The notes under the pieces: generated by a model | Seen by the model: the letters and a program-made list of their open reading frames with translations, nothing else | Told to the model about the DNA's origin: nothing | Database searches by the model: none | Shown here: in pieces, positions 1 through 64,000 of the stretch | How the letters are laid out: every line of letters begins with the position of its first letter | How positions within the stretch are numbered: the first letter of the stretch is position 1 | Made by a program: the position numbers and the translations under genes | Assembly (NCBI GenBank): GCA_029565675.1 | Contig: JAKQNP010000032.1 | Span: forward strand, 186,001-250,000 | Reading direction: 5' to 3' | DNA: 64,000 nucleotides | Source: a bacterium | Lineage (GTDB): Bacteria > Zhuqueibacterota > Zhuqueibacteria > Residuimicrobiales > Oceaniaggregativiventaceae

Positions 1-2425
1 TTGCTTGTGTCTGTAAAATTTCTATTTCATCGAAATGAATCTCGAGACGTCGTTTTTCCAGCTCCAGATCGCGATAGGTTGAGGCCAAGTTTTCCCGCCT
101 ATACGCCATGCTTCCTTCCTTGGCGACCAACGGAAAATCGACCAGATAAGCCGTATTGACAACATCTTGATCGGCTTGAAAAGTCTCCAGAACCCGGATC
201 AAACGAGCGCGTTGTTGCATGGCCTTGGCGGTAATATCGGGGCGGTTCTCCTTCTCAGCCCATTCGAGAATCTCATCGACTTGATCGATGTGGCGCAAAA
301 GATCCATTCGCTCATCAAAATAATCTTGCAGAAGCAGATTGCCGGTATCGCTTTTTTCCTGTACTTGCAGCAGAAATTCGTTTAACTCACCGCGAACATT
401 CGAGATGGCAGCGAAGAGATCCTCGCGTCGGGTTTCCAGAGCGTCTTTTTCGAGCTGTCCAAGTTCGCGAATCTGCTCAAGAGCGCCCATGCGTTCGCGG
501 TCGAAATCCTGTTGCACATCGAGGTGATGGCGTGCACGAACCACATAGCGATATGCGTGCAGGGCGGCATCCGGTTGACCGAGAAGACGCTGACAGTGGG
601 CAGACATGACCAGCGCTTCATAGGTAAAATTGGAGGCCAGATAATTTCGCAAAAGCGCGTGACTCTTTTCGATGGTTCGGTCATAATCGCCTTGCTCAAG
701 AGCGATCCACGCCTGCCCCAGCAAGGCTTTGTCCAGGCCCTGATAGCCCTGTGAGACGGCGTCAAAAGCGCTTTGCGCTTTGTAGAACTCACCGTTTTGG
801 TAATGGATCATTCCCAAGCGAACCAGCGCCGTGTTGCGAATATAGGCGGTGTTCAGGTTCGTCCACGGATAATTGACTTTGTCGCTGAGCATCTCGAGTA
901 TTGGCACAGCTGATGCAAGCTCATCCAAATTAAGATGGACCACACTGAGCAGGAGTTGGGCCGGCGGGTAGAATTCGCTGCCCGGTCCGATGAGCTGCAG
1001 GATTTCACGCGCACGGTGAAACTGGGCGCTGTCAAAATGGCGGTTCGCCGCCAGATAATGGGCATAGTCGATCAATTGAGGGGTAGCAACCGAATCGATT
1101 GCCAAAAAGCGATCATAATAATTCATAAAATCTAAAGTGCCTTCAAAATCGTTTGCATATTGCATCAATCTGACCAACGATTCGGCGTGATAGATCGACG
1201 GTTGTGGATCATTCAGCACCTGCAGGTAATAATATCGTGCTCCGTCGAGGGCCTGTCGATGATAACGCGCTTCAGCAATATAGTAATTGAGAGAAGTAAA
1301 AAAATCATCCCGTTTGGGCCATGTTTCCATGACATCGAGAAGCTGATATTCGGCGGTCAAATAAAATCCATCGGCATAGTTGAGCATCGCGCTTTTGACG
1401 TGATCGGCAAAAATTCGCTCGCTTTCCGTGGTGTTGCCGGCGGCCAGCAGCTTTTTTCGAATCGCCTGATACTCAGCCAAACGGGTTAAAACGTCAACCA
1501 TTCTCTCATCTTTCCAACTATCGATATAGGTGGAAAGAGTGGGATAAAAGGTGCGGTCATATCCTGAGCGTGATAAAAGATCAAAAACCGATCCATCCAG
1601 CTGGGTCATGAGCCGCTGCTTGATCTGAATCAACTCATTCTCGGGATTGACTTCACCAGGCGGCAGGGTTTTATCGATGTTGCCGACGACCCGTTGGATC
1701 TTTTCTGTCTCGATTTGATAGCGGATATAATCTTCTTCGTTCAGAGGTCCGAGCCCACCCCAGGAACTGAACACACGAACGAGGGCGGCTTGTTGCTCAG
1801 CAATCTGTTGCAGCGCCGCTGCATTGTTGTCAGCTCGAGCCTGGACTTTGAGGAATTCCAACGTGTCGTACATGCCAAGCAGAGTGTCGAGCTCGGCGGT
1901 ATAATCGTCGACCATTCCGCCCACACGCTCAGGCGAATAGATTCCTTTTTTATAAATTTTGCGATCATCGATCGACGCTTTAATGTTATCCCGGGTATCG
2001 TTGATCACTTGTAATGCCCGCAGCTCACCACCATATTCGGCGATCCGCTGCAAACGATTCAGGTCATCAAATATGTTCAAGAGAGAAACCAGTTCGGATC
2101 CGTAGGAAGACACAAGATGATCGCGTTGAGAGGTTACCTCCTGAAAAGCTGGCAATCCGGCTTCACCGCGCAACAGCAATTCTCGCTGCATGACATTGAC
2201 CAACTGCAGCAGCTGGACCTCGCGCGCCAACAACTCTTCAACGAAATCGCGGGTGTTTTGATCGAGATAATAACGGAGTTTTTCTTCGAAGGAAATTTCG
2301 GTTTTGTCTTGTACAGATTGCAGATCTGGTTGTGCGAACAAAGGCTGAATAACACAGGCAGCCGCCAGCAAGAGCAGTGCAATCGATATTCGGCCGGTTG
2401 AACACAAAGCACGCCTTCTGGTCAT
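1..2425 (-). CDS. Secreted TPR/coiled-coil protein (C-terminus beyond window)
   Basis: The frame stays open from an ATG at 2425 to the window edge, giving 808 codons with no stop. The N-terminus MTRRRALCSTGRISIALLLLA is a positively charged start followed by a hydrophobic stretch and an ALFAQP-like cleavage region, so it is probably exported to the periplasm or outer membrane. The middle (about residues 330-660) has repeated amphipathic helix pairs of TPR type, with motifs such as LVRLGMIHYQNGEFYKAQSA and ALLGQAWIALEQGDYDR. After that comes a charged, heptad-like coiled coil (about 670-808). I do not recognise a named family. TPR plus coiled-coil proteins of this size are common in FCB bacteria as envelope scaffolds, but no function can be assigned. 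A strong promoter lies at 2492-2520. Confidence 0.8.
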   Translation of the reverse strand, partial: MTRRRALCSTGRISIALLLLAAACVIQPLFAQPDLQSVQDKTEISFEEKLRYYLDQNTRDFVEELLAREVQLLQLVNVMQRELLLRGEAGLPAFQEVTSQRDHLVSSYGSELVSLLNIFDDLNRLQRIAEYGGELRALQVINDTRDNIKASIDDRKIYKKGIYSPERVGGMVDDYTAELDTLLGMYDTLEFLKVQARADNNAAALQQIAEQQAALVRVFSSWGGLGPLNEEDYIRYQIETEKIQRVVGNIDKTLPPGEVNPENELIQIKQRLMTQLDGSVFDLLSRSGYDRTFYPTLSTYIDSWKDERMVDVLTRLAEYQAIRKKLLAAGNTTESERIFADHVKSAMLNYADGFYLTAEYQLLDVMETWPKRDDFFTSLNYYIAEARYHRQALDGARYYYLQVLNDPQPSIYHAESLVRLMQYANDFEGTLDFMNYYDRFLAIDSVATPQLIDYAHYLAANRHFDSAQFHRAREILQLIGPGSEFYPPAQLLLSVVHLNLDELASAVPILEMLSDKVNYPWTNLNTAYIRNTALVRLGMIHYQNGEFYKAQSAFDAVSQGYQGLDKALLGQAWIALEQGDYDRTIEKSHALLRNYLASNFTYEALVMSAHCQRLLGQPDAALHAYRYVVRARHHLDVQQDFDRERMGALEQIRELGQLEKDALETRREDLFAAISNVRGELNEFLLQVQEKSDTGNLLLQDYFDERMDLLRHIDQVDEILEWAEKENRPDITAKAMQQRARLIRVLETFQADQDVVNTAYLVDFPLVAKEGSMAYRRENLASTYRDLELEKRRLEIHFDEIEILQTQA

Positions 2426-2776
2426 AAAACAACCTCATCACGCATGGACAGTAAAAGGTACCCCAGTAACAGCACCAGATCCAGTCACAAAATAATATAA
2501 AGTTTTTTCCACTATGTCAAGTAATTAATTGACTTGTGAAGGAACACCATCGCCACGGCTTGAGATCAGCGCCAGACGTTCCGCTTTGCGCCAGCAACAG
2601 GCCTTACAGAAAAGTGAAAAAACATTTGGCGTTCCCCCTATGCCCAATATCAAATGCGCGATGATCAATCGCCTGATGCCGACCAGCCACCGGTTTCGTC
2701 CCGGAAAAGCGCGGTGATGAAATAAAGACCTCAACAAACGGACCAACCCTTGGCAACGGGTATCAGTTAGCAAGGC
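2426..2776. other. Intergenic region between bactofilin and the TPR gene
   Basis: About 350 bases with no gene I can support. The left part carries the promoter at 2492-2520. An open frame of 82 codons on the minus strand (2525-2773) starts with TTG three bases after the bactofilin stop and contains the segment IRRLIIAHLILGIGG, but it has no Shine-Dalgarno sequence and no recognisable homology. No terminator hairpin with a T tract was found after bactofilin. Confidence 0.5.
2492..2520 (-). promoter_or_regulatory. Sigma-70-type promoter for the TPR gene
   Basis: On the minus strand a perfect -35 TTGACA (2520-2515) is followed by a 17-nt spacer and a -10 TATTAT (2497-2492), one mismatch from consensus. 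The start would fall near 2485, giving a 5' leader of about 60 nt. An imperfect inverted repeat, CAAGT and ACTTG arms around an AATTAATT core (2518-2536), overlaps the -35 box and could be an operator. Confidence 0.6.
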
Positions 2777-3187
2777 TTATTGGCTCTGTCCCTTGACAGC
2801 CGCCGGTGCTGCGTCAGCTCTTTTGCCGTCTTCAGCTGGCATCGAGCATTTCCCCTCGAACAAAGCGCCCTCATCGATGATCAATCTCGCTGTATTCATC
2901 TCACCGCGAAATACAGCTTTGCTTTCCAGGACGATTTTGCCTGACACCTGAGCCGTGCCGGAGATGGTACCACCGAGGACCAAATTTCGGGCTTTGACAT
3001 TGCCCTTGACGGAGCCATCTTTGCCGATCACCAGAGTATCGCTGGTCACGATATCCCCAACGACCTGTCCGTCCACTCGCAGTCCATGTTCGACTTTGAT
3101 GTTACCCTCAAAAATCGACCCTTTTCCCAGCAGAGTGTTGAGTTCACCTGTCTTTTCCGTATTCTTCATCTCCTGTTTTCCGAACAT
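2777..3187 (-). CDS. Bactofilin
   Basis: Bactofilins are small cytoskeletal proteins that polymerise through a right-handed beta-helix and position cell-wall enzymes. This 136-residue protein has the typical layout: a short N-terminal tail with ELNTLLGKGSIFEGNIKVEHG, then a core of short beta repeats rich in G, V and I (residues about 25-115, for example GKDGSVKGNVKARNLVLGG), then a disordered tail. The ATG at 3187 has GGGAAT upstream; a TTG three codons earlier is less likely. It is the last gene of the parA-parB-M23 run, 30 bases after the M23 endopeptidase gene. Such pairing with an M23 peptidase is well known and suggests that the bactofilin localises that enzyme. Confidence 0.9.
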   Translation of the reverse strand: MFGKQEMKNTEKTGELNTLLGKGSIFEGNIKVEHGLRVDGQVVGDIVTSDTLVIGKDGSVKGNVKARNLVLGGTISGTAQVSGKIVLESKAVFRGEMNTARLIIDEGALFEGKCSMPAEDGKRADAAPAAVKGQSQ

Positions 3188-3217
3188 CTTGTGCAATTCC
3201 CAATTGTGTTTTTCTCT

Positions 3218-4123
3218 TCAAGAAGAAAATTTGCCTGGCTTGGAAAAAGCCAGAATAAATTCTTTTGGATCCTGTGGAACACCATCTTTCCAAATTTCGA
3301 AATGGAGATGGGGGGCCGAACTCTGGCCGGTATTGCCGAGAAAGGCGATTGGCTCACCCTTTTTGACCAGGGCGCTGCGTTTATACAACAGCCGCTGGTT
3401 GTGGCCATAGTAGGAGAAAAAACCATCGCCGTGATAGAGAATGATGAGATCGCCCAAATCTGGTGTCCAACCGGCAAAAACCACAATGCCATCGGCGGCA
3501 GCGCGGATAAAAGAGCCGCGCGGAGCAGCGATATCGATGCCGCGGTGTTGCCCGCGATCCATGTGTCGATAATCATCGTAATCGCTGGTCAGAATCCCCT
3601 CCACCGGCAGAAAGGTGGGGACGCTTTTGAGATAATCGTGTATGGATGCAGTTGAGCGCTGTAAAAATCCGAGCTTATCTTCAATACTGACTTGCTGCTC
3701 CCGTTCTGTTACCTGGTAGGGTGAGACGACTGCAGGCAGAAAGTCGGTGTAAATTTCGATATTTCGCTGGGGTTTTACGCTGTCCACGTGTACCGAATCC
3801 GTGCTGGCCAGCCCCAGCGCCGAGCGAATTTTGCCTTGCGATGCTTCGAGCTCTTCAAACGCAGCCAGCAGTTCGTAGACCTTTTGATTGTTTTCGTTCA
3901 GCTGATCATTCAAGACCGTCAAATTGCGATTGCGATAATGCAACTGAGCAGCCCGCCAGTAAGTAAAAAATCCAACAACCACATGCACCGCCAAAGCGAC
4001 GGCGATGATTTTTGCCAATTTGGTGCGATTCGCCGGTATCGTGATCGCTTTGGGTTCGCTCTGATCGTCAGGAATTAAAAGAATCTGAAAACCGTTTTGA
4101 TATTTCTTTTTTTTATTGGCCAT
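3218..4123 (-). CDS. Membrane-anchored M23 (LytM-type) endopeptidase
   Basis: Peptidoglycan endopeptidase of family M23, 301 residues. A cytoplasmic N-terminus (KKKKY) is followed by one membrane helix at about residues 37-54, a coiled coil (65-105), and a periplasmic LytM domain (about 170-290). The zinc and catalytic residues are present: H193 and D197 in the HRGID motif, H241 in SYYGH, and H272 and H274 in PHLHFEIW. With a full set of ligands it should be an active hydrolase rather than an EnvC-like activator. It starts five bases after parB and is followed by bactofilin. A role in shape-related wall cutting is inferred from that neighbour. Confidence 0.93.
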   Translation of the reverse strand: MANKKKKYQNGFQILLIPDDQSEPKAITIPANRTKLAKIIAVALAVHVVVGFFTYWRAAQLHYRNRNLTVLNDQLNENNQKVYELLAAFEELEASQGKIRSALGLASTDSVHVDSVKPQRNIEIYTDFLPAVVSPYQVTEREQQVSIEDKLGFLQRSTASIHDYLKSVPTFLPVEGILTSDYDDYRHMDRGQHRGIDIAAPRGSFIRAAADGIVVFAGWTPDLGDLIILYHGDGFFSYYGHNQRLLYKRSALVKKGEPIAFLGNTGQSSAPHLHFEIWKDGVPQDPKEFILAFSKPGKFSS

Positions 4124-4128
4124 TTGTG

Positions 4129-5013
4129 TCAGCTCTCGCGGTCATCGCAGATCATATGGATCAAGCGATCGAGCTCATCATCAGAAAAATAGACGATTTC
4201 AATCGCTCCACCCTTGGCCCTGGCTTTGATCCGCACTTGCGTGGTCAAATGAGTCCGCAGCCGATTCTCGGCATCCTCCAAATAGTGAGAGCGCCGCGAG
4301 GGAGCCGGGTTGGTTTGATTTTGTTCCTTTTGCAGTCGACGCGTCAGCTCTTCGACCTGGCGAACCGAGAGCTTTTGCTTGACGATCTTTTCCCAAACCG
4401 CGATTTGTTCTTCGCTGGTTGCCAATGACAACAATGCACGGGCGTGCCCCATGCTCAATTCATCGATCTGCAAGCTCGACTGTATTCGTCGCGGCAGTTT
4501 AAGAAGGCGCAGGAAGTTGGTTACGGTGGTTCGATCTTTCCCGACTTTGTCAGCGACCGCCTCTTGCGTGAGGTTGCACTCGTCGATCAACCTCCGATAA
4601 CCTCGGGCAATTTCAATGGCATTCAAATTCTCGCGATGAATATTCTCGATAATCGAGAGCTCGAGCATCTCTTCATCGCTAGTGATCTCGATGATATAGG
4701 CGGGTATCTCTGCGTGTCCAAGCTCGCGCACCGCCCGCAAACGGCGTTCACCGGAGATCAGTTGATAGCCATCATCAACCTGGCGAACAGTGACCGGCTG
4801 CACGATGCCCTTCTCTGCAATCGACTTGCGCAGTTCGGCCAACATCTCGGGATCAAATACTTCTCGCGGCTGAAAAGGATTGGGAGCAATCTTGCGCACC
4901 GGAATCGAGGCAATTCTGCCTGTTTGCGCTGTTGCGGCCTCTCCCGGTTGCGTCAATGGAGCATCCGGCAAGAGCGCTCTAAGTCCTCTTCCCAGCGCTT
5001 TCTTGTTCGCCAT
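4129..5013 (-). CDS. parB: Chromosome-partitioning protein ParB
   Basis: ParB binds parS sites, spreads as a CTP-dependent clamp and loads SMC. The protein is 294 residues, standard for the family. It opens with [13 protein letters not shown], then has the N-terminal CTPase domain (about 35-125) with NPFQPR and the GERRLRA box, the central helix-turn-helix region (about 130-215: [27 protein letters not shown]), and a C-terminal dimerisation segment. The ATG at 5013 lies inside parA (35-base overlap) with GAGGAAA upstream, so the two are translationally coupled. SMC is encoded 29 kb away in this window (33730-37311). I saw no exact consensus parS site (TGTTTCACGTGAAACA) by eye. Confidence 0.96.
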
Positions 5014-5767
5014 TTCGGATAATTTCCTCAGCCAGGCTCATGTAATTTTCCGATCCGGCGGATACCGCATCATACAGGATAATCGGCTTGCCGAAGCTCG
5101 GTGCCTCACTCAGTCGAACGTTTCGATTGATCACCACTTCGAAAACACGGCCGTCGAAATAGCGGCGCACATCTTCCGCCACCTGCCGGGATAGATTCAA
5201 CCGGGCGTCAAACATCGTCAGCAACACCCCTTCGACCGCCAAATCGGGATTGAGATGCTTTTGCACCAGCCGGATTGTGTTTAGCAGTTGCCCCAAACCT
5301 TCCAACGCATAATATTCACATTGGATCGGTATCAAAACCGAGTCCGAGGCAGTCAAGGCGTTGATGGTCAACAAACCCAGCGAAGGAGGACAATCGATCA
5401 AAAGAAATTTATATTGATCGCGAATATGGGTCAAAGCCTGCGACAGACGGTATTCGCGGGAAATCACGGATACCAATTCCACCTCGGCACCGACCAGATT
5501 GATCGATGACGGCAGCAGCTTGAGATATTTGAGTTCGGTGTCGAGGATAAGATTGCCGACATCCTGCTCCTCGATGATCGCATTGTAAATTGTTTGGTTC
5601 AGATCGTTGCTGTTGATTCCAAGTCCGCTGGTGCTGTTGGCTTGTGGATCCATATCGATCAACAATGTCGGATATTCAGCCACAGCCAGACAGGCTGCCA
5701 AATTGACTGAAGTCGTCGTCTTTCCCACGCCGCCTTTTTGGTTGGCGATTGCGATCACCTTGCCCAT
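4979..5767 (-). CDS. parA: Chromosome-partitioning ATPase ParA/Soj
   Basis: ParA-type ATPase that segregates ParB-parS complexes along the nucleoid. The start is placed at 5767 because this gives the canonical N-terminus [20 protein letters not shown] with GGAGG 12 bases upstream; an upstream in-frame ATG (5779) would abut the Shine-Dalgarno sequence. The deviant Walker A box KGGVGKTT is at residues 11-18, the A' motif [12 protein letters not shown] at about 38-49, and Walker [12 protein letters not shown] at about 120. Length is 262 residues. It is the first gene of parA-parB-M23-bactofilin, and a promoter lies at 5807-5835. Confidence 0.96.
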
Positions 5768-5806
5768 ATGTAAGGGCATCCTCCTTTTGGCATAATAAAA
5801 CAAAAT

Positions 5807-5835
5807 AATATACTCCGGGTAAGTGTAAAAATCAA
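5807..5835 (-). promoter_or_regulatory. Probable promoter of the parA operon
   Basis: Minus-strand -35 TTGATT (5835-5830), 17-nt spacer, -10 TATATT (5812-5807). The predicted transcript would start near 5800, about 33 bases before the parA ATG, with the AGGAGG ribosome-binding site in between. The spacing is ideal, and two mismatches fall in the -35 box. Confidence 0.5.
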
Positions 5836-6002
5836 CATAAAGTTTCTCCCAACGAGCACGCCTCCTTTGCCTGTGAGCAAAATTATGGCAATTGACAAGC
5901 TGAACAAAATTTTACGCTCCAATGATGGCATTAAATTCGACATGGCAACAACCATGCGATCTGACTCGCCATTGCGACAGCCTTACGCGGCCGAGTTTGT
6001 TC

Positions 6003-6031
6003 TTGACAATGGCTATTAAATAATATATTTT
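6003..6031 (+). promoter_or_regulatory. Candidate promoter for proline dehydrogenase
   Basis: A perfect -35 TTGACA (6003-6008) is followed by an AT-rich stretch offering -10 TATTTT at 17 nt (6026-6031) or TATATT at 15 nt (6024-6029). It lies about 260 bases before the ATG at 6292, which implies a long leader if used. Confidence 0.35.
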
Positions 6032-6291
6032 TATTCGGTTCAGTAACCATTTTGCACAACCATCATAATTCAATCCAATTGCATGACCTTGTTGACTTGC
6101 ACTCATAACCCCCAGCGCCCAGCGTTCACCGGCTCGTCTAGCAAACAGTTGCGGTTGTTCTCTGCGCTGCGGCGGTACAATTTGCCGTTCGCCAGATCTC
6201 TCCCGCCCGTCGATCTGCTTGTTGTTGCCATAACCAGCAAAATCCAACTCATCCCTTTACCGCCAAACCTTGCCATGCGAAAGGAATAGCC

Positions 6292-7191
6292 ATGCGTCTG
6301 TTCAACATGTTGGTCGTTTGGTTTCTTCCACTCATTCCCAAACCGCTCGTTCGAATTTTTGCCAAACCTTATGTTGCCGGTCCACGACTCGAAGATGCGA
6401 TCCGAACCGTAAAATCCCTTAACGCAAAAGGTATTGAGGCGACCCTCGATGTTCTCGGCGAAAGCGCCAAAGCCACGGCGGAATGTGAGGATGCTGTGCA
6501 TGAGTATCTGATCGTTCTCGACACCATTCAAAAGGAAAATCTCTCCAGCAATATATCGGTCAAATTGACCCAGCTCGGATTAAATATCGATCCGGAGTTT
6601 TGCTATACCAATGTCAAAAAAATTGTCACCAAAGCAGCGGAGACCCAAACCTTTGTTCGTGTCGACATGGAAGACTCGAGTGTCACCGATAAAACCATCG
6701 CTGTTTTTTTGCGGTTGCAAAGCGAATTCGACAATGTCGGCATTGTCCTCCAAGCCTATTTGCGCCGTAGCCTGGCAGACGTCGAAAGATTGTCGGCAAA
6801 CAAGACCAATTTCCGCCTTTGTAAAGGTATCTATATTGAACCGAGATCCATCGCCTTCAAGGATCCGCAGACGGTTAACGACAATTTTGCCCTGTTGATC
6901 GAGACGGCTCTGCGGAAGGGATCCTATGTCGGCATCGCCACCCATGACGAAAAAGTGGTCTGGCATGGATTGCGCCTCATCCACCAGCTCGGACTCGAGA
7001 AAAATCAATACGAATTTCAAATGCTTCTGGGCGTCGATGAGCAACTGCGCGACATCATCGTCGCAGCCGGGCATCGTCTGCGCGTCTACGTGCCATTCGG
7101 CAAACACTGGTACGCATATTGCGTTCGCAGGCTGAAAGAGAATCCCCGTATCGCGCTCTACGTACTCAAAGCGATGCTGGGATTGCGATAA
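6292..7191 (+). CDS. Proline dehydrogenase (FAD-dependent)
   Basis: Oxidises L-proline to pyrroline-5-carboxylate and passes electrons from FAD to the quinone pool. The protein is 299 residues, the length of the stand-alone monofunctional enzyme rather than the large PutA fusion. Family motifs seen: VLQAYLRRSLADVERL, LCKGIYIEP, GIATHDEKV, EFQMLLGV and, near the C-terminus, LRVYVPFGKHWYAYCVRRLKENP, whose paired arginines bind the substrate carboxylate. The usual CKGAY box reads CKGIY here. AAAGGA seven bases before the ATG supports the start. No pyrroline-5-carboxylate dehydrogenase gene is in the window, so the second catabolic step must be encoded elsewhere. Confidence 0.93.
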   Translation: MRLFNMLVVWFLPLIPKPLVRIFAKPYVAGPRLEDAIRTVKSLNAKGIEATLDVLGESAKATAECEDAVHEYLIVLDTIQKENLSSNISVKLTQLGLNIDPEFCYTNVKKIVTKAAETQTFVRVDMEDSSVTDKTIAVFLRLQSEFDNVGIVLQAYLRRSLADVERLSANKTNFRLCKGIYIEPRSIAFKDPQTVNDNFALLIETALRKGSYVGIATHDEKVVWHGLRLIHQLGLEKNQYEFQMLLGVDEQLRDIIVAAGHRLRVYVPFGKHWYAYCVRRLKENPRIALYVLKAMLGLR

Positions 7192-7269
7192 TTTTTCATC
7201 CAGGTGCTCACACATTGACCACAGCCGGATTTTTCGTATTGGTATCTATTGCAGCAGAAGGGAATCGCG

Positions 7270-9432
7270 ATGAATGGCAAAAATTTGATGCTTCTTCTTT
7301 TTCTCCTCGTTCTAATGGCGTGGCAAGCCGCTGATGCGGAAGAGGGGATGTTCCTGCTCGATCAAATCGCTGAATTGCACCTCGAAAAACACGGTTGCAG
7401 CCTGCCGGCCACAGCACTTTGGAATCCTCAGGACGGCGGGATTTCGCAAGCAGTGGTCAGCCTGGGCGGATGCACAGCTTCATTCGTATCGCCAATGGGA
7501 TTGATCATCACCAATCATCACTGTGCCGAGGGAGCATTGCAGCGCAACAGCTCGCCGGAACACAATCTTCTCGAAACCGGATTCCTCGCCGAATCGATAC
7601 AACAAGAACTGCCGACTCATGGAACCCGAGTCTATGTCTTGCTCTCTTTCGAGGACGTGACCACAAGAGTTGCCGTTGGCACCTCGGCCGGTATGGCGGC
7701 TGAAGAGCGGCGAAAAATCATCGATGCGAATAAAAACACCCTGATCCTCGCAGAGGAGAAGAAAGATTCGACGATCGACGTCAGAATTGTCGATATGTAC
7801 GCCGGTGAGCGTTCGATTCTCTATCGCTCAATGGAGATCCGCGATGTCCGTCTGGTCTATGCACCGCCGCAAACCATCGGCGTTTTCGGTGGCGATATCG
7901 ATAATTTTGAGTGGCCTCGCCACACCGGTGACTATACTTTCCTGCGCGCTTATGTGGGGCCGGATGGGCGTCCCGCAGACCCGGCTGACCACAATATCCC
8001 CTACCGTCCAACCACCTGGCTGACCATCTCGTCTGAAGGATATCAGGAAAACGATTTTTGCATGGTGATCGGCTACCCAGGATCAACCGGTCGCTATCTT
8101 TGTGCCAGCGATATCGACTATCGGCAGAACAGCTACTACCCATGGCGGATCCACATGATGAGTGATTATATCGAATTGCTCGAAAAAGTGGCTGCTGCCG
8201 ATTCGCATGCCGCAATCCAGGTCGCAAGTCTGGTCAGCTCATTGAACAATTCGCTTAAAAATAGCCGCGGACAACTGGACGGTCTGCTCAGAACCCGGCT
8301 GTCTGCAGAAAAACAGGCCATGGAGTCAGCTTGGCTGCAGAAATATGGATCCAAATCGCCACAAGCGAAATTGCTGCAGGAACTCAACGAGCAGTACCAA
8401 GAGTTCAACTCCATCGCAGCCAAATACACTGCACTTTCCTGGCTGACGCGCTACAATCAGCTCCTGAGCGTTGCTCAGACAGCACTGCGTTGGGCGGAAG
8501 AAAGAGAAAAACCAGAAGCTGAGCGCAAACCCGGCTATATGGACCGCGACATGGCGAATTACAAAGAGCGGCTGCGCCATCGCTTTCGCAATTACAATCC
8601 CGACACCGATCGGCGAACCCTGGTTTTCTTTTATGAGAAGGCCGCCGAACTGACCACCGGCCAGAATCAAGAATGGTTGCAAGCGCTGGCGTACAACGGA
8701 GCAGCTGGATCCGCACCTGATTTTGAGATCACTGCCCAAAAGCTCTATGCGCAGACTATTTTTACCGATTTGTCGAGCTGGCTTAACCTTTTCGACATGA
8801 GTGCCGAGCAATTGCAACGTTCACCCGATCCGTTGCTGAAACTCGCCGTTGGCCTCTACAAGCAATACAAACCTCTGCAGGAAAAAGAGCGGCTGTTCGA
8901 CGCCCGGCTCGATGAGCTTCGACGGCAATACCTCCAACTCGCGCGAACCGAGCAACCGGGACCTTTCTACCCGGATGCCAACGGCACCAAACGCCTCACC
9001 TACGGCACGATCAAGGGGTATTCTCCCCGCGATGCGGTTGCCTACAGCGCGTTTACGACCACTGACGGCATTCTGCAAAAATACACCGGCACCGACCCCT
9101 TTGATGCGCCGCAGAAATTGCTCGAACTTGTCCAATCTGAAAGCTTTGCCAACTATCGCGATCCGGTCAGCAAGAAAATGCACGTCAACCTGCTCACCAC
9201 ACTGGACACCACCGGCGGCAACAGCGGCAGCCCGGTTTTAAATGGCGAAGGGAAACTGATCGGGTTGTTGTTCGATGGAAATTATGAAAGCATAGTGGCG
9301 GACTATCGTTTCGACAGCGATCTGTCGCGGTCGATTTGTGTCGATATCCGCTATATCCTTTGGCTGATGGCAAAATTTTCCCAAGCCAATTGGTTGCTGC
9401 AAGAGATGCAGATACCACAGGATTCGGCTTGA
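7270..9432 (+). CDS. S46 family dipeptidyl-peptidase (DPP7-like)
   Basis: Periplasmic serine peptidase that releases dipeptides from oligopeptide N-termini. It has 720 residues with a signal peptide at 1-23 (NLMLLLFLLVLMAWQAADA). A TTG seven codons upstream was rejected because AAGGGA sits seven bases before this ATG. The chymotrypsin-fold catalytic residues lie in GLIITNHHC (His83/84), GGDIDNFEWPRH (Asp209 or Asp211) and TTGGNSGSPV (Ser652). The residue that sets specificity in the family is glycine here (FDGNYE, Gly670). That matches DPP7, which prefers hydrophobic P1 residues, rather than DPP11, which has arginine. With the M1 aminopeptidase (22301-24241) and POT transporter (25991-27499) it suggests use of external peptides. 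Confidence 0.94.
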   Translation: MNGKNLMLLLFLLVLMAWQAADAEEGMFLLDQIAELHLEKHGCSLPATALWNPQDGGISQAVVSLGGCTASFVSPMGLIITNHHCAEGALQRNSSPEHNLLETGFLAESIQQELPTHGTRVYVLLSFEDVTTRVAVGTSAGMAAEERRKIIDANKNTLILAEEKKDSTIDVRIVDMYAGERSILYRSMEIRDVRLVYAPPQTIGVFGGDIDNFEWPRHTGDYTFLRAYVGPDGRPADPADHNIPYRPTTWLTISSEGYQENDFCMVIGYPGSTGRYLCASDIDYRQNSYYPWRIHMMSDYIELLEKVAAADSHAAIQVASLVSSLNNSLKNSRGQLDGLLRTRLSAEKQAMESAWLQKYGSKSPQAKLLQELNEQYQEFNSIAAKYTALSWLTRYNQLLSVAQTALRWAEEREKPEAERKPGYMDRDMANYKERLRHRFRNYNPDTDRRTLVFFYEKAAELTTGQNQEWLQALAYNGAAGSAPDFEITAQKLYAQTIFTDLSSWLNLFDMSAEQLQRSPDPLLKLAVGLYKQYKPLQEKERLFDARLDELRRQYLQLARTEQPGPFYPDANGTKRLTYGTIKGYSPRDAVAYSAFTTTDGILQKYTGTDPFDAPQKLLELVQSESFANYRDPVSKKMHVNLLTTLDTTGGNSGSPVLNGEGKLIGLLFDGNYESIVADYRFDSDLSRSICVDIRYILWLMAKFSQANWLLQEMQIPQDSA

Positions 9433-9477
9433 TAGACAAAATTAAAGCCCATTTTTTTCAGCAGCAATCCTCCATAA

Positions 9478-11529
<2,052 letters not shown>

Positions 11530-11541
11530 GGAAATTCAGTC

Positions 11542-12357
11542 ATGAAAAAAAATCGGCAGGTTTGGCTGTTATGGGTGGGTGTGATTGTGTTGGTGCTGCT
11601 GGCTTGTGCCGGCGGCCAACGCAAGAAGAACACGTTGACATTTGTTTCGTTTGATGAGGAGATGCGCCTCGGCCAACAGCTGGCCAGCCAGGCGCATAGC
11701 CAATTTCGCCTGATCCGCAACCAGCAGATCATCGCTTTTCTCGACAGCCTGGCCGGCGAACTCGGCAGGGTATCAGACTGGGATGGTTTGACCTATCGGG
11801 TTTACCTTGTCAATGAACCCGATTTCAACCATTTTTCTCTTCCCGGTGGTTATATTTTTCTCTTTCGCGGTTTGCTGGAACAATGCACCAGCCTGGAGCA
11901 AGTCGCTGCGGTAATCGCCCACGAGATTGCCCATATCGCGCATCGGCATGCAGTAGGCCGCCTGAGCGAAAAATACGCCTTTGCCTTTGCCGCCCAGAGC
12001 ATCGTCGGCGACAATCCTGAAATCGCCGCGCAGATCATCGGCAGTCTCTATTCCAGCGGCACCATCTTGGATTACCCACCAGAATGGGAGTATCTGGCGG
12101 ACGAAAAGGCGCTCGAGTATGCCTGGAAAGCGGATTATCATCCGGTCGGATTGGTCAATCTGCTCGAGCAGGCAATCCATGTCCAGTTGACCAGTATCGA
12201 AAAAACGGATTTGCTCAACCGCACCCATCCTTCAGCCACAAATCGGTTGAAGCGTATCCGGATGCATCTGGCGCTCATACCGAGCAAAGGGGATTTGCGC
12301 GGCCAATCCCCTGAATTCATCGAGGTACAAAAAGTGCTTCTCAACATACCGCGCTAA
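11542..12357 (+). CDS. M48 family metalloprotease, lipoprotein
   Basis: Zinc protease of family M48 of the BepA/LoiP type, which in other bacteria handles misassembled outer-membrane proteins. It has 271 residues. The lipobox LLAC gives a lipidated Cys22 after a hydrophobic signal, and the domain follows directly. The zinc site is H127-E-I-A-H131 (AHEIAHIAHRHAVG), with a probable third ligand in WEYLADEKALEYA about 60 residues later. There is no TPR tail, unlike BepA. The gene begins 12 bases after ligA with AAGGAAA at good spacing, so the two may be cotranscribed. The substrate is unknown. Confidence 0.9.
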   Translation: MKKNRQVWLLWVGVIVLVLLACAGGQRKKNTLTFVSFDEEMRLGQQLASQAHSQFRLIRNQQIIAFLDSLAGELGRVSDWDGLTYRVYLVNEPDFNHFSLPGGYIFLFRGLLEQCTSLEQVAAVIAHEIAHIAHRHAVGRLSEKYAFAFAAQSIVGDNPEIAAQIIGSLYSSGTILDYPPEWEYLADEKALEYAWKADYHPVGLVNLLEQAIHVQLTSIEKTDLLNRTHPSATNRLKRIRMHLALIPSKGDLRGQSPEFIEVQKVLLNIPR

Positions 12358-12387
12358 AATCAGTGCACCGCTCGATCCAACCCGGAG

Positions 12388-13173
12388 CTACTTGAGCAAC
12401 AAAAGCGATCGGGTTTGCCGGTAGCCCTCTGTCTGCAGACGATAAAAATAGAGTCCCCCGGGCACCAATTCGCCCTCATTGCTCCGACCATCCCATTGAA
12501 CCGCATGACTGCCGGCCGGCAGATAATTGTCTTGCAGAAGCGCCGTGCTTTGGCCAAGAGCATTGAATATTTCGATCCTCACGTGGCCGGACCGGGCCAG
12601 TTGAAAAGGGATGCGCGTGGTTGGATTGAAGGGATTGGGGTAGTTCTGTTCCAACGCATAGCGATGCGGCGGGGTACTGCCGGCTTCTGCCATGCCGGTG
12701 ATCAGAAAAGTGCCATTCTGGATCTCAACCGGTTGGGGAACATTCTCGCCATCCACAACGCCCACAACTTTAAGATCCTCTTCAAAAATGACGATGTTGA
12801 CGGTTTCTTCGCGGACGGATTCGGGAATGCTGTAAAAGATGGTTAACACTTCGCCATCGCCTGGCGGAATGGTCGCGAGATTCCATGAATAGAGCAGAAT
12901 GGTCAAAAATCCCAATGTATCCGAAAAACTGACAGAAAAATCTTGCGTGCGGCTGGTGATAACCACCGAGTCTGCTGTGAGAAAATCGGGGATGTCTGCC
13001 ATTTTCAATTGGATGCCGCGAACAGGCATGTCGTTCGTCAGGTGAATCGAGATCTGATGTTGGCCGGTGCCCAACTTGCCGCTTCCCGAGTCCACAGACA
13101 AGGTCACCGCATCCACGGAACTCATCACTGTCAGACTGATCACGGCAACAAGCAGAATAAACCATTTTTTCAT
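12388..13173 (-). CDS. Secreted cohesin-like protein with T9SS sorting domain
   Basis: A 261-residue exported protein. The start at 13173 gives a clean signal peptide (MKKWFILLVAVISLTVMSSVDA). Residues about 22-165 form a beta-rich module with features of cohesin-like domains (VTLSVDSGSGKLG, IHLTNDMPVRGIQLKM, GEVLTIFYSIPE). The C-terminal 85 residues are a FlgD-like/T9SS type A sorting domain: EQNYPNPFNPTTRIPFQ, a beta sandwich with HVRIEIFNALGQ, QWDGRSNEGELVPGGLYFY and a final LLLLK. It is the last of three similar genes, 85 bases after the dockerin gene, with a 14-bp hairpin between them at 13205-13237. Confidence 0.8.
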   Translation of the reverse strand: MKKWFILLVAVISLTVMSSVDAVTLSVDSGSGKLGTGQHQISIHLTNDMPVRGIQLKMADIPDFLTADSVVITSRTQDFSVSFSDTLGFLTILLYSWNLATIPPGDGEVLTIFYSIPESVREETVNIVIFEEDLKVVGVVDGENVPQPVEIQNGTFLITGMAEAGSTPPHRYALEQNYPNPFNPTTRIPFQLARSGHVRIEIFNALGQSTALLQDNYLPAGSHAVQWDGRSNEGELVPGGLYFYRLQTEGYRQTRSLLLLK

Positions 13174-13204
13174 GACAACCAACCTGTGATTGAGACCAAA
13201 ACAC

Positions 13205-13237
13205 CACTCGGGACGGGATGGTCTCCCGTCCCGAGTG
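13205..13237 (-). terminator. Perfect 14-bp hairpin between two secreted-protein genes
   Basis: CACTCGGGACGGGA (13205-13218) pairs with TCCCGTCCCGAGTG (13224-13237) around a five-base loop. Read leftward it is followed by GTGTTTTGG, a short T run. It sits 21 bases after the dockerin-gene stop and 32 bases before the next start. It may be a partial terminator or an RNA-processing and stability element that sets different levels for the two genes. Confidence 0.55.
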
Positions 13238-13258
13238 CAAAATAGGCAAATACTGGAA

Positions 13259-15094
13259 CTAGATGATGGTTGGATAACGGAGATCATAGACCTGCAGCAC
13301 ATCGAAGATATCGATGTCGCCGTCGTTGTCCATGTCGCCGCTGAGGAGAAAATCGTCGGGCGCCACTTTGCCGAGAGCGATATCGATCATCTTGGCGATG
13401 TCCAGATCATCAACCGTTCCAAAAGGAGAAACCAGATCTCCGGCTTTGACAAAAGAAAAAACGCCGTTGGTCAGCCGACCCAGCACCGGTTGGCCGTTGA
13501 TGTCGGCGATCAGCACCGCAGAGAGGCTAAGTGGTATTGTCGTGCCGATGAGACCAGGGTCATTGGCGATGTCGTAATAGATCTCGATAATCGGACCGGT
13601 GCCGGTCGAAATCACCCCGGTCATGTTGACGATGCCGATGGATACGTAGCCGGTTCCCTGGGTCGAGGCAACGGTCAACTGTTTGGCGCGGCCGACCGGA
13701 CTGATCTTGAGGTTCGTCGTGCTTGGGAGAAACGGTACCGACAACTTGCCGGAACTGTCGGTAACGCGGAAGGTCAACGCCCAGACGTTGATTTTGTTGT
13801 CCATACCAATGCGCACGATATTGTCGGAGGTGCCGGGTTCACCGCTGGCATTTTGCACATAGACGTGCACCAACGCCTGGATCGAAAAAACGTTGTCGCT
13901 TTCGTCAAAGTAGCGCTGGTCGAGGACATTTTTCTCAACGATGACTTTCATCTGATCGGAATAGAGATTGGTCGGCAGAGGCCAGTCGAAATAGCCCTGG
14001 TCAGCCGGCACCGATCCCTGGATCAACGTTCGAGTGATGCCGTTGTCATCGGTATAATAGATGTCGACCACATCGATGCTGCCGGTTTTTCGCCAGGTGA
14101 TGCGCTGGGTGGTGCCGATAATCCACTGTTCACCCCCGTTCGGGCTGAGAACCTGGAGGGTTGGAGTTTGCTGTTCGATGGTAAAATCAGCCGGGCTGAT
14201 GCCCGCCGGCATGCTGGCACCGGTTTTGGCAACCTTGATACGGCAGGTGGTGTGATCTTGATCCGGGAAGGTCCAGCTGTAAGTGCCGGAATTGGACACA
14301 TTGGTGACGATAGGTGTCCATGTACCACCGCTGTCGTACGAAATCGAGATATCGACATTTTCCGTCACTTCTTCGGACGTCCATGTGATCGTTCTCGATG
14401 TACCGCCCGGAATCACTTCGCCGCCGACTGGATAGGTGACATTGATAAAAGGTGCGCGAATGTTAAAGGACTCGATATTGTTTTTGTTCGCATAATTGCT
14501 GTACAGCACCACGCCAGCATAGGTCGTTCCGGCACCATAGGTTTTGTTGACATCCTTGACAGTGCCCTGCAAAACACCGTTGACTTTATAATCGAAATAG
14601 GTGGCGTCTGCCAGTTTTCGGGGAGTAACCGTTACGCGATCACCCGGCGCAGGCTGTGTTGCGCTGGTGGCGGTCTCATTGAGTTTGCTGCCCATTGCGC
14701 CATTAACCATCGAATAGAGATAGATGGTACCGTAGCGGCGATAGATCAAATAACCGGAAGCCGTCGCGGACGGCGCGTTGAGATACATAGCGATTCCGGC
14801 ACCATTGACGCCTTCGGCAGTGGACTTGGTCGCTGAAAAGACCATCGACGCTTCAACCGGATTGGCCGCACCGATAAAAGTGGCCAAAAAGCTCCAATTT
14901 TCCACACCTGTGGTTGCATTGGTCGACGTGTTGACCAATGTGCCGGCGTCGATGGCGAATGCCGGATGTGCCGCCCAGTTGCCGCCCAAGGAGGGCCGGT
15001 CGAATTCATCTGTCAGCCCTTGCGCCGACACGGCTTGCAGGCCGCTGGCAAGGAAGACAGTCATGATAACCGTCAAAATACATTTCCACTTCAT
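13259..15094 (-). CDS. Secreted multidomain protein with C-terminal dockerin
   Basis: A 611-residue exported protein. The signal peptide (MKWKCILTVIMTVFLASGLQ) supports the start at 15094. A concanavalin/LamG-like beta domain (about 25-210: EFDRPSLGGNWAAHPAF) is followed by two Ig-like Ser-Thr-rich modules (about 220-390) with paired IT-W motifs (ITWTSEEVTENVDISIS and RITWRKTGSIDVVDI). Next is a cohesin-like beta domain (about 400-555), then a C-terminal dockerin type I module. The second calcium loop is complete (DMDNDGDIDIFD); the first is shortened (GTVDDLDIAKMID). It lacks a T9SS tail, so surface attachment could depend on a dockerin-cohesin contact. That is inference. Confidence 0.82.
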   Translation of the reverse strand: MKWKCILTVIMTVFLASGLQAVSAQGLTDEFDRPSLGGNWAAHPAFAIDAGTLVNTSTNATTGVENWSFLATFIGAANPVEASMVFSATKSTAEGVNGAGIAMYLNAPSATASGYLIYRRYGTIYLYSMVNGAMGSKLNETATSATQPAPGDRVTVTPRKLADATYFDYKVNGVLQGTVKDVNKTYGAGTTYAGVVLYSNYANKNNIESFNIRAPFINVTYPVGGEVIPGGTSRTITWTSEEVTENVDISISYDSGGTWTPIVTNVSNSGTYSWTFPDQDHTTCRIKVAKTGASMPAGISPADFTIEQQTPTLQVLSPNGGEQWIIGTTQRITWRKTGSIDVVDIYYTDDNGITRTLIQGSVPADQGYFDWPLPTNLYSDQMKVIVEKNVLDQRYFDESDNVFSIQALVHVYVQNASGEPGTSDNIVRIGMDNKINVWALTFRVTDSSGKLSVPFLPSTTNLKISPVGRAKQLTVASTQGTGYVSIGIVNMTGVISTGTGPIIEIYYDIANDPGLIGTTIPLSLSAVLIADINGQPVLGRLTNGVFSFVKAGDLVSPFGTVDDLDIAKMIDIALGKVAPDDFLLSGDMDNDGDIDIFDVLQVYDLRYPTII

Positions 15095-15130
15095 ATGATT
15101 GTCCTCATCATTTATCACTGCATCCACTTT

Positions 15131-16564
15131 TTATTTCATCACGGCAAGCTTGCTGCTCAGCACAATATCGCCCGCCTGGAGTTGATAGAAATAGACACCG
15201 GACGAGACCGTCTTGCCCTGTGAGTTGAGGCCATCCCAACGCGCTGTATATTGTCCGGCTGTTCTTTCACAATCTTCCAGCACGCGAACCAATTGCCCCT
15301 GGGTGTTGTAAATCGCCAACTTAACCTGGACAGAGCCGTTAGCAGTCGTCGGGACATCGTAGACAATCGAGGTGGACATGTTGAACGGATTGGGAGTGTT
15401 GGGATAAAGCTTGAAGGATTGCGGTACCCCACCAGCCAGTGGCATCTCAGATCCCAGCACGGCCATCAACGCCGCTCCCTCTGCATCAGCGGCCTTTGCC
15501 GACAGCAGTTCCAAGGCCAGTTCTTGATTCAAATGGCCATTGACACGGACCGGGATTCGCAAAAGCTCCTCTCTGCCCATTGCGATCGGTTGGCCATCGA
15601 CACTGCACACGATCAAATCATAGCGATCGCCGTTTTGCCGCGAGCGCATGACAGTGCCTGAGTGATTGGCGCTGACTTCAGCCTGTCCCAACTCAAGCGC
15701 AGCAGACGGGACACGGAAGGACAATTGCACACCGCTCACCGGCGTCGAATTGGTCATCTGAACAGGCAGATCAAACTTTCCCGTTATGCCAGCCGGAATG
15801 GTCGTCAAATCAAAGCGGACGTTGCCGGCAGCTGATTTTTGTGCGCTTTTTTGTCCGCCGTTTCCATCTGCAGTGGCTGTGTTGAGAAGAGCCAAATCCA
15901 ACGCCTCGAGGATATCGAGAATATCGATTCCACCGCTGCCATCGAGGTCACCCGCCCAGCGCTCGTAGAGTGTTGCCGCAGGCTGGCGGTTGAGGACGAT
16001 ATTGATCATGCGCAAGACGTCGAACAGATCCACCGCGCCGTTGTAGAGCACATCGCCCTTATTGCCTAGCCAAAAACTGCCGTTCTTGATCACATAGGAC
16101 TCGGGCGTCGTCGCTGTTTTGGCAACCACCAGGCTGTCGATGGTAATCGTTGCCTGGCTGCCGCCGACAGCATCGGGTTTGACATTGAAAGTGACGGTCA
16201 TGATGCTGTTGCGGCCGGTTACCAAATACTTAAATAAGGGAGTGCCATAGGACATGAACAGGATCTTAACCGCCCCGCTTGGGGTTGTGGTAAAGTGGGG
16301 TTGAAAATTGGCGGCATAGCCCGCAGTGGCCTGCACATCCGTCACTTCGATCGAATTGGCGGTATCATAAAGATTAAAGATCATACCGCGAATGATCGTC
16401 GTGTTTTTAAGAATAATATCCACTGTCTGGCCTGATGAGCCGGGTTGGCCGTAGCCGCTGGTAACAATCAAAGAATCCCCGGCGGCAGGAAATCCTTGTT
16501 GCACAACCAAAAGGACCCCCAGAAGGATGGTGGCCAACAGGGGATTTTTCTTTACATGCTTCAT
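15131..16564 (-). CDS. Secreted cohesin-dockerin-cohesin-like protein with T9SS sorting domain
   Basis: A 477-residue exported protein, first gene of the secreted trio. The order is: signal peptide (about 1-29), cohesin-like domain (about 30-165: GQPGSSGQTVDIILKNTTII), dockerin (about 168-230), a second beta-rich cohesin-like domain (about 245-375), and a T9SS type A domain (about 385-477: LYPNTPNPFNMSTSIVYD ... ARWDGLNSQGKTVSSGVYFY). The second dockerin loop is complete (DLDGSGGIDILD); the first lacks one acidic ligand (DVLYNGAVDLFD). GGAGGGT precedes the ATG. It carries both partners of the cohesin-dockerin interaction type on one chain, so it could act as a small scaffold. No enzyme domain is visible. 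Confidence 0.82.
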   Translation of the reverse strand: MKHVKKNPLLATILLGVLLVVQQGFPAAGDSLIVTSGYGQPGSSGQTVDIILKNTTIIRGMIFNLYDTANSIEVTDVQATAGYAANFQPHFTTTPSGAVKILFMSYGTPLFKYLVTGRNSIMTVTFNVKPDAVGGSQATITIDSLVVAKTATTPESYVIKNGSFWLGNKGDVLYNGAVDLFDVLRMINIVLNRQPAATLYERWAGDLDGSGGIDILDILEALDLALLNTATADGNGGQKSAQKSAAGNVRFDLTTIPAGITGKFDLPVQMTNSTPVSGVQLSFRVPSAALELGQAEVSANHSGTVMRSRQNGDRYDLIVCSVDGQPIAMGREELLRIPVRVNGHLNQELALELLSAKAADAEGAALMAVLGSEMPLAGGVPQSFKLYPNTPNPFNMSTSIVYDVPTTANGSVQVKLAIYNTQGQLVRVLEDCERTAGQYTARWDGLNSQGKTVSSGVYFYQLQAGDIVLSSKLAVMK

Positions 16565-17306
16565 TCTACCCTCCGAATCTTTTGTACATGCGCATATTCA
16601 AAAGCATTGGTCAAAGACCATAGCAGAACAGATGCCGAGCGAGTGATGGGAATCAGGGTGTAACTTTTTGATACAACCGCTCAGTTCGAAACAGATTTCG
16701 CTGAACGACACCACCTCCCTTCGCCGTCAATTGCCAAAATGGGCGTATTGGTCATTCCAATTTATTGTATTAATTTATCTTAAGTCCAGTAATAGTAAAA
16801 AGAAAAAACCAGATCTTCCGCCTGATAAAGGACAAGAGCTGTCGAGCAGGAAAAAGCAATTAATGTGCCAGCCGTTGCACAGCAACCGCCGGCGATTTTG
16901 GCTTTTCGACAGCACGATGCAATCTTTCGATTCAGCCGAATTCAGTTCCCCGTGTGCAGCCAAATTTTCGGTTGCATCCCAGCCATTTTTTTTATATTAT
17001 ATCGAGCAGGTGCTTTGCCTTCTTTGATCAAAGCAACAGATGCGGCTAAGTTAAGGGGAGCCGGAACAACAGTCTGTCGATTAACCAAGGATTGCATCCA
17101 TCAATTGGTTCGTGCAGTCTGTTAACTGCACATGCAGGAAATGTATCATTCGGCATCTTTTATTCTACTGGGCAGAATGGCTACTCGATCGCTGTGGCGA
17201 CGATTGAACACCAATTGTTTTCCACCAATCCGTTTTTAGCGGGCTACCGACCGGTAGCATCCTTCCCTCTGATTATATTCTCCTCCCCCTGAATCACGGA
17301 GGACAA
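16565..17306. other. Divergent intergenic region upstream of glgP
   Basis: About 740 bases between the leftward secreted trio and rightward glgP. It is AT-rich, with stop codons in all frames and only short unsupported open frames. A small hairpin, GCTACC/GGTAGC with a GACC loop (17243-17258), is present. I found no tRNA-like fold, riboswitch motif or strong -35/-10 pair. The length leaves room for regulation or a small RNA that I cannot resolve. Confidence 0.4.
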
Positions 17307-17339
17307 ATGCACTTCATCCATAAAATGAGTTTGCCATGA
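17307..17339 (+). CDS. Ten-residue leader peptide coupled to glgP
   Basis: A short frame reading MHFIHKMSLP starts at 17307, four bases after GGAGG (SD core GGAGGA, 17298-17303), the strongest ribosome-binding site in the area. Its TGA stop overlaps the glgP start as ATGA (17336-17339). The glgP ATG itself has no Shine-Dalgarno sequence at normal spacing. The arrangement predicts that ribosomes translate the mini-ORF and restart on glgP. No clear codon bias points to amino-acid attenuation, and no peptide is known. Confidence 0.55.
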   Translation: MHFIHKMSLP

Positions 17340-19906
17340 AAACAATCAAAACTTATAAAGTGATACCCAACCTGCCGGAGAATTTGAAAAACCTGGAGTT
17401 GCTCGCCGGTAATCTTTATTGGAGTTGGGATCCTGACATGCGGCAATTGTTTCGCCGCCTGGATCGCAATCTGTGGGAGGCGGTGGGACAAAATCCGGTG
17501 GAATTGCTCAACAAGCTTGAACAGAGCCGCCTGGAAATACGCGCCAAGGATGAAGGCTATTTGTCCAATTTGAACCGAGCCCGCGAGAATCTGGAAAGTT
17601 ACCTGGCGCAGAAGACCTGGTATCAAGAAAATTTTGCTAAAAAAGGCAGTTTTCATATCGCTTATTTTTCCATGGAATACGGCATGACTCCGGCGATGCC
17701 GATTTACTCCGGCGGTTTGGGAATTCTGTCAGGAGATCACTTGAAATCGGCCTCTGATTTGGGTTTGCCATTGATCGGCATCGGCCTTTTATATCAGGAG
17801 GGATACTTTCATCAATATCTTTCCACTGATGGTTGGCAACAAGAGATGTACCCGCGGGTGAATTTTCACGATCTGCCGATCGAAGTGGTCACAGTCAAAG
17901 AGACCGAAGAACCGCTGATGATTTCGCTCAATTTTCCCGGCCGAACAGTCTATGCACAAATCTGGAAAGTGCAAGTCGGCCGCATATCTCTTTATCTGCT
18001 CGACAGCAATGTGCCACAGAATCAGCCAGACGATCAAAAAATAACCGACCAGCTCTATGGCGGTGATTCAGATAAACGAATCCGGCAAGAGATACTTCTC
18101 GGCATCGGCGGTATCCGCGCATTGGACGCTCTTGGCATTCACCCGGAAGTCTGCCACATGAACGAAGGCCATTCCGCATTCATGGCCTTGGAACGCGCGC
18201 GCTTGCTGATGCTGGAAAAAGGATTGAGTTTTGTCGAAGCGCATGAAGCGACTCGCGGCAGCAACGTCTTTACCAGCCACACCCCGGTTCCCGCAGGCAT
18301 CGACGAATTTGATCCGCCGATGGTCGATCATTATCTCGGCGCCTATTATGATTCGCTGAAAATCAGCCAGCAAGAACTTCATGCTTTAGGTGGGGTTAAC
18401 CGAGAGCAGACCAAGGGCAAATTCAACATGGCAATCTTTGCCATCAACATGTCCAGCCACTATAACGGTGTGAGCGCTCTGCATGGGCAGGTCGCGCGCA
18501 GCATGTGGCACTACCTGTGGCCAGAGGCTCCGGAAAGCGAAGTGCCGATCGGCCATGTCACCAACGGGGTGCACATTCGGACGTGGATTTCGGATGATGT
18601 GGCGGCTTTATTCGATTTGTATCTGGGTCCGCGCTGGTCCAGCAACCCAAGCGATAAAAGTGTATGGGAGAGAATCAACAACATCCCAGACGAAGAACTG
18701 TGGAGAGCACATGAGCGGCGTCGCGAACAGCTGGTGGCATTTGCCCGCAAGCGTTTGAAGGAACAGCTGATCAATTCGGATGCCAACAACAGCGATATCG
18801 AAGCAGCCAACAATGTGCTTAACCCCACATTCCTGACCATCGGTTTCGCGCGCCGCTTTGCGCAATACAAGCGCGCCTTCTTGTTGTTCAAAGACCTGGA
18901 GCGGCTCAAACGGCTGGTCAACAATAGCGAGTGTCCCGTGCAGATCCTTTTTGCCGGCAAAGCTCATCCGCGCGACAATGTCGGAAAAACGATCATCCGC
19001 GATATCGTTACCACGATTCGCCACAGCGATCTGCGCAACAAAATCGTTTTTCTCGAAGATTATGACATGAATGTCGCTGCTCATCTGGTCAGCGGCGTTG
19101 ACGTATGGCTGAATACACCGCGACGACCGCGTGAGGCCAGCGGAACCAGCGGAATGAAAGCCGGCGCCAACGGTGTGCTCAATCTCAGCATTCGCGATGG
19201 CTGGTGGGATGAAGCCTACCAAAGCACGATCGGTTGGGCGATCGGCCGGGGTGAAATCTATGACGATCTCGAAGAACAGGATGCCGTCGAAACCGAATCG
19301 CTCTTTTATCTGCTGGAACAAGAAGTCGTGCCGCGGTTTTATTCCCGCAATTCGAACGATACGCCGGTCGAGTGGATCGCCATGATGAAAAACAGCATCC
19401 AGGCAATCGCTCCGGCTTTCAACACCCATCGAATGGTCGAGGACTATTTTCGCAATTACTATTATCCGGCCGCCGAACGCTGGAAGCGACTCACTGAAAA
19501 CGATATGGCCGCCAGCCGTTCTTTGCTGACCTGGAAAAATCTCGTCCGCAACAACTGGCACAAGGTCAAAATTGTACAAGTCGAGTCGGATCAACTCCCG
19601 GAACAAAAAGTCGGTTCCGTTTTTAATCTAAAAGCCACCGTCGATATTGATGGTCTAGCACCTGAGGATCTGTCTGTGCAGGTTTACTTTGGCCCGATCA
19701 ATCCTGAGGGCGAAATCGAAAACGGTCAAGTCATCGAAATGGAACTGGTTAAAAAAATGTCCGCGAACAAGCATCTCTACAACGCGCAAATCACCTGCAA
19801 CGATTCCGGACAACATGGTTATTCGTACCGGGTGTTGCCTGCTCACAAGGAAAACATCCATCCTCTTGAAATGGGGCTCATCCACTGGTACGAAGGCAAT
19901 ATTTAA
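17336..19906 (+). CDS. glgP: Alpha-glucan (glycogen/maltodextrin) phosphorylase, GT35
   Basis: Releases glucose 1-phosphate from alpha-1,4-glucans with pyridoxal phosphate as cofactor. It has 856 residues and belongs to the shorter GlgP type found in Thermotoga and archaea. An N-terminal DUF3417-like segment has NLYWSWDPDMRQLFRRLD. The body includes YFSMEYGMTPAMPIYSGGLGILSGDHLKSASDLG (quoted in parts: SMEYGM, SGGLGILSGDH), NEGHSAF, and FTSHTPVPAGID. The PLP lysine is K608 in EASGTSGMKAGANG. A C-terminal beta domain of about 120 residues (from about 740) follows. Its start overlaps a leader peptide stop. A terminator follows at 19925-19960, so it is probably monocistronic apart from the leader. 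Confidence 0.95.
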   Translation: MKTIKTYKVIPNLPENLKNLELLAGNLYWSWDPDMRQLFRRLDRNLWEAVGQNPVELLNKLEQSRLEIRAKDEGYLSNLNRARENLESYLAQKTWYQENFAKKGSFHIAYFSMEYGMTPAMPIYSGGLGILSGDHLKSASDLGLPLIGIGLLYQEGYFHQYLSTDGWQQEMYPRVNFHDLPIEVVTVKETEEPLMISLNFPGRTVYAQIWKVQVGRISLYLLDSNVPQNQPDDQKITDQLYGGDSDKRIRQEILLGIGGIRALDALGIHPEVCHMNEGHSAFMALERARLLMLEKGLSFVEAHEATRGSNVFTSHTPVPAGIDEFDPPMVDHYLGAYYDSLKISQQELHALGGVNREQTKGKFNMAIFAINMSSHYNGVSALHGQVARSMWHYLWPEAPESEVPIGHVTNGVHIRTWISDDVAALFDLYLGPRWSSNPSDKSVWERINNIPDEELWRAHERRREQLVAFARKRLKEQLINSDANNSDIEAANNVLNPTFLTIGFARRFAQYKRAFLLFKDLERLKRLVNNSECPVQILFAGKAHPRDNVGKTIIRDIVTTIRHSDLRNKIVFLEDYDMNVAAHLVSGVDVWLNTPRRPREASGTSGMKAGANGVLNLSIRDGWWDEAYQSTIGWAIGRGEIYDDLEEQDAVETESLFYLLEQEVVPRFYSRNSNDTPVEWIAMMKNSIQAIAPAFNTHRMVEDYFRNYYYPAAERWKRLTENDMAASRSLLTWKNLVRNNWHKVKIVQVESDQLPEQKVGSVFNLKATVDIDGLAPEDLSVQVYFGPINPEGEIENGQVIEMELVKKMSANKHLYNAQITCNDSGQHGYSYRVLPAHKENIHPLEMGLIHWYEGNI

Positions 19907-19924
19907 AACTGCGCCGACCTTGCC

Positions 19925-19960
19925 AAGGCGATGAAACCGAGGTTTCGTCGCCTTTTTTTT
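19925..19960 (+). terminator. Intrinsic terminator after glgP
   Basis: AAGGCGATGAAACC (19925-19938) pairs with GGTTTCGTCGCCTT (19941-19954), 14 bp with one G-U pair, and is followed by a T run to 19960. It starts 18 bases after the glgP stop. Confidence 0.9.
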
Positions 19961-20064
19961 ACCCATCGTCGCCTTCTGGCTGTAACTGGCATATTCCTTG
20001 CATTTAATCGATGGTACAAGCAAAGATCGCTTTTGCGTGTCAACCGTTGAGCATCAGGTGTTCC

Positions 20065-22287
20065 ATGTTAAAGACAATTGTACCATTTTGCAGCATCATC
20101 GCCATATTCCCCGGTTTTTGTTTTCCAGCAGCCACCTGCCGGTTGGTCCGCAATCCCATTCCCCTATATGAAGTGGCTGAAGTCGAATTTACCATCGAAG
20201 CGAACGTCAGCCAGCCCTTTCAGTTCGATTCTCCGCTCCTGCAGCTGACCTCTCCGACTGGTAAAAAGCTTGCCTTGTCTGGTTTCTACTACGGGGTCGA
20301 CACGGAAGGGCAACAGTTATGGCGAATTCGAGCAGCAGCCAGGGAGATCGGTCGATGGGACTTTAGCTGGAGTTTTGCCGGTGCCAGCGGAGATGGCCAT
20401 TTTACCTGTTCAACACAAGAGAATTCTTTTTTGCACGGTCATCTGCGCATCGATCCGGACAATCCGCATAAACTGCGGTTTGAAGACGGCACGCCGCTCT
20501 ATTGGCTGGGCGGCAAATATCTCTGTTTTATGCGGCCGTTTGGCTCTGCTGATCTGCAAGACCTGAGCTATCCGGAGCGATTGAACAACTCCGAGTATTT
20601 GCCGCATGTTAAGAGATATCTGGCAGAAATTGCAGCCCTGGGGCTGAACGGGGTGTTGATCAAAATATCGGTGCTGCCGTTGAATTATGATCTGCAGAGC
20701 ATGAATCTCGAATTTTTCGCTTATCTCGATCAGATTGTGTTGGAAGCGCAAAAAGTCGGCATCAATATTCAGCTCAACCTATTCGACAGTTGGGGCAAAC
20801 GCAAGGAGGAAGCTGATTGGGCCGAACCCTATCCGCCCAATGGCGTCTATGATCTTTTGCTCGAACCCTGGAATCCCAAGACCTATATCGAGGCCACCAG
20901 GTTTTATCTGCGCTACACTATCAGCCGCTATGCGGCCTATGGCCACCTGCATTGGGAGTTATGGAATGAAGCACAGCGCTTTAAAGTCTCGGCTCTGGAG
21001 GCCACCAAAGCTTATCTGCCTTGGATGCGCGAATACGATCCCTATGATTTGCTGGTTGGTGCTTCTGAAATGTACACCGGACCTTATCCCTGTGATCTTA
21101 CCTTTCCGCATGGCAGTTACAAAGCCACCACCGACCAGTGGGAATATACGCACAACAAAACCCTGACCGATCCCAATGGTTACGCCAACGGCAAGCCGTT
21201 GATCTGGAACGAAATCAGGCCCTATGACGGCGACAGCCCGGAGCAAGAATACGACTGGTTTCGCGCGCAATTCTGGGGGCTTTTCACCGCTGGCAATGCG
21301 GGTGTTGCTGATGTTTGCTGGACCGATATTCGCCAAGTTCCCAATCGCATCACTGAATATCTCTCGCATCACGCGAGATTTGTGCAGAACTTGCATCAAC
21401 CGAACCGGCTCGAGCCGGCAGACGAACTGATCGATGGCGGACAGGCCTCTGTCTGGCTTTGTCAGCAAAGTGGCAAAGAAGCAGTCGCCTACCTCTACAC
21501 CCAGCAAAATTCCTCCCAGGTGGACTTTCGCATCTACTTCCAGCCAGGCAATTATGCCTGCCGGTATTATGATCCCAAAACAGGTGAGTTTGTAACCGAA
21601 ACAGAAACGCGTCATTTTTCGACAGCGGGATGGAAGAGCTTTACCACCCCCCATTTCAACCAGGATCTCGTTTTTTATGCCCTGGAAGAGGCTTGTGGTC
21701 ATAATACGCCCGTAGAGTTGTCGTCATTTCATGCCGTGCAACAGGGCTTTTCAATTGTGCTGGAATGGGAAACCCTAAGCGAAAGCAACAATTACGGGTT
21801 CGAAATCCAGCGGGCTGAGATTCTTTCCGACTTTAGCGTCATCGGATTTTGTCACGGCCACGGCACAACCCAAAACCACAACTCCTATCGAATCGTCGAC
21901 CAACCGGTGCAGAAGGGATGGTATCGCTACCGTTTGCGGCAAATCGATCTCGACGGCACCAGCACCTTTTCACCTGTCGTTGAAGTAAACTTAATCGTGG
22001 CAGCTGGCGAAACGCACGCCTCGCCCAATCCCAGCCATGGGCCGGTCACCATCCGTTTCTCGGTGGCAGAACCAACCACAATAGAACTGCAAATCATCAA
22101 CATCAACGGACAAATCGTCCATCAAGCGCAGCAGGATTTCGGCCCGGGTACGAATCATTTTGATTGGACCGGTCCGGCAGAATCGGCGCGATCGTTTACC
22201 AGCGGGCCCTATTTTTATGTCTTGCGCAAAAAAGGTGAAGCCAATCCGGCAAATTGGATGCGAGGTAAACTCTTGCTTATCAATTAG
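20065..22287 (+). CDS. Secreted DUF5060/GH5-like glycoside hydrolase with T9SS sorting domain
   Basis: A 740-residue exported protein. Signal peptide: MLKTIVPFCSIIAIFPGFCF; AGGTG five bases before this ATG fixes the start. Residues about 25-115 resemble DUF5060, the beta domain that precedes many clan-A hydrolases (GRWDFSWSFAGASGDGHF). A TIM barrel follows (about 125-430), with the probable acid/base in HWELWNEAQ and the nucleophile in PLIWNEIRPYDG. A small beta domain, a fibronectin-like module (about 550-650) and a T9SS tail (SPNPSHGPVTIRFS ... GPYFYVLRKKG) complete it. It is probably a cell-surface polysaccharidase. The substrate cannot be read from the sequence. It sits next to glgP but is separated from it by a terminator. 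Confidence 0.82.
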   Translation: MLKTIVPFCSIIAIFPGFCFPAATCRLVRNPIPLYEVAEVEFTIEANVSQPFQFDSPLLQLTSPTGKKLALSGFYYGVDTEGQQLWRIRAAAREIGRWDFSWSFAGASGDGHFTCSTQENSFLHGHLRIDPDNPHKLRFEDGTPLYWLGGKYLCFMRPFGSADLQDLSYPERLNNSEYLPHVKRYLAEIAALGLNGVLIKISVLPLNYDLQSMNLEFFAYLDQIVLEAQKVGINIQLNLFDSWGKRKEEADWAEPYPPNGVYDLLLEPWNPKTYIEATRFYLRYTISRYAAYGHLHWELWNEAQRFKVSALEATKAYLPWMREYDPYDLLVGASEMYTGPYPCDLTFPHGSYKATTDQWEYTHNKTLTDPNGYANGKPLIWNEIRPYDGDSPEQEYDWFRAQFWGLFTAGNAGVADVCWTDIRQVPNRITEYLSHHARFVQNLHQPNRLEPADELIDGGQASVWLCQQSGKEAVAYLYTQQNSSQVDFRIYFQPGNYACRYYDPKTGEFVTETETRHFSTAGWKSFTTPHFNQDLVFYALEEACGHNTPVELSSFHAVQQGFSIVLEWETLSESNNYGFEIQRAEILSDFSVIGFCHGHGTTQNHNSYRIVDQPVQKGWYRYRLRQIDLDGTSTFSPVVEVNLIVAAGETHASPNPSHGPVTIRFSVAEPTTIELQIININGQIVHQAQQDFGPGTNHFDWTGPAESARSFTSGPYFYVLRKKGEANPANWMRGKLLLIN

Positions 22288-22300
22288 CACCAGACGCCGC

Positions 22301-24241
22301 TTAATGGATCAGCGCGAGTTTTCGGGCACGACTTTTCCCTGCCACTGTCAACTGGTAAAAATAAGTACCGGAAGGAAGCAATCCCCCCAGATCGTCACGA
22401 CCATCCCATTCGACCTGGTAGTATCCGGGTGCAAGCGTTTTCTGCAGGAGGATTCGCACCCGTCTGCCGCTGATGTCAAACAATTGCAGGACAACCTTTG
22501 CCGGCGTCTGGGCTGCAGGGATTTGCAAGCCGATACGGGTCTTGTCGGCATAACTCCAGACATACGGGTTGGGATGGTTTTGGCTCAGATAGAGGTCATC
22601 GGATACCACTCCATCCGGCAGAGGTGCACTCACCACTGCCGCCTTTTTCAACAGGTCACGATCGGGGTCGATCAACAACTTGTGCGGTGCGCGGTGCCAG
22701 GTCACGCTGTGGACGGTTTCCAATCCCTGCAAATCAAACCGGTCCATCAGAGTATCTGTTTCTGCAGTCCAGCCAACTGGAACTGGCTGATGAAAAACAG
22801 TTTGCGTTTGCACTTGCTTGACCGTCAATTCAATTTTATAGCCTTCATATGGGAGAGGGTTAAACGACCACGCAAAACGGAGTTGCGGATAACCTGAACC
22901 GTAGATCCACTCTTGAAAAAAAACCTCGAGATTCTCGCCGCTGATCTCTTCAACCACAGTCTGAAAACCCCTGATTGTGCTGTTGCGATAAGCAAAACGC
23001 TGTCCATACCCATTCATGGCCGCAAAAAACACCTGGTCGCCCAAACGCCGGCGCAACATATGGAGAATCCATGCGCCTTTTTTGTAAACCGTCCCGCCCC
23101 AGGCGTAGACAGGTGCATAGATTGAGAAATGACCGCGCCTGCTGGTTTCATCAAAATAAGCAGTTGAAAACTGGTCCAGCGCTGCGTTCCGGGCGCTGTC
23201 GCCATACATCGCTTCGATATAGAGGATCTCACAGTAGGAAGCAAAACCTTCATTGAGCCAGATTTCTTTCCAGTCGCTCAAGGTGACCCAATCCCCCCAC
23301 CATTGATGCGCCAACTCGTGCAGCACGATAGATTCATAACGGTTGTCGTCGGTCAACAGAGACGCCGAAAAAAACGAAATCTGTTGATGCTCCATGGCAC
23401 CGCCAAAGTCAGGGAGCTGCACCATCGCATACCCGGTAAACGGATAGGGGCCAAAACGAGATTCGAGAAACTGCACCATTGGGGGTAAAACACCCAGCCA
23501 ATTGGCGCGCGCTTTCTCGACGGCGTCCGGAAAAACATAACAAGTCAGCGGTAAAGTGTCGCCGTTGCAGGAGACCATTTTTTCGGCCAGCATCACAAAG
23601 GGCCCGGCGGCAACAGCGATCAAGTAAGGGGCGATCGGGTGTTTTTCATGCCAACGATAGACGGTATGAGAAGATTGTTGAACGACAGAGACAAGCGAGC
23701 CGTTGGCAACGGCGCGGCAGCCGACCGGAACTCTCAACTCGATTGCACAGGTCGCTTTGTCATCAGGCCGGTCATTGGCGGGCAACCAGAATTTCAGCGC
23801 CGATGGATCGTTCAGATTGATCGCCTCACCGATGGTGTAGGCATAACCTTGTCGCCAAAAAAAGCCGCCTCTGCCGCTGTTGCCCGGATTTCCGCTGTAG
23901 TAGATACAGGCTGACAAAGTATCACCGGCAAGTGCAGAGCGCGCCAGCTCAATTCGCGTCTGACTGCGATAAAAGGGTATCTTTTGATTTTCGACCCGAA
24001 CCGAGTCGACTGTAAGATCGAGCAAATCGAAAGCGATCGGCAGATTGGGATCCAGCGGCGGCAAAAACCGCACTTCAACGCATCCGGTCAGGAATTGGCG
24101 GGTGAATTCGAGATCGAGAAAAATTTCATAGTGCAACACATCCATGCCGGCCAGGCGATCGTCTGTGTCGGCGCGGCTGCGAGATAAATGCACGACAAAA
24201 CAGAAAAAAACCAGGAGAACCAAACATCTTTGTTTATTCAC
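22301..24241 (-). CDS. Secreted M1 family aminopeptidase with T9SS sorting domain
   Basis: Zinc aminopeptidase of family M1, 646 residues. The GTG start at 24241 overlaps the stop of the upstream small gene as GTGA and directly precedes a signal peptide (NKQRCLVLLVFFCFVVHLS). The catalytic core is complete: H308-E309-LA-H312 with the third ligand E331 in WLNEGFASY. The exopeptidase box reads GGAMEH in place of GAMEN. The C-terminal 90 residues are a FlgD-like/T9SS domain (NHPNPYVWSYADKTRIGLQ ... LPSGTYFYQL), so the enzyme should be exposed on the surface or released. It probably works with the S46 peptidase and POT transporter in peptide feeding. Confidence 0.92.
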   Translation of the reverse strand: MNKQRCLVLLVFFCFVVHLSRSRADTDDRLAGMDVLHYEIFLDLEFTRQFLTGCVEVRFLPPLDPNLPIAFDLLDLTVDSVRVENQKIPFYRSQTRIELARSALAGDTLSACIYYSGNPGNSGRGGFFWRQGYAYTIGEAINLNDPSALKFWLPANDRPDDKATCAIELRVPVGCRAVANGSLVSVVQQSSHTVYRWHEKHPIAPYLIAVAAGPFVMLAEKMVSCNGDTLPLTCYVFPDAVEKARANWLGVLPPMVQFLESRFGPYPFTGYAMVQLPDFGGAMEHQQISFFSASLLTDDNRYESIVLHELAHQWWGDWVTLSDWKEIWLNEGFASYCEILYIEAMYGDSARNAALDQFSTAYFDETSRRGHFSIYAPVYAWGGTVYKKGAWILHMLRRRLGDQVFFAAMNGYGQRFAYRNSTIRGFQTVVEEISGENLEVFFQEWIYGSGYPQLRFAWSFNPLPYEGYKIELTVKQVQTQTVFHQPVPVGWTAETDTLMDRFDLQGLETVHSVTWHRAPHKLLIDPDRDLLKKAAVVSAPLPDGVVSDDLYLSQNHPNPYVWSYADKTRIGLQIPAAQTPAKVVLQLFDISGRRVRILLQKTLAPGYYQVEWDGRDDLGGLLPSGTYFYQLTVAGKSRARKLALIH

Positions 24242-24435
24242 TTGTCCGGTTCCTGAATCAGAAAATAAACCAAAGCGGCGATACCGATCAAACCCGCCCA
24301 CAGCAACATGACCAACAAGCGGGGAGACGGCCGCAACAACAGCTCTGCACCCATGCCGATTACACCAACCATCCCATAGACAATACCTCGCTTTTGATAG
24401 GCGCCGAGCTGTTTAAATCGGGCGAATGCTTTCAT
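24238..24435 (-). CDS. Small two-helix membrane protein, unknown function
   Basis: A 65-residue protein with a basic N-terminus (MKAFARFKQLGAYQKRG) and two hydrophobic stretches (about 18-34 and 39-58) separated by RPSPR, ending in EPDK. AGGAGAT precedes the ATG at good spacing, so it is a real gene. Its stop overlaps the M1 aminopeptidase start (GTGA), which suggests coupled translation. I do not recognise the family. Confidence 0.75.
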   Translation of the reverse strand: MKAFARFKQLGAYQKRGIVYGMVGVIGMGAELLLRPSPRLLVMLLWAGLIGIAALVYFLIQEPDK

Positions 24436-24503
24436 AATTGATCTCCTGGAACAGGGAATCCATCGTTCGGCGAACCTTTGCTCTTGCCGTTTGTCGCTGC
24501 CAA

Positions 24504-25049
24504 TTAGCGCACCATGTTCTGCAAGGCCATCCAGCGGGAAGCGAATTCATAAACCACCACACCAAACGCCACCGCAACATTGAGTGACTGTTTGATCCCC
24601 CGCATGGGAATATCGACGGCCATGTCGCTGGCAGCGATCAATGAATCAGAGATACCGGTGAATTCGTGACCGACGATAAGACAGAGAGGAAAAGACAGCT
24701 CGGCACGGCGAAAGTCAACACTGCCGGTCGTCTGTTCGAGAGCGACGATCTGATATCCTTGTCGGCGCAATCGTTCGACGGCCTGCAACGCATGCGCTTC
24801 ATAGCGCCAGGGAACCGACTCTTCAGCACCCAAGCTGGTCTTGCGGATTTCCGCACGCGGCGGTGTGCCGGTAATTCCACACAACAACAGCGACTCCACA
24901 CCTGCACCGTCTGCGGTGCGAAAGATCGATCCAACATTGTGCAAGCTGCGCACATCATCGAGCAAAGCCACAAGTGGAAGACGGACAACGGTACGCGCGG
25001 CTTGCAGCTCCTCGAAGGTCAATTTGCGCAAATTGGTATTCGTGGGCAT
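24504..25049 (-). CDS. SpoU/TrmH-type RNA 2'-O-methyltransferase
   Basis: SPOUT-class enzyme that methylates a ribose 2'-OH in tRNA or rRNA using SAM. It has 181 residues and consists of the SPOUT domain only. Motif 1 is NVGSIFRTADGAG (about 38-50), motif 2 is LIVGHEFTGIS (about 127-137), and motif 3 is IPMRGIKQSLNVAVAFGVVVYE (about 146-167, quoted in parts: IPMRG, SLNVAVAFG), which forms the trefoil knot. AGGTGA precedes the ATG. The small size and lack of an N-terminal substrate domain fit the TrmH group, but the target RNA cannot be assigned. Confidence 0.9.
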   Translation of the reverse strand: MPTNTNLRKLTFEELQAARTVVRLPLVALLDDVRSLHNVGSIFRTADGAGVESLLLCGITGTPPRAEIRKTSLGAEESVPWRYEAHALQAVERLRRQGYQIVALEQTTGSVDFRRAELSFPLCLIVGHEFTGISDSLIAASDMAVDIPMRGIKQSLNVAVAFGVVVYEFASRWMALQNMVR

Positions 25050-25400
25050 CGCTCACCTGCTTTTTATGACAATCGATCTGGCCGCTCTCCATTTAGCCGC
25101 AAGCCATCCGACTTTTTATCGCGCTGAAAATCGTCAGCCATTTCGCGCGCTGTTGATTTGGCTCGTGCGGAGTTGAGCAATTGCTGGTCGCCTGATTCAG
25201 CCTTCAATATCAAGACAGGGTGCATGACCGGTATAGTCAATGTAAAAAAAAGATCCCCCAGACACAACATTTACAGTATCCAGATGGATTTTTTTACCCG
25301 ATTTGTTTGTTATTTCCATTGGAAAAACCTTTCTCGAGAATCTTGCCCAGGGGGTATATGAAAACCGGTCATTGTTTGATGTGAACAAAGGAAGTGTCTG
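25050..25400. other. Divergent intergenic region SpoU / flavodoxin-like gene
   Basis: About 350 bases between divergent genes. Short frames on both strands lack ribosome-binding sites. I see no hairpin with a T tract and no strong promoter pair. Confidence 0.4.
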
Positions 25401-25943
25401 ATGAAAGTTTTGATGGCGTACAGCAGTGGATTTGGCACAACCAAGGAGATTGCGGAAAAGTTGGCCGATATTTTGGCGGAACCGGAAAAAATCAAAGTCG
25501 AAATCCTGCCAATCGATCAAATTGGTGATCTTAAAGAATTCGACGCTATAGTCGTAGGCACATCCGTTCGCGCGGATCGCCCCACCGCAAACGTGAGGGA
25601 TTTTTTTACCATTCATCACCGCGAGTTGATCGATAAAAAAGTGGCATTATTCGTGGTCTGCTTGTCGGCAAACTGCCGAGAGGGAAGAGAAAAGGTTAAA
25701 CACGAAGCGATTCAGCAAATTATCGAAAAGTATCCGGATATTCAGCCTCTGAGCATCGAGGCGTTTGGCGGGAGGATCGATTTTGATCGATTGAATCCGG
25801 TCATGCAATCGCTCATGAAAAAAGTATTGTTAAAAAGCGGCCTGCCGGACCAGGGAAGCATCGATACCCGTGATTGGGCGTTTATTGCGCAATGGGGAGA
25901 AGCTTTAAAAGCCAAGCTGCTGCAAGAAACCGCTCATCCATAG
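25401..25943 (+). CDS. Flavodoxin-domain protein (HemG-like)
   Basis: A 180-residue FMN-binding protein of the Flavodoxin_5 group, which includes menaquinone-dependent protoporphyrinogen oxidase HemG. The FMN phosphate loop is SSGFGTTKEIAEKLA (residues 9-23). Further marks are the DAIVVGTSVRADRPTANVRDF loop (about 48-68, quoted in part: VVGTSVRADRP), LFVVCLSAN and EAFGGRIDFDRLNP. AAAGGAAG six bases before the ATG fixes the start. No heme genes are nearby, so it may equally be a generic flavodoxin-like electron carrier. It converges with the POT transporter and shares the hairpin at 25946-25972. Confidence 0.8.
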   Translation: MKVLMAYSSGFGTTKEIAEKLADILAEPEKIKVEILPIDQIGDLKEFDAIVVGTSVRADRPTANVRDFFTIHHRELIDKKVALFVVCLSANCREGREKVKHEAIQQIIEKYPDIQPLSIEAFGGRIDFDRLNPVMQSLMKKVLLKSGLPDQGSIDTRDWAFIAQWGEALKAKLLQETAHP

Positions 25944-25945
25944 AA

Positions 25946-25972
25946 CTGGCTGAAACTTGGAGTTTCAGCCAG
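25946..25972. terminator. Hairpin between convergent genes
   Basis: CTGGCTGAAACT (25946-25957) pairs perfectly with AGTTTCAGCCAG (25961-25972) around a three-base loop, two bases after the flavodoxin gene stop. There is no T tract on either side, so it may act as a weak bidirectional terminator or a 3'-end stabiliser. Confidence 0.55.
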
Positions 25973-25990
25973 CCCAACCAACTGTCCCCC

Positions 25991-27499
25991 TTATTTTTTT
26001 GCGAAACTGATCATCAACCCGCCGCTGCCGATCAACAGCATGATAATCGATTGCACCAGGGTCTTGTATTGGACGGTATCTGCAGCCAACGATCCTTGAT
26101 AAAAAAACCATGCACCCAAAATCAGCAATACAGAATAGACCGCGATCATAATTCGACGTGCATGGCGATTTGTGGCAGGTGTGTCTTGGCTAAAAAACCG
26201 GTTGAACACCACCAGAGCAGCCATAGCAAAGACGCCCAAGATGGCAAAAATCAGCCAAAACTGCCGAACCTCACCAGAAATATCGCTCTGTCCGATCAGG
26301 GGTTTCAGCATCCTTTCGTACATCACCGCGCCGATGTTGCTGCCGATGAGACTGCCGATCACGCCATAAAGAAAAGCGTATCCCATATATACAGCTTTTT
26401 TATCGGCCGGCGCCACCAGACCGATATAGCTGTAGTATTTGGGATGCGCGGTCATTTCGCCGATGGAAAAAACGGCGATTCCGAGGATAAAAATCCAGGC
26501 ATTGTTTGCAAAGGCCAAACAGAGAAAACCCAAAGAACCGATGGCGATTCCAATAACCATGGTCGGCAAGGGTTGGATCTTTTTGACCGCACGACTTACC
26601 AGCACTTGCAACAAAATGATCGTACCGGCATTGATAACTGTCACATGTTCGACATCAAAATGGAATGAAATTCTGATGTGTAGAAAATCGCTGAGGAATG
26701 CAGCGATGGGTGCAATAGCCCGGTCGACCGGGGTTTTATCGATAAAATCCCGTAAAAACCACAACACGGAGCCAAAATTTTGGAAATAGAGAATCCAGAA
26801 ACAAGAGTAGACAAAAATCATCAACATGAAACGCGCATCGCCCAAAACCAACGCTGCACCGCTTAAAACCTGTTTGAGGCTCTTGCTGCTCTCCGGTTTA
26901 GGCGGATCCTTGTAAAGAAACACGGTAGGCAGCAGCATGAGAGCGCAATATAAGCTCGAGGCCGTAAAGATATAGCTCCACGAAAAACCCTTGAGATAGC
27001 TGACCAACAGCGGTGCAAGAAAGGCACCGAGGTTGATCATCCAGTAATAAATACCAAAGCCAAATCCCGAATTTTCCTCATGGGTCGAACGCGCGATCGT
27101 GCCGGAGATGATCGGCTTGAACAATCCGGATCCGGTTGCCATGATCAAAAGACTGGCAAACACGATTCCATAGGTGGTGACATGGCCCGTGAGAAAATAG
27201 CCGGCAGTTAAAAACGAAAAGGCGATCAGCAACATTTTGCGATAGCCATAACGGTCAGCCAGAGCTCCACCAAGAATCGGCAAAATATAGGTGAAGGCAT
27301 AAACCAGGCTCTGCAAAAAACCCGCTGATTGTTCGGTAAATCCCAATCCGCCTTTTGCCACCTCATTGGTCAGATAGACAGCCAATACTGAATTCATGCC
27401 ATAGTAAGCTGCCCTCTCGAACAATTCCATGACATTGGCAACCCAAAAGACACCTGGGAAAGAGCCCAAGCCGCTTGTTTTTCTTTTGCTATCGGTCAT
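25991..27499 (-). CDS. POT/PTR2-family proton-dependent oligopeptide transporter
   Basis: Inner-membrane proton symporter for di- and tripeptides, 502 residues with about 14 hydrophobic segments. The proton-coupling motif ExxER is present on helix 1 (E25, E28, R29 in MELFERAAYYG), followed by the family loop GGALADRYGYRKMLL. AAAGGAAA precedes the ATG. The sequence fits bacterial POT proteins with a short cytoplasmic loop between the halves. It is a natural partner for the S46 and M1 peptidases encoded within 20 kb, which would supply its substrates; that link is inferred. Confidence 0.92.
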   Translation of the reverse strand: MTDSKRKTSGLGSFPGVFWVANVMELFERAAYYGMNSVLAVYLTNEVAKGGLGFTEQSAGFLQSLVYAFTYILPILGGALADRYGYRKMLLIAFSFLTAGYFLTGHVTTYGIVFASLLIMATGSGLFKPIISGTIARSTHEENSGFGFGIYYWMINLGAFLAPLLVSYLKGFSWSYIFTASSLYCALMLLPTVFLYKDPPKPESSKSLKQVLSGAALVLGDARFMLMIFVYSCFWILYFQNFGSVLWFLRDFIDKTPVDRAIAPIAAFLSDFLHIRISFHFDVEHVTVINAGTIILLQVLVSRAVKKIQPLPTMVIGIAIGSLGFLCLAFANNAWIFILGIAVFSIGEMTAHPKYYSYIGLVAPADKKAVYMGYAFLYGVIGSLIGSNIGAVMYERMLKPLIGQSDISGEVRQFWLIFAILGVFAMAALVVFNRFFSQDTPATNRHARRIMIAVYSVLLILGAWFFYQGSLAADTVQYKTLVQSIIMLLIGSGGLMISFAKK

Positions 27500-27613
27500 T
27501 GTTTTCCTTTCGAGTGATCTTCAGAATGGGATCGATTCTTTGGATAATTATCAACATGCGTGCTACTGATCAGATGGTTCGGCAAAACGCAGCTCGCTCG
27601 ATTCATCGCCTGT

Positions 27614-28888
27614 TCAGGAGACCAAAGCGCAATTTTCACAGATGGGCAAATAATAGGCCGCCTGAGGAAAAATCAGCCCCTTTGCGGGAGCCTGAAAGAC
27701 CACCTCTTGCCAAAGCGAATCTGTGGGCTTGAGCGGAATCATGCCGATCCGGCGCACTTGTTCAGCCGGCAAGGAGGAGACCAGAAAAAGGCGGACGGTC
27801 TCGGTTTTGCGTTTTAGCGACAAAGCGGTATGGCCGTTGAGTTGATAATCGGACAACAACGCCTCAACAATTGCCGCTGACGAATCGTGAGAAAAATACG
27901 GCATAAAGGTCGATGATCCGATACCTTCAGCACATTCGGCATAAACCACCAGGATTCCTCCCGGGCGAACCGCACGATAGGCATGGTGAATTGCCTTATG
28001 AGATTGAATCAGATTGACGTCACCCGGAAAACCTCCAGCGCTGGCCAAGACAACATCGGCTTGTTCTTGCAGAGGAATGCGATAGAGTTGTTGCACTTTG
28101 CGGATGGCCTGTTCTTGACTGGCGACGACCGGTCCTGCCTGGGCGAAATGGATTCTGCCATCGGCATCGAGCACGAGCTGCAGAGAAAGAACATGCGGAA
28201 CAAAATCGAGCACCTGCACCAGATCCCGATAGACGGGATTGGCTGCGATCTCTCCCTCGCGGCAGTTTTGGGCCATCTCTTTGCGAGAAAAATCGATGGT
28301 CCGACGGTGGTTCAGCCTAATGGTCTCAAAACCCGCCACCCCGGGCAAGAGCATTTTGGGACCACCACCATAACCGGCAAAGTAATGAAACAAGACGCCG
28401 CCGATCGTCACCACACAATCGGCTTCCAGGACGCGCCGGTTGAGCCAGATCGGGGTGCCGGCGTCGGTTGCACCGACGAAACGCATTTCAGATTGGCAAA
28501 ATGCATCGTGTTGAGTTACCCTCACTCGTCGATAAACCGCATCGCCGACCAAATCAGCTACCACTGATTCGGGTTGCAGACGATGCGATCCATTGGCGAT
28601 CAGGATTTCAACCACAGGTTGGAAGCGGCGAGAGAGCTCGTCCAGCAATAAAGGCAGCCATTCGGAAAGACGGCATTTGCGGGTATGATCGGGCACAACA
28701 AGCAGCAGACGATCTCCTCGATGCAGTGGACGAGCTGCCAATTGCTGCATTAACGATTCGATTGCCTTTTCGAGAAGGGCAGATTCCGACTCTTCGGGTT
28801 CAACCGCTGGAGTTTGTAATGGCTGCCAGCTGATGGCAGCAGGAAGATCGACGGACAGCCTGGTCCGTCCATACGCGATTTCAATCAT
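27614..28888 (-). CDS. LarA-like nickel-pincer lactate racemase family protein
   Basis: LarA enzymes racemise or epimerise alpha-hydroxy acids using a nickel-pincer nucleotide. It has 424 residues, the normal length. Family signatures: DHTR (67-70), GSHR with H102, GGVLFHYFAGYGGGPKMLLPG with H168 and K178 (quoted in parts), and RLNHR with H194. These match the catalytic H108 and H174, the cofactor-bearing K184 and the Ni ligand H200 of the Lactobacillus enzyme with a constant shift of six, so the active site looks complete. No larB, larC or larE is in the window; cofactor synthesis would have to be encoded elsewhere. The true substrate may differ from lactate. Bcp lies 30 bases upstream. Confidence 0.85.
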   Translation of the reverse strand: MIEIAYGRTRLSVDLPAAISWQPLQTPAVEPEESESALLEKAIESLMQQLAARPLHRGDRLLLVVPDHTRKCRLSEWLPLLLDELSRRFQPVVEILIANGSHRLQPESVVADLVGDAVYRRVRVTQHDAFCQSEMRFVGATDAGTPIWLNRRVLEADCVVTIGGVLFHYFAGYGGGPKMLLPGVAGFETIRLNHRRTIDFSRKEMAQNCREGEIAANPVYRDLVQVLDFVPHVLSLQLVLDADGRIHFAQAGPVVASQEQAIRKVQQLYRIPLQEQADVVLASAGGFPGDVNLIQSHKAIHHAYRAVRPGGILVVYAECAEGIGSSTFMPYFSHDSSAAIVEALLSDYQLNGHTALSLKRKTETVRLFLVSSLPAEQVRRIGMIPLKPTDSLWQEVVFQAPAKGLIFPQAAYYLPICENCALVS

Positions 28889-28918
28889 CCATCAATACGA
28901 GCCGGCAGCCATGTGGTC

Positions 28919-29398
28919 CTATAATTTCTCCAGCACTGCAAGAATTTCTTCAGCATGGCCGTCGGCTTGCACCTTATGATTGGCATAAAGGATTTTGCCG
29001 TCTTTGCCAATAATAAAGGTTTTTCGGATCATTCCAAAGTATTTTTTGCCGTACATGGCCTTTTCGCCCCAGGCACCGTATGCCTCTGCCACCTGATGAT
29101 CCACATCCGAAAGCAGTGGAAAATTGAGCTGATATTTGTTGACGAATTTTTCGTGCGATTTGAGAGAATCCGCGCTGAGGCCAAACACCACCGCGTCGTG
29201 TTTTTCTATCTCCTTTCGCCAATCGCGAAATGAACAAGCTTCTTTGGTGCAGCCGGGAGTATCGTCTTTGGGGTAAAAATAGAGGACAATCCGTTTTTTA
29301 CCCAAATAGTCGTTCAGCGATACAGTCGAGCCATCGCTGGCCGGCAATGAAAAACGAGGCGCCTCGTGGCCAACTTCCAGTTTAACTTCGGTTCCCAT
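28919..29398 (-). CDS. bcp: Thioredoxin-dependent peroxiredoxin (Bcp/PrxQ)
   Basis: Reduces hydrogen peroxide and organic hydroperoxides, recycled by thioredoxin. It has 159 residues. The peroxidatic Cys50 in DDTPGCTKEAC is followed by the resolving Cys55 at the C-x4-C spacing of the PrxQ subfamily. GGAGAAGG lies just before the ATG. It precedes the larA-like gene by 30 bases in the same direction. Confidence 0.95.
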   Translation of the reverse strand: MGTEVKLEVGHEAPRFSLPASDGSTVSLNDYLGKKRIVLYFYPKDDTPGCTKEACSFRDWRKEIEKHDAVVFGLSADSLKSHEKFVNKYQLNFPLLSDVDHQVAEAYGAWGEKAMYGKKYFGMIRKTFIIGKDGKILYANHKVQADGHAEEILAVLEKL

Positions 29399-29635
29399 AA
29401 TCCTTCTCCTTTATGTAATCGAATCTTGATCACCAGTATCCGGTTGACGAGCCCGATATGATGGTTTCTGATTCGGATTTAAAGCAGGCACGGTGAACAG
29501 ATGTGCATCAATCGGACGCCATTGAAGTTGAACAATTCAAGTAACCTGTCAAACAGTGCGGCAATTGAGAAAAATTCCAATTACTTTTCTGCCACAGCAT
29601 AGACCGGGCGGGTTACAGCAGGGGGGCTCGATGTT

Positions 29636-31774
29636 TCAGCGAATATATTGCATTTTTTGTATTAGACGAAAGTCATCGGCGATAAACTGGACAAAATAGA
29701 TACCGCTGGCGACTCGCTTACCCGAATCGTCGGTCGCATCCCATGCCAACCGATGATAGCCGGATGTTTGTACTTCATCAGCCAATTGCTTGACCTGCTG
29801 ACCGTGCAAATCATAAATCATCACCTCGATTTTGCTGGTCTGGCTGAGCTCAAATTCGATCGCCACCTGGTCGTTGAACGGGTTCGGGTAAACCGGCAAA
29901 AGGCGATGGCTCTCGGGTGTCGAAACGACAACAGCAACCGGTCCGTGAAAGGTTTCGTTGCCGCCGACATCGATATCGGATATCTTGTAGTAATAGACAT
30001 TGCCAGCCGCAATATCCGCGTCAACAAAACGATAATTTTGCACGGCCTGGCTGTTCATTGCACCGGGAATCAACTCTTTATTCAAGCGCAAAAAATAGCC
30101 TTGTTCATCAGTGCTGCGATAGATGTTAAAACCAAGATTCTGTGTTTCAGACTGCGTGAGCCAACTCAACACCACGTGATCGTTTTGCCGCAAAGCGGTG
30201 AAATGGGTCAGTTCAATTGCATTAATCTCCGACTCAACGTTTAAATTTTCAACCAGCCAATCCGCCCAACCACCAAAGGGCTGATTGCCGGGATTTTCAA
30301 AATAAGCCGCCTTGATAGAGCGGCTGTCAAGAGTAAACATGATCCGATTGACGGCTTCACCGCGCATGGTGAGCCGGACCAGGGTCTGCCATTCCCGCAA
30401 GACATTCCATCCAGGGGCTAGCCCGGCGCCGATTCCATCGGCATGAGTTTCGATGTGATAAAAAGCGCCCTTGTTTTCCAGGTTGCAGCGATAACCGTCT
30501 TGGAGATCCAATCCCCACTCTACTGCCGGATCGGCAAGGCTTGCAGAAAGATTCCCCTGGCCAATTATATCGCAGCAAAAGGCTTGCAGAGTTCGCAGCG
30601 TGTCGGTTGAACCCAATTTGAGCTGCAACACGAGATCGACTTTATTGCTCTGCAACTGTTCGCTGCGAGAAACCAAGGCCCGCACCATCAGCGGCGGCGC
30701 CTGTTCGCTTATCAGCGGCACGTATCCCAAATCGTGCGAGAGCAGATGCCAGGGCGTAAAGCCCCGATCCGGTTGATTGGCAAGGTAATTGTAATAGGCG
30801 GCCTCCAGGGATGCCTCGTCTATCGACAGAGAGGCGTAGGGGCTGGAACCGATCTCCCACTCCAGCGTCACAAGGGTCTGCCATTCACTGGTAACAAAAA
30901 AACCTTGCCGAGCCGTTTCACCTATACTCTTCCCTTGCAGAGCAAGATGGTAAAAATTCGGGTTGGCAACCATAGCGACATCGTACTGTTCCGCAAGAAT
31001 GGTATTCAGCAGAAAAAACGGGGTTTCCTGGGGCATGCCTAGTTCTGAACTAAAAAAAATGTCCGCGATGATACCCTGCAACGTTCGCGGCGTTTCGCCT
31101 TTGAGAATGCGCAACTGAAAATCAGCGCGCAATTTGCCGTCCAGCCGCAAGTCGTTTTGCACCAGCAACAGCCGGCACTCCAGGCTGTCGGTGATGGTCG
31201 GAGCCAGGTGCAGGGTGTCGGTCCCTTGTGCCGCAGTTGGCCAATAGGCAGCAAGTGGTCTTGCGTCGGCATTATCGCGAAAATAAGCAGCAGACAGAGT
31301 TGACGTTTTCATGGGCACGGCCGTATCCATCGTGTTTTTAATACGCCATCCAAGGATAGCAATCGTGCACCAATCCTTGCCCACCTGCCACCAACCGTTG
31401 GACATCTCTTTAAAGGTCTTCGGGGTGAGGTTGGGACGGGCGAAAAGGGCAATCCGCGCAGTTCCGTCGGCTTGCCGGAAAACATTTTGATAAAAAAGAG
31501 AATCCGGAGCAGACCAGCGAATCCCTTCTTCCCGAGGCAACGGCTGTAAAATCGATGGATCATATCGAATATCGCAAGTAAACGAATGGAGATAGCGAAT
31601 AGCAGAACCCTGCTCATCCTGTTGGACCTGCAGTGCCATTTCCAATTTGCCGTCGATGCTTTTGTCATTGCGCGTCACGATGGTGCGCACGCGCAGATCG
31701 GCCGGCAGAACAGATGTGGCCAACAAAAGGGTGAAAAGCAGCAACCCTGGCCAGTTGATTCTTTCGCGAATCAT
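29636..31774 (-). CDS. Secreted protein with three internal repeats and T9SS sorting domain
   Basis: A 712-residue exported protein. The ATG at 31774 (GGGTGG upstream) opens a signal peptide (WPGLLLFTLLLATSVLPADL). About residues 25-545 contain three copies of a module of about 170-200 residues. Each has R(Y/T)L..F/I..DI near its start, a W(C/Q)T(L/I)..L box near its end, and a closing (A/K)AAY(F/Y) segment: TLSAAYFRDNADARPL, SLEAAYYNYLANQP and SIKAAYFENPGNQP. A fibronectin-like module (about 545-630) and a T9SS tail (VYPNPFNDQVAIEFELS ... RVASGIYFVQF) follow. The repeats are beta-rich and cohesin-like in pattern, but I cannot assign them to a family. Confidence 0.8.
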   Translation of the reverse strand: MIRERINWPGLLLFTLLLATSVLPADLRVRTIVTRNDKSIDGKLEMALQVQQDEQGSAIRYLHSFTCDIRYDPSILQPLPREEGIRWSAPDSLFYQNVFRQADGTARIALFARPNLTPKTFKEMSNGWWQVGKDWCTIAILGWRIKNTMDTAVPMKTSTLSAAYFRDNADARPLAAYWPTAAQGTDTLHLAPTITDSLECRLLLVQNDLRLDGKLRADFQLRILKGETPRTLQGIIADIFFSSELGMPQETPFFLLNTILAEQYDVAMVANPNFYHLALQGKSIGETARQGFFVTSEWQTLVTLEWEIGSSPYASLSIDEASLEAAYYNYLANQPDRGFTPWHLLSHDLGYVPLISEQAPPLMVRALVSRSEQLQSNKVDLVLQLKLGSTDTLRTLQAFCCDIIGQGNLSASLADPAVEWGLDLQDGYRCNLENKGAFYHIETHADGIGAGLAPGWNVLREWQTLVRLTMRGEAVNRIMFTLDSRSIKAAYFENPGNQPFGGWADWLVENLNVESEINAIELTHFTALRQNDHVVLSWLTQSETQNLGFNIYRSTDEQGYFLRLNKELIPGAMNSQAVQNYRFVDADIAAGNVYYYKISDIDVGGNETFHGPVAVVVSTPESHRLLPVYPNPFNDQVAIEFELSQTSKIEVMIYDLHGQQVKQLADEVQTSGYHRLAWDATDDSGKRVASGIYFVQFIADDFRLIQKMQYIR

Positions 31775-31930
31775 ATAGACCACCCGAATTGCCCCGCAAA
31801 GCTCACACTGTTGCCTCTACGTCCCATGTGATCGATGCAGGAGCGACCCAAATGCGGCAATTTACGCTTGAGTTTTATTATGTCGCGATTCCGCCTGACT
31901 GAACATACAAATAAAGTGCCATAGATAATA

Positions 31931-31961
31931 AAAAAGGCGCAGCTGGATTACAGCTGCGCCT
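31931..31961 (-). terminator. Intrinsic terminator after the GWxTD gene
   Basis: AGGCGCAGCTG (31935-31945) pairs with CAGCTGCGCCT (31951-31961) around GATTA. Read leftward the stem runs into TTTTTATTAT. It lies 32 bases after the GWxTD gene stop. Confidence 0.85.
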
Positions 31962-31993
31962 GAGCACAATTTCGGCAAAGCGGTCAGAGATGA

Positions 31994-33448
31994 TCAATCA
32001 TACATGGTACCAACACTCGATGCGCCACCTGAAGCTGTCAGGAAGCGGGACCATTCGCTATCGTAGATTTCTCCCCGGGCGGTAGAGTGGACCAATTCGA
32101 GGTCACCCATTCCGCGACGATCGACGAAGATGAAATTGACTCCTCCCTGGACGGAGTAATAGTGCCAGACTTCATAAGCGCGTGTATCGGTGCTGAACGG
32201 GAAACGCTCGCGTTCATCCGGAAAACCATAGACCATGATAACCCGTCCCCTATCGGTCTGCCAACCGTTCTTGAATGTGCCTTTGAATTCTTCGTTGGCG
32301 GTTTGCAGTCGACGCATATATTCAATTTTATATTCGTTGACGGGTGTGCCTGGTGTCTGGTCGCGATCAGCCCAAAACTTTTTCAAAAATTCTCGTTTGC
32401 CCTCAACATTCTTGATCCGTTTCCAGGTTTGGCGTTCCTCTTTGGAAGTGATATAGCGAGAAAAGTCGAATTCAGTATCCAATTCATCTTTGCTCATCGT
32501 ATCGTAGCGGCCGGCATCCACTCCTGGGCTGCCTGCACCGCTTACCTCCTCTTTCTTTTCAAAGCGTGCACCGCCCTCGGCATAATCTTCCTCACGGTAA
32601 ACATAAAAACGGCGGGTGGATTGTGCTTTTTCACCGCTCAATTGATCTTCAACATTCATCACCAGACTATATGCCCCGGAGAGCAAGGTCACCACATTGA
32701 GGGCATTGACTTCAACTGCTGATTTGCCTGGCTTTGGCCGAACACGCGGAGCCCATTCTTTTTGCAGCTTGCCATCTGCATCGTAGATCTGGTACTGCAC
32801 GCTATAAGAGGAGGGCGATTGGCTGGGATCAGCTTTGAGATGATAGATTTCCGAATAAGCATAGAGTACCGGCAAACCGATGCCATACAGCGCCGTCGGA
32901 TGTGGCAAAATAGAGTAACCGTTTTTCGTATATGGCGTGGTCAAAGAATCGCGGGTGATGTTCGATGCCAATTCGATATCGCTGACCAGGAGCGAGTCTC
33001 CGTCAAACGCCAGGAGTTGGGCTGCAAACTCGATGGTATTTTCTTGTTTGCTGTTGTCATCGATCACGGTCAAACGAACCTTGAAAATACCATCAGGCAG
33101 AAGAAAGGAGTTGATGAGGGCCATCGATTGCCCAACGGTGATGGATTCCAGTTTGTCAACATCGTTAAAACTGGTCCAGATTTTTGTGTCAACGAGAGAA
33201 TCCTCGGCCATAATTTCAGCCTTAACAGTGAACTGAGCGCGAAAGACAGAATCAACCGGCAGATAAGTCAAGGACGACCGCTGCAAAGAGACATAGAATT
33301 CAAAAAAGGTACTATCAGACGAAAAGCTGAATCGGTTGTAATCCGCACTGAATTGAGGGCCTGTCGGTTGAGAAAATGCTGTGCCCAGGACCAGCATAAT
33401 CGACAACAGGACGCCAATGGTTGCTAATCGCTTCACTTGCCACATCAT
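31994..33448 (-). CDS. GWxTD-domain secreted protein
   Basis: A 484-residue exported protein with a signal peptide (RLATIGVLLSIMLVLGTAFSQ). Residues about 27-300 are beta-rich, with repeated Ig-like strands. The C-terminal part (about 335-470) is the GWxTD domain: a helical lead with KREFLKKFWADRDQTPGTP and EYMRRLQTANE, then NGWQTDRGRVIMVYGFPDE and YEVWHYYSVQGGVNFIFVD. The domain is widespread in KSB1, Calditrichota, Bacteroidota and relatives, and its function is unknown. GGAGG seven bases before the ATG supports the start. It stands alone between terminators and is not clearly in an operon. Confidence 0.88.
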   Translation of the reverse strand: MMWQVKRLATIGVLLSIMLVLGTAFSQPTGPQFSADYNRFSFSSDSTFFEFYVSLQRSSLTYLPVDSVFRAQFTVKAEIMAEDSLVDTKIWTSFNDVDKLESITVGQSMALINSFLLPDGIFKVRLTVIDDNSKQENTIEFAAQLLAFDGDSLLVSDIELASNITRDSLTTPYTKNGYSILPHPTALYGIGLPVLYAYSEIYHLKADPSQSPSSYSVQYQIYDADGKLQKEWAPRVRPKPGKSAVEVNALNVVTLLSGAYSLVMNVEDQLSGEKAQSTRRFYVYREEDYAEGGARFEKKEEVSGAGSPGVDAGRYDTMSKDELDTEFDFSRYITSKEERQTWKRIKNVEGKREFLKKFWADRDQTPGTPVNEYKIEYMRRLQTANEEFKGTFKNGWQTDRGRVIMVYGFPDERERFPFSTDTRAYEVWHYYSVQGGVNFIFVDRRGMGDLELVHSTARGEIYDSEWSRFLTASGGASSVGTMYD

Positions 33449-33729
33449 TGCAATGCCTCCATGAATTATAACTCGTCTCGGTGCAAAACACCGAATCCAT
33501 AAAAAAATATTTGGGCGGTTCGCCCGGCTATCAAAGAATCAGTTTTCGTTAACAACGTAAACAAATCGTCTCTTTGGTGGATCTTGTTTGCAAAACCTTT
33601 GTTATCCTTTTGTTGTGCGCGATTTCGCTGAGCTCGGCAGGGCGGCTGAATGACCGTTTGCTGCCATCTGCCGGTATAGTGACAATGTGGTTCTTTTTGG
33701 CTCGATTGCGGGATCTGTGGATTGGACCT

Positions 33730-36700
33730 CTAGCTCTCTGCCGGAACCAAATTAGATTCGGCACGCTCATTTTCTTCTCTCTCGAAACGAACCGAAACAA
33801 TTTTTGAGACGCCCTCTTCTTCGGTTGTCACCCCATAGAGCTGATTCGCGGCACGCATGGTTAACTTGTTGTGCGTGACAACAATAAACTGGGTTTGATC
33901 GGAAAAATTCTTTAAGGCATTGGTAAAACGCTGTACGTTTTGATCATCCAGAGGAGCGTCCACTTCATCAAAAATGCACATCGGACTCGGTTTGACCAGA
34001 TAGATGGCAAAAAGCAATGAAATTGCGGTCAACGACTTTTCTCCGCCGGATAAAAGGGTCAATGCACTGAGGCGCTTGCCGCCTGGAGTGGCATAGATGT
34101 CAATATCCGATTCGAGTGGGTCTTTATCGCCCCCCAGCACCAGACTGGCGCGGCCTCCCTCGAAAAAGGAGCGAAAGACCGTGGTGAAATTCTTTTGAAT
34201 TTGCTCAAAAGTTTCGAGAAATTTTTTCCGTGCTGTTGCATTGATGATCTCAATGGTGTCGGTGAGATCTTTGCGTGCGCTGATCAAATCGTTTTTTTGC
34301 CCCAGCAAAAAATCGAAACGCTCTTTTTCCTGTTCGTATTCCTTAAGTGCCAGCAGATTGACCGGGCCAAAACTTTCGATGCGTTCTCGATAGGAATCCA
34401 CGGTCTGCCGCATCGTCTCGACGTCCAGATCTTCAGCTGTTGCCGCGGATTGGAGTTCGACATGGTATTCATCCATGATGCGGGTTTTGAGGTTTTCAGC
34501 GCGCAATTTTAACTCTGACAAGCGCAATTCATTGGAATGAACCACATTTCCCAACTCTTCCGTCTTGCTGCGACCCGAGCGAATCATTTTTTCTTTTTCA
34601 GCCAACAGGGTATTGACTTTGTGTTCTTCTTGCTGCAAAACCTCAAGCTTTTCTTGCACCTTGCGCAACTTTTCCTGATTTTCTGCCACCAACCGGCTGT
34701 ATTCTGTGTTCAATTCAGTCAGTTCTGTCACCTCATCTGCGGCGCGAAGGGCTTCTTGTGTGCGGTTTTCCAGCAATGATTCGCTTTCCATCACCTGGCG
34801 CTGCAAAGAATCGCGCTCGCGGTGCAGGCTGTCGAAGTGACTCTGTAACGTTGCGACCTCGACATTGACTGCTTGCACTTGTTCAGCAAAGTCATTGACT
34901 TCCTTCTCCAGCGCACGTACCTGGTCGGCAAAAATCTGTGCTTGTTCACCCAACTTTTGCCGGCGGAGATGGAGATCTTCAGCGTTGAAACTCTGTTCCT
35001 GCAAGACCTGGCCGACCTGGGTGAGCTCTTTGATCAACCGTTCCCGTTCCAATTGCTGCTTTTCCCGCGATTCGGTCAACGATTGATCTTCATAGTTGAG
35101 GCGCCCCAATTCGACCCGGATGGCGCTCAAAGATTCATCCAGGGCGCGAATGGCATTCTCTAATTCTTCAGAATCGATTTTGGCCGCATGGGCAGCCTGC
35201 TCGACTTCTGACATGCTTCGTCGGCGCTTCTCGGCCAAGACTTCTATGTCATTTATCTCACGTTCCAAAGCTTGCAATTGTTCCTGTCGGCCGATAAATT
35301 CAGATTGTCTCTTGCTTTGGCTGCCGCCACGAATCATGCCCCAACTGCTGAAGAGCTCGCCCGCCAGGGTTACCACATTGACCTGTTTTTCCTGCAGAGA
35401 CTTGAAAAGGCGCTGTGCTGTCTGAAAATCCTGCACCACCAGATAATTGCCCAACAACGCCCGCACCACCGGCTGGTAGACGGGGTCGAAATGGACGAGT
35501 TCGTCGGCCCAACCGACAACTCCAAGATCTTGGACAATTTCTTCTCGTTTTGGGGAAACACGGATCTGTTGAACAGGCAAAAACGAGACCACGCCTTTTT
35601 TGTCCTGCTTCAGCAGTTCGATACCTTGAAAAGCGCGTTCAGGAGTATCGACGACAAGAAAAGTCGCCGCTTCGCTCAAGGCGGCAGCAATGGCGGCGCC
35701 ATATTCGTGGCGGATGCGCAGAATGTTGGCAATCGGCCCAAAATTGGCAAAACCATTTTCCCGCATGGTAGCGAGATGGCGCACACCTGCCGGATAATCC
35801 TCAAAGTTCTCGATCAGCCGCTTGATCATCGCTGCCTGATTCTTTAAAACCTCAGCGCGGTTTTGATCCTGTAAATAGGCCTTTTGCAGCCCTTCAAATG
35901 AACGCCGACTCTCCTCTTCTTCTTGACGCCTGCGGTTCAAACGCCGGCGTTTCTCCTCAATCTGCTGCGCAAGCTTTTCTTCTTGTTCGCGAACCAAGGT
36001 CAACCGGTCGATGACCTGACGATAGCGCTCGACATATTGCTCTTCTTCTCTTTCCAGTTCCGCCAGACGACTGCTCAGATTTTCCTCATTGGCTTTGAGC
36101 CGTTCCCCTTCGTTTTGTTTGCGGCTGACCTCTTCAGTAATGCGCAAAATCCCAATCTCTGTTTCTTTGGCTTGCTGGCGAGTCTGATCGAATTGCTCTT
36201 TAATTTCCTGATAGGCGGTGAATCGCTTCTGATATTCTGCCCGTTTTTCCGCCAGACGGGCTTCTGCATCACTTCTCTTGAGCTCGGCTTCTGAGAAATC
36301 GGATTTTAGAATGGCCAGCCGGGCGACAAAATTCTTTTCCTCGGCGTTATAGCGGGAACGGTTTTCTTCCAGAGAGCGCAACCGTTCTTTGTTGATGAGA
36401 ATGCGTTCGCTGTATTTCTGGATCTCTTTTTCAATCCCATTGTGGACTTTTTGCTCTTCAGTGATCTGCAGTTCCAGCTCCAACAATTTCAAACGATTGC
36501 CTTCATAGTCGGCATCGGAAAGCGCCAGAGTGCTGGCGGCTTTCTCCCGTTCATCTTGTAAAAACTCGAGTTTTGTTGCCAGAGGCTCCAGCTCTCGCAT
36601 GATCTCTGTGTAATCATGCGTCGCCAGTTTGATTTCGATCTCTTTTAGCTCACGAGTCATCTCTTGATAATGCTCGGCTCGGCTGACCTGACGCCGCAGC

Positions 36701-37311
36701 GATCTAACGGACTTTTCCACCTCAGACATGATGTCTTCGATGCGCAAAAGATCCTTTTCGGTGGCTTCCAGCTTGCGAAAGGTGGCTTTGAGACGCAACT
36801 TGTATTTGGTGATGCCGGCAGCCTCTTCAAAGATTTTCCGGCGCTCTTCATCCTTACCGTTCAAGATCTGTTCCACCTGCGGCAACTCGATCACAGAATA
36901 GGTGCCAGGGCCCAACCCTGTATCCATAAACAGATCGAGAATGTCCTTTAAGCGGACTTGGTTGCCATTGATCAAATACTGGCTTTCGCCGGAACGGAAA
37001 AGTCGCCGCGTGATCAACACTTCAGAATATTCAACCGGCAGCAGGTTTTTCGTGTTTTCAATCTTTAGAGATACCTCCGCCATGCCAACGGGCTTGGCGC
37101 TGGCAGATCCGTTGAAAATGACGTTTTCCATGCGTTCGCTGCGCAGCACACCGCTGCGTTGTTCACCCATGACCCAGCGAATGGCATCGACAACGTTGCT
37201 CTTTCCACAGCCATTGGGCCCGACGATACCGGTAATACCGTCTTTAAATACCACATTGACTTTTTTGGCGAAAGACTTGAAACCGACAATGTTCAATTCT
37301 GAAAGATACAC
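33730..37311 (-). CDS. smc: Chromosome segregation protein SMC
   Basis: SMC is the ATPase of bacterial condensin, loaded at parS by ParB. It has 1193 residues, full length. The Walker A loop GPNGCGKSNV is at 31-40. Long coiled coils (about 170-500 and 660-1010) flank a hinge (about 510-650) with VVSFLPVQQI and VVTLAGELFSSWGMIRGGS (in parts). The signature LSGGEKSLTAIS and Walker B CIFDEVDAPLDDQN are near 1090-1130. The start is GTG (GTG TAT CTT) with AGGGG four or five bases upstream; the N-terminus MYLSELNIVGFKSFA is typical. scpA and scpB are not in the window. Confidence 0.97.
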   Translation of the reverse strand: MYLSELNIVGFKSFAKKVNVVFKDGITGIVGPNGCGKSNVVDAIRWVMGEQRSGVLRSERMENVIFNGSASAKPVGMAEVSLKIENTKNLLPVEYSEVLITRRLFRSGESQYLINGNQVRLKDILDLFMDTGLGPGTYSVIELPQVEQILNGKDEERRKIFEEAAGITKYKLRLKATFRKLEATEKDLLRIEDIMSEVEKSVRSLRRQVSRAEHYQEMTRELKEIEIKLATHDYTEIMRELEPLATKLEFLQDEREKAASTLALSDADYEGNRLKLLELELQITEEQKVHNGIEKEIQKYSERILINKERLRSLEENRSRYNAEEKNFVARLAILKSDFSEAELKRSDAEARLAEKRAEYQKRFTAYQEIKEQFDQTRQQAKETEIGILRITEEVSRKQNEGERLKANEENLSSRLAELEREEEQYVERYRQVIDRLTLVREQEEKLAQQIEEKRRRLNRRRQEEEESRRSFEGLQKAYLQDQNRAEVLKNQAAMIKRLIENFEDYPAGVRHLATMRENGFANFGPIANILRIRHEYGAAIAAALSEAATFLVVDTPERAFQGIELLKQDKKGVVSFLPVQQIRVSPKREEIVQDLGVVGWADELVHFDPVYQPVVRALLGNYLVVQDFQTAQRLFKSLQEKQVNVVTLAGELFSSWGMIRGGSQSKRQSEFIGRQEQLQALEREINDIEVLAEKRRRSMSEVEQAAHAAKIDSEELENAIRALDESLSAIRVELGRLNYEDQSLTESREKQQLERERLIKELTQVGQVLQEQSFNAEDLHLRRQKLGEQAQIFADQVRALEKEVNDFAEQVQAVNVEVATLQSHFDSLHRERDSLQRQVMESESLLENRTQEALRAADEVTELTELNTEYSRLVAENQEKLRKVQEKLEVLQQEEHKVNTLLAEKEKMIRSGRSKTEELGNVVHSNELRLSELKLRAENLKTRIMDEYHVELQSAATAEDLDVETMRQTVDSYRERIESFGPVNLLALKEYEQEKERFDFLLGQKNDLISARKDLTDTIEIINATARKKFLETFEQIQKNFTTVFRSFFEGGRASLVLGGDKDPLESDIDIYATPGGKRLSALTLLSGGEKSLTAISLLFAIYLVKPSPMCIFDEVDAPLDDQNVQRFTNALKNFSDQTQFIVVTHNKLTMRAANQLYGVTTEEEGVSKIVSVRFEREENERAESNLVPAES

Positions 37312-37480
37312 AGGCCCCTATTCGGTTGAAGTTCTGATTCATTTCGCAGTAAACTTGTTAAAATACAATTTGGGCATCCTAAAATCAAGCAATAAATTGC
37401 TGTAGCTGCAAGCCAAAATCCACTTGTCAGCCACTTGTCCGCGGAAGAGATTCGGAAATGGTTAAAAGTTGCCGGCCTCA

Positions 37481-39937
37481 TCAGCTGAAAAAATACTTGA
37501 TGTATGAAATAAACGAAGAATTGCGCTCGAGCAACATGCCCAAAACCGCCACGGCTGCGCCGAGAAAAAGAAGCAACAAAAACATCTGACCGACCGAGTA
37601 TTGCAGCATTACCCGCAATCCGCGCAGCATTCGCAAGAACAGCCAGAGCAGAACCAGAATGATGGCAATCGCCACTGCCAGGTGCAAATTCTGACGTTCC
37701 AAAGTGCGAAACACAGCTATCGACAATGGAAAGAGAAAAAGAAGATTCGATGGCAACCACAGACAGAAAGCCACGATTTGCCGCAATCGGATCGACCGCC
37801 GTTGGAGAACAACGATAAACTTGATCAGAAGCGACTGTAAAATGGCCAGCGAAAGCATTCCGATAGTCAGCAACGGGATTAAGTATTGAGGATTCCATAT
37901 CAACCAGATCATACGGTACTTGACATCTGGATCTTTAAACAACCAGGATAAAAAATGATCGAAAAGCGGTTGCGAGCGAGCATAAAATGCCGCGCTGGCG
38001 ATGATCAATGCCGGCAAAAGAAAATTGATCACGCCCGTGATCAAAGTCAGCGGGAAATTGACTTGCCGGTTTTCCATCAAGTCGATATAAAAACCATGCG
38101 GAAAAAGAAAAATCCGACGGAGGTATTCGCGATACCGCCGATCGTTTTTAAGCAAAAGCAGAAACAAAACCAGGGCGAACAAGCCGATTAAAACAAAGAG
38201 GATGGGTTCATCTTTTTCTCCCTCCGTCACAATCAGCGTCGGATACTTTTGTTGGCGATAATGGGCTTCACACACGTTGGCCGCCGGTCTTGGATGATCA
38301 TGCTGGTCGAACAATCCGGCTCGAAAGAGGTTGTTGTCGACGGTCGGGCCCCAGAGAAGATGGGGCAGATCGCCTCGCCAATCGCGCAGTGGGCCGATTA
38401 CCAACCCGCGAGCTGATTCATGTGTCCGCAATAAAAGCAGTTCATGGGTCAAACACAAAGCCTGGTCGATGGCAACAGAATGCTCATCGGTTTTGCCATC
38501 ACCCCGCAACGGCTGTTCGAGCTTGACCCATTGAGTCGCACCCGGCGAAATCTGGTCGATTGAAACCAAATAGATCAGCCGTTCATCGGTTTGAGACGGC
38601 ATTTTCTGCACGCCGAGAAAAAGTGGCCGCGAATCGATAGTTGCGGCTTGATCGCACAAGCGGCTTAACCACTCTGCAACCTGCGGATCATCAACAGCCA
38701 ACCCCTCACCCACTCCCCAGGCGCAAATTGACGGGTGGTGCCGGAAAGCCACGATCATCGACAAGAGCGCCTGTTCGACTCTCTTTTGGAAATCCTGGCG
38801 CAGCAAAATTAATGTCGGTACATCTTGCAACGGCAATTCGGGCAAAATCGCCAGCCCGAGTTCATCGCAAACCTCGACCATCCGGCTTGACGGTATATCC
38901 GCAAAGGGGTGGACGGCATTACCACCCAGAGAACGAATCCGCATCATGTCGCGGGTAAACCTGGAAAGCGCCGAATCTGCGGGCGCCTGCTTGACACCCA
39001 GATCCTCAACCCATTGTATCGCCTGCAACCCGATCCAATTGTCTTTAAAAACCAAGTTGCCGGTATCTCGTTGAGCAAAAACCACTTCGCCTGCGTAGAT
39101 CCCGGAGCCATCCCGCCTCAATTCGACGCGCAAACGATAGCGATGCGGATTGCTCGGTGTCCAGGTCTGCAGTTTGGTTCTCGATATCACAATTTCAGTT
39201 GTGTCGCCTGTCACTCGGATCGGCAAAAAGCTCTGCCAAACAGTCTTTGCCGTTTGGATCTCATCGATGGCGGCATAACAGCGTTGATCGACGGTGATTG
39301 GTCGATCGCTTTTCCAGATCAGACGCACCTGCCAGTCATCGGCGTTGTTTGCCGGCAACCGCAATTCAACAGCGGCCAGATAGGGCTTGCGCAGCGCAAA
39401 AAGCTTCATGGTGCGATAAATCCCTTTGCCCCGCACAGGCAATCCGCGCATACGAACCTGCAAAGGCAGAGAATGGTGTGCCTGCAAACGCGAGTCCACT
39501 TCCAACATCAAATGGTGGCTGCTATCCGTACCGAGCAATTCAGCCGGAACCGGCAGGGAGGCTGGCAAGCCATTGCCGTTGCCACCGCCAACGAATTTTT
39601 CATCGATATAGACAGAAAACGGCGAATCCATGCGTTCGAACAGCAAAAAAAGATCCCGATCTTCGGTATGAGCCAATTTGAATTGATGGTGGTAGCGCTC
39701 GTACGCTTGCCCACTCAAGAATTGTGGCAAGAAAATTTTGGCGGCGGTGCCATTTTCACCCACGAGTTGCCATTCTCCGCTCAAATCAATGCAATGGGCG
39801 AATACCGTATCGTGGTCAATATGCTGGAGCGAATAGCGCAGCGTCGACGCCGCAGTTGACCCAAAACAGGACGAGAGCGCAAACCACAGGATGATCGCAC
39901 GCAAAAAAGGCAATGACTGCTTTTCAAGCAACTTCAT
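37481..39937 (-). CDS. GH2-like exported domain fused to a six-helix membrane domain
   Basis: An 818-residue protein. After a signal peptide (FLRAIILWFALSSCFGS), residues about 35-560 follow the glycoside hydrolase family 2 plan: a jelly-roll (LSGEWQLVGEN, DLFLLFERMDSPFSVYIDEKFVG in parts), an Ig-like domain (about 190-295) and a TIM-barrel-like part (SRFTRDMMRIRSLGGNAVHP, VCDELGLAILPELPL, HPSICAWGVGEG). The usual W..NE acid/base motif reads WGVGEG, so the conserved Asn is lost. From about 575 there are six predicted membrane helices, with short loops and a basic segment after helix 1. The fusion is unusual. A sensor or anchor role is possible and activity is doubtful. Confidence 0.75.
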   Translation of the reverse strand: MKLLEKQSLPFLRAIILWFALSSCFGSTAASTLRYSLQHIDHDTVFAHCIDLSGEWQLVGENGTAAKIFLPQFLSGQAYERYHHQFKLAHTEDRDLFLLFERMDSPFSVYIDEKFVGGGNGNGLPASLPVPAELLGTDSSHHLMLEVDSRLQAHHSLPLQVRMRGLPVRGKGIYRTMKLFALRKPYLAAVELRLPANNADDWQVRLIWKSDRPITVDQRCYAAIDEIQTAKTVWQSFLPIRVTGDTTEIVISRTKLQTWTPSNPHRYRLRVELRRDGSGIYAGEVVFAQRDTGNLVFKDNWIGLQAIQWVEDLGVKQAPADSALSRFTRDMMRIRSLGGNAVHPFADIPSSRMVEVCDELGLAILPELPLQDVPTLILLRQDFQKRVEQALLSMIVAFRHHPSICAWGVGEGLAVDDPQVAEWLSRLCDQAATIDSRPLFLGVQKMPSQTDERLIYLVSIDQISPGATQWVKLEQPLRGDGKTDEHSVAIDQALCLTHELLLLRTHESARGLVIGPLRDWRGDLPHLLWGPTVDNNLFRAGLFDQHDHPRPAANVCEAHYRQQKYPTLIVTEGEKDEPILFVLIGLFALVLFLLLLKNDRRYREYLRRIFLFPHGFYIDLMENRQVNFPLTLITGVINFLLPALIIASAAFYARSQPLFDHFLSWLFKDPDVKYRMIWLIWNPQYLIPLLTIGMLSLAILQSLLIKFIVVLQRRSIRLRQIVAFCLWLPSNLLFLFPLSIAVFRTLERQNLHLAVAIAIILVLLWLFLRMLRGLRVMLQYSVGQMFLLLLFLGAAVAVLGMLLERNSSFISYIKYFFS

Positions 39938-40006
39938 AATCGGCAAGACCTCACACTGACTTTGGCTTCACCAGCCTTCTTTGAAGAACCGTAACGATGC
40001 GGCCCT

Positions 40007-40294
40007 TTATGCCACAGGAAAAAGCACGACACTTGTCACCCGGATTCTGTGCGAAGCACCGAATCTGGGCGTTACCCCCCAATTGCCTTCCGGCGCATAT
40101 TCATAAGACTTTACCATCGGCAAACGGTCCAACACTTTGTGCACCAGATTGCGCAGAGAACCACTCCCCTTGCCGTGCACGATCCGTATCTGCACGATTC
40201 CGCGTGGTTGGCATTCACACCGATAATCGGGGATGAGCGATTTGACTTCCGCCGGTTGAAAAGCGTGCAAATCCAGGAAACCGTCGATCACCAT
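40007..40294 (-). CDS. Small Smr-domain protein
   Basis: A 95-residue protein that is essentially one Smr domain, the fold found at the C-terminus of MutS2 and in stand-alone nucleases. Key motifs: DGFLDLHAFQPAEV near the start and IRIVHGKGSGSLRNLVHKVL in the middle, followed by NWGVTPRFG. The ATG at 40294 overlaps the HD gene as ATGGTGA, which fixes the start and implies coupling. Smr domains bind or cut nucleic acids; without more context the substrate is unknown. Confidence 0.82.
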   Translation of the reverse strand: MVIDGFLDLHAFQPAEVKSLIPDYRCECQPRGIVQIRIVHGKGSGSLRNLVHKVLDRLPMVKSYEYAPEGNWGVTPRFGASHRIRVTSVVLFPVA

Positions 40295-40899
40295 TTCGAT
40301 GACTTTTTCCCGCGTTTCTCTTCCAGGTGATATTTGCCGATCCACGTCTCCAACACCTGGCGCTGCCGCTGACCATAACCGTCAACGGTTTTCCTGATCT
40401 TTGCCAGCGATTTTTCCCGCCAAAGCTTGTCCGGTGTCTTGCTGAAGAAAAGATCAGCCAAACAGATGATCTCCTCGGCTCGGGTTTGCGGCACCATTTC
40501 GCGATCTGGCAATGGCATCTGACGGGTGCGAATCTCCTCGCGAGTCAAGCCGACGCCGAGATGGCGTTCACATACCAAAGCATGCATTGGCAATCCGGCC
40601 TGTTCCAGCAATCTCCGCCCTTCGATGCCATGGCACAAATAAGGCAATTTGCCGCTGCAGCCGATTTCCGGCGCAAAAACAGCAATCATGCCAATATCGT
40701 GGAGCATGGCACCTTCCTCGATAAAACGCAACTCTTCTGCTTGGATATCGCATCGTCTGGCGATGGCCAGCGCTTTGTGGGTTACCAAAACAACATGTGG
40801 AATGTAGATGCGATAGGCAAGACTCGTTGGATCGATGATCTGTTGAATCAATGCAAAATAATCGACCATCCTCGGCTCGATGTCAAGTGAGCGGTTCAT
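40288..40899 (-). CDS. HD-domain phosphohydrolase
   Basis: A 203-residue protein with the HD metal site: a first histidine in PHVVLVTHKALAIARR, the HD pair in EEGAMLHDIGMIAVF, then CHGIEGRRLLEQAGLP and CERHLGVGLTREEI. HD enzymes hydrolyse nucleotides or phosphodiesters. The sequence resembles the uncharacterised HDIG subgroup in FCB bacteria. The ATG at 40899 has GCGGAAAA upstream; a longer in-frame extension to 41013 has no ribosome-binding site. It is translationally coupled to the Smr gene. The substrate is unknown. Confidence 0.82.
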   Translation of the reverse strand: MNRSLDIEPRMVDYFALIQQIIDPTSLAYRIYIPHVVLVTHKALAIARRCDIQAEELRFIEEGAMLHDIGMIAVFAPEIGCSGKLPYLCHGIEGRRLLEQAGLPMHALVCERHLGVGLTREEIRTRQMPLPDREMVPQTRAEEIICLADLFFSKTPDKLWREKSLAKIRKTVDGYGQRQRQVLETWIGKYHLEEKRGKKSSKW

Positions 40900-41129
40900 G
40901 GGGTTTTTCCGCTGCAATATAGGCAATCGTCGGGAAAAATAAAATAACAAATCGACTCTTTTTATACCATCTGGCAACAAAAAAAGATGGCGGTCGGCAG
41001 CCAGGTGATGCATAAAAAAGGTGTAATTGAAAAAAACAATTCATAGATTCTTCGGCAGAACAGAACCCCAACACAACAGCAAAAAACCAACCAGCGGATA
41101 GAACTTTGCCGACAACAACTGCCCGCCAA

Positions 41130-41876
41130 ATGCGCTATGCCTCTGTCGCCGACTTGAACGCGACACAGCACAGGGAATTGGTGATGCACCTCTTCCCCAA
41201 GATTGTGCCGCGCTATGATTTTTTAAACCACTTTTTGAGTTTTGGGCGTGACCGTGCCTGGAGACGGCTGGCGGTTAAGCAGATTCAACCGCCGCAAGGC
41301 TCGGTCTGGATGGATGTCGCCACCGGCACCGCTGATCTGGCTCTGGAAGCCGTCCGTCAGCACCCCGACTCCCTGGCTTTGGCGGTTGATTTTGTCGCGG
41401 AAATGATCCGCCTGGGGCAGAAAAAGGTTGACAGAATGGGTGCCACAGAGCACATCCGCTTTGTTCTGGCGGACGCAATGCATCTGCCGGCCGTCGATGG
41501 ATCGGTGGATGTCGTCTCTGTCGCCTTCGGACTTCGCAACATGGCGGATCGACCATCTGTTTTGCACGAGTTCTATCGGGTGTTAAAGCCTGGCGGGAAA
41601 TTGCTCATTCTGGAAATGGCTTTGCCGCAAAAAAAATGGCAAAAAACCATGTTTTCCTTTTATCTTCGCCGCCTAATCCCAACGATTGCTGCTCTGTTTT
41701 CGCAGCATGCCATAGCCTATGCGTATTTGGGCGATTCGATTGCAAATTTTCCGCCCGCCGGGGATATCATCGAACTGATGAGAAAAGCCGGATTTATCAA
41801 AACAGCTTGCCGTTCGCTAACCTTCGGCGTTCCACATCTCTTTGTCGGTCAACGATCGGGATCAGCGGAGCGGTAA
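41130..41876 (+). CDS. UbiE/MenG-type methyltransferase of quinone biosynthesis
   Basis: SAM-dependent C-methyltransferase that makes menaquinone (or ubiquinone) from its demethyl precursor. It has 248 residues from the ATG at 41130, which places the conserved RYDFLNHFLSFGRDRAWRR about 30 residues in, as in the family. A TTG at 41106 is an alternative start. Motifs: DVATGTADLALE (SAM site), VDVVSVAFGLRNMADR, EFYRVLKPGGKLLILE and YLGDSIANFP. No other menaquinone genes are adjacent. Given the lineage, menaquinone is the likelier product, but the sequence alone does not separate the two. Confidence 0.9.
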   Translation: MRYASVADLNATQHRELVMHLFPKIVPRYDFLNHFLSFGRDRAWRRLAVKQIQPPQGSVWMDVATGTADLALEAVRQHPDSLALAVDFVAEMIRLGQKKVDRMGATEHIRFVLADAMHLPAVDGSVDVVSVAFGLRNMADRPSVLHEFYRVLKPGGKLLILEMALPQKKWQKTMFSFYLRRLIPTIAALFSQHAIAYAYLGDSIANFPPAGDIIELMRKAGFIKTACRSLTFGVPHLFVGQRSGSAER

Positions 41877-41927
41877 CTCTCCGGCTCTTGTTTTGCTATG
41901 GCCTGGTTGTTCTTCCGGCAATTAAGC

Positions 41928-41958
41928 AAAAAGAAAACGCCCGGCTTGTGGTCGGGCG
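41928..41958 (-). terminator. Intrinsic terminator after the lytic transglycosylase gene
   Basis: CGCCCG (41938-41943) pairs with CGGGCG (41953-41958), extendable by one G-U pair. Read leftward the stem runs into TTTTCTTTTT. It lies between the convergent ubiE-type and transglycosylase genes, about 45 bases after the latter's stop. Confidence 0.75.
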
Positions 41959-42002
41959 CAAACATCCATTTCGACATCGGCTCCTTGCTGCCATGCCTGA
42001 AT

Positions 42003-42704
42003 CTACATGGTAAAGGATTGGAATTCCTCATACAACCGCTTCACGGCTGGAATATAGTTCTGGGTTTCGCCAGCCAATACACCATAAGCTTTGCCGCTGC
42101 CCAGCCAAAGCGCTGCACGGCGCTCGCCGCCATTGTAGGCTGCCAGTCCCCCTTCAACATCGTACATCTCGATTAATGAGGCGAGATAACGGCTGCCGAT
42201 CCGAATATTGTAGATCGGATTGAAGAGGATCTCTTCCGGCGAACTCCAGGTCAGGTCTTCGTATGTGGCGACAAACATCCCGGTTGTCGGCATGACCTGC
42301 ATCAATCCCATGGCCCCGGCGGGCGAGACTGCCTCTGTATCCCAGGTTCCACCTGTTTCATGGGTAATTGTCGCACAGAGCAGATCCACGTTGAGAGTCG
42401 GATATTTCTCGCTCATCCGGAAAATCTCTTCGGCAATCTCATATTTTTTGTGGTGCGGCAAGCTGGTGTTGTATTGATTGATAATCGCCATGATCTTTTG
42501 AATCTGATACTGACGGATACTGTCAACCTGAATGGAGCTCTGCAGGTCATAGATCATTTTTTCCATTTGTGCAATGCGAAAAGCATTTTGTTTGTTGTAC
42601 ATATGGCGCAATGCCGCTGCGACAATCGCTATCACCAAAACAAAAAAGAGAGTAAACACGAGATAGCGAGTAAATGAAAACGATTTTTTTACCTTTTTAT
42701 CCAT
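42003..42704 (-). CDS. Membrane-anchored lytic transglycosylase (SLT domain)
   Basis: Cleaves peptidoglycan glycan strands with formation of 1,6-anhydromuramic ends. It has 233 residues: basic N-terminus, one membrane helix (about 13-32), a short coiled coil (40-70), then an SLT domain (about 100-225). The catalytic glutamate is E116 in THETGG. The family boxes AVSPAGAMGLMQVMP, NIRIGSRYLASL and GGLAAYNGG are present. AGGAG lies before the ATG. A TTGACA-type promoter at 42801-42829 and an inverted repeat at 42721-42740 precede it. Confidence 0.93.
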   Translation of the reverse strand: MDKKVKKSFSFTRYLVFTLFFVLVIAIVAAALRHMYNKQNAFRIAQMEKMIYDLQSSIQVDSIRQYQIQKIMAIINQYNTSLPHHKKYEIAEEIFRMSEKYPTLNVDLLCATITHETGGTWDTEAVSPAGAMGLMQVMPTTGMFVATYEDLTWSSPEEILFNPIYNIRIGSRYLASLIEMYDVEGGLAAYNGGERRAALWLGSGKAYGVLAGETQNYIPAVKRLYEEFQSFTM

Positions 42705-42720
42705 ACTGGACTCCTATTTT

Positions 42721-42740
42721 GATTCTGTTTTAACAGAATC
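42721..42740 (-). repeat. Inverted repeat in the leader of the transglycosylase gene
   Basis: GATTCTGTT (42721-42729) and AACAGAATC (42732-42740) form a perfect 9-bp inverted repeat with a two-base centre. It lies between the mapped promoter and the AGGAG ribosome-binding site, six bases from the latter. It could be an operator or an RNA hairpin that affects translation. Confidence 0.5.
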
Positions 42741-42800
42741 CAAAACGAAACCAAATCATCCATGTGACCGAAAAGTTATCAGAAATTTATGAAATCAAAT

Positions 42801-42829
42801 AATTTAACAATTTTTTTAAAAAATGTCAA
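42801..42829 (-). promoter_or_regulatory. Promoter of the lytic transglycosylase gene
   Basis: Minus-strand -35 TTGACA (42829-42824), exact 17-nt spacer made of a T run and an A run, -10 TAAATT (42806-42801). The start would be near 42794, giving a leader of about 90 nt. The stretch between this promoter and the glycan cluster (42830-43022) is AT-rich and shows no gene. Confidence 0.5.
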
Positions 42830-43022
42830 TATATTTGAACCTTCGATGACAGCGATCGTTATCGATTTGATTTGTGTGACTGCAAATGGCTCAAATTGTC
42901 AAGCCCTCGCTTATGATCGCCAAAATAACAGATCAACTGTAAATCTGACGCTTGTTTCTTTGTCAGCGATTTTCTACTTTACCACCAAACACTGACCAGT
43001 GGAAGAGCCCCGAGCCGCACCC

Positions 43023-44153
43023 ATGTTGATCGCAGGTACAATCCTAGTGTCGATCTATCTTCTCTACCCCACGGTATTGCTGGTGGGGATGGTGATTGCC
43101 AAATACAGAATCACTCACTATAACGTCGATAACCGCCCATTTGTTTCGGTTGTCGTCGCTGCGCACAATCACCAATCTGAGATCGAGCGCTTTTTAACCG
43201 CCTTGCTCCAGCAAAAATATGACGTCAGCCGCTTTGAAATCATCTTGGTGGATGACGGTTCGACTGACCTGACGCTCAGCCGCGCCCAGGAGATAGCTCG
43301 TTGCCATCCCAATCGCTTGACCGTCCTGGAGAACCAGGCAAACCGCGGCAAAAGCCGAAAAAAGTCGGCCTTGGCGCTGGGAATTCAATCCGCCCGCGGT
43401 GAGTGGATCGCGTTGACAGACGCTGACACCACTCCCCCTGCAAGCTGGCTGCAAGCGCTTGCTGAACACATGCATCCGCAAACCGTTCTTATCGCGGGTT
43501 ATTCTCCACAACAAAGCCACACCTCGACGTGGTGGAGTGATTTTCTTGTCACCGACAGTCTGGCATCCGCTTTTGTCGCAGCCGGCACGATCAGCTGGAA
43601 TTTTGGCGTCACCTGCACCGGCCGAAACCTCGCCTATCGGCGACAAGAATTTTGCCAAATCGGCGGTTTTGCTGCAACGCCTGATACCCTGTCAGGCGAT
43701 GACGATTTTATTCTGCAAAAGATCGCCAAATCGGGTAAAGGCAAGCTGGTCTATGCCTTTACACCAGCCAGTCATATCCCTGCCACAGGTCCTGCAACGA
43801 TCGGCAAGTTCTTGGCGCAAAAGCAACGCCATCTCTCAGCGGGAAAGAAATACTCGCGCTTTTCCCAATTCAACTATGCCGTATTTCATCTGTGCAACCT
43901 CTTGCTGATCGGAGCGGGATTATATGGCCTTGGCGGCAACATCCATCTTTTTATTCTGTTGCCGATAAAAGCTCTAATCGATGTGATCGCCATCTCTGTC
44001 TTTTGCCGTTTGCTCGGCAGTCGATTGAGCTTGAGAGGATGGTTGCTCTGGGAAATTGGTTTTCCGCTCGTTCATTTGCTCGCCGCACCAAAATCGTTCT
44101 TTGGTCGGGTTCGATGGAAATCGGATGACTCGAATGTCAGCACTCCAACTTGA
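43023..44153 (+). CDS. Membrane GT2 glycosyltransferase (paralogue 1)
   Basis: Processive-type family 2 glycosyltransferase, 376 residues. An N-terminal helix (about 1-24) precedes a GT-A domain with DDGSTD (D77, D78), the metal site TDADT (D133-D135), and SGDDDF near 228. The R/QxxRW-like box reads QKQRHLS. Two or three C-terminal helices follow (about 280-350). The ATG at 43023 is chosen; a GTG at 42999 would add eight residues and neither has a clear Shine-Dalgarno sequence. First gene of the locus; its end overlaps the methyltransferase start by 29 bases. It shares the GRNLAYRR...IGGF...SGDDD core with three other GT2 genes here. Donor and acceptor sugars are unknown. Confidence 0.85.
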   Translation: MLIAGTILVSIYLLYPTVLLVGMVIAKYRITHYNVDNRPFVSVVVAAHNHQSEIERFLTALLQQKYDVSRFEIILVDDGSTDLTLSRAQEIARCHPNRLTVLENQANRGKSRKKSALALGIQSARGEWIALTDADTTPPASWLQALAEHMHPQTVLIAGYSPQQSHTSTWWSDFLVTDSLASAFVAAGTISWNFGVTCTGRNLAYRRQEFCQIGGFAATPDTLSGDDDFILQKIAKSGKGKLVYAFTPASHIPATGPATIGKFLAQKQRHLSAGKKYSRFSQFNYAVFHLCNLLLIGAGLYGLGGNIHLFILLPIKALIDVIAISVFCRLLGSRLSLRGWLLWEIGFPLVHLLAAPKSFFGRVRWKSDDSNVSTPT

Positions 44154-44964
44154 AATCAACAACCGTAAATGGCAGATCTACAAAAGCAATGCCCGGCAAA
44201 GAGGGCAGATGGTCTGCCATCTGCTGCAGTCGCGCCTGGCCATAGATGGTGCGAGAATTCTCGATTACGGCTGCGGTGAAGGTGGCACAGCAACTGTGCT
44301 GGCCAATGCCGGCGCTCGTGTCGATGCAGTCGATCTCGATGAGGTGCAAATCGCCGCGTTAAAAAATGCCGGCAGTCACATCGGCGGCACTCTCAACGCC
44401 TTTCGGTTGGATGACTATGACTTTTCCCGCCATGCCCATACCTATGATGCAGCAATTTTGCAGGATACTCTGGAGCATCTGAACGATCCCCGAAATGCAC
44501 TCAAAGCGCTCCGATCGGTCCTAAGAGACGGCGGGTGGTTATATCTATGCACTCCCAATCGTCTATCGGTGCTCAATTGGCTCGCTGATCCGCACTACAG
44601 CCTGCCGCTTGTCGCGCTCTTGCCGCGACCTGCGGTCAAAAAAGTGGTCGCTGATCTTCTGCATTGGCGTCCGCCACAAAAAACTGACTTTCCTCAACTG
44701 CTCAGCCTGCAAAGCCTGCATAGATTGTTGACAACAACCGGATTTTCCTGGCGTTTGCTGCAACGCGAAGCATTCGACTATGCGATGCAAAATCCATCGA
44801 GTTTATGGAATCATCCCTGGCATCTTTCCATCGCGGCAAAAATGCATCAAATCGGCATTGATAGACCACTCGCCGCACTTTTGCACAATCACCCGGACAC
44901 CCTAAACACCTGGCTATGCCCCAGTTGGTTCGTCATCGCCCGCGCCGACCGCCGCTGCTCCTGA
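44125..44964 (+). CDS. Class I SAM-dependent methyltransferase
   Basis: A 279-residue enzyme with SAM motif I ILDYGCGEGGTATVLANAG (about 42-60), motif II VDAVDLDEVQ, a motif-IV region YDAAILQDTLEHLNDP and LRDGGWLYLCTPN. The EHLNDP and CTPNR signatures are common in methyltransferases of glycan and lipid pathways (Methyltransf_11/23 type). The start at 44125 has GGAAA upstream and lies within the previous gene, implying coupling. An O-methylation of the glycan or lipid made by this locus is the natural guess, not a demonstrated role. Confidence 0.85.
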   Translation: MTRMSALQLEINNRKWQIYKSNARQRGQMVCHLLQSRLAIDGARILDYGCGEGGTATVLANAGARVDAVDLDEVQIAALKNAGSHIGGTLNAFRLDDYDFSRHAHTYDAAILQDTLEHLNDPRNALKALRSVLRDGGWLYLCTPNRLSVLNWLADPHYSLPLVALLPRPAVKKVVADLLHWRPPQKTDFPQLLSLQSLHRLLTTTGFSWRLLQREAFDYAMQNPSSLWNHPWHLSIAAKMHQIGIDRPLAALLHNHPDTLNTWLCPSWFVIARADRRCS

Positions 44965-45062
44965 CTTTTTTATTTCTCTTTCCATTTTTAAACCGTATCT
45001 TTCTGAACAGGTACCGAACCAAGCGATCCATCCACATTAACGGTCCAGGCACACAGGCCGCA

Positions 45063-46079
45063 ATGCATTTCGCGCAATCAAATCGATTGTTATCAGTTTT
45101 CCGACCGCAGGTGATTGATTCACAACCGTGTAATCGATGCAAACCGCGAGCCGCCCAACGCATTCTTTTGCTGGTTAAAACAGCAATTGCGCTATTGGTG
45201 ATGGCGTTGTTGCTCCATCACATCCACCCTGAGGAGATCTACCGCGCCCTGCTGATTGCCCGCCAAAACTGCATCGCTGCGGCATTTTTGCTGCTTTTTC
45301 TCAACATCTATTTGCAATACGCCAGATGGTCTTTGCTTTTACACTCGCAGGGGCAAAGAGATCGCAGACAAGCTCTCCGGTCTCTGCTCGTCGGCTTCAC
45401 TCTCGGGTTTATTACCCCAGGAAGGATTGGTGAATATGGCCGAGGATTGTTTGTCGATTCAGTTGATCGCTCCAGCGCGGTCGGCCTTGTTGTTCTCGAT
45501 AAACTCTACGGATTGCTGGTCATCACTCTTCTGGGCGCATCGGCGGTAATCTCGATCCTTTCACCCTGGCCTGCCGGGTGGACCTTGTTGCTCAACGCGC
45601 TTCTCATCTCTGCCGCCCTTTGCATTTTGGTTCTGTTGTTGCATCCGCAGAGCTGGTCCAGATGGAGCAAAGGGTTCGCCGGACTTGGGCGTCATTCCCG
45701 GTGGCAAGGTTTGTCACGAGCGTTTCGCCAGTTCACTGCTGCACAAGCAAGGGGAGTCTTGCTGCTCAGTTTGTTGCACGCTCTGGTTTATTTGAGCCAA
45801 TTTGTGCTCTTGCTGCGGGCTTTTAGCGATCTTGCGATCTTCACCGCCTATCGCATCGCTGCCGCGACTCTTTTCAGCAAAAGTATGCTGCCGATCGCCA
45901 TCGGTGATCTCGGCATTCGCGAAAGCGCGGCGGTCTTCTTTTGCCGCAACTACAACATTGAACCAGCAGCCGCTTTTAATGCATCTGTTTTTCTATTTCT
46001 AATCAATCTGCTTGTGCCCGCCCTCACCGGACTGGCAATCCTTCTGCAAAGTCGGGTCGGTGTAACCTCAAACGAATAG
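45063..46079 (+). CDS. UPF0104/YbhN-type integral membrane protein (flippase-like)
   Basis: A 338-residue polytopic protein of the lysylphosphatidylglycerol-synthase transmembrane (UPF0104) family. About eight hydrophobic helices are visible. Family signatures are ARWSLLLHSQG, FTLGFITPGRIGEYGRGLFV (core of the family, quoted in part: FITPGRIGEYGRG), LDKLYGLLV, and near the end IGDLGIRESAAVFF. AGG lies five bases before the ATG at 45063; an upstream extension lacks support. Members in other bacteria sit in lipid and polysaccharide loci and are thought to move or modify lipid-linked substrates. The same role is inferred here from the neighbours. Confidence 0.85.
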   Translation: MHFAQSNRLLSVFRPQVIDSQPCNRCKPRAAQRILLLVKTAIALLVMALLLHHIHPEEIYRALLIARQNCIAAAFLLLFLNIYLQYARWSLLLHSQGQRDRRQALRSLLVGFTLGFITPGRIGEYGRGLFVDSVDRSSAVGLVVLDKLYGLLVITLLGASAVISILSPWPAGWTLLLNALLISAALCILVLLLHPQSWSRWSKGFAGLGRHSRWQGLSRAFRQFTAAQARGVLLLSLLHALVYLSQFVLLLRAFSDLAIFTAYRIAAATLFSKSMLPIAIGDLGIRESAAVFFCRNYNIEPAAAFNASVFLFLINLLVPALTGLAILLQSRVGVTSNE

Positions 46080-46090
46080 CGGAAATCGGT

Positions 46091-47299
46091 TTGGATGCCA
46101 TCTATTTAACTGTTTTGTTGCTCTATTCGATCTTCATCGCCGCGATGCACGCCGGATTGAAACGATTGATGTCACCTGCGGGAGCCGAATTGCCCAGGCT
46201 GTCGGTCATTTTGCCGGTTCGCAACGAGCAAAACCATATCGCCGCCTGCCTTGCCAGTCTGGCGCAACAGACTTATCCCAAAGAGCTCTATGAGGTCACC
46301 GTGATCGATGATGAATCATCGGACGGCACCGCAGAGCAAGTCGAACAATGGTGCCGCGATCACCCCAACTTTCAACTGGTGCGCAAAACAACGAACGCCG
46401 CATTCAACGGCTCACCGAAAAAACGCGCCATCCAACTCGGCATCGAGCATAGCGTCGGCGACTTGATCATCACCACCGATGCCGATTGTCGGTTTTCAAA
46501 AAACTGGTTGCGCTGCATGGCCGCCGCATTTTCAGCCGAGATCGGCGCAGTTGCATCCTGGGTGCATGTGCCAGCAAACGGCACGTTGCTGAGTCGGGTG
46601 GAAGAACTCGATTCGATGTCCTATTCGCTGGTTGGAGCGGCTTGTATCGCCCTGGGATATCCAATTCTGGCCAATGGGGCAAATTTTGCCTATCGCCGCC
46701 AAGCCTATGATCAAATTGGCGGTTTCCAGGGAATTGACTGCCTGGCCAGCGGCGATGATGATCTGCTGCTGCAAAAATTGCATCAACAGGGAAGGTGGCG
46801 CATCGGCTTCTCCGATAGCAGCGAAACCATTGTGACCACCCGCAGCTGCACCGGATGGAAAGCCTTCTTTCAGCAGCGAGTTCGCTGGGCATCAAAAAGC
46901 GGTGTTTACAAAGAATCAGTGCAGGCGGTGCTGTTCGTCCTTTTCGTTCTCATGTTGTGCTACTTGTCGTCGCTGATAATGCTGATCGCACAACCCACCG
47001 CAGCCAGAGCGGCTTTGGTTGTGGGCAAGATGGTTGCCGATTATACTCTTTTACGGGTTGTGGCGCGCAAATTTGGCACGACTTTTCGTTTGAGCGCTTT
47101 TTTAACTGCCGAACTTGTGCAAGCCATCTATTTGCCTGCCATCGCACTCTGGGGAGCGCTGGTGGGGAGCTTTGAATGGAAAGACAGGCGCTATCGCCAT
47201 GGCCGGATCGATGCAAAAAACCATCCCGCAAAACCAATCCCATCCCTCTCGATACCAGAACCGGATCACTCAATGGCCGGCAAGCTCGCACAAAAATAA
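46091..47299 (+). CDS. Membrane GT2 glycosyltransferase (paralogue 2)
   Basis: A 402-residue family 2 glycosyltransferase. It starts at TTG (46091) with GGAAA seven bases before; the first in-frame ATG would remove half of the N-terminal helix. Motifs: IDDESSDGT, TTDADCRFS, GANFAYRRQAYDQIGGF, SGDDDLLLQKL and a full QxxRW box (QRVRWAS), followed by C-terminal membrane helices. It begins 11 bases after the UPF0104 gene and is very probably cotranscribed. Among the four GT2 paralogues this one and paralogue 4 keep the tryptophan of QxxRW, which in processive synthases binds the acceptor chain. Confidence 0.86.
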   Translation: MDAIYLTVLLLYSIFIAAMHAGLKRLMSPAGAELPRLSVILPVRNEQNHIAACLASLAQQTYPKELYEVTVIDDESSDGTAEQVEQWCRDHPNFQLVRKTTNAAFNGSPKKRAIQLGIEHSVGDLIITTDADCRFSKNWLRCMAAAFSAEIGAVASWVHVPANGTLLSRVEELDSMSYSLVGAACIALGYPILANGANFAYRRQAYDQIGGFQGIDCLASGDDDLLLQKLHQQGRWRIGFSDSSETIVTTRSCTGWKAFFQQRVRWASKSGVYKESVQAVLFVLFVLMLCYLSSLIMLIAQPTAARAALVVGKMVADYTLLRVVARKFGTTFRLSAFLTAELVQAIYLPAIALWGALVGSFEWKDRRYRHGRIDAKNHPAKPIPSLSIPEPDHSMAGKLAQK

Positions 47300-47513
47300 C
47301 CGGTACTGTACCCACCAAACTGATAAAAATTATTCTCCTAGACTTCCTTGCCGGTGATCTGCGGAAAAATCGATTTGACGTCCTGGCAAATTTTAATATA
47401 TTGCAGAAACAGTGCTCCATCTGACGATGGCACACTGTTGATAGTGCAGCAAAGCAAAAACCCATTCATGAGATGGAATCGATTGATTCCCGGATTAAAA
47501 ATCCATAAAATTT

Positions 47514-49130
47514 ATGCATGATCGCCAAAAAACTTTCTTTCTCGCTGAAAAAAACGCCCAGGCTTGGTGTTGGGCTGTCATCGCCGCAGTTTTGCTGTTG
47601 GTGGCACCCGCTGCTCTCATTGCGCAATCGGTCGATGTCCCTGCGGACTACTGGGGATATCGCTTTCTCGAACGGGCGGAGACCAATGGCTGGTTTTCCA
47701 GTCTGGCCATGCGCACCCAGCCGATTTCGCGCCGCGACTTTGCAGCCATTCTCGCACAAATCCAGCAACACCATGCCCGGCACCACTCCCTGAGCACATC
47801 TGATGAGCGGCTGCTCAACCAACTGCTCATTGATTTCCACGATGAACAGCCACAAACCGGCAAAGAGTCCGGGCGCGAACGCCACTTTCTGCGAGTCGAG
47901 GAAGAAAACGGTCAGCTGTACCTCGATCTATTGGCGAAGCAATCGCTGATCATCAATCGCGGCGGCCAATACGACCCGGATCAACTTCTTTCTGAGACGA
48001 TGATCGGCGGTATTCTGCGCGGACACTTGGGAAACGCGCTCGGCGTGTACGCCGATGCACGCAATGCCTTGACGCGGGGCAATGTTGAAGTACAGGATGA
48101 GGATGAAAATTTCGATACCTCACAAGGTTCTCCGGTTGTGGTTTCCGGCCCCAACATCTTTCAAGATCGAGCAGTAGCTTATTTGATCTGGGAAAAGCCG
48201 TGGCTGCGGATTAAAGCGGGTCAAGACGCACTTCGTTGGGGGCCCGGCCAGCACGGGCACCTGGCGGTTTCCTCCAATATGCCTCCGGCAGCCAAAATCG
48301 CTCTTTCAACCCGTTTCAAACGTTTTCAATTCAACAGCGTGCATGCTTTTTTACAGAGCAGCCTGGGAGCCAAATATCTCGCCGGCCATCGTGTCGATTT
48401 TTGTCTCTCAAACAATCTCTATATTGGCGCTGCAGAAACCGTCATCTATGGCAACCGTGACATTGAACTGGCCTATCTCAACCCGCTTATGCTCTACCAT
48501 ATCGCCGAGCATCATCTGGGTGACCACGACAACAATTCGCTCAGCATCGATTTTACTCTTTTCGCGCGCCCCGGGGTGCGGCTTTATGGTGAATGGTTCA
48601 TCGACGATATGACCAGCACCGAACCCTTGCTGCGGTTTTACGGCAACAAGTTCGCGTTCTTGTTGGGAGGCATGTTGAGCGCTCCGCTGGGAGTGCAGAA
48701 TCTTGACCTGACTTGTGAATATGCGCGCATCGAACCTTTTGTCTACAGCCATTATGACAGCATCAATATCTACACCCACTATGACAAAATCATCGGCCAT
48801 TGGCTTGGACCAAATGCCGATTCATGGTACGTATGCGCCGGCTATCAAGTGGGGAGAGATTTCCGTTTGGAAGCCTTCCTGGAACGACAGCGAAAGGGTC
48901 CCGGGCAGGCCGATACCGTTTCACAGCCAGAGAGCGGCACGCGAAAACACTTTTTGCACGGAACCGTTGAAAACAAGCAAATCGCGGGATTCAAAGCAAC
49001 CGAGCAGGTGCGTCGCGATATTTTTTTAGCGCTGGGTTACAGCGCCGTCTGGACGGATAATGCCCAACGCCAGGCCGGATGGAATACGACCGATCACCTG
49101 GTTCGCTTTGAACTGATGCTGAATTATTAG
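47514..49130 (+). CDS. Wzi-like outer-membrane beta-barrel protein
   Basis: A 538-residue exported protein with a signal segment at about 18-38 (CWAVIAAVLLLVAPAALIAQS in part). An N-terminal helical stretch with WGYRFLERAETNGWF and PISRRDFAAIL leads into a C-terminal barrel (about 130-538) rich in alternating aromatic strands and ending in LVRFELMLNY, a typical barrel end. The sequences KAGQDALRWGPGQHG and LAYLNPLMLYHIAEHHLGD match the pattern of capsule-assembly Wzi proteins, which tether polysaccharide to the outer membrane. No Shine-Dalgarno sequence is seen at the ATG. Its position inside a glycosyltransferase locus supports a role in surface anchoring of the product. Confidence 0.82.
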   Translation: MHDRQKTFFLAEKNAQAWCWAVIAAVLLLVAPAALIAQSVDVPADYWGYRFLERAETNGWFSSLAMRTQPISRRDFAAILAQIQQHHARHHSLSTSDERLLNQLLIDFHDEQPQTGKESGRERHFLRVEEENGQLYLDLLAKQSLIINRGGQYDPDQLLSETMIGGILRGHLGNALGVYADARNALTRGNVEVQDEDENFDTSQGSPVVVSGPNIFQDRAVAYLIWEKPWLRIKAGQDALRWGPGQHGHLAVSSNMPPAAKIALSTRFKRFQFNSVHAFLQSSLGAKYLAGHRVDFCLSNNLYIGAAETVIYGNRDIELAYLNPLMLYHIAEHHLGDHDNNSLSIDFTLFARPGVRLYGEWFIDDMTSTEPLLRFYGNKFAFLLGGMLSAPLGVQNLDLTCEYARIEPFVYSHYDSINIYTHYDKIIGHWLGPNADSWYVCAGYQVGRDFRLEAFLERQRKGPGQADTVSQPESGTRKHFLHGTVENKQIAGFKATEQVRRDIFLALGYSAVWTDNAQRQAGWNTTDHLVRFELMLNY

Positions 49131-49169
49131 CACACCGGGACGCCCACCACTATTCAAGGATCTTTCAAT

Positions 49170-50312
49170 TTGTTGATTCTGAGCATTCTCTATGCGCTGA
49201 TCTTGGTAATATTGTCTGTCGGTTTGTCCAGACTGCCCAAGCCTCTTTCTTCTCTGCAGCCGCGTCTTTCGGTTGTGGTGGCCGCGCGCAACGAGGAAAA
49301 AAATATCCCCCTTCTGCTGCAGGCATTGGCGGCGCAAAATTATCCGCGCAAGCGCTTCGAAATCATCATTGCAGACGACGGGTCGAGCGACGGGACGGCT
49401 GGCGAAATCAGCCGCTTTGGCGCTCTCCATCCGGATCTCGATCTCCGGTCAATAACGGTTGTCGGCCGAGAACAAGTCGCTTCGCCTAAAAAAAACGCTC
49501 TGCAGCAAGCCATCGCGCATGCAACCGGTGAAGTGCTGGTTTTCACCGACGCAGATTGCCAACCTGGACCGCGATGGCTTTCCTCTCTTATCCGCTATTT
49601 TGCCCCGGGCATTGAGATGGTGATTGGATTTTCGCCGATGGAAAAACCATCACTTGCCTCCCTTGGCCATCGCTTGTTGGCTTTGGATGCGCTCTCCCTG
49701 GCCGCCTTGAGCGCTGGCAGCACCGGCTGGCGTGCACCGGCTACCTGTAACGGCCGCAATCTTGCCTATCGAAAAAACTTGTACGATCGGATCGGCGGCT
49801 ACACAGGTATAGATCAATTCGTTTCCGGCGATGACGATCTCTTTCTTTCGCAGGCCATCCGCTTTGGACACACTCATTTTGCCTATGCATTGGATGCCGA
49901 AGCGGTTGTTCCGACTCGGCTATTGCAAAACTGGCACAGCTTTTTCCATCAGCGGTTGCGCCATGCATCCAAAGGCTTTCACTACTCAGCAAAAAAAATC
50001 GGCCTTCTGGTCATGACCTATCTCTATAATGTCCTCATGGCCGTAATGCTGGTAAAAGCCTTTTTCGGACATGCAGCAGCCATAGAACCCCTTGCTGTCT
50101 TGCTGATCAAGTCGGCCGGCGAATTGGCCCTTCTGATCCCGTTTTCCCATCAAATGCGGCGCCTACGCTGCCTGGCCGTTTTCCCTGTCGCCGCTATCCT
50201 GCACCCTTTTTACGTTGTCATCTTTGGTGCGCTGGGACAATTCTGGCATTTTAACTGGAAAGAAGAACGCTTTGCCAAACAAAACCGTGCCAAAACAGGA
50301 GTCTCCATTTGA
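49170..50312 (+). CDS. Membrane GT2 glycosyltransferase (paralogue 3)
   Basis: A 380-residue family 2 glycosyltransferase beginning at TTG (49170), with AAGGA nine bases upstream and no early in-frame ATG. N-terminal helix: LILSILYALILVILSVGL. Motifs: ADDGSSDGT, FTDADCQPG, GRNLAYRKNLYDRIGGY, SGDDDLFLSQAI. The QxxRW position reads QRLRHAS, with His in place of Trp as in paralogue 1. Three C-terminal helices follow. The gene ends in TTGA, shared with the TTG start of paralogue 4, so the two are translationally coupled. Confidence 0.87.
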   Translation: MLILSILYALILVILSVGLSRLPKPLSSLQPRLSVVVAARNEEKNIPLLLQALAAQNYPRKRFEIIIADDGSSDGTAGEISRFGALHPDLDLRSITVVGREQVASPKKNALQQAIAHATGEVLVFTDADCQPGPRWLSSLIRYFAPGIEMVIGFSPMEKPSLASLGHRLLALDALSLAALSAGSTGWRAPATCNGRNLAYRKNLYDRIGGYTGIDQFVSGDDDLFLSQAIRFGHTHFAYALDAEAVVPTRLLQNWHSFFHQRLRHASKGFHYSAKKIGLLVMTYLYNVLMAVMLVKAFFGHAAAIEPLAVLLIKSAGELALLIPFSHQMRRLRCLAVFPVAAILHPFYVVIFGALGQFWHFNWKEERFAKQNRAKTGVSI

Positions 50313-51454
50313 TCGCCTTGCAGATGGCCATTCTCATTTTGCTGCTGTTTTACACAATCACGATTCTGATCGTTTTTTATGGGTTGCGGTTTCGACAGGC
50401 AGCTGGAAAACCTCCAACTGGTAAAGTATCGATTGTTATTGCTGCACGAAATGAAGAAAGGTCGATTGACAACTTGCTGCAAGATCTCTGCAGGCAATCT
50501 TTCCCTGCCAGTCGGTTGGAAATCCTGGTGGCAGACGACAACTCTTCCGATCAAACCGCTGCCATTGTCCAAAAGTATGCCAGCCTCCATAAACACATCA
50601 TCCTTATCCAGGTGCCCTCGCCGCCTAAAGGCGTCAGCCCGAAAAAATTTGCGCTTTCGCGGGCGATTCAACAGAGTTCAGGAGAATTCATCCTTACCAC
50701 AGATGCCGATTGTCGAGTCGGACCGCGATGGATCGAGACCATGATGAGTTACTTTCAACCCACAACCGGTTTTGTCATAGGCTTTTCGCAGTTTGGCCGC
50801 AAAGGCGAAAAACTCAACCGCATCGAGCGCCTGCAGGCTTTTGATTTTGTTGAGCTCATGAGTGTTGCGGTCGCATCAACGCACATCGGAATGCCCCTTG
50901 CCGCCTCCGGACAAAACATGGCCTATCGGCGGACTGCTTTCGAACAAGTCGGCGGCTATAGCCGTGTCGCTCATCGCATCTCCGGCGATGATGTCCTGCT
51001 CATGCAATTGATCCGCAAATATACCGATTGGAAAATTGTCTTTGCCCAACATCCGGAAGCTTTTGCTTCTTCGCGACCGCAACCGACCCTGAAATCTTTG
51101 GTAAATCAGCGCAAGCGCTGGGCATCCAACAGCACCGCTCAATTCTCGCTTAACCTTGTTTTTTTCCTCTACCTTGTGCTGGCTTGGTCGCTCAATACGG
51201 CTGTGCTCTTTTTCCCGATCGCATCGCTTTGCACCGGCAATTCTCTTGGCTTTTGGCTGGCGGTGATGGCAATCAAGGCTTCGCTGGAAGGGTTGCTGGC
51301 CCTCAAAGCCGTTTCCATGTTCGATCGCCGCGATTTATTATGCGAATTTCCCCTCTGGTTCTTCGCGCAAATCCCTTATATTGTCTTTGTCGGTTTGTTG
51401 GGAACGGTGGGAAAATTTCAGTGGAAAGATCGCCAGCACCGGGCAATCCCCTGA
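50309..51454 (+). CDS. Membrane GT2 glycosyltransferase (paralogue 4)
   Basis: A 381-residue family 2 glycosyltransferase. The TTG start at 50309 is supported by AGGAG eight bases upstream and by the four-base overlap with paralogue 3; the ATG five codons later is poorly placed. Motifs: ADDNSSDQT, TTDADCRVG, GQNMAYRRTAFEQVGGY, SGDDVLLMQLI (third Asp of SGDDD replaced by Val) and QRKRWAS. C-terminal helices follow. It is related to paralogue 3 and probably arose by tandem duplication. Confidence 0.87.
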   Translation: MIALQMAILILLLFYTITILIVFYGLRFRQAAGKPPTGKVSIVIAARNEERSIDNLLQDLCRQSFPASRLEILVADDNSSDQTAAIVQKYASLHKHIILIQVPSPPKGVSPKKFALSRAIQQSSGEFILTTDADCRVGPRWIETMMSYFQPTTGFVIGFSQFGRKGEKLNRIERLQAFDFVELMSVAVASTHIGMPLAASGQNMAYRRTAFEQVGGYSRVAHRISGDDVLLMQLIRKYTDWKIVFAQHPEAFASSRPQPTLKSLVNQRKRWASNSTAQFSLNLVFFLYLVLAWSLNTAVLFFPIASLCTGNSLGFWLAVMAIKASLEGLLALKAVSMFDRRDLLCEFPLWFFAQIPYIVFVGLLGTVGKFQWKDRQHRAIP

Positions 51455-51502
51455 CGAACCAACGAAACGATTGGATCATTCTTTTTCGGTAGGCCTTGAT
51501 CG

Positions 51503-52552
51503 ATGATAAAAACAAGCAGATGGTCCAAAGCGGCTGCACACGCCCTGCACAGGATGCCGATCAACTCGAGCACCGAAATACGATTGACCCGCCTTTGCTC
51601 GCAACGCTGTCGGCAATGCCAGGTTTATGAACGCCAGACCGAACCCGCATCACTTTCGCTTGCCTCTTTTAAAGAGATCGGGGCCAAACTCTGCTCCTAT
51701 GGTGCCCATATCGGTTTTATCTCCGGGGGTGAAGCCACCCTGGTTCCGGACCTGATTCCAATCCTTGAAGAATCTCGGCGGATCTTCCCGACCGCAACGA
51801 ATCTGGTTACCGGTTTGATCAACCAAACCGAGCACCTTCGCGAAATTGCCCGCTTCTGTCTGGAACAGAACATCAACATTCAGACATCTCTGGACGGCCT
51901 GGGTGCAATCGGCGACAATCTGCGCGGCGTGGATCATTTTGCCGAACGAGTTCTCGATCACATGGCAATGATCTCCGCCATGCGCGGTTCTTCCCGTTCT
52001 CTGCTCTATGCCAACATTGTGCTGAATCGCCTCAATCTCGATCAAGTACCAGAGCTGATTACAAAAGCCAAAAAGATCGGCTGGAAATCGACCATCGGTC
52101 TATATCACCACCTGACCGAAACCACCCGGGAGGACGACGAACTGGCGTTGATCGACGAACCGCGTTTGGTGCAATTGTTGGAATTCCTCGATGGCAATCC
52201 GGACATTCTCAATCTCAATTCGTTTATCCTTGGCATCCGGCCTTTTTTGCTTGGCGAACGAACAACGCCTTGCCCCTTTGTCGCCGCTCCGGCGCTGATG
52301 ACGCGTCTGACGATCATGGAAAATGCCGATGTCCACCTCTGCTGGGGAGGCCCGATCGGCAATCTCTTTACCCAGACTCTCGAGGAAATTTTCCGGGGGC
52401 AGGCCTACCGCGATCTCTTGCAGCGCTATCGCGATTGTGCCGGCTGCTGGACCACCTGCTATACACAGCGCTATTTGTTGATTCATCCTCACTCAGCAGG
52501 CGAACTTTTCGGCAACCTCAAAAAAATCATAAAAATGAAAAAGGCACCATGA
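51503..52552 (+). CDS. Radical SAM protein with SPASM-like C-terminus
   Basis: A 349-residue radical SAM enzyme. The 4Fe-4S cluster cysteines are C32, C36 and C39 in LCSQRCRQC. The GGE motif follows in FISGGEATLVPD, with TSLDGLGAIGDNLRG further on. Near the C-terminus a second cysteine set (CPF, HLCWGG and CAGCWTTCY) suggests an auxiliary cluster of SPASM/Twitch type. Enzymes of this kind modify peptides, sugars or cofactors; no precursor peptide was seen nearby. Its end overlaps the DUF3108 gene as ATGA. Given the neighbours, a modification of the glycan or its carrier is possible. Confidence 0.85.
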   Translation: MIKTSRWSKAAAHALHRMPINSSTEIRLTRLCSQRCRQCQVYERQTEPASLSLASFKEIGAKLCSYGAHIGFISGGEATLVPDLIPILEESRRIFPTATNLVTGLINQTEHLREIARFCLEQNINIQTSLDGLGAIGDNLRGVDHFAERVLDHMAMISAMRGSSRSLLYANIVLNRLNLDQVPELITKAKKIGWKSTIGLYHHLTETTREDDELALIDEPRLVQLLEFLDGNPDILNLNSFILGIRPFLLGERTTPCPFVAAPALMTRLTIMENADVHLCWGGPIGNLFTQTLEEIFRGQAYRDLLQRYRDCAGCWTTCYTQRYLLIHPHSAGELFGNLKKIIKMKKAP

Positions 52553-53292
52553 GAATAACGGTTTGCATTCTAGTGTTATTGTTTTCTATGGTGAACGGGC
52601 AAACGCGCGATTTGCCCGCAGCTGCAATCGAGACTCTCGAATTCGATCTGCAGTTGGGTTCTTTGCGCAACGCAACAGCGACAATCCGCACTTCCTATAC
52701 GGACTCGCCTTCACACTCCCTGCACATCACTGCCGCTGTCTGGACGCGGGGCGTGGCGGATATGCTCTTCCCCATTCACAACCAATACGAAACGTGGATC
52801 GATACCACATCTTTTCTGCCGGTGCGCAGTGAGAAACGGATCGCGCAAAAAAACATCTATCAACATTTCTGTATAGACTACGACCACCATGCTGGCAGCG
52901 CGATCAGTGATCACGGCCACCAGTGGCCAATTGTCCCCGGTTGTCAAACCCTTTTTTCTCTCCTGCCCTATCTACGTCGACAACCTCTGCAAAACGGCGA
53001 TTCGCTTGCCGTTCTTCTGGACATCGAAAGCCACGTCTGGCTTCTCTCTGGACGGATGACCAACGAAAAACACAAGCAAGGCAGCGCCTGGCATTTGCGG
53101 TTCGTTTTCGAACCGGCCATGACCATTGTGCATCGAGAATGGAAAACCGATTTGCTGACCAATCGAATCTCCAGAAGCGATACCCAGCTCGATATCTGGT
53201 TGGACGCCGGCACAGAGCGGTTGCCGCTGCGGTTGCTTTTCCGCAACAACCAGTTTTGTGTGGATATGCAGCTGAGCAACCGGCGCGATTGA
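52549..53292 (+). CDS. Exported DUF3108 protein
   Basis: A 247-residue protein with a short signal peptide (MRITVCILVLLFSMVNGQ). The body has the beta-rich pattern of DUF3108: LEFDLQLGSLRNATATIR, VADMLFPIHNQYETWID and TSFLPVRSEKRIAQKN, then LFSLLPYLRRQPLQNGD and a C-terminal DIWLDAGTERLPLRLLF. DUF3108 proteins are predicted periplasmic lattice-type beta structures of unknown function, often near outer-membrane or polysaccharide genes. The ATG overlaps the radical SAM stop (ATGA). Its stop lies one base from the stop of the convergent glycosyltransferase. Confidence 0.82.
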   Translation: MRITVCILVLLFSMVNGQTRDLPAAAIETLEFDLQLGSLRNATATIRTSYTDSPSHSLHITAAVWTRGVADMLFPIHNQYETWIDTTSFLPVRSEKRIAQKNIYQHFCIDYDHHAGSAISDHGHQWPIVPGCQTLFSLLPYLRRQPLQNGDSLAVLLDIESHVWLLSGRMTNEKHKQGSAWHLRFVFEPAMTIVHREWKTDLLTNRISRSDTQLDIWLDAGTERLPLRLLFRNNQFCVDMQLSNRRD

Positions 53293-53293
53293 T

Positions 53294-54409
53294 CTACACA
53301 GAAATTCGATTGCCTTGCGCGAGGGGTTGGAGCTGTTGCAGAAGCAAACGCCGACTTTGTAAAACCCATTCCTGAAAATCGGCCTTCGCCTCCTGAGGGG
53401 CAGGCAGGTGGTTGAGTGTGTCAACCACAGCAGAGATGGTAACTGCGGTGCCGAAACGGGCATTAACCGCCAAATCCCAGGCGTTGATCTCCTGATCGAA
53501 GTGATTGCCGACAGGCAGCACAAGAATCGGTTTCTGTAAATACGCAGCCTCACAAAGCGTCTCGAAACCGGCGGTGGCGACCAGAAATCGACAAGCGGCG
53601 AGTGCACGACAAAAACCGTCACCTTGCAGCGGGTAAAAGCCGACGGCGCCATTTGCAGGAATTTGCAGAGACTCGGGAGGTTGGTCGCAAAAGCATTTGA
53701 TCCGCAGTTGAGGAGAACGGCGATGCCACTCGAGAACGTCGACACAATAGCCAGAGTTGAGCAGGTAGACCAGGACAAAATCTTCGGCCGGTTGGCCCGT
53801 TTGCTGCAAAATCTCCTGCCGGATCAAAGGAGGCATGACGATCAAACGCCCGCCTTTTGCCGGCGGCAGTGGATAAAAAGAGAGCGCCAACACTTTATGC
53901 GCGCCGAGGGCGGTCAGATGAGTCCAGAAACGCGCCAGCAACAGCATCATCCGATTTCCCGTCGGTGGCTTGAATTGAGGATGCAGCAAGAGAAATTGAT
54001 GACCGACAGCCACCATGGGAACGCGGGGGCGGCAGACAACGGCATAGAGAGCTGCGAGAACCTCATAAAAGTTGATGATCAAGTCCGGCTGAACATGTCG
54101 TACGATTTGCTGGAAACGATGCAATTCCCACAAGTAAAGAGGAATTCGCCAGGCGCCAAACAAAATACTCTTGCCCAAACAGATGGCGCGATCCTGTTTA
54201 TCGCGGATATAGTTCGGGCTGCGATAACAGCTTATCGGCGCGCTTATCTTGGTCAAAAAAAAATCTGGGATCTGGCGTTGGCGGCTGGTGCCGATGAGCA
54301 CGTGGACGATTTGATAGCCCTGCGACTGCAAAATATCCTGACAGGTGAGCGCCTGGGTCAAATGGCCGCGGCCTTCTCCCTGAACAACAAGCAATACTTT
54401 TTTAACCAA
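53294..54409 (-). CDS. MJ1255-like (GT28-type) glycosyltransferase
   Basis: A 371-residue GT-B glycosyltransferase. It starts at TTG (54409) with GGGGTG five bases upstream, placing the nucleotide-binding loop VVQGEGRGHLTQALT at residues 8-22. The C-terminal half has the donor-sugar region VLVYLLNSGY, NGAVGFYPLQGDGFCRALAACRFLVATAGFETLCEA (in parts: VATAGFETLCEA) and KPILVLPVGNHFDQEINA, typical of the Glyco_trans_1_3 group. It reads against the rest of the cluster and abuts the DUF3108 gene. The sugar is unknown. Confidence 0.82.
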   Translation of the reverse strand: MVKKVLLVVQGEGRGHLTQALTCQDILQSQGYQIVHVLIGTSRQRQIPDFFLTKISAPISCYRSPNYIRDKQDRAICLGKSILFGAWRIPLYLWELHRFQQIVRHVQPDLIINFYEVLAALYAVVCRPRVPMVAVGHQFLLLHPQFKPPTGNRMMLLLARFWTHLTALGAHKVLALSFYPLPPAKGGRLIVMPPLIRQEILQQTGQPAEDFVLVYLLNSGYCVDVLEWHRRSPQLRIKCFCDQPPESLQIPANGAVGFYPLQGDGFCRALAACRFLVATAGFETLCEAAYLQKPILVLPVGNHFDQEINAWDLAVNARFGTAVTISAVVDTLNHLPAPQEAKADFQEWVLQSRRLLLQQLQPLAQGNRISV

Positions 54410-54644
54410 ATCGGCACCCCAGATTGAAATGCCAATACGCCCAACAGCTGGACGCAGGCTTCCAAGTCGACCACAGATCAAGAAAAGTGAAAAAATAGCC
54501 CAGAGATGGATGATCACCTTCTGGGCGAGACAGACCGCTAAACAAAGATTCGGTGGTGAAAAACGAAGAGTCTTGACCCCAGCCTTGTCGTTGGGGCAGA
54601 CGCCGTCATTTTGACTGGATCATTTCACCGCGCGTGACCTGCAA

Positions 54645-55115
54645 TCAGAAAAGCCGGATCTTTTTGATAATGCGTTTCAATCCCCGGCCGAACAAATCGG
54701 GCTCAATTTCAATGTGCCGATTTTCACCTTCGCCATAGCTGGCGGACTTGACAGAGGTAAGATCCTTCAATGCATCATGAACGATAAAGCGCTCATAATC
54801 GTTCATGTGGGGTAAAACCACCCGTTCACCGGTGCGGATCGCCTGCTCTGCTTTTTGCTGTGCATAGCGTCGCAGATTGCCCACAGGGTAAATGCGCATT
54901 TCGTGGTTTTCTCCGTTGCGGTAGGTGCGAGTCGCAATATCGGCATTGCGATCAAAATGACGGTGAATCAATTTGCGCTCGAAAGCATTCAAACTGGGCA
55001 GAGAAATTGGATCGATCGAATCGACCAATTCATCAGAAATCTTGCGAATCAGCGCGTCGATTTTGCTGTCGCCTGAGTTGGATGGGCGGTGAAAACTGCG
55101 TCGCGGTTTTTGCAT
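54645..55115 (-). CDS. Tandem R3H-domain protein
   Basis: A 156-residue protein with two R3H single-strand nucleic-acid-binding domains. The first (about 40-85) has LNAFERKLIHRHF and the second (about 105-150) has MNDYERFIVHDAL, both carrying the RxxxH signature. Each is followed by a short NGENHEMRIYP or GENRHIEIEP strand. Most bacterial R3H proteins (Jag/KhpB) have one copy and a KH domain; neither a KH nor a Jag-N domain is visible. The ATG at 55115 follows AAGGAG at 12 bases; a TTG at 55136 overlapping the mpl stop is an alternative. It follows mpl in the same operon. Confidence 0.82.
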   Translation of the reverse strand: MQKPRRSFHRPSNSGDSKIDALIRKISDELVDSIDPISLPSLNAFERKLIHRHFDRNADIATRTYRNGENHEMRIYPVGNLRRYAQQKAEQAIRTGERVVLPHMNDYERFIVHDALKDLTSVKSASYGEGENRHIEIEPDLFGRGLKRIIKKIRLF

Positions 55116-55132
55116 CAATGCGCTCTTCTCCT

Positions 55133-56587
55133 TCAAACTTGAGCAATGGATCTATCGGTGCGACCGGTTGCCGTGCCAGGCAATCGATCGAGCAGCTTTT
55201 GGTGAATACCTCCAAATGGCCCATTGCTGAATGTGATAATCGCGTCACCTGGACGGCATTCCTTGCATAGCAAGTCAACCATGGCATCCGGTGATTCACA
55301 ACACTGCGCAAACACCTGGAGCGCCAACAGGTCGTTGACCAGCCTATCGCACGACAGCGTCTGTTCGACTGGTGCTTTATCCGGGCGATGAACCGGCGCA
55401 ATCAGAACGCGGTTGGCAAGCCCCAGCGCATCGGCCAGCTCTTTCTGAAAAACATTGCGCCTCGTTGTGGCTGTGCGCGGCTCAAAAAGAGCCCACACGC
55501 GAGTGGCAGGATGATGTTTTTTAAATCCCTGCAGTGTTTCGCGGATGGCGGTTGGATGGTGCCCAAAATCATCATATATACGGATATCGCCGATTTGACC
55601 TTTCAGCTCCATCCGCCTCTTGACACCCCGAAAAGAAGCAAACGCGCGGCGGATGGCATCCCAATCGATTTGCACATGGCGGGAAACGGCGATGGCCGCC
55701 AATGCATTGCGCACATTGTACTCGCCGGGCAGAACCATGCTAACTTCACACTGTGGCTTGCCGTGCAGCAGCACCCGAAAAAAAGTCTGATCCTCGGCAA
55801 AACGAATTTCCTCTGCACGCCAATCAGCTGTCGCATCGGTCAAGCCAAAAGTCTGCACCGGACAAAATGGTCGAGCGATCACTGCGCGCACCGTGGGAAA
55901 ATCGGAACAGGCAACCAACAAACCGTTGCCGGGAATCAGATTGACAAATCGCTTGAAAGCCGTTTCCACCTCGGCAAAAGAGTTATAAATGTCAGCGTGA
56001 TCGTATTCCACATGGTTGATCACGCCGATTTCCGGTTGGTAGCGCAGAAACTTGGCCACTTTATCGAAATATGCCGAATCGTATTCATCCCCTTCCAAAA
56101 TCACATCTGTTCCACCGGCCAATTGAAATCCTTTGCCGAAATTGGCCAACAACCCGCCGGCTAAAAAGTTAGGTTTGCGTTCGGCAACCTGAAAAATCCA
56201 CGCCAACAACGCTGTCGTGGTTGTCTTGCCATGCGTGCCGGTGACAACGATGGATCGATGATCACGGATCAAAAATTCGCGAATGGCATCGGGAAGAGAA
56301 ATGATCGAGATCCGACGGTTCAGGATTTCTTCAATTTCCGGATTCCCCCGCGAGATCGCATTGCCCACCACCACCAGATCCGGGCTATCGTCCAGATGAG
56401 CCGGATTGTAACCAATGTGTACAGGAATGTGATTCTCCTGCAGAAAATTGCTCATGGGCGGGTAGACATCGTCATCAACACCCCAAACCTTGTACCCTTT
56501 TTGATGGAGCATAACCGCCAGGGGCGCCATCGCGGTACCGCAAATCGCCAGAAAATAGATTTTTTGTATTGTCCGATCAACCAACAT
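55133..56587 (-). CDS. mpl: UDP-N-acetylmuramate:tripeptide ligase Mpl
   Basis: Recycles cell-wall tripeptide by joining it to UDP-MurNAc. It has 484 residues with the Mur ligase plan: N-terminal UDP-binding domain (ICGTAMAPLAVMLHQKGY), ATP loop VVTGTHGKTTTTALLAW with K121, central EGDEYDSAYFDKVAKF and INHVEYDHADIY, then the C-terminal domain with RIYDDFGHHPTAI and FEPRTATTRRNVFQ. The GDEYD(S/T)A(Y/F)FDK box and the intact HHP are typical of Mpl rather than MurC. It starts eight bases before the RodZ-like gene ends, reading leftward, within an envelope operon. Confidence 0.93.
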   Translation of the reverse strand: MLVDRTIQKIYFLAICGTAMAPLAVMLHQKGYKVWGVDDDVYPPMSNFLQENHIPVHIGYNPAHLDDSPDLVVVGNAISRGNPEIEEILNRRISIISLPDAIREFLIRDHRSIVVTGTHGKTTTTALLAWIFQVAERKPNFLAGGLLANFGKGFQLAGGTDVILEGDEYDSAYFDKVAKFLRYQPEIGVINHVEYDHADIYNSFAEVETAFKRFVNLIPGNGLLVACSDFPTVRAVIARPFCPVQTFGLTDATADWRAEEIRFAEDQTFFRVLLHGKPQCEVSMVLPGEYNVRNALAAIAVSRHVQIDWDAIRRAFASFRGVKRRMELKGQIGDIRIYDDFGHHPTAIRETLQGFKKHHPATRVWALFEPRTATTRRNVFQKELADALGLANRVLIAPVHRPDKAPVEQTLSCDRLVNDLLALQVFAQCCESPDAMVDLLCKECRPGDAIITFSNGPFGGIHQKLLDRLPGTATGRTDRSIAQV

Positions 56588-56595
56588 ATTCTTGT

Positions 56596-57408
56596 CTATC
56601 TGTTTGGAAAATCCTGCGGCGATATAGCCGCCATGCCGGTAGCATCGATACGGATATTGGTAATCCGACCTGCCCGACCCGGAACGCCCAATTCCTGTTC
56701 ATTCATTTTAAGCCGCAGGCCGGCAGCGTTGCCGATCTTGAGGTAAAGCGGTGTTTCGCTGGACCAGACGCGAAAATCACCTGGATAAAAAATGGCATCA
56801 TCGACCAACGAATCCCGGTAGACCACCCTTACCCAGGTCGTCTCAACTGCCGTCGCTTCCAACAGGATCACGCTGCGTTTGATCGGAGCAGGTTTGCTGT
56901 GCATCGATATTTTCTGCTCTGCCTTGGCCGCGACAGGTGGTTCAACTGTCACTGCTGTGGGTGCCGATGGAGATGTTGTTGGGAAATGGAGCGAATGGTC
57001 TGCATTTCTTGTCTTTGGCTTGAACAACGGCAACAAAAGAACAACAATCGCCAGGCCGGCGACTCCCCAAACAATGGGTTTATTCATGGATGGAAGCCGG
57101 CGTTTGGTCGCTTTGACCGATTTGCTTGGCTTGGTCGGTTGTGTCGGGGTTTGCGCAGACAACAGCCTCTCGGCCATTACGCCGGGATCAAGTCCGAGAA
57201 GCAGAGATACGGTTTTTAAAAACGCCTGAGAATAAGTCATCGGCAGAAAAGAAAAATCGCCAGCCTCCATGCTCTTGAGAAAACGCACAGAGATTTTGGT
57301 CTTGGCTGAAACTTGTTCCAGGCTTAGCCTCTTGGCTTCTCGGCGCTGAGCGAGTTCCTTGCCGATTGCTTTACATTCATCTACAATACGTTGCCGGTCT
57401 GTGTTCAT
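56596..57408 (-). CDS. RodZ-like membrane protein with helix-turn-helix domain
   Basis: A 270-residue protein: N-terminal cytoplasmic HTH of the RodZ/HTH_25 type (about 15-80: ELAQRREAKRLSLEQVSAKTKIS and SMEAGDFSFLP), a basic linker, one membrane helix (about 108-126: IVWGVAGLAIVVLLLPLF) and a periplasmic DUF4115-like beta domain (about 170-260: TTWVRVVYRDSLVDDAIFYPGD, GRITNIRIDATG). RodZ links MreB to the wall elongation machinery. Here mreB is not in the window, so the partner is not shown. The start at 57408 gives a normal N-terminus; a longer in-frame extension lacks support. Confidence 0.85.
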   Translation of the reverse strand: MNTDRQRIVDECKAIGKELAQRREAKRLSLEQVSAKTKISVRFLKSMEAGDFSFLPMTYSQAFLKTVSLLLGLDPGVMAERLLSAQTPTQPTKPSKSVKATKRRLPSMNKPIVWGVAGLAIVVLLLPLFKPKTRNADHSLHFPTTSPSAPTAVTVEPPVAAKAEQKISMHSKPAPIKRSVILLEATAVETTWVRVVYRDSLVDDAIFYPGDFRVWSSETPLYLKIGNAAGLRLKMNEQELGVPGRAGRITNIRIDATGMAAISPQDFPNR

Positions 57409-57431
57409 AGTATGCCATTCTATTGGGTTGC

Positions 57432-58034
57432 CTATCTGTCCTGCCTGATGACAAAGTCTCTTAATGTGATATAGAATTTGTGCAAGGGAAAACCAACCAC
57501 ATTGAAATAACATCCTTCGATTCGGTCGATAAACAGAGCGGCTCGTCCCTGAATACCATAGCCACCTGCCTTGTCCATCGCCTCTCCGGTCGCCACGTAG
57601 GCTTTAATTTCATCTGATTGCAGTTCAGCAAAATGGACAATTGTGCGTTCATGCTCGACGACTGCACGATTTCCGGGTTTTTGCAGCAAGGCAAAACCAG
57701 TATAGACTTCGTGAGTGCGGCCGCTCAAACGGTGCAGCATGGCTGTTGCTTCATCGACGGTTGCCGGCTTGCCCAAAATAGAACCATCGAGCACCACCAC
57801 TGTATCCGCGCCGATGATCACAGCCTGGTCGTATTGCTCCGCTATCGCCCGGGCTTTCAACAAAGCCAAAGAGGCGACGTGTTGCACCGGATCATTTTCC
57901 GTCAACAGGCCTTCATCGACAAAAGTGGGGTGAATTTCAAATCGGAAACCGGCCTGTCGCAGCAATTCGGCTCTTCGCGGCGACTGGGATGCCAGCACCA
58001 GGCGGCAGCCTGTCATTTCGTCGATTACCTTCAC
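57432..58034 (-). CDS. Maf-family nucleoside triphosphate pyrophosphatase
   Basis: House-cleaning enzyme that hydrolyses non-canonical or modified nucleotides. It has 200 residues. Motifs: LVLASQSPRRAELLRQAG (about 12-29), DTVVVLDGSILGKP (about 75-88) and LSGRTHEVYTGFALL, ending with GYGIQGRAALFIDRIEGCYFNVVGFPL (in parts: GYGIQGRAALF). The start is GTG, overlapping the D-aminoacyl-tRNA deacylase stop as GTGA, so the two are coupled. Confidence 0.93.
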   Translation of the reverse strand: MKVIDEMTGCRLVLASQSPRRAELLRQAGFRFEIHPTFVDEGLLTENDPVQHVASLALLKARAIAEQYDQAVIIGADTVVVLDGSILGKPATVDEATAMLHRLSGRTHEVYTGFALLQKPGNRAVVEHERTIVHFAELQSDEIKAYVATGEAMDKAGGYGIQGRAALFIDRIEGCYFNVVGFPLHKFYITLRDFVIRQDR

Positions 58035-58489
58035 GGCTGCGGAATTTTCTCAGCACTGTCCAGCATCAAGGTTACCGGGCCATCGTTAAAGATTTTGACC
58101 TGCATGGTCGCGCCGAATTGGCCTTGTTCGATATGCAAACCCGAGCGCTGTAAAAGGCGGATAAAACGCTCGAAATAGGGTTGCGAATACTCTGGCGGCG
58201 CCGCATCGATAAAAGAAGGGCGACGCCCGCGACGGCAGTCGGCATAAAGAGTAAACTGTGAGATCACCAAAAGCTCGGCCCCAACATCGAGAGCCGAAAG
58301 ATTGAGCTTGTCGTCGTTATCTTGAAAAATGCGCAAATTCACAATTTTTTCAGCCAAATAGTCGGCTGCTTCTTGTGGATCGTGGCGGTGTATGCCGACA
58401 AGGATGACCAGGCCCTTGCCAATTTTGCCGATCGTCCGTCCTTCGACCTCAACCGAGGCCTCAGATACCCGCTGAATCAAGGCGCGCAT
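58031..58489 (-). CDS. dtd: D-aminoacyl-tRNA deacylase
   Basis: Removes D-amino acids mischarged onto tRNA. It has 152 residues with the whole DTD fold. The N-terminus is MRALIQRVSEASVEVEG, the SQFTLYADCRRGRRP box lies at 77-91, and the cross-subunit Gly-cisPro motif is in NDGPVTLMLD near 135-145. Its stop overlaps the Maf start (GTGA). Confidence 0.95.
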   Translation of the reverse strand: MRALIQRVSEASVEVEGRTIGKIGKGLVILVGIHRHDPQEAADYLAEKIVNLRIFQDNDDKLNLSALDVGAELLVISQFTLYADCRRGRRPSFIDAAPPEYSQPYFERFIRLLQRSGLHIEQGQFGATMQVKIFNDGPVTLMLDSAEKIPQP

Positions 58490-58505
58490 CTTGCTTTATC
58501 CCGTT

Positions 58506-59360
58506 TTACTGCCACTTTCCCAAAAAGATCGCCAACAATCCAACGACCATATCCGCTTTTAATAGCCCGCTGATGCGGCCGAGATTTTTTTCGTCAGAAC
58601 GATGCCACAAACTGCATACAGAATAGAACAGAATCGGGTAGATGCCTGCAACCACCAATGCAAAGTACCACTTTCCATACCAATGCCAATGATAAGGCAG
58701 CCAGGTGGTAATGATCAGCACGATAAAAACCAGTGTGGCGATCACTTTCGCCGGCAACATCCCATAGCGAACCGGCAGAGTGGCAGCCAGCTGCTGGCGG
58801 TCGCCAGGCACATCCTGCATATCTTTGATAATTTCTCGCCCCAAATGCATCAAAAAAGCAAAAATGGCCGGCGGCAAACCCGCTTTGAAACGGCCGACAG
58901 CCGCACTGCCGAATAAAAAAGCCAGCCCGGTAAACAAACTGACCAACAGATTGCCGAGCAGAACTGTACCTTTGAGACGGGCACTATAGAAATAGAGACT
59001 TACAACAGCCCCTGCAGCCATCATGCCATTCACCCGGCTGAGCAAAAAACTGCACAACAGGCCGGTCAGGGCGGCGCCGCTGGCAACGACCAGCGCTGTC
59101 TGCCTGGAGATCATGCCGATGACCAGAGGACGATGGGGCTTGTTGATACGATCGATTTCGATATCAAAATAATCATTGATCGCATTCGCCGCGACCGTAA
59201 TCAAAGCGCCAGCCAAACAAGCCAGTATGATCGACTCCGATGAACCGCCACCGCTGATCAATGCTGCGACTGCGATGGAAAGCGCTGCAATCAACACATT
59301 CAGAGGTCTGGCCAAAGCGATTATTCCACGCCATCTTCTCAGCACAGTCAGCAAATCCAT
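58506..59360 (-). CDS. UbiA-family prenyltransferase, possibly geranylgeranylglycerol-phosphate type
   Basis: Integral-membrane prenyltransferase, 284 residues with eight or nine helices. The first metal motif is NDYFDIEIDRINKPHRPL (N62-D63, D66, D70), and the second region GREIIKDMQDVPGDRQ lies near 175-190. The second motif KDMQDVPGD and the overall pattern resemble the archaeal-type geranylgeranylglycerol-phosphate geranylgeranyltransferase group more than MenA or UbiA. A quinone or heme-side role remains possible. There is no clear Shine-Dalgarno sequence. It heads the run UbiA, Dtd, Maf, RodZ-like, Mpl, R3H. Confidence 0.82.
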   Translation of the reverse strand: MDLLTVLRRWRGIIALARPLNVLIAALSIAVAALISGGGSSESIILACLAGALITVAANAINDYFDIEIDRINKPHRPLVIGMISRQTALVVASGAALTGLLCSFLLSRVNGMMAAGAVVSLYFYSARLKGTVLLGNLLVSLFTGLAFLFGSAAVGRFKAGLPPAIFAFLMHLGREIIKDMQDVPGDRQQLAATLPVRYGMLPAKVIATLVFIVLIITTWLPYHWHWYGKWYFALVVAGIYPILFYSVCSLWHRSDEKNLGRISGLLKADMVVGLLAIFLGKWQ

Positions 59361-59955
59361 CGATAAATGATCAACGCCAACAACCGAAAATCACCGGCAT
59401 CCTGAGGAGGAATGTCAGCGAATGAAGGTGACAATAGCCCAGTAAATTTCGGTAATTTTCCATCAAATCAAAATGTTTTGCTGGGGTACGCATCCGAAAG
59501 CAATCAATCGACCAGAGAGAACTGCCTGCGCTGGCGGAGCAACAGCAATGACATAAAATATAACATCAAGTCTACCAAAATGCAAGATTAATTTGTTCAA
59601 CCATTTGACCGCAATTGATTAATTGTTTTAACCGCTGGCTGCGCTTGCGGCAGATTGCACCAGGGTGAGCAAGAAGGGCGGACTTTCCCCGCCCGCCTGT
59701 ACGGCAAATGGCGCGAGCGGTCTGACAGCAACGCATGTTGTGCCGCTCGCGTGGAATGCCATTTTGCTGAACTTGCGTAAGGCATAACTTTCAAAGAAGT
59801 TGATGTCCTTGCTTACAAACAAATCGGAAGAATAAGAGGGATTGTCGCTCTGCGGGCAAAGATGAATTTATTATAGCAGTGCACAAAACAAGAGCTACCA
59901 AAAAACTGCGCTTCAACAAGAACCTTTGACCCATTCATCCAAATCAATGGGCTGT
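59361..59955. other. Structured intergenic region between greA and the UbiA gene
   Basis: About 595 bases without a supported gene. Two GC-rich hairpins lie close together. GGGCGG (59676-59681) pairs with CCGCCC (59689-59694). CGCGAGCGG (59712-59720) pairs with CCGCTCGCG (59743-59751), enclosing a smaller CAAC/GTTG stem (59729-59740). They stand out from AT-rich flanks. No T tract follows, so they are not simple terminators. A structured RNA or a repeat element is possible. Confidence 0.4.
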
Positions 59956-60426
59956 TTAGCTGATCTCGGTGACCCGATATCGCAAAATTCCGACAGGCAC
60001 TTTAATTTCCACAATTTCGCCGATCGCTTTGCCGACCAACGCTTTGCCGACCAGCGAGTCGACGGATACCGCTTCCAGATCGTTGCTCAAAAATTCAGCC
60101 GATGGCACCACTTCGTAAACGATCTCTTCATTCCTTTCGATGTCGACGAGTTTGACTTTCCGTCCGACATGCACCCGATCGAAAGAAATCTGATCGCTTT
60201 CGATGACTCGCGACCGTGACAACATTTCTTCCAATCGATTGATTTTCCTCTCCACCAAAACTTGCTTTTCTTTGGCGGCCGCATATTCCGCATTTTCGCG
60301 CAAATCCCCGTGTTCGCGAGCCTCGGCAATAGCCGAGATGATTTGGGGTCGCTCTGTATACTTTAATTGATGAAGTTCAGCATGCAGTTTATCGTGCTGT
60401 TCCTGAGAAATATAGACCGGCTTCAT
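59956..60426 (-). CDS. greA: Transcript cleavage factor GreA
   Basis: Rescues backtracked RNA polymerase by stimulating transcript cleavage. It has 156 residues: N-terminal coiled coil (about 1-75) with AREHGDLRENAEYAAAKE, whose acidic tip (D and E in HGDLRENAEY) coordinates the catalytic Mg, then the globular domain with GRKVKLVDIERNEE and the end GKAIGEIVEIKVPVGILRYRV in parts. The ATG at 60426 has AGGAG nine bases upstream; an ATG two codons earlier is only three bases from it. The frame remains open far upstream by chance. A promoter and terminator in its leader are listed separately. Confidence 0.95.
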   Translation of the reverse strand: MKPVYISQEQHDKLHAELHQLKYTERPQIISAIAEAREHGDLRENAEYAAAKEKQVLVERKINRLEEMLSRSRVIESDQISFDRVHVGRKVKLVDIERNEEIVYEVVPSAEFLSNDLEAVSVDSLVGKALVGKAIGEIVEIKVPVGILRYRVTEIS

Positions 60427-60569
60427 TTCCATTTGCTCCTGTTGGTTATCGCTTGATTCTGCCCGAAAGCAGAGTCGTAAAAAAATAGAAAAGTGAAAAC
60501 ATTGATGACCGCTGTGTTGCCAAATATGACTTTGGAGAAACTGCTCATCTGAGCAGATGCGAATGGATA

Positions 60570-60616
60570 AAAAAAGGCAAACCGAATTGAAACGAGCTTT
60601 CAATTCGGTTTGCTTT
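60570..60616 (-). ncRNA. Promoter-proximal terminator / short leader RNA upstream of greA
   Basis: GCAAACCGAATTGAAA (60577-60592) pairs perfectly with TTTCAATTCGGTTTGC (60598-60613), a 16-bp stem with a five-base loop, extendable by three weaker pairs. Read leftward it ends in CTTTTTTT. The predicted start of the promoter at 60620-60648 is 60613, the first base of the stem, so the main product would be an RNA of about 44 nt. Read-through would enter greA 144 bases further on. No coding gene upstream on this strand needs a terminator here. Confidence 0.65.
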
Positions 60617-60619
60617 AAC

Positions 60620-60648
60620 AAACTAAGCAAAAAGACGGTATTTGTCAA
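60620..60648 (-). promoter_or_regulatory. Consensus-like promoter upstream of greA
   Basis: Minus-strand -35 TTGACA (60648-60643), exact 17-nt spacer, -10 TAGTTT (60625-60620). The +1 position falls at 60613. Confidence 0.6.
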
Positions 60649-60973
60649 GTAAAATCTTGTATTTAACAACCAAGTGTCAAAAATGCGGCCTCGGAGTTTC
60701 GCTCGAATACAGCAAGGGAAATAAACCATGCCTGGCAGGCAGCAAGAACAAGAGCCAAATCCTCTATTGATTCGCCCAGAATTTTCGGTAACTTTCATAC
60801 CGTGAGTTAGATACAGAAAAAAGAACAATTGCAAGTTTTTCCTTTTTTGTTAAATTTAAGTTGCATGGGAATGGTGTCGTGTCAATATAATCAGAAAGTT
60901 ACGTTAAAACACAAAAGCGTGACTCCACAACAAATCACCGGAAGCCAAACCACCAACCATTCAAGAGAGTTGC
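60649..60973. other. Intergenic region upstream of the asparaginase gene
   Basis: About 325 bases between the divergent greA leader and the asparaginase gene. A perfect TATAAT at 60886-60891 lies 19 bases after TTGCAT (60861-60866), a possible rightward promoter with slightly long spacing. Nothing else is visible. Confidence 0.4.
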
Positions 60974-61498
60974 ATGAAACGCAAACTGATCGTCATCACC
61001 ACCGGCGGCACCATCGAAAAAAGTTATGATGAGGTAAGCGGCACTCTGAGCAACCGTGGCTCGGTTCTCTTTAAACTGCTCAAGCGGCTCCGACTTCCAG
61101 ATCTGGAAGTCCTGCATCGCGATCTTTTCTGCAAAGATTCGCTCGATATGACAGACAAGGACAGACAAATGATCTTGCTGGCGTTGGAAAATGCTTTGGC
61201 AGACCGCTTGCCGATCATTATTTTGCACGGAACCGATACCATGGCCATCACGGCGCAATATCTGTATGATCATCTGCCTGAGTTGGCTGTACCTGTGGTG
61301 ATGACCGGAGCGATGAAACCTTTTGGCTTTGAAGATTCGGATGCTTTGCAGAATTTTACTGAAGCGTTGGCGGTGGCTTTTTTGCTCTCTCCCGGGGTTT
61401 ATATTTCCATGCACTGTCAGGTCCACCCTTTGCCAGGTGTGAGAAAGAACCGCGATCGAGGCACCTTTGAATCCGGCCGGGACATCGAATCCAGCTGA
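60974..61498 (+). CDS. Single-domain L-asparaginase-like protein
   Basis: A 174-residue protein matching only the N-terminal domain of type I/II L-asparaginase. The nucleophile Thr13 lies in TTGGTIEKS. The second catalytic set is T87-D88 in ILHGTDTM, and the lysine K115 lies in MTGAMKPFGFE. The C-terminal domain, which completes the active site of classical tetrameric enzymes, is absent, and the protein ends normally at TGA with no continuing frame nearby. Similar short forms exist as independent families, so this is likely a natural small enzyme and not a truncation, but its substrate is uncertain. Confidence 0.82.
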   Translation: MKRKLIVITTGGTIEKSYDEVSGTLSNRGSVLFKLLKRLRLPDLEVLHRDLFCKDSLDMTDKDRQMILLALENALADRLPIIILHGTDTMAITAQYLYDHLPELAVPVVMTGAMKPFGFEDSDALQNFTEALAVAFLLSPGVYISMHCQVHPLPGVRKNRDRGTFESGRDIESS

Positions 61499-61686
61499 GT
61501 TGAGAAAAGCGATTCATTTGGTCAGACTCCGGTTCCAAGCCCAGGTTCGGTGTTAACCAAATCAAAAAACATTCAATCTCTCGTTCTTTATGCGGTTGTG
61601 AATTAGGCACTTGTCACCCTCTGTGCATTGCTATCAGATTGATTTTTTAAGAGATTCGGCGCCGGATCCGGGTCTAAAGACTGTGC

Positions 61687-61731
61687 TTGCGATTTTGTAC
61701 TGGGTGCTGTATATTGAATTGTTCATTCAAT
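61687..61731 (+). promoter_or_regulatory. Candidate promoter and operator for pepD
   Basis: -35 TTGCGA (61687-61692), 17-nt spacer, -10 TATATT (61710-61715). A 7-bp inverted repeat, ATTGAAT/ATTCAAT (61713-61731), covers the predicted start near 61722 and may be a repressor site. The ATG is at 61781. Confidence 0.4.
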
Positions 61732-61780
61732 TGTTGTTTCGTATCGGGCGAAACCCGGCAATTTTTTTCAGGAGGTGATC

Positions 61781-63232
61781 ATGTCCGTGTTGCAGAACCT
61801 CAAACCCAAGCTCTTGTGGAAATACTTTGACGAAATCCGCAAAATTCCCCGTGCTTCGGGAAAAGAAGAAAAGATCGGTGAATATGTGATTTCGGTGGCA
61901 AAAAAACTTGGCCTGAGTTATCAAAAGGATAAAGTTGGCAATATCTTGATCCGCAAACCCGGTTCTGCAGGCCATGAGAAAGCGCCGGTGGTTATCTTGC
62001 AGGGCCATCTGGATATGGTATGCGAAAAAAATTCGAACAAAAAGTTCGATTTCGACAAGGATCCAATCGAGGTGGTGATCGACGGCGAGTGGCTGAAAGC
62101 CGATGGCACCACTCTTGGAGCAGACAATGGTGTCGGGGTTGCCGCAGCGCTGGCGATTCTTGAGGACAAATCCCTGGTGCACGGACCGATCGAAGCCATC
62201 TTTACGATTGACGAAGAGCGCGGTCTGGTCGGTGCAATGAACCTTTCCAAGAAATGGCTGACCGGTCGTACGCTGATCAACCTGGACAGCGAAGATCTCG
62301 GCGTTTTTTCCATCGGCTGTGCCGGCGGTGCGGATTCACACATCCATTTGCCGGTCCGCTTTCAGAAAGCGAAAGGCGATACGGTCCTGGAGATTCAAAT
62401 CAGCGGTTTGCGCGGTGGCCACTCTGGAATCGATATCCAGGAAGGCCGCGGCAACGCCTTGAAAATCCTTAACCGCCTGCTCTACCAGATGAGTCAGATT
62501 GTGCCTTTCGAACTGGCCTGTTTGGAAGGCGGCGATAAACACAACGCCATCCCGCGCGAAGCCAAAGTCCGCATCGTGTTGGACAAGCAACGAGTGAATG
62601 CCGTCAAGAAATGGATCAGCAAAGCGAGCAAGGACATTCAAATCGAGTTCAATCCAGTAGAACAGAACATCCAAATTTCGGTTAAAGCGGTCAAAGGCGA
62701 TGTGCCCAAAGTCATGCCCGGCACGGTTCAGAACAAGCTGATGGCTTTGCTTTTTGCGTTGCCGCACGGCCCATTGGCGATGAGCCGCAGCATTAAAGGC
62801 CTGGTCGAAACCTCCAACAACGTTGCATCGGTCAAATGCGTGAACAATGAAATTCGGATTCATCTCAGCAGCCGAAGCTCCAATATGGCTGCTTTGAAAG
62901 CGACTCGCGACAAGCTCGCAGCGATCGCCGGCATGGCACCCGCGACCATTGACCAACCTGATGGTTATCCGGGTTGGATGCCCAATCTCGAATCTGATGT
63001 GCTCAAAGTCGCCCTTAACACCTACAAGCAAGTAACCGGCAAAACGGCCAAATATGAAGCCATCCATGCCGGTCTTGAGTGCGGGCTGATCGGGGAAAAA
63101 TTTCCGGGCATGGATATGATTTCCATTGGTCCTACCCTGAAACACCCCCATTCTCCAGATGAACGCGTGCACATCGAATCGGTGAACATTTTCTACAAAC
63201 ATGTTTTAAAAATTTTGGAAGCCCTCGCCTAA
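61781..63232 (+). CDS. pepD: Aminoacyl-histidine dipeptidase PepD
   Basis: Cytosolic zinc dipeptidase of family M20 that cleaves Xaa-His and other dipeptides. It has 483 residues. Metal-site residues are H76 and D78 (QGHLDMV), D115 (GADNGVG), E145/E146 (DEERGL) and D169 (NLDSED); a final His is in IHAGLECG. The lid domain (about 190-390) includes LRGGHSGIDIQEGRGNA. The ATG at 61781 follows GGAGG at five bases; a GTG inside the Shine-Dalgarno sequence was rejected. It would digest peptides imported by the POT transporter. A terminator follows at 63246-63281. Confidence 0.95.
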   Translation: MSVLQNLKPKLLWKYFDEIRKIPRASGKEEKIGEYVISVAKKLGLSYQKDKVGNILIRKPGSAGHEKAPVVILQGHLDMVCEKNSNKKFDFDKDPIEVVIDGEWLKADGTTLGADNGVGVAAALAILEDKSLVHGPIEAIFTIDEERGLVGAMNLSKKWLTGRTLINLDSEDLGVFSIGCAGGADSHIHLPVRFQKAKGDTVLEIQISGLRGGHSGIDIQEGRGNALKILNRLLYQMSQIVPFELACLEGGDKHNAIPREAKVRIVLDKQRVNAVKKWISKASKDIQIEFNPVEQNIQISVKAVKGDVPKVMPGTVQNKLMALLFALPHGPLAMSRSIKGLVETSNNVASVKCVNNEIRIHLSSRSSNMAALKATRDKLAAIAGMAPATIDQPDGYPGWMPNLESDVLKVALNTYKQVTGKTAKYEAIHAGLECGLIGEKFPGMDMISIGPTLKHPHSPDERVHIESVNIFYKHVLKILEALA

Positions 63233-63245
63233 ATCAGCCCACATT

Positions 63246-63281
63246 GCTCCTGCGGCCATCACCAGCGCCGCAGGAGCTTTT
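63246..63281 (+). terminator. Intrinsic terminator after pepD
   Basis: GCTCCTGCGGC (63246-63256) pairs perfectly with GCCGCAGGAGC (63267-63277), loop of ten bases, followed by TTTTACTTGTTTT. It starts 13 bases after the pepD stop. Confidence 0.85.
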
Positions 63282-63409
63282 ACTTGTTTTGCCTCTGTGG
63301 TTCTGAAATTCCTGCTTGAAAAAACATTTACCCTTGACGGTCGAAAGTGTAACAAAGTCTTTTCCACCGCGTATCATGCAACAGAAGAACAAAGGAGGAT
63401 CCGTCTGCA

Positions 63410-64000
63410 TGGCCAAGATGAACAAAAAACGGTGGACATTGGTGGCAATCGCATTGCTGTTGGTTTTGCTCACTATCATCCTCACCCAGGTAAAAAACAA
63501 CAGATCTGAAAAAACCGGACCTGCGTCGGTCAAAGTGCAGCGGGCGACCATTGTGCAAAAGGCGCTGGCCATTGGTTCAATTGAACCCATTGACGAGATA
63601 GCGATCAAGTCAAAGATTTCCGGTGTGGTGGGCAAACTGTATGTCGAAGTCGGCGATCGTGTCCAGCAAGGCGCTGCCCTGCTCGAAGTCAAACCAGATC
63701 CAACCCCGCTGGAGCTGGCCGAGGCCAAGCGCGAAGTCGAAATGAGAAGCATCGAATTGGCAAACCTCAAGCGCGAGCTTGACCGCCAGCGCCAGCTGCA
63801 GGAACAAGGTCTGATCTCGGACCAACACTTTGAAAATCTTCGCACCCAATGTGAAGAGTCGGTGATCAAACATCGAATCGCTGCCGAACGGCTGGATCTA
63901 TTGGAGCGGGGAAAAGTCCGCATCGCCGGCACCCAGATCGAAAGCGTGATCAAAGCGCCGATCAGCGGCACGATTCTCGAAAGATCTGTCAATGTCGGTG
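63410..64000 (+). CDS. HlyD/MacA-type efflux adaptor (C-terminus beyond window)
   Basis: The frame runs from an ATG at 63410, with AAAGGAGGA nine bases before, to the window edge (197 codons). One N-terminal membrane helix (RWTLVAIALLLVLLTIIL) is followed by a first lipoyl half (IKSKISGVVGKLYVEVGDRVQQGAALLEV, quoted in parts: SGVVGKLYVEVGDRV), a hairpin coiled coil (about 100-165) and a second lipoyl half starting APISGTILERSV. This is the plan of periplasmic adaptors that join an inner-membrane ABC or RND pump to an outer-membrane channel. An ABC transporter is probably next, but is not in view. Confidence 0.92.

Follow-up and report, generated by a model that had tools for sequence, protein, structure and literature searches.

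The closest described counterpart of the element analyzed here is the leader of enterobacterial greA with its GraL RNAs (RF01769). In Escherichia coli about one third of the transcripts read through the terminator in the greA leader, and GreA lowers this read-through only if it is catalytically active; the D41A variant fails to do so (PMC6829880). For this feedback the promoter is replaceable and Nus factors are without effect, and a swap of the hairpin arms that keeps the pairing abolishes most of it (PMC6829880). A literature search that was carried out mostly without subscription journals found this type of greA leader described in enterobacteria alone.

We analyzed a window of 64,000 nucleotides, meaning the whole stretch of DNA at positions 186001-250000 of contig C42. 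It belongs to a genome of 4.43 Mb whose nearest relatives are MAGs of the candidate division KSB1. The greA of the window encodes the sole GreA, a factor that rescues RNA polymerase, found in this genome (a single match). Its translation, read from the ATG at 60426 (MKP...), contains the catalytic-loop residues D41 and E44. This start was preferred over the ATG at 60432, as it agrees better with the starts in relatives and with the position of AGGAG. A longer GreA that reads through the hairpin was rejected: the frame is open in the window (292-aa ORF) and runs into stops in several relatives. The features of the locus are listed in Table 1.

Table 1. Features of the greA locus in the window
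Feature	Position	Strand	Basis
-35 element TTGACA	60643..60648	-	sequence; CTTGAC invariant in 17 aligned relatives
-10 element TAGTTT, 17 nt from -35	60620..60625	-	TAGYTT/TACAAT, spacing exactly 17 nt throughout the aligned relatives
terminator hairpin, 16 perfect pairs and 5-nt loop	60577..60613	-	folding z -8.1; 10/16 pairs with double changes
T7 tract, predicted RNA 3' end ~60569	60569..60575	-	sequence; T run after hairpin in every aligned relative
read-through part of greA leader, AGGAG ribosome binding site near its end	60427..60568	-	sequence without conservation (18% mean identity)
greA coding sequence	59956..60426	-	TIGR01462 above cut-off
asparaginase-like gene	60974-61498	+	points away from greA
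dipeptidase gene	61775-63232	+	points away from greA

A first-pass annotation had described a TTGACA box and a TAGTTT box 17 nt apart, followed by a perfect 16-bp hairpin that begins at the predicted +1 (60613) and ends in seven T. Sequence and folding confirmed this arrangement. Six bases lie between the -10 box and the hairpin, whose first base is the predicted +1. The core of the stem is CAAACCG/CGGTTTG, and one C (60576) separates the stem from the T tract, which is 143 nt upstream of the greA start codon. The predicted leader RNA of ~45 nt has a folding energy of -23.0 kcal/mol compared with -5.9 in shuffles (z = -8.1). A 5-kb scan listed the hairpin first among its terminator-like sites and showed all 16 pairs as formed; it qualifies as a strong intrinsic terminator. 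Since TAGTTT agrees with the E. coli -10 consensus at three of six positions, a generic promoter scan made no call at the greA promoter. Despite this poor match the assignment of the -10 element is settled, because all aligned relatives have TAGYTT or TACAAT at a spacing of exactly 17 nt from TTGAC.

The absence of a same-strand gene upstream, also noted earlier, held: the asparaginase-like and the dipeptidase gene, which are the real genes on that side in the window, both read the opposite way, so there is no gene on this strand for the hairpin to terminate. The match of the asparaginase-like protein to TIGR00519 covers just the first half of the model. Many genomes of the order of uncultured KSB1 bacteria to which this genome belongs encode such a single-domain protein, ~170-215 aa long, divergently to greA (loci L011-L014, L016, L020-L022 and L024).

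Conservation of the element was analyzed by seeking greA in 60 relatives and a further contig collection; the leaders were oriented and scanned. Every greA found in the order, except that of genome G003, carries the promoter-hairpin unit. These leaders have the layout GATTTTnCTTGAC-N17-TAGYTT-N4-8-hairpin-T run, and the distance to the start codon is 33-160 nt. None of the 17 aligned copies departs from a spacer of exactly 17 nt. Two genomes that belong to one genus have TACAAT at the place of the -10 box, which identifies the site as a -10 element. The hairpin of the aligned relatives starts 4-8 nt after the -10 box and within ~3 nt of the predicted +1. In L014 and L024 the computed placement of the hairpin is caught by a copy of the 3' arm that lies farther downstream. 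These two loci, which belong to one genus, have a third copy of ATTCGGTTTG just after the T run of the greA leader, and this copy could pair with the 5' arm instead.

The mean pairwise identity was 62% for the element and 64% for the greA coding sequence; for the flanks it was 18% (leader after the element) and 24% (100 nt before the element). The conservation of the element is not a matter of mere recency, since the GreA proteins of the set are 55-81% identical to that of the window. Most relatives have a divergent gene upstream of greA; in a few the neighbour is co-directional and lspA-like or SDR-like (named from sequence alone). As the unit is kept with divergent and co-directional neighbours alike, the terminator belongs to the transcript of greA itself.

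Following the suggestion of the first-pass annotation, the leaders of relatives were aligned for covariation, and the pairing of the stem proved to be conserved with covarying bases. The analysis comprised an alignment of 17 sequences with a helix of 16 pairs, 500 shuffles and controls in which the partners were slid by 1-3 columns. Standard pairs occupy 95.6% of the helix cells, and changes on both sides are found in 10/16 stem pairs. None of the 500 shuffles reached the covariation score, and in the slid controls pairing dropped to 25-51%. The core CAAACCG/CGGTTTG consists of six pairs that never vary and one that varies once. The inner stem and the loop are variable in sequence and length, with a core-to-core span of ~31-47 nt. 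Covariation together with the invariant core indicates a constraint on RNA pairing next to the U tract and, for the base of the stem, one on the sequence as well. The element is thus conserved as an RNA structure, and it is tied to greA.

A covariance model (R1) was searched against 22 genomes of the order, and sites with E < 1e-8 were regarded as strong. A single strong site was present in 19 of the 22 genomes, in each case adjoining greA. No greA was found in two incomplete genomes, G005 (78% complete) and G021 (73%). In G003 the match at greA was weak (E 0.1) and the hairpin has diverged; this genome keeps the promoter and has another hairpin with a T run, of changed sequence, in the leader. 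A pattern of stem core plus T4 matched at greA alone, and the reversed-pattern control gave no match. Whole-genome searches by DNA, covariance model and pattern found no second convincing copy; a dispersed repeat or an uptake-sequence-like terminator was therefore rejected. Among 82 genomes of the rest of the phylum the covariance model gave no convincing match. One hit in G029 (E 0.004) was rejected as a sign of spread beyond the order, as it is an end-of-gene terminator without a promoter. This terminator, AACCGAATGGGC...GCCCATTCGGTTTTTTT, resembles the greA stem and is located at ~1718-1802 of locus L150 (G029:C15:36217-36301).

Compared with GraL, the KSB1 leader shares the gene, a sigma-70-type promoter and an early intrinsic terminator, which follows the promoter within ~60 nt upstream of greA. 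The predicted RNA is of similar length (37-59 nt in E. coli, ~45 nt in KSB1), the start of greA lies ~100 nt further on, and the upstream gene is divergent (dacB in E. coli). In contrast, E. coli GraL has ~18 nt before the hairpin and two promoters, whereas in KSB1 the hairpin begins at ~+1 and one promoter is seen. The unpaired 5' segment of ~18 nt that contributes to feedback in E. coli thus has no equivalent here. The stem cores are unrelated, with no sequence or Rfam match between the two. The RF01769 covariance model, which E. coli greA matches at 4.4e-24, gave no match in the window at the gathering score and none in L119 and L125 at E 0.1; the KSB1 leader is therefore not a member of this family. 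Furthermore, no Rfam family was detected in the window or in the sampled relatives. Attenuators of biosynthetic operons, riboswitches and T-boxes also terminate early in the 5' leader through an intrinsic terminator. They differ in that the KSB1 hairpin starts at +1 and so cannot be preceded by an antiterminator, aptamer or leader peptide.

Judged from the sequence comparisons, the element is probably (roughly 0.8) a cis-acting attenuator of greA, in which read-through alone would give full greA mRNA. Transcription would start at ~60613 from the promoter at 60648-60620, and the first ~37 nt of the transcript would fold into the hairpin, followed by the U tract. Most polymerases are expected to release a hairpin RNA of ~45 nt, and greA mRNA would come from the read-through polymerases alone. 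With the hairpin at the very 5' end, the RNA offers no space ahead of it for an antiterminator or alternative fold, a leader peptide, a riboswitch aptamer or a Rho site. With nothing fitting upstream of the hairpin, the read-through fraction would be set by the terminator, the polymerase and polymerase-bound factors. Points against an attenuator are the lack of the standard hairpin sequence in G003, the poor agreement of the -10 box with that of E. coli, and the invariance of the stem core, which exceeds the needs of a simple terminator.

By analogy with the E. coli greA leader, GreA itself is likely to be the effector. Complexes that have backtracked at the U tract would be brought back by GreA into the register for termination, and high GreA would thereby lower read-through. 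We put feedback by GreA on this leader just short of an even chance; the conserved arm sequence of KSB1 fits the result of the E. coli arm swap. An independently built GraL-like leader that yields an RNA of about 44 nt and limits greA had already been proposed. The structural part of this proposal stood and gains a conserved covarying stem, uniqueness to greA and the lack of a match to the greA leader of Rfam; the short RNA, the extent to which greA is limited and the feedback by GreA are kept as predictions by analogy with the E. coli experiments (PMC6829880). In sum the leader appears to be a real, conserved and greA-specific attenuator for which feedback by GreA is plausible.

The same attenuator without feedback, that is a fixed read-through that sets a constant low level of greA, differs from the best explanation in the last step alone. 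Nothing in the sequence demands a sensor, no alternative fold is possible upstream of +1, and a defined in vitro system did not reproduce the E. coli feedback (PMC6829880). Against this, a weaker promoter could give the same fixed ratio. Additionally, the CAAACCG arm is constant beyond pairing, and the E. coli feedback needs the arm sequence. We regard a fixed read-through as a serious possibility, somewhat below even odds.

The remaining explanations are far less probable. The inverted repeat might be a DNA operator for a regulator overlapping the start site, with the RNA hairpin incidental, as CAAACCGAAT/ATTCGGTTTG, the outer half-sites, hardly vary and overlap +1. This is very unlikely: the variable core-to-core span keeps no constant helical phase, the inner stem pairs covary, conservation extends to the T tract on the side of greA and the genome has no convincing second site. 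The strength of the hairpin as an intrinsic terminator would also suit an ordinary end-of-gene or insulating terminator against transcription from upstream. In the window and in most relatives, however, the neighbouring gene upstream reads divergently, and the hairpin follows the greA promoter with almost no change in spacing. The terminator therefore acts on the transcript of greA itself, and we give this explanation very little credit. A complete promoter-RNA-terminator unit could also be a stand-alone gene beside greA with a trans-acting small RNA as its main product, and E. coli GraL acts in trans on nudE too (PMC6829880). Here the loop and the inner stem, which would have to pair with any target, are variable, and the unit lies 33-160 nt from greA in every genome and was not found elsewhere; a main role in trans thus seems most improbable.

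Leader terminators were also found at greA in other groups. Within the same class, further greA leaders (L029, L031, L034 and L035) have a promoter-like site and, after ~30-70 nt, an unrelated hairpin with a T run. The short greA leaders of another family of the class showed no promoter-like site with hairpin in the leader scan. In a mixed set of 84 greA loci, a leader terminator was present on the sense strand in 13 and on the other strand in two. The respective figures were 22/27 and 0/27 in Bacteroidales (L155-L183, e.g. L164, L165, L171 and L175), and 20/27, with varied sequence, and 3/27 in Desulfobacterales (L185-L211). In the Desulfobacterales locus L185 the terminator immediately follows a TTGACA-type promoter.

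As a control, other Bacteroidales genes were analyzed that have 90 nt or more free upstream; a terminator was found in 9/48 with a co-directional neighbour and 0/48 with a divergent one, compared with 13/16 for greA. TAnnTTTG is the -7 element of Bacteroidota. Of the 22 Bacteroidales cases, 11 had this box no more than 45 nt upstream of the hairpin, where shuffles predict 1.1, and in four of the 11 the distance was 2-8 nt. Some of these hairpins could end an upstream gene, as the neighbour is co-directional; the position of the promoter makes this less likely. We regard these leaders as a strong lead that falls short of proof. The tested Bacteroidales leaders had no RF01769 match. Many hairpins of this order share GAGTYCC...GGGATTCTTT.

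The strong over-representation of leader terminators before greA in Bacteroidales and Desulfobacterales points to an architecture that recurs and is specific to this gene. An early-termination brake on greA seems to have arisen in bacteria more than once, since E. coli has the same arrangement with an unrelated sequence. That a whole order of a distant phylum keeps a leader of this design with unrelated sequence suggests, together with the similar leaders of Bacteroidales, that early termination is a general solution for greA. More tentatively, and rather to be doubted than expected, the greA-leader terminator, often at or near +1, may be an independently evolved device in several phyla in which termination itself is the sensor of GreA. 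In that case the polymerase making greA mRNA would be tested for GreA occupancy while pausing on the U tract, and no ligand, aptamer or repressor would be involved. The KSB1 version is the most reduced form, consisting of promoter, hairpin at +1 and U tract, and it reduces the question of GreA feedback on its own gene to a template of ~90 bp.

Finally, four greA loci of Gemmatimonadota (L104, L105, L107 and L118) have a GC-rich hairpin, CGCCGCCCC...GGGGCGGCGG, 60-170 nt before greA. It contains one mismatch in L105 and is followed by a T run in three of the loci and by a poorer one in L118.
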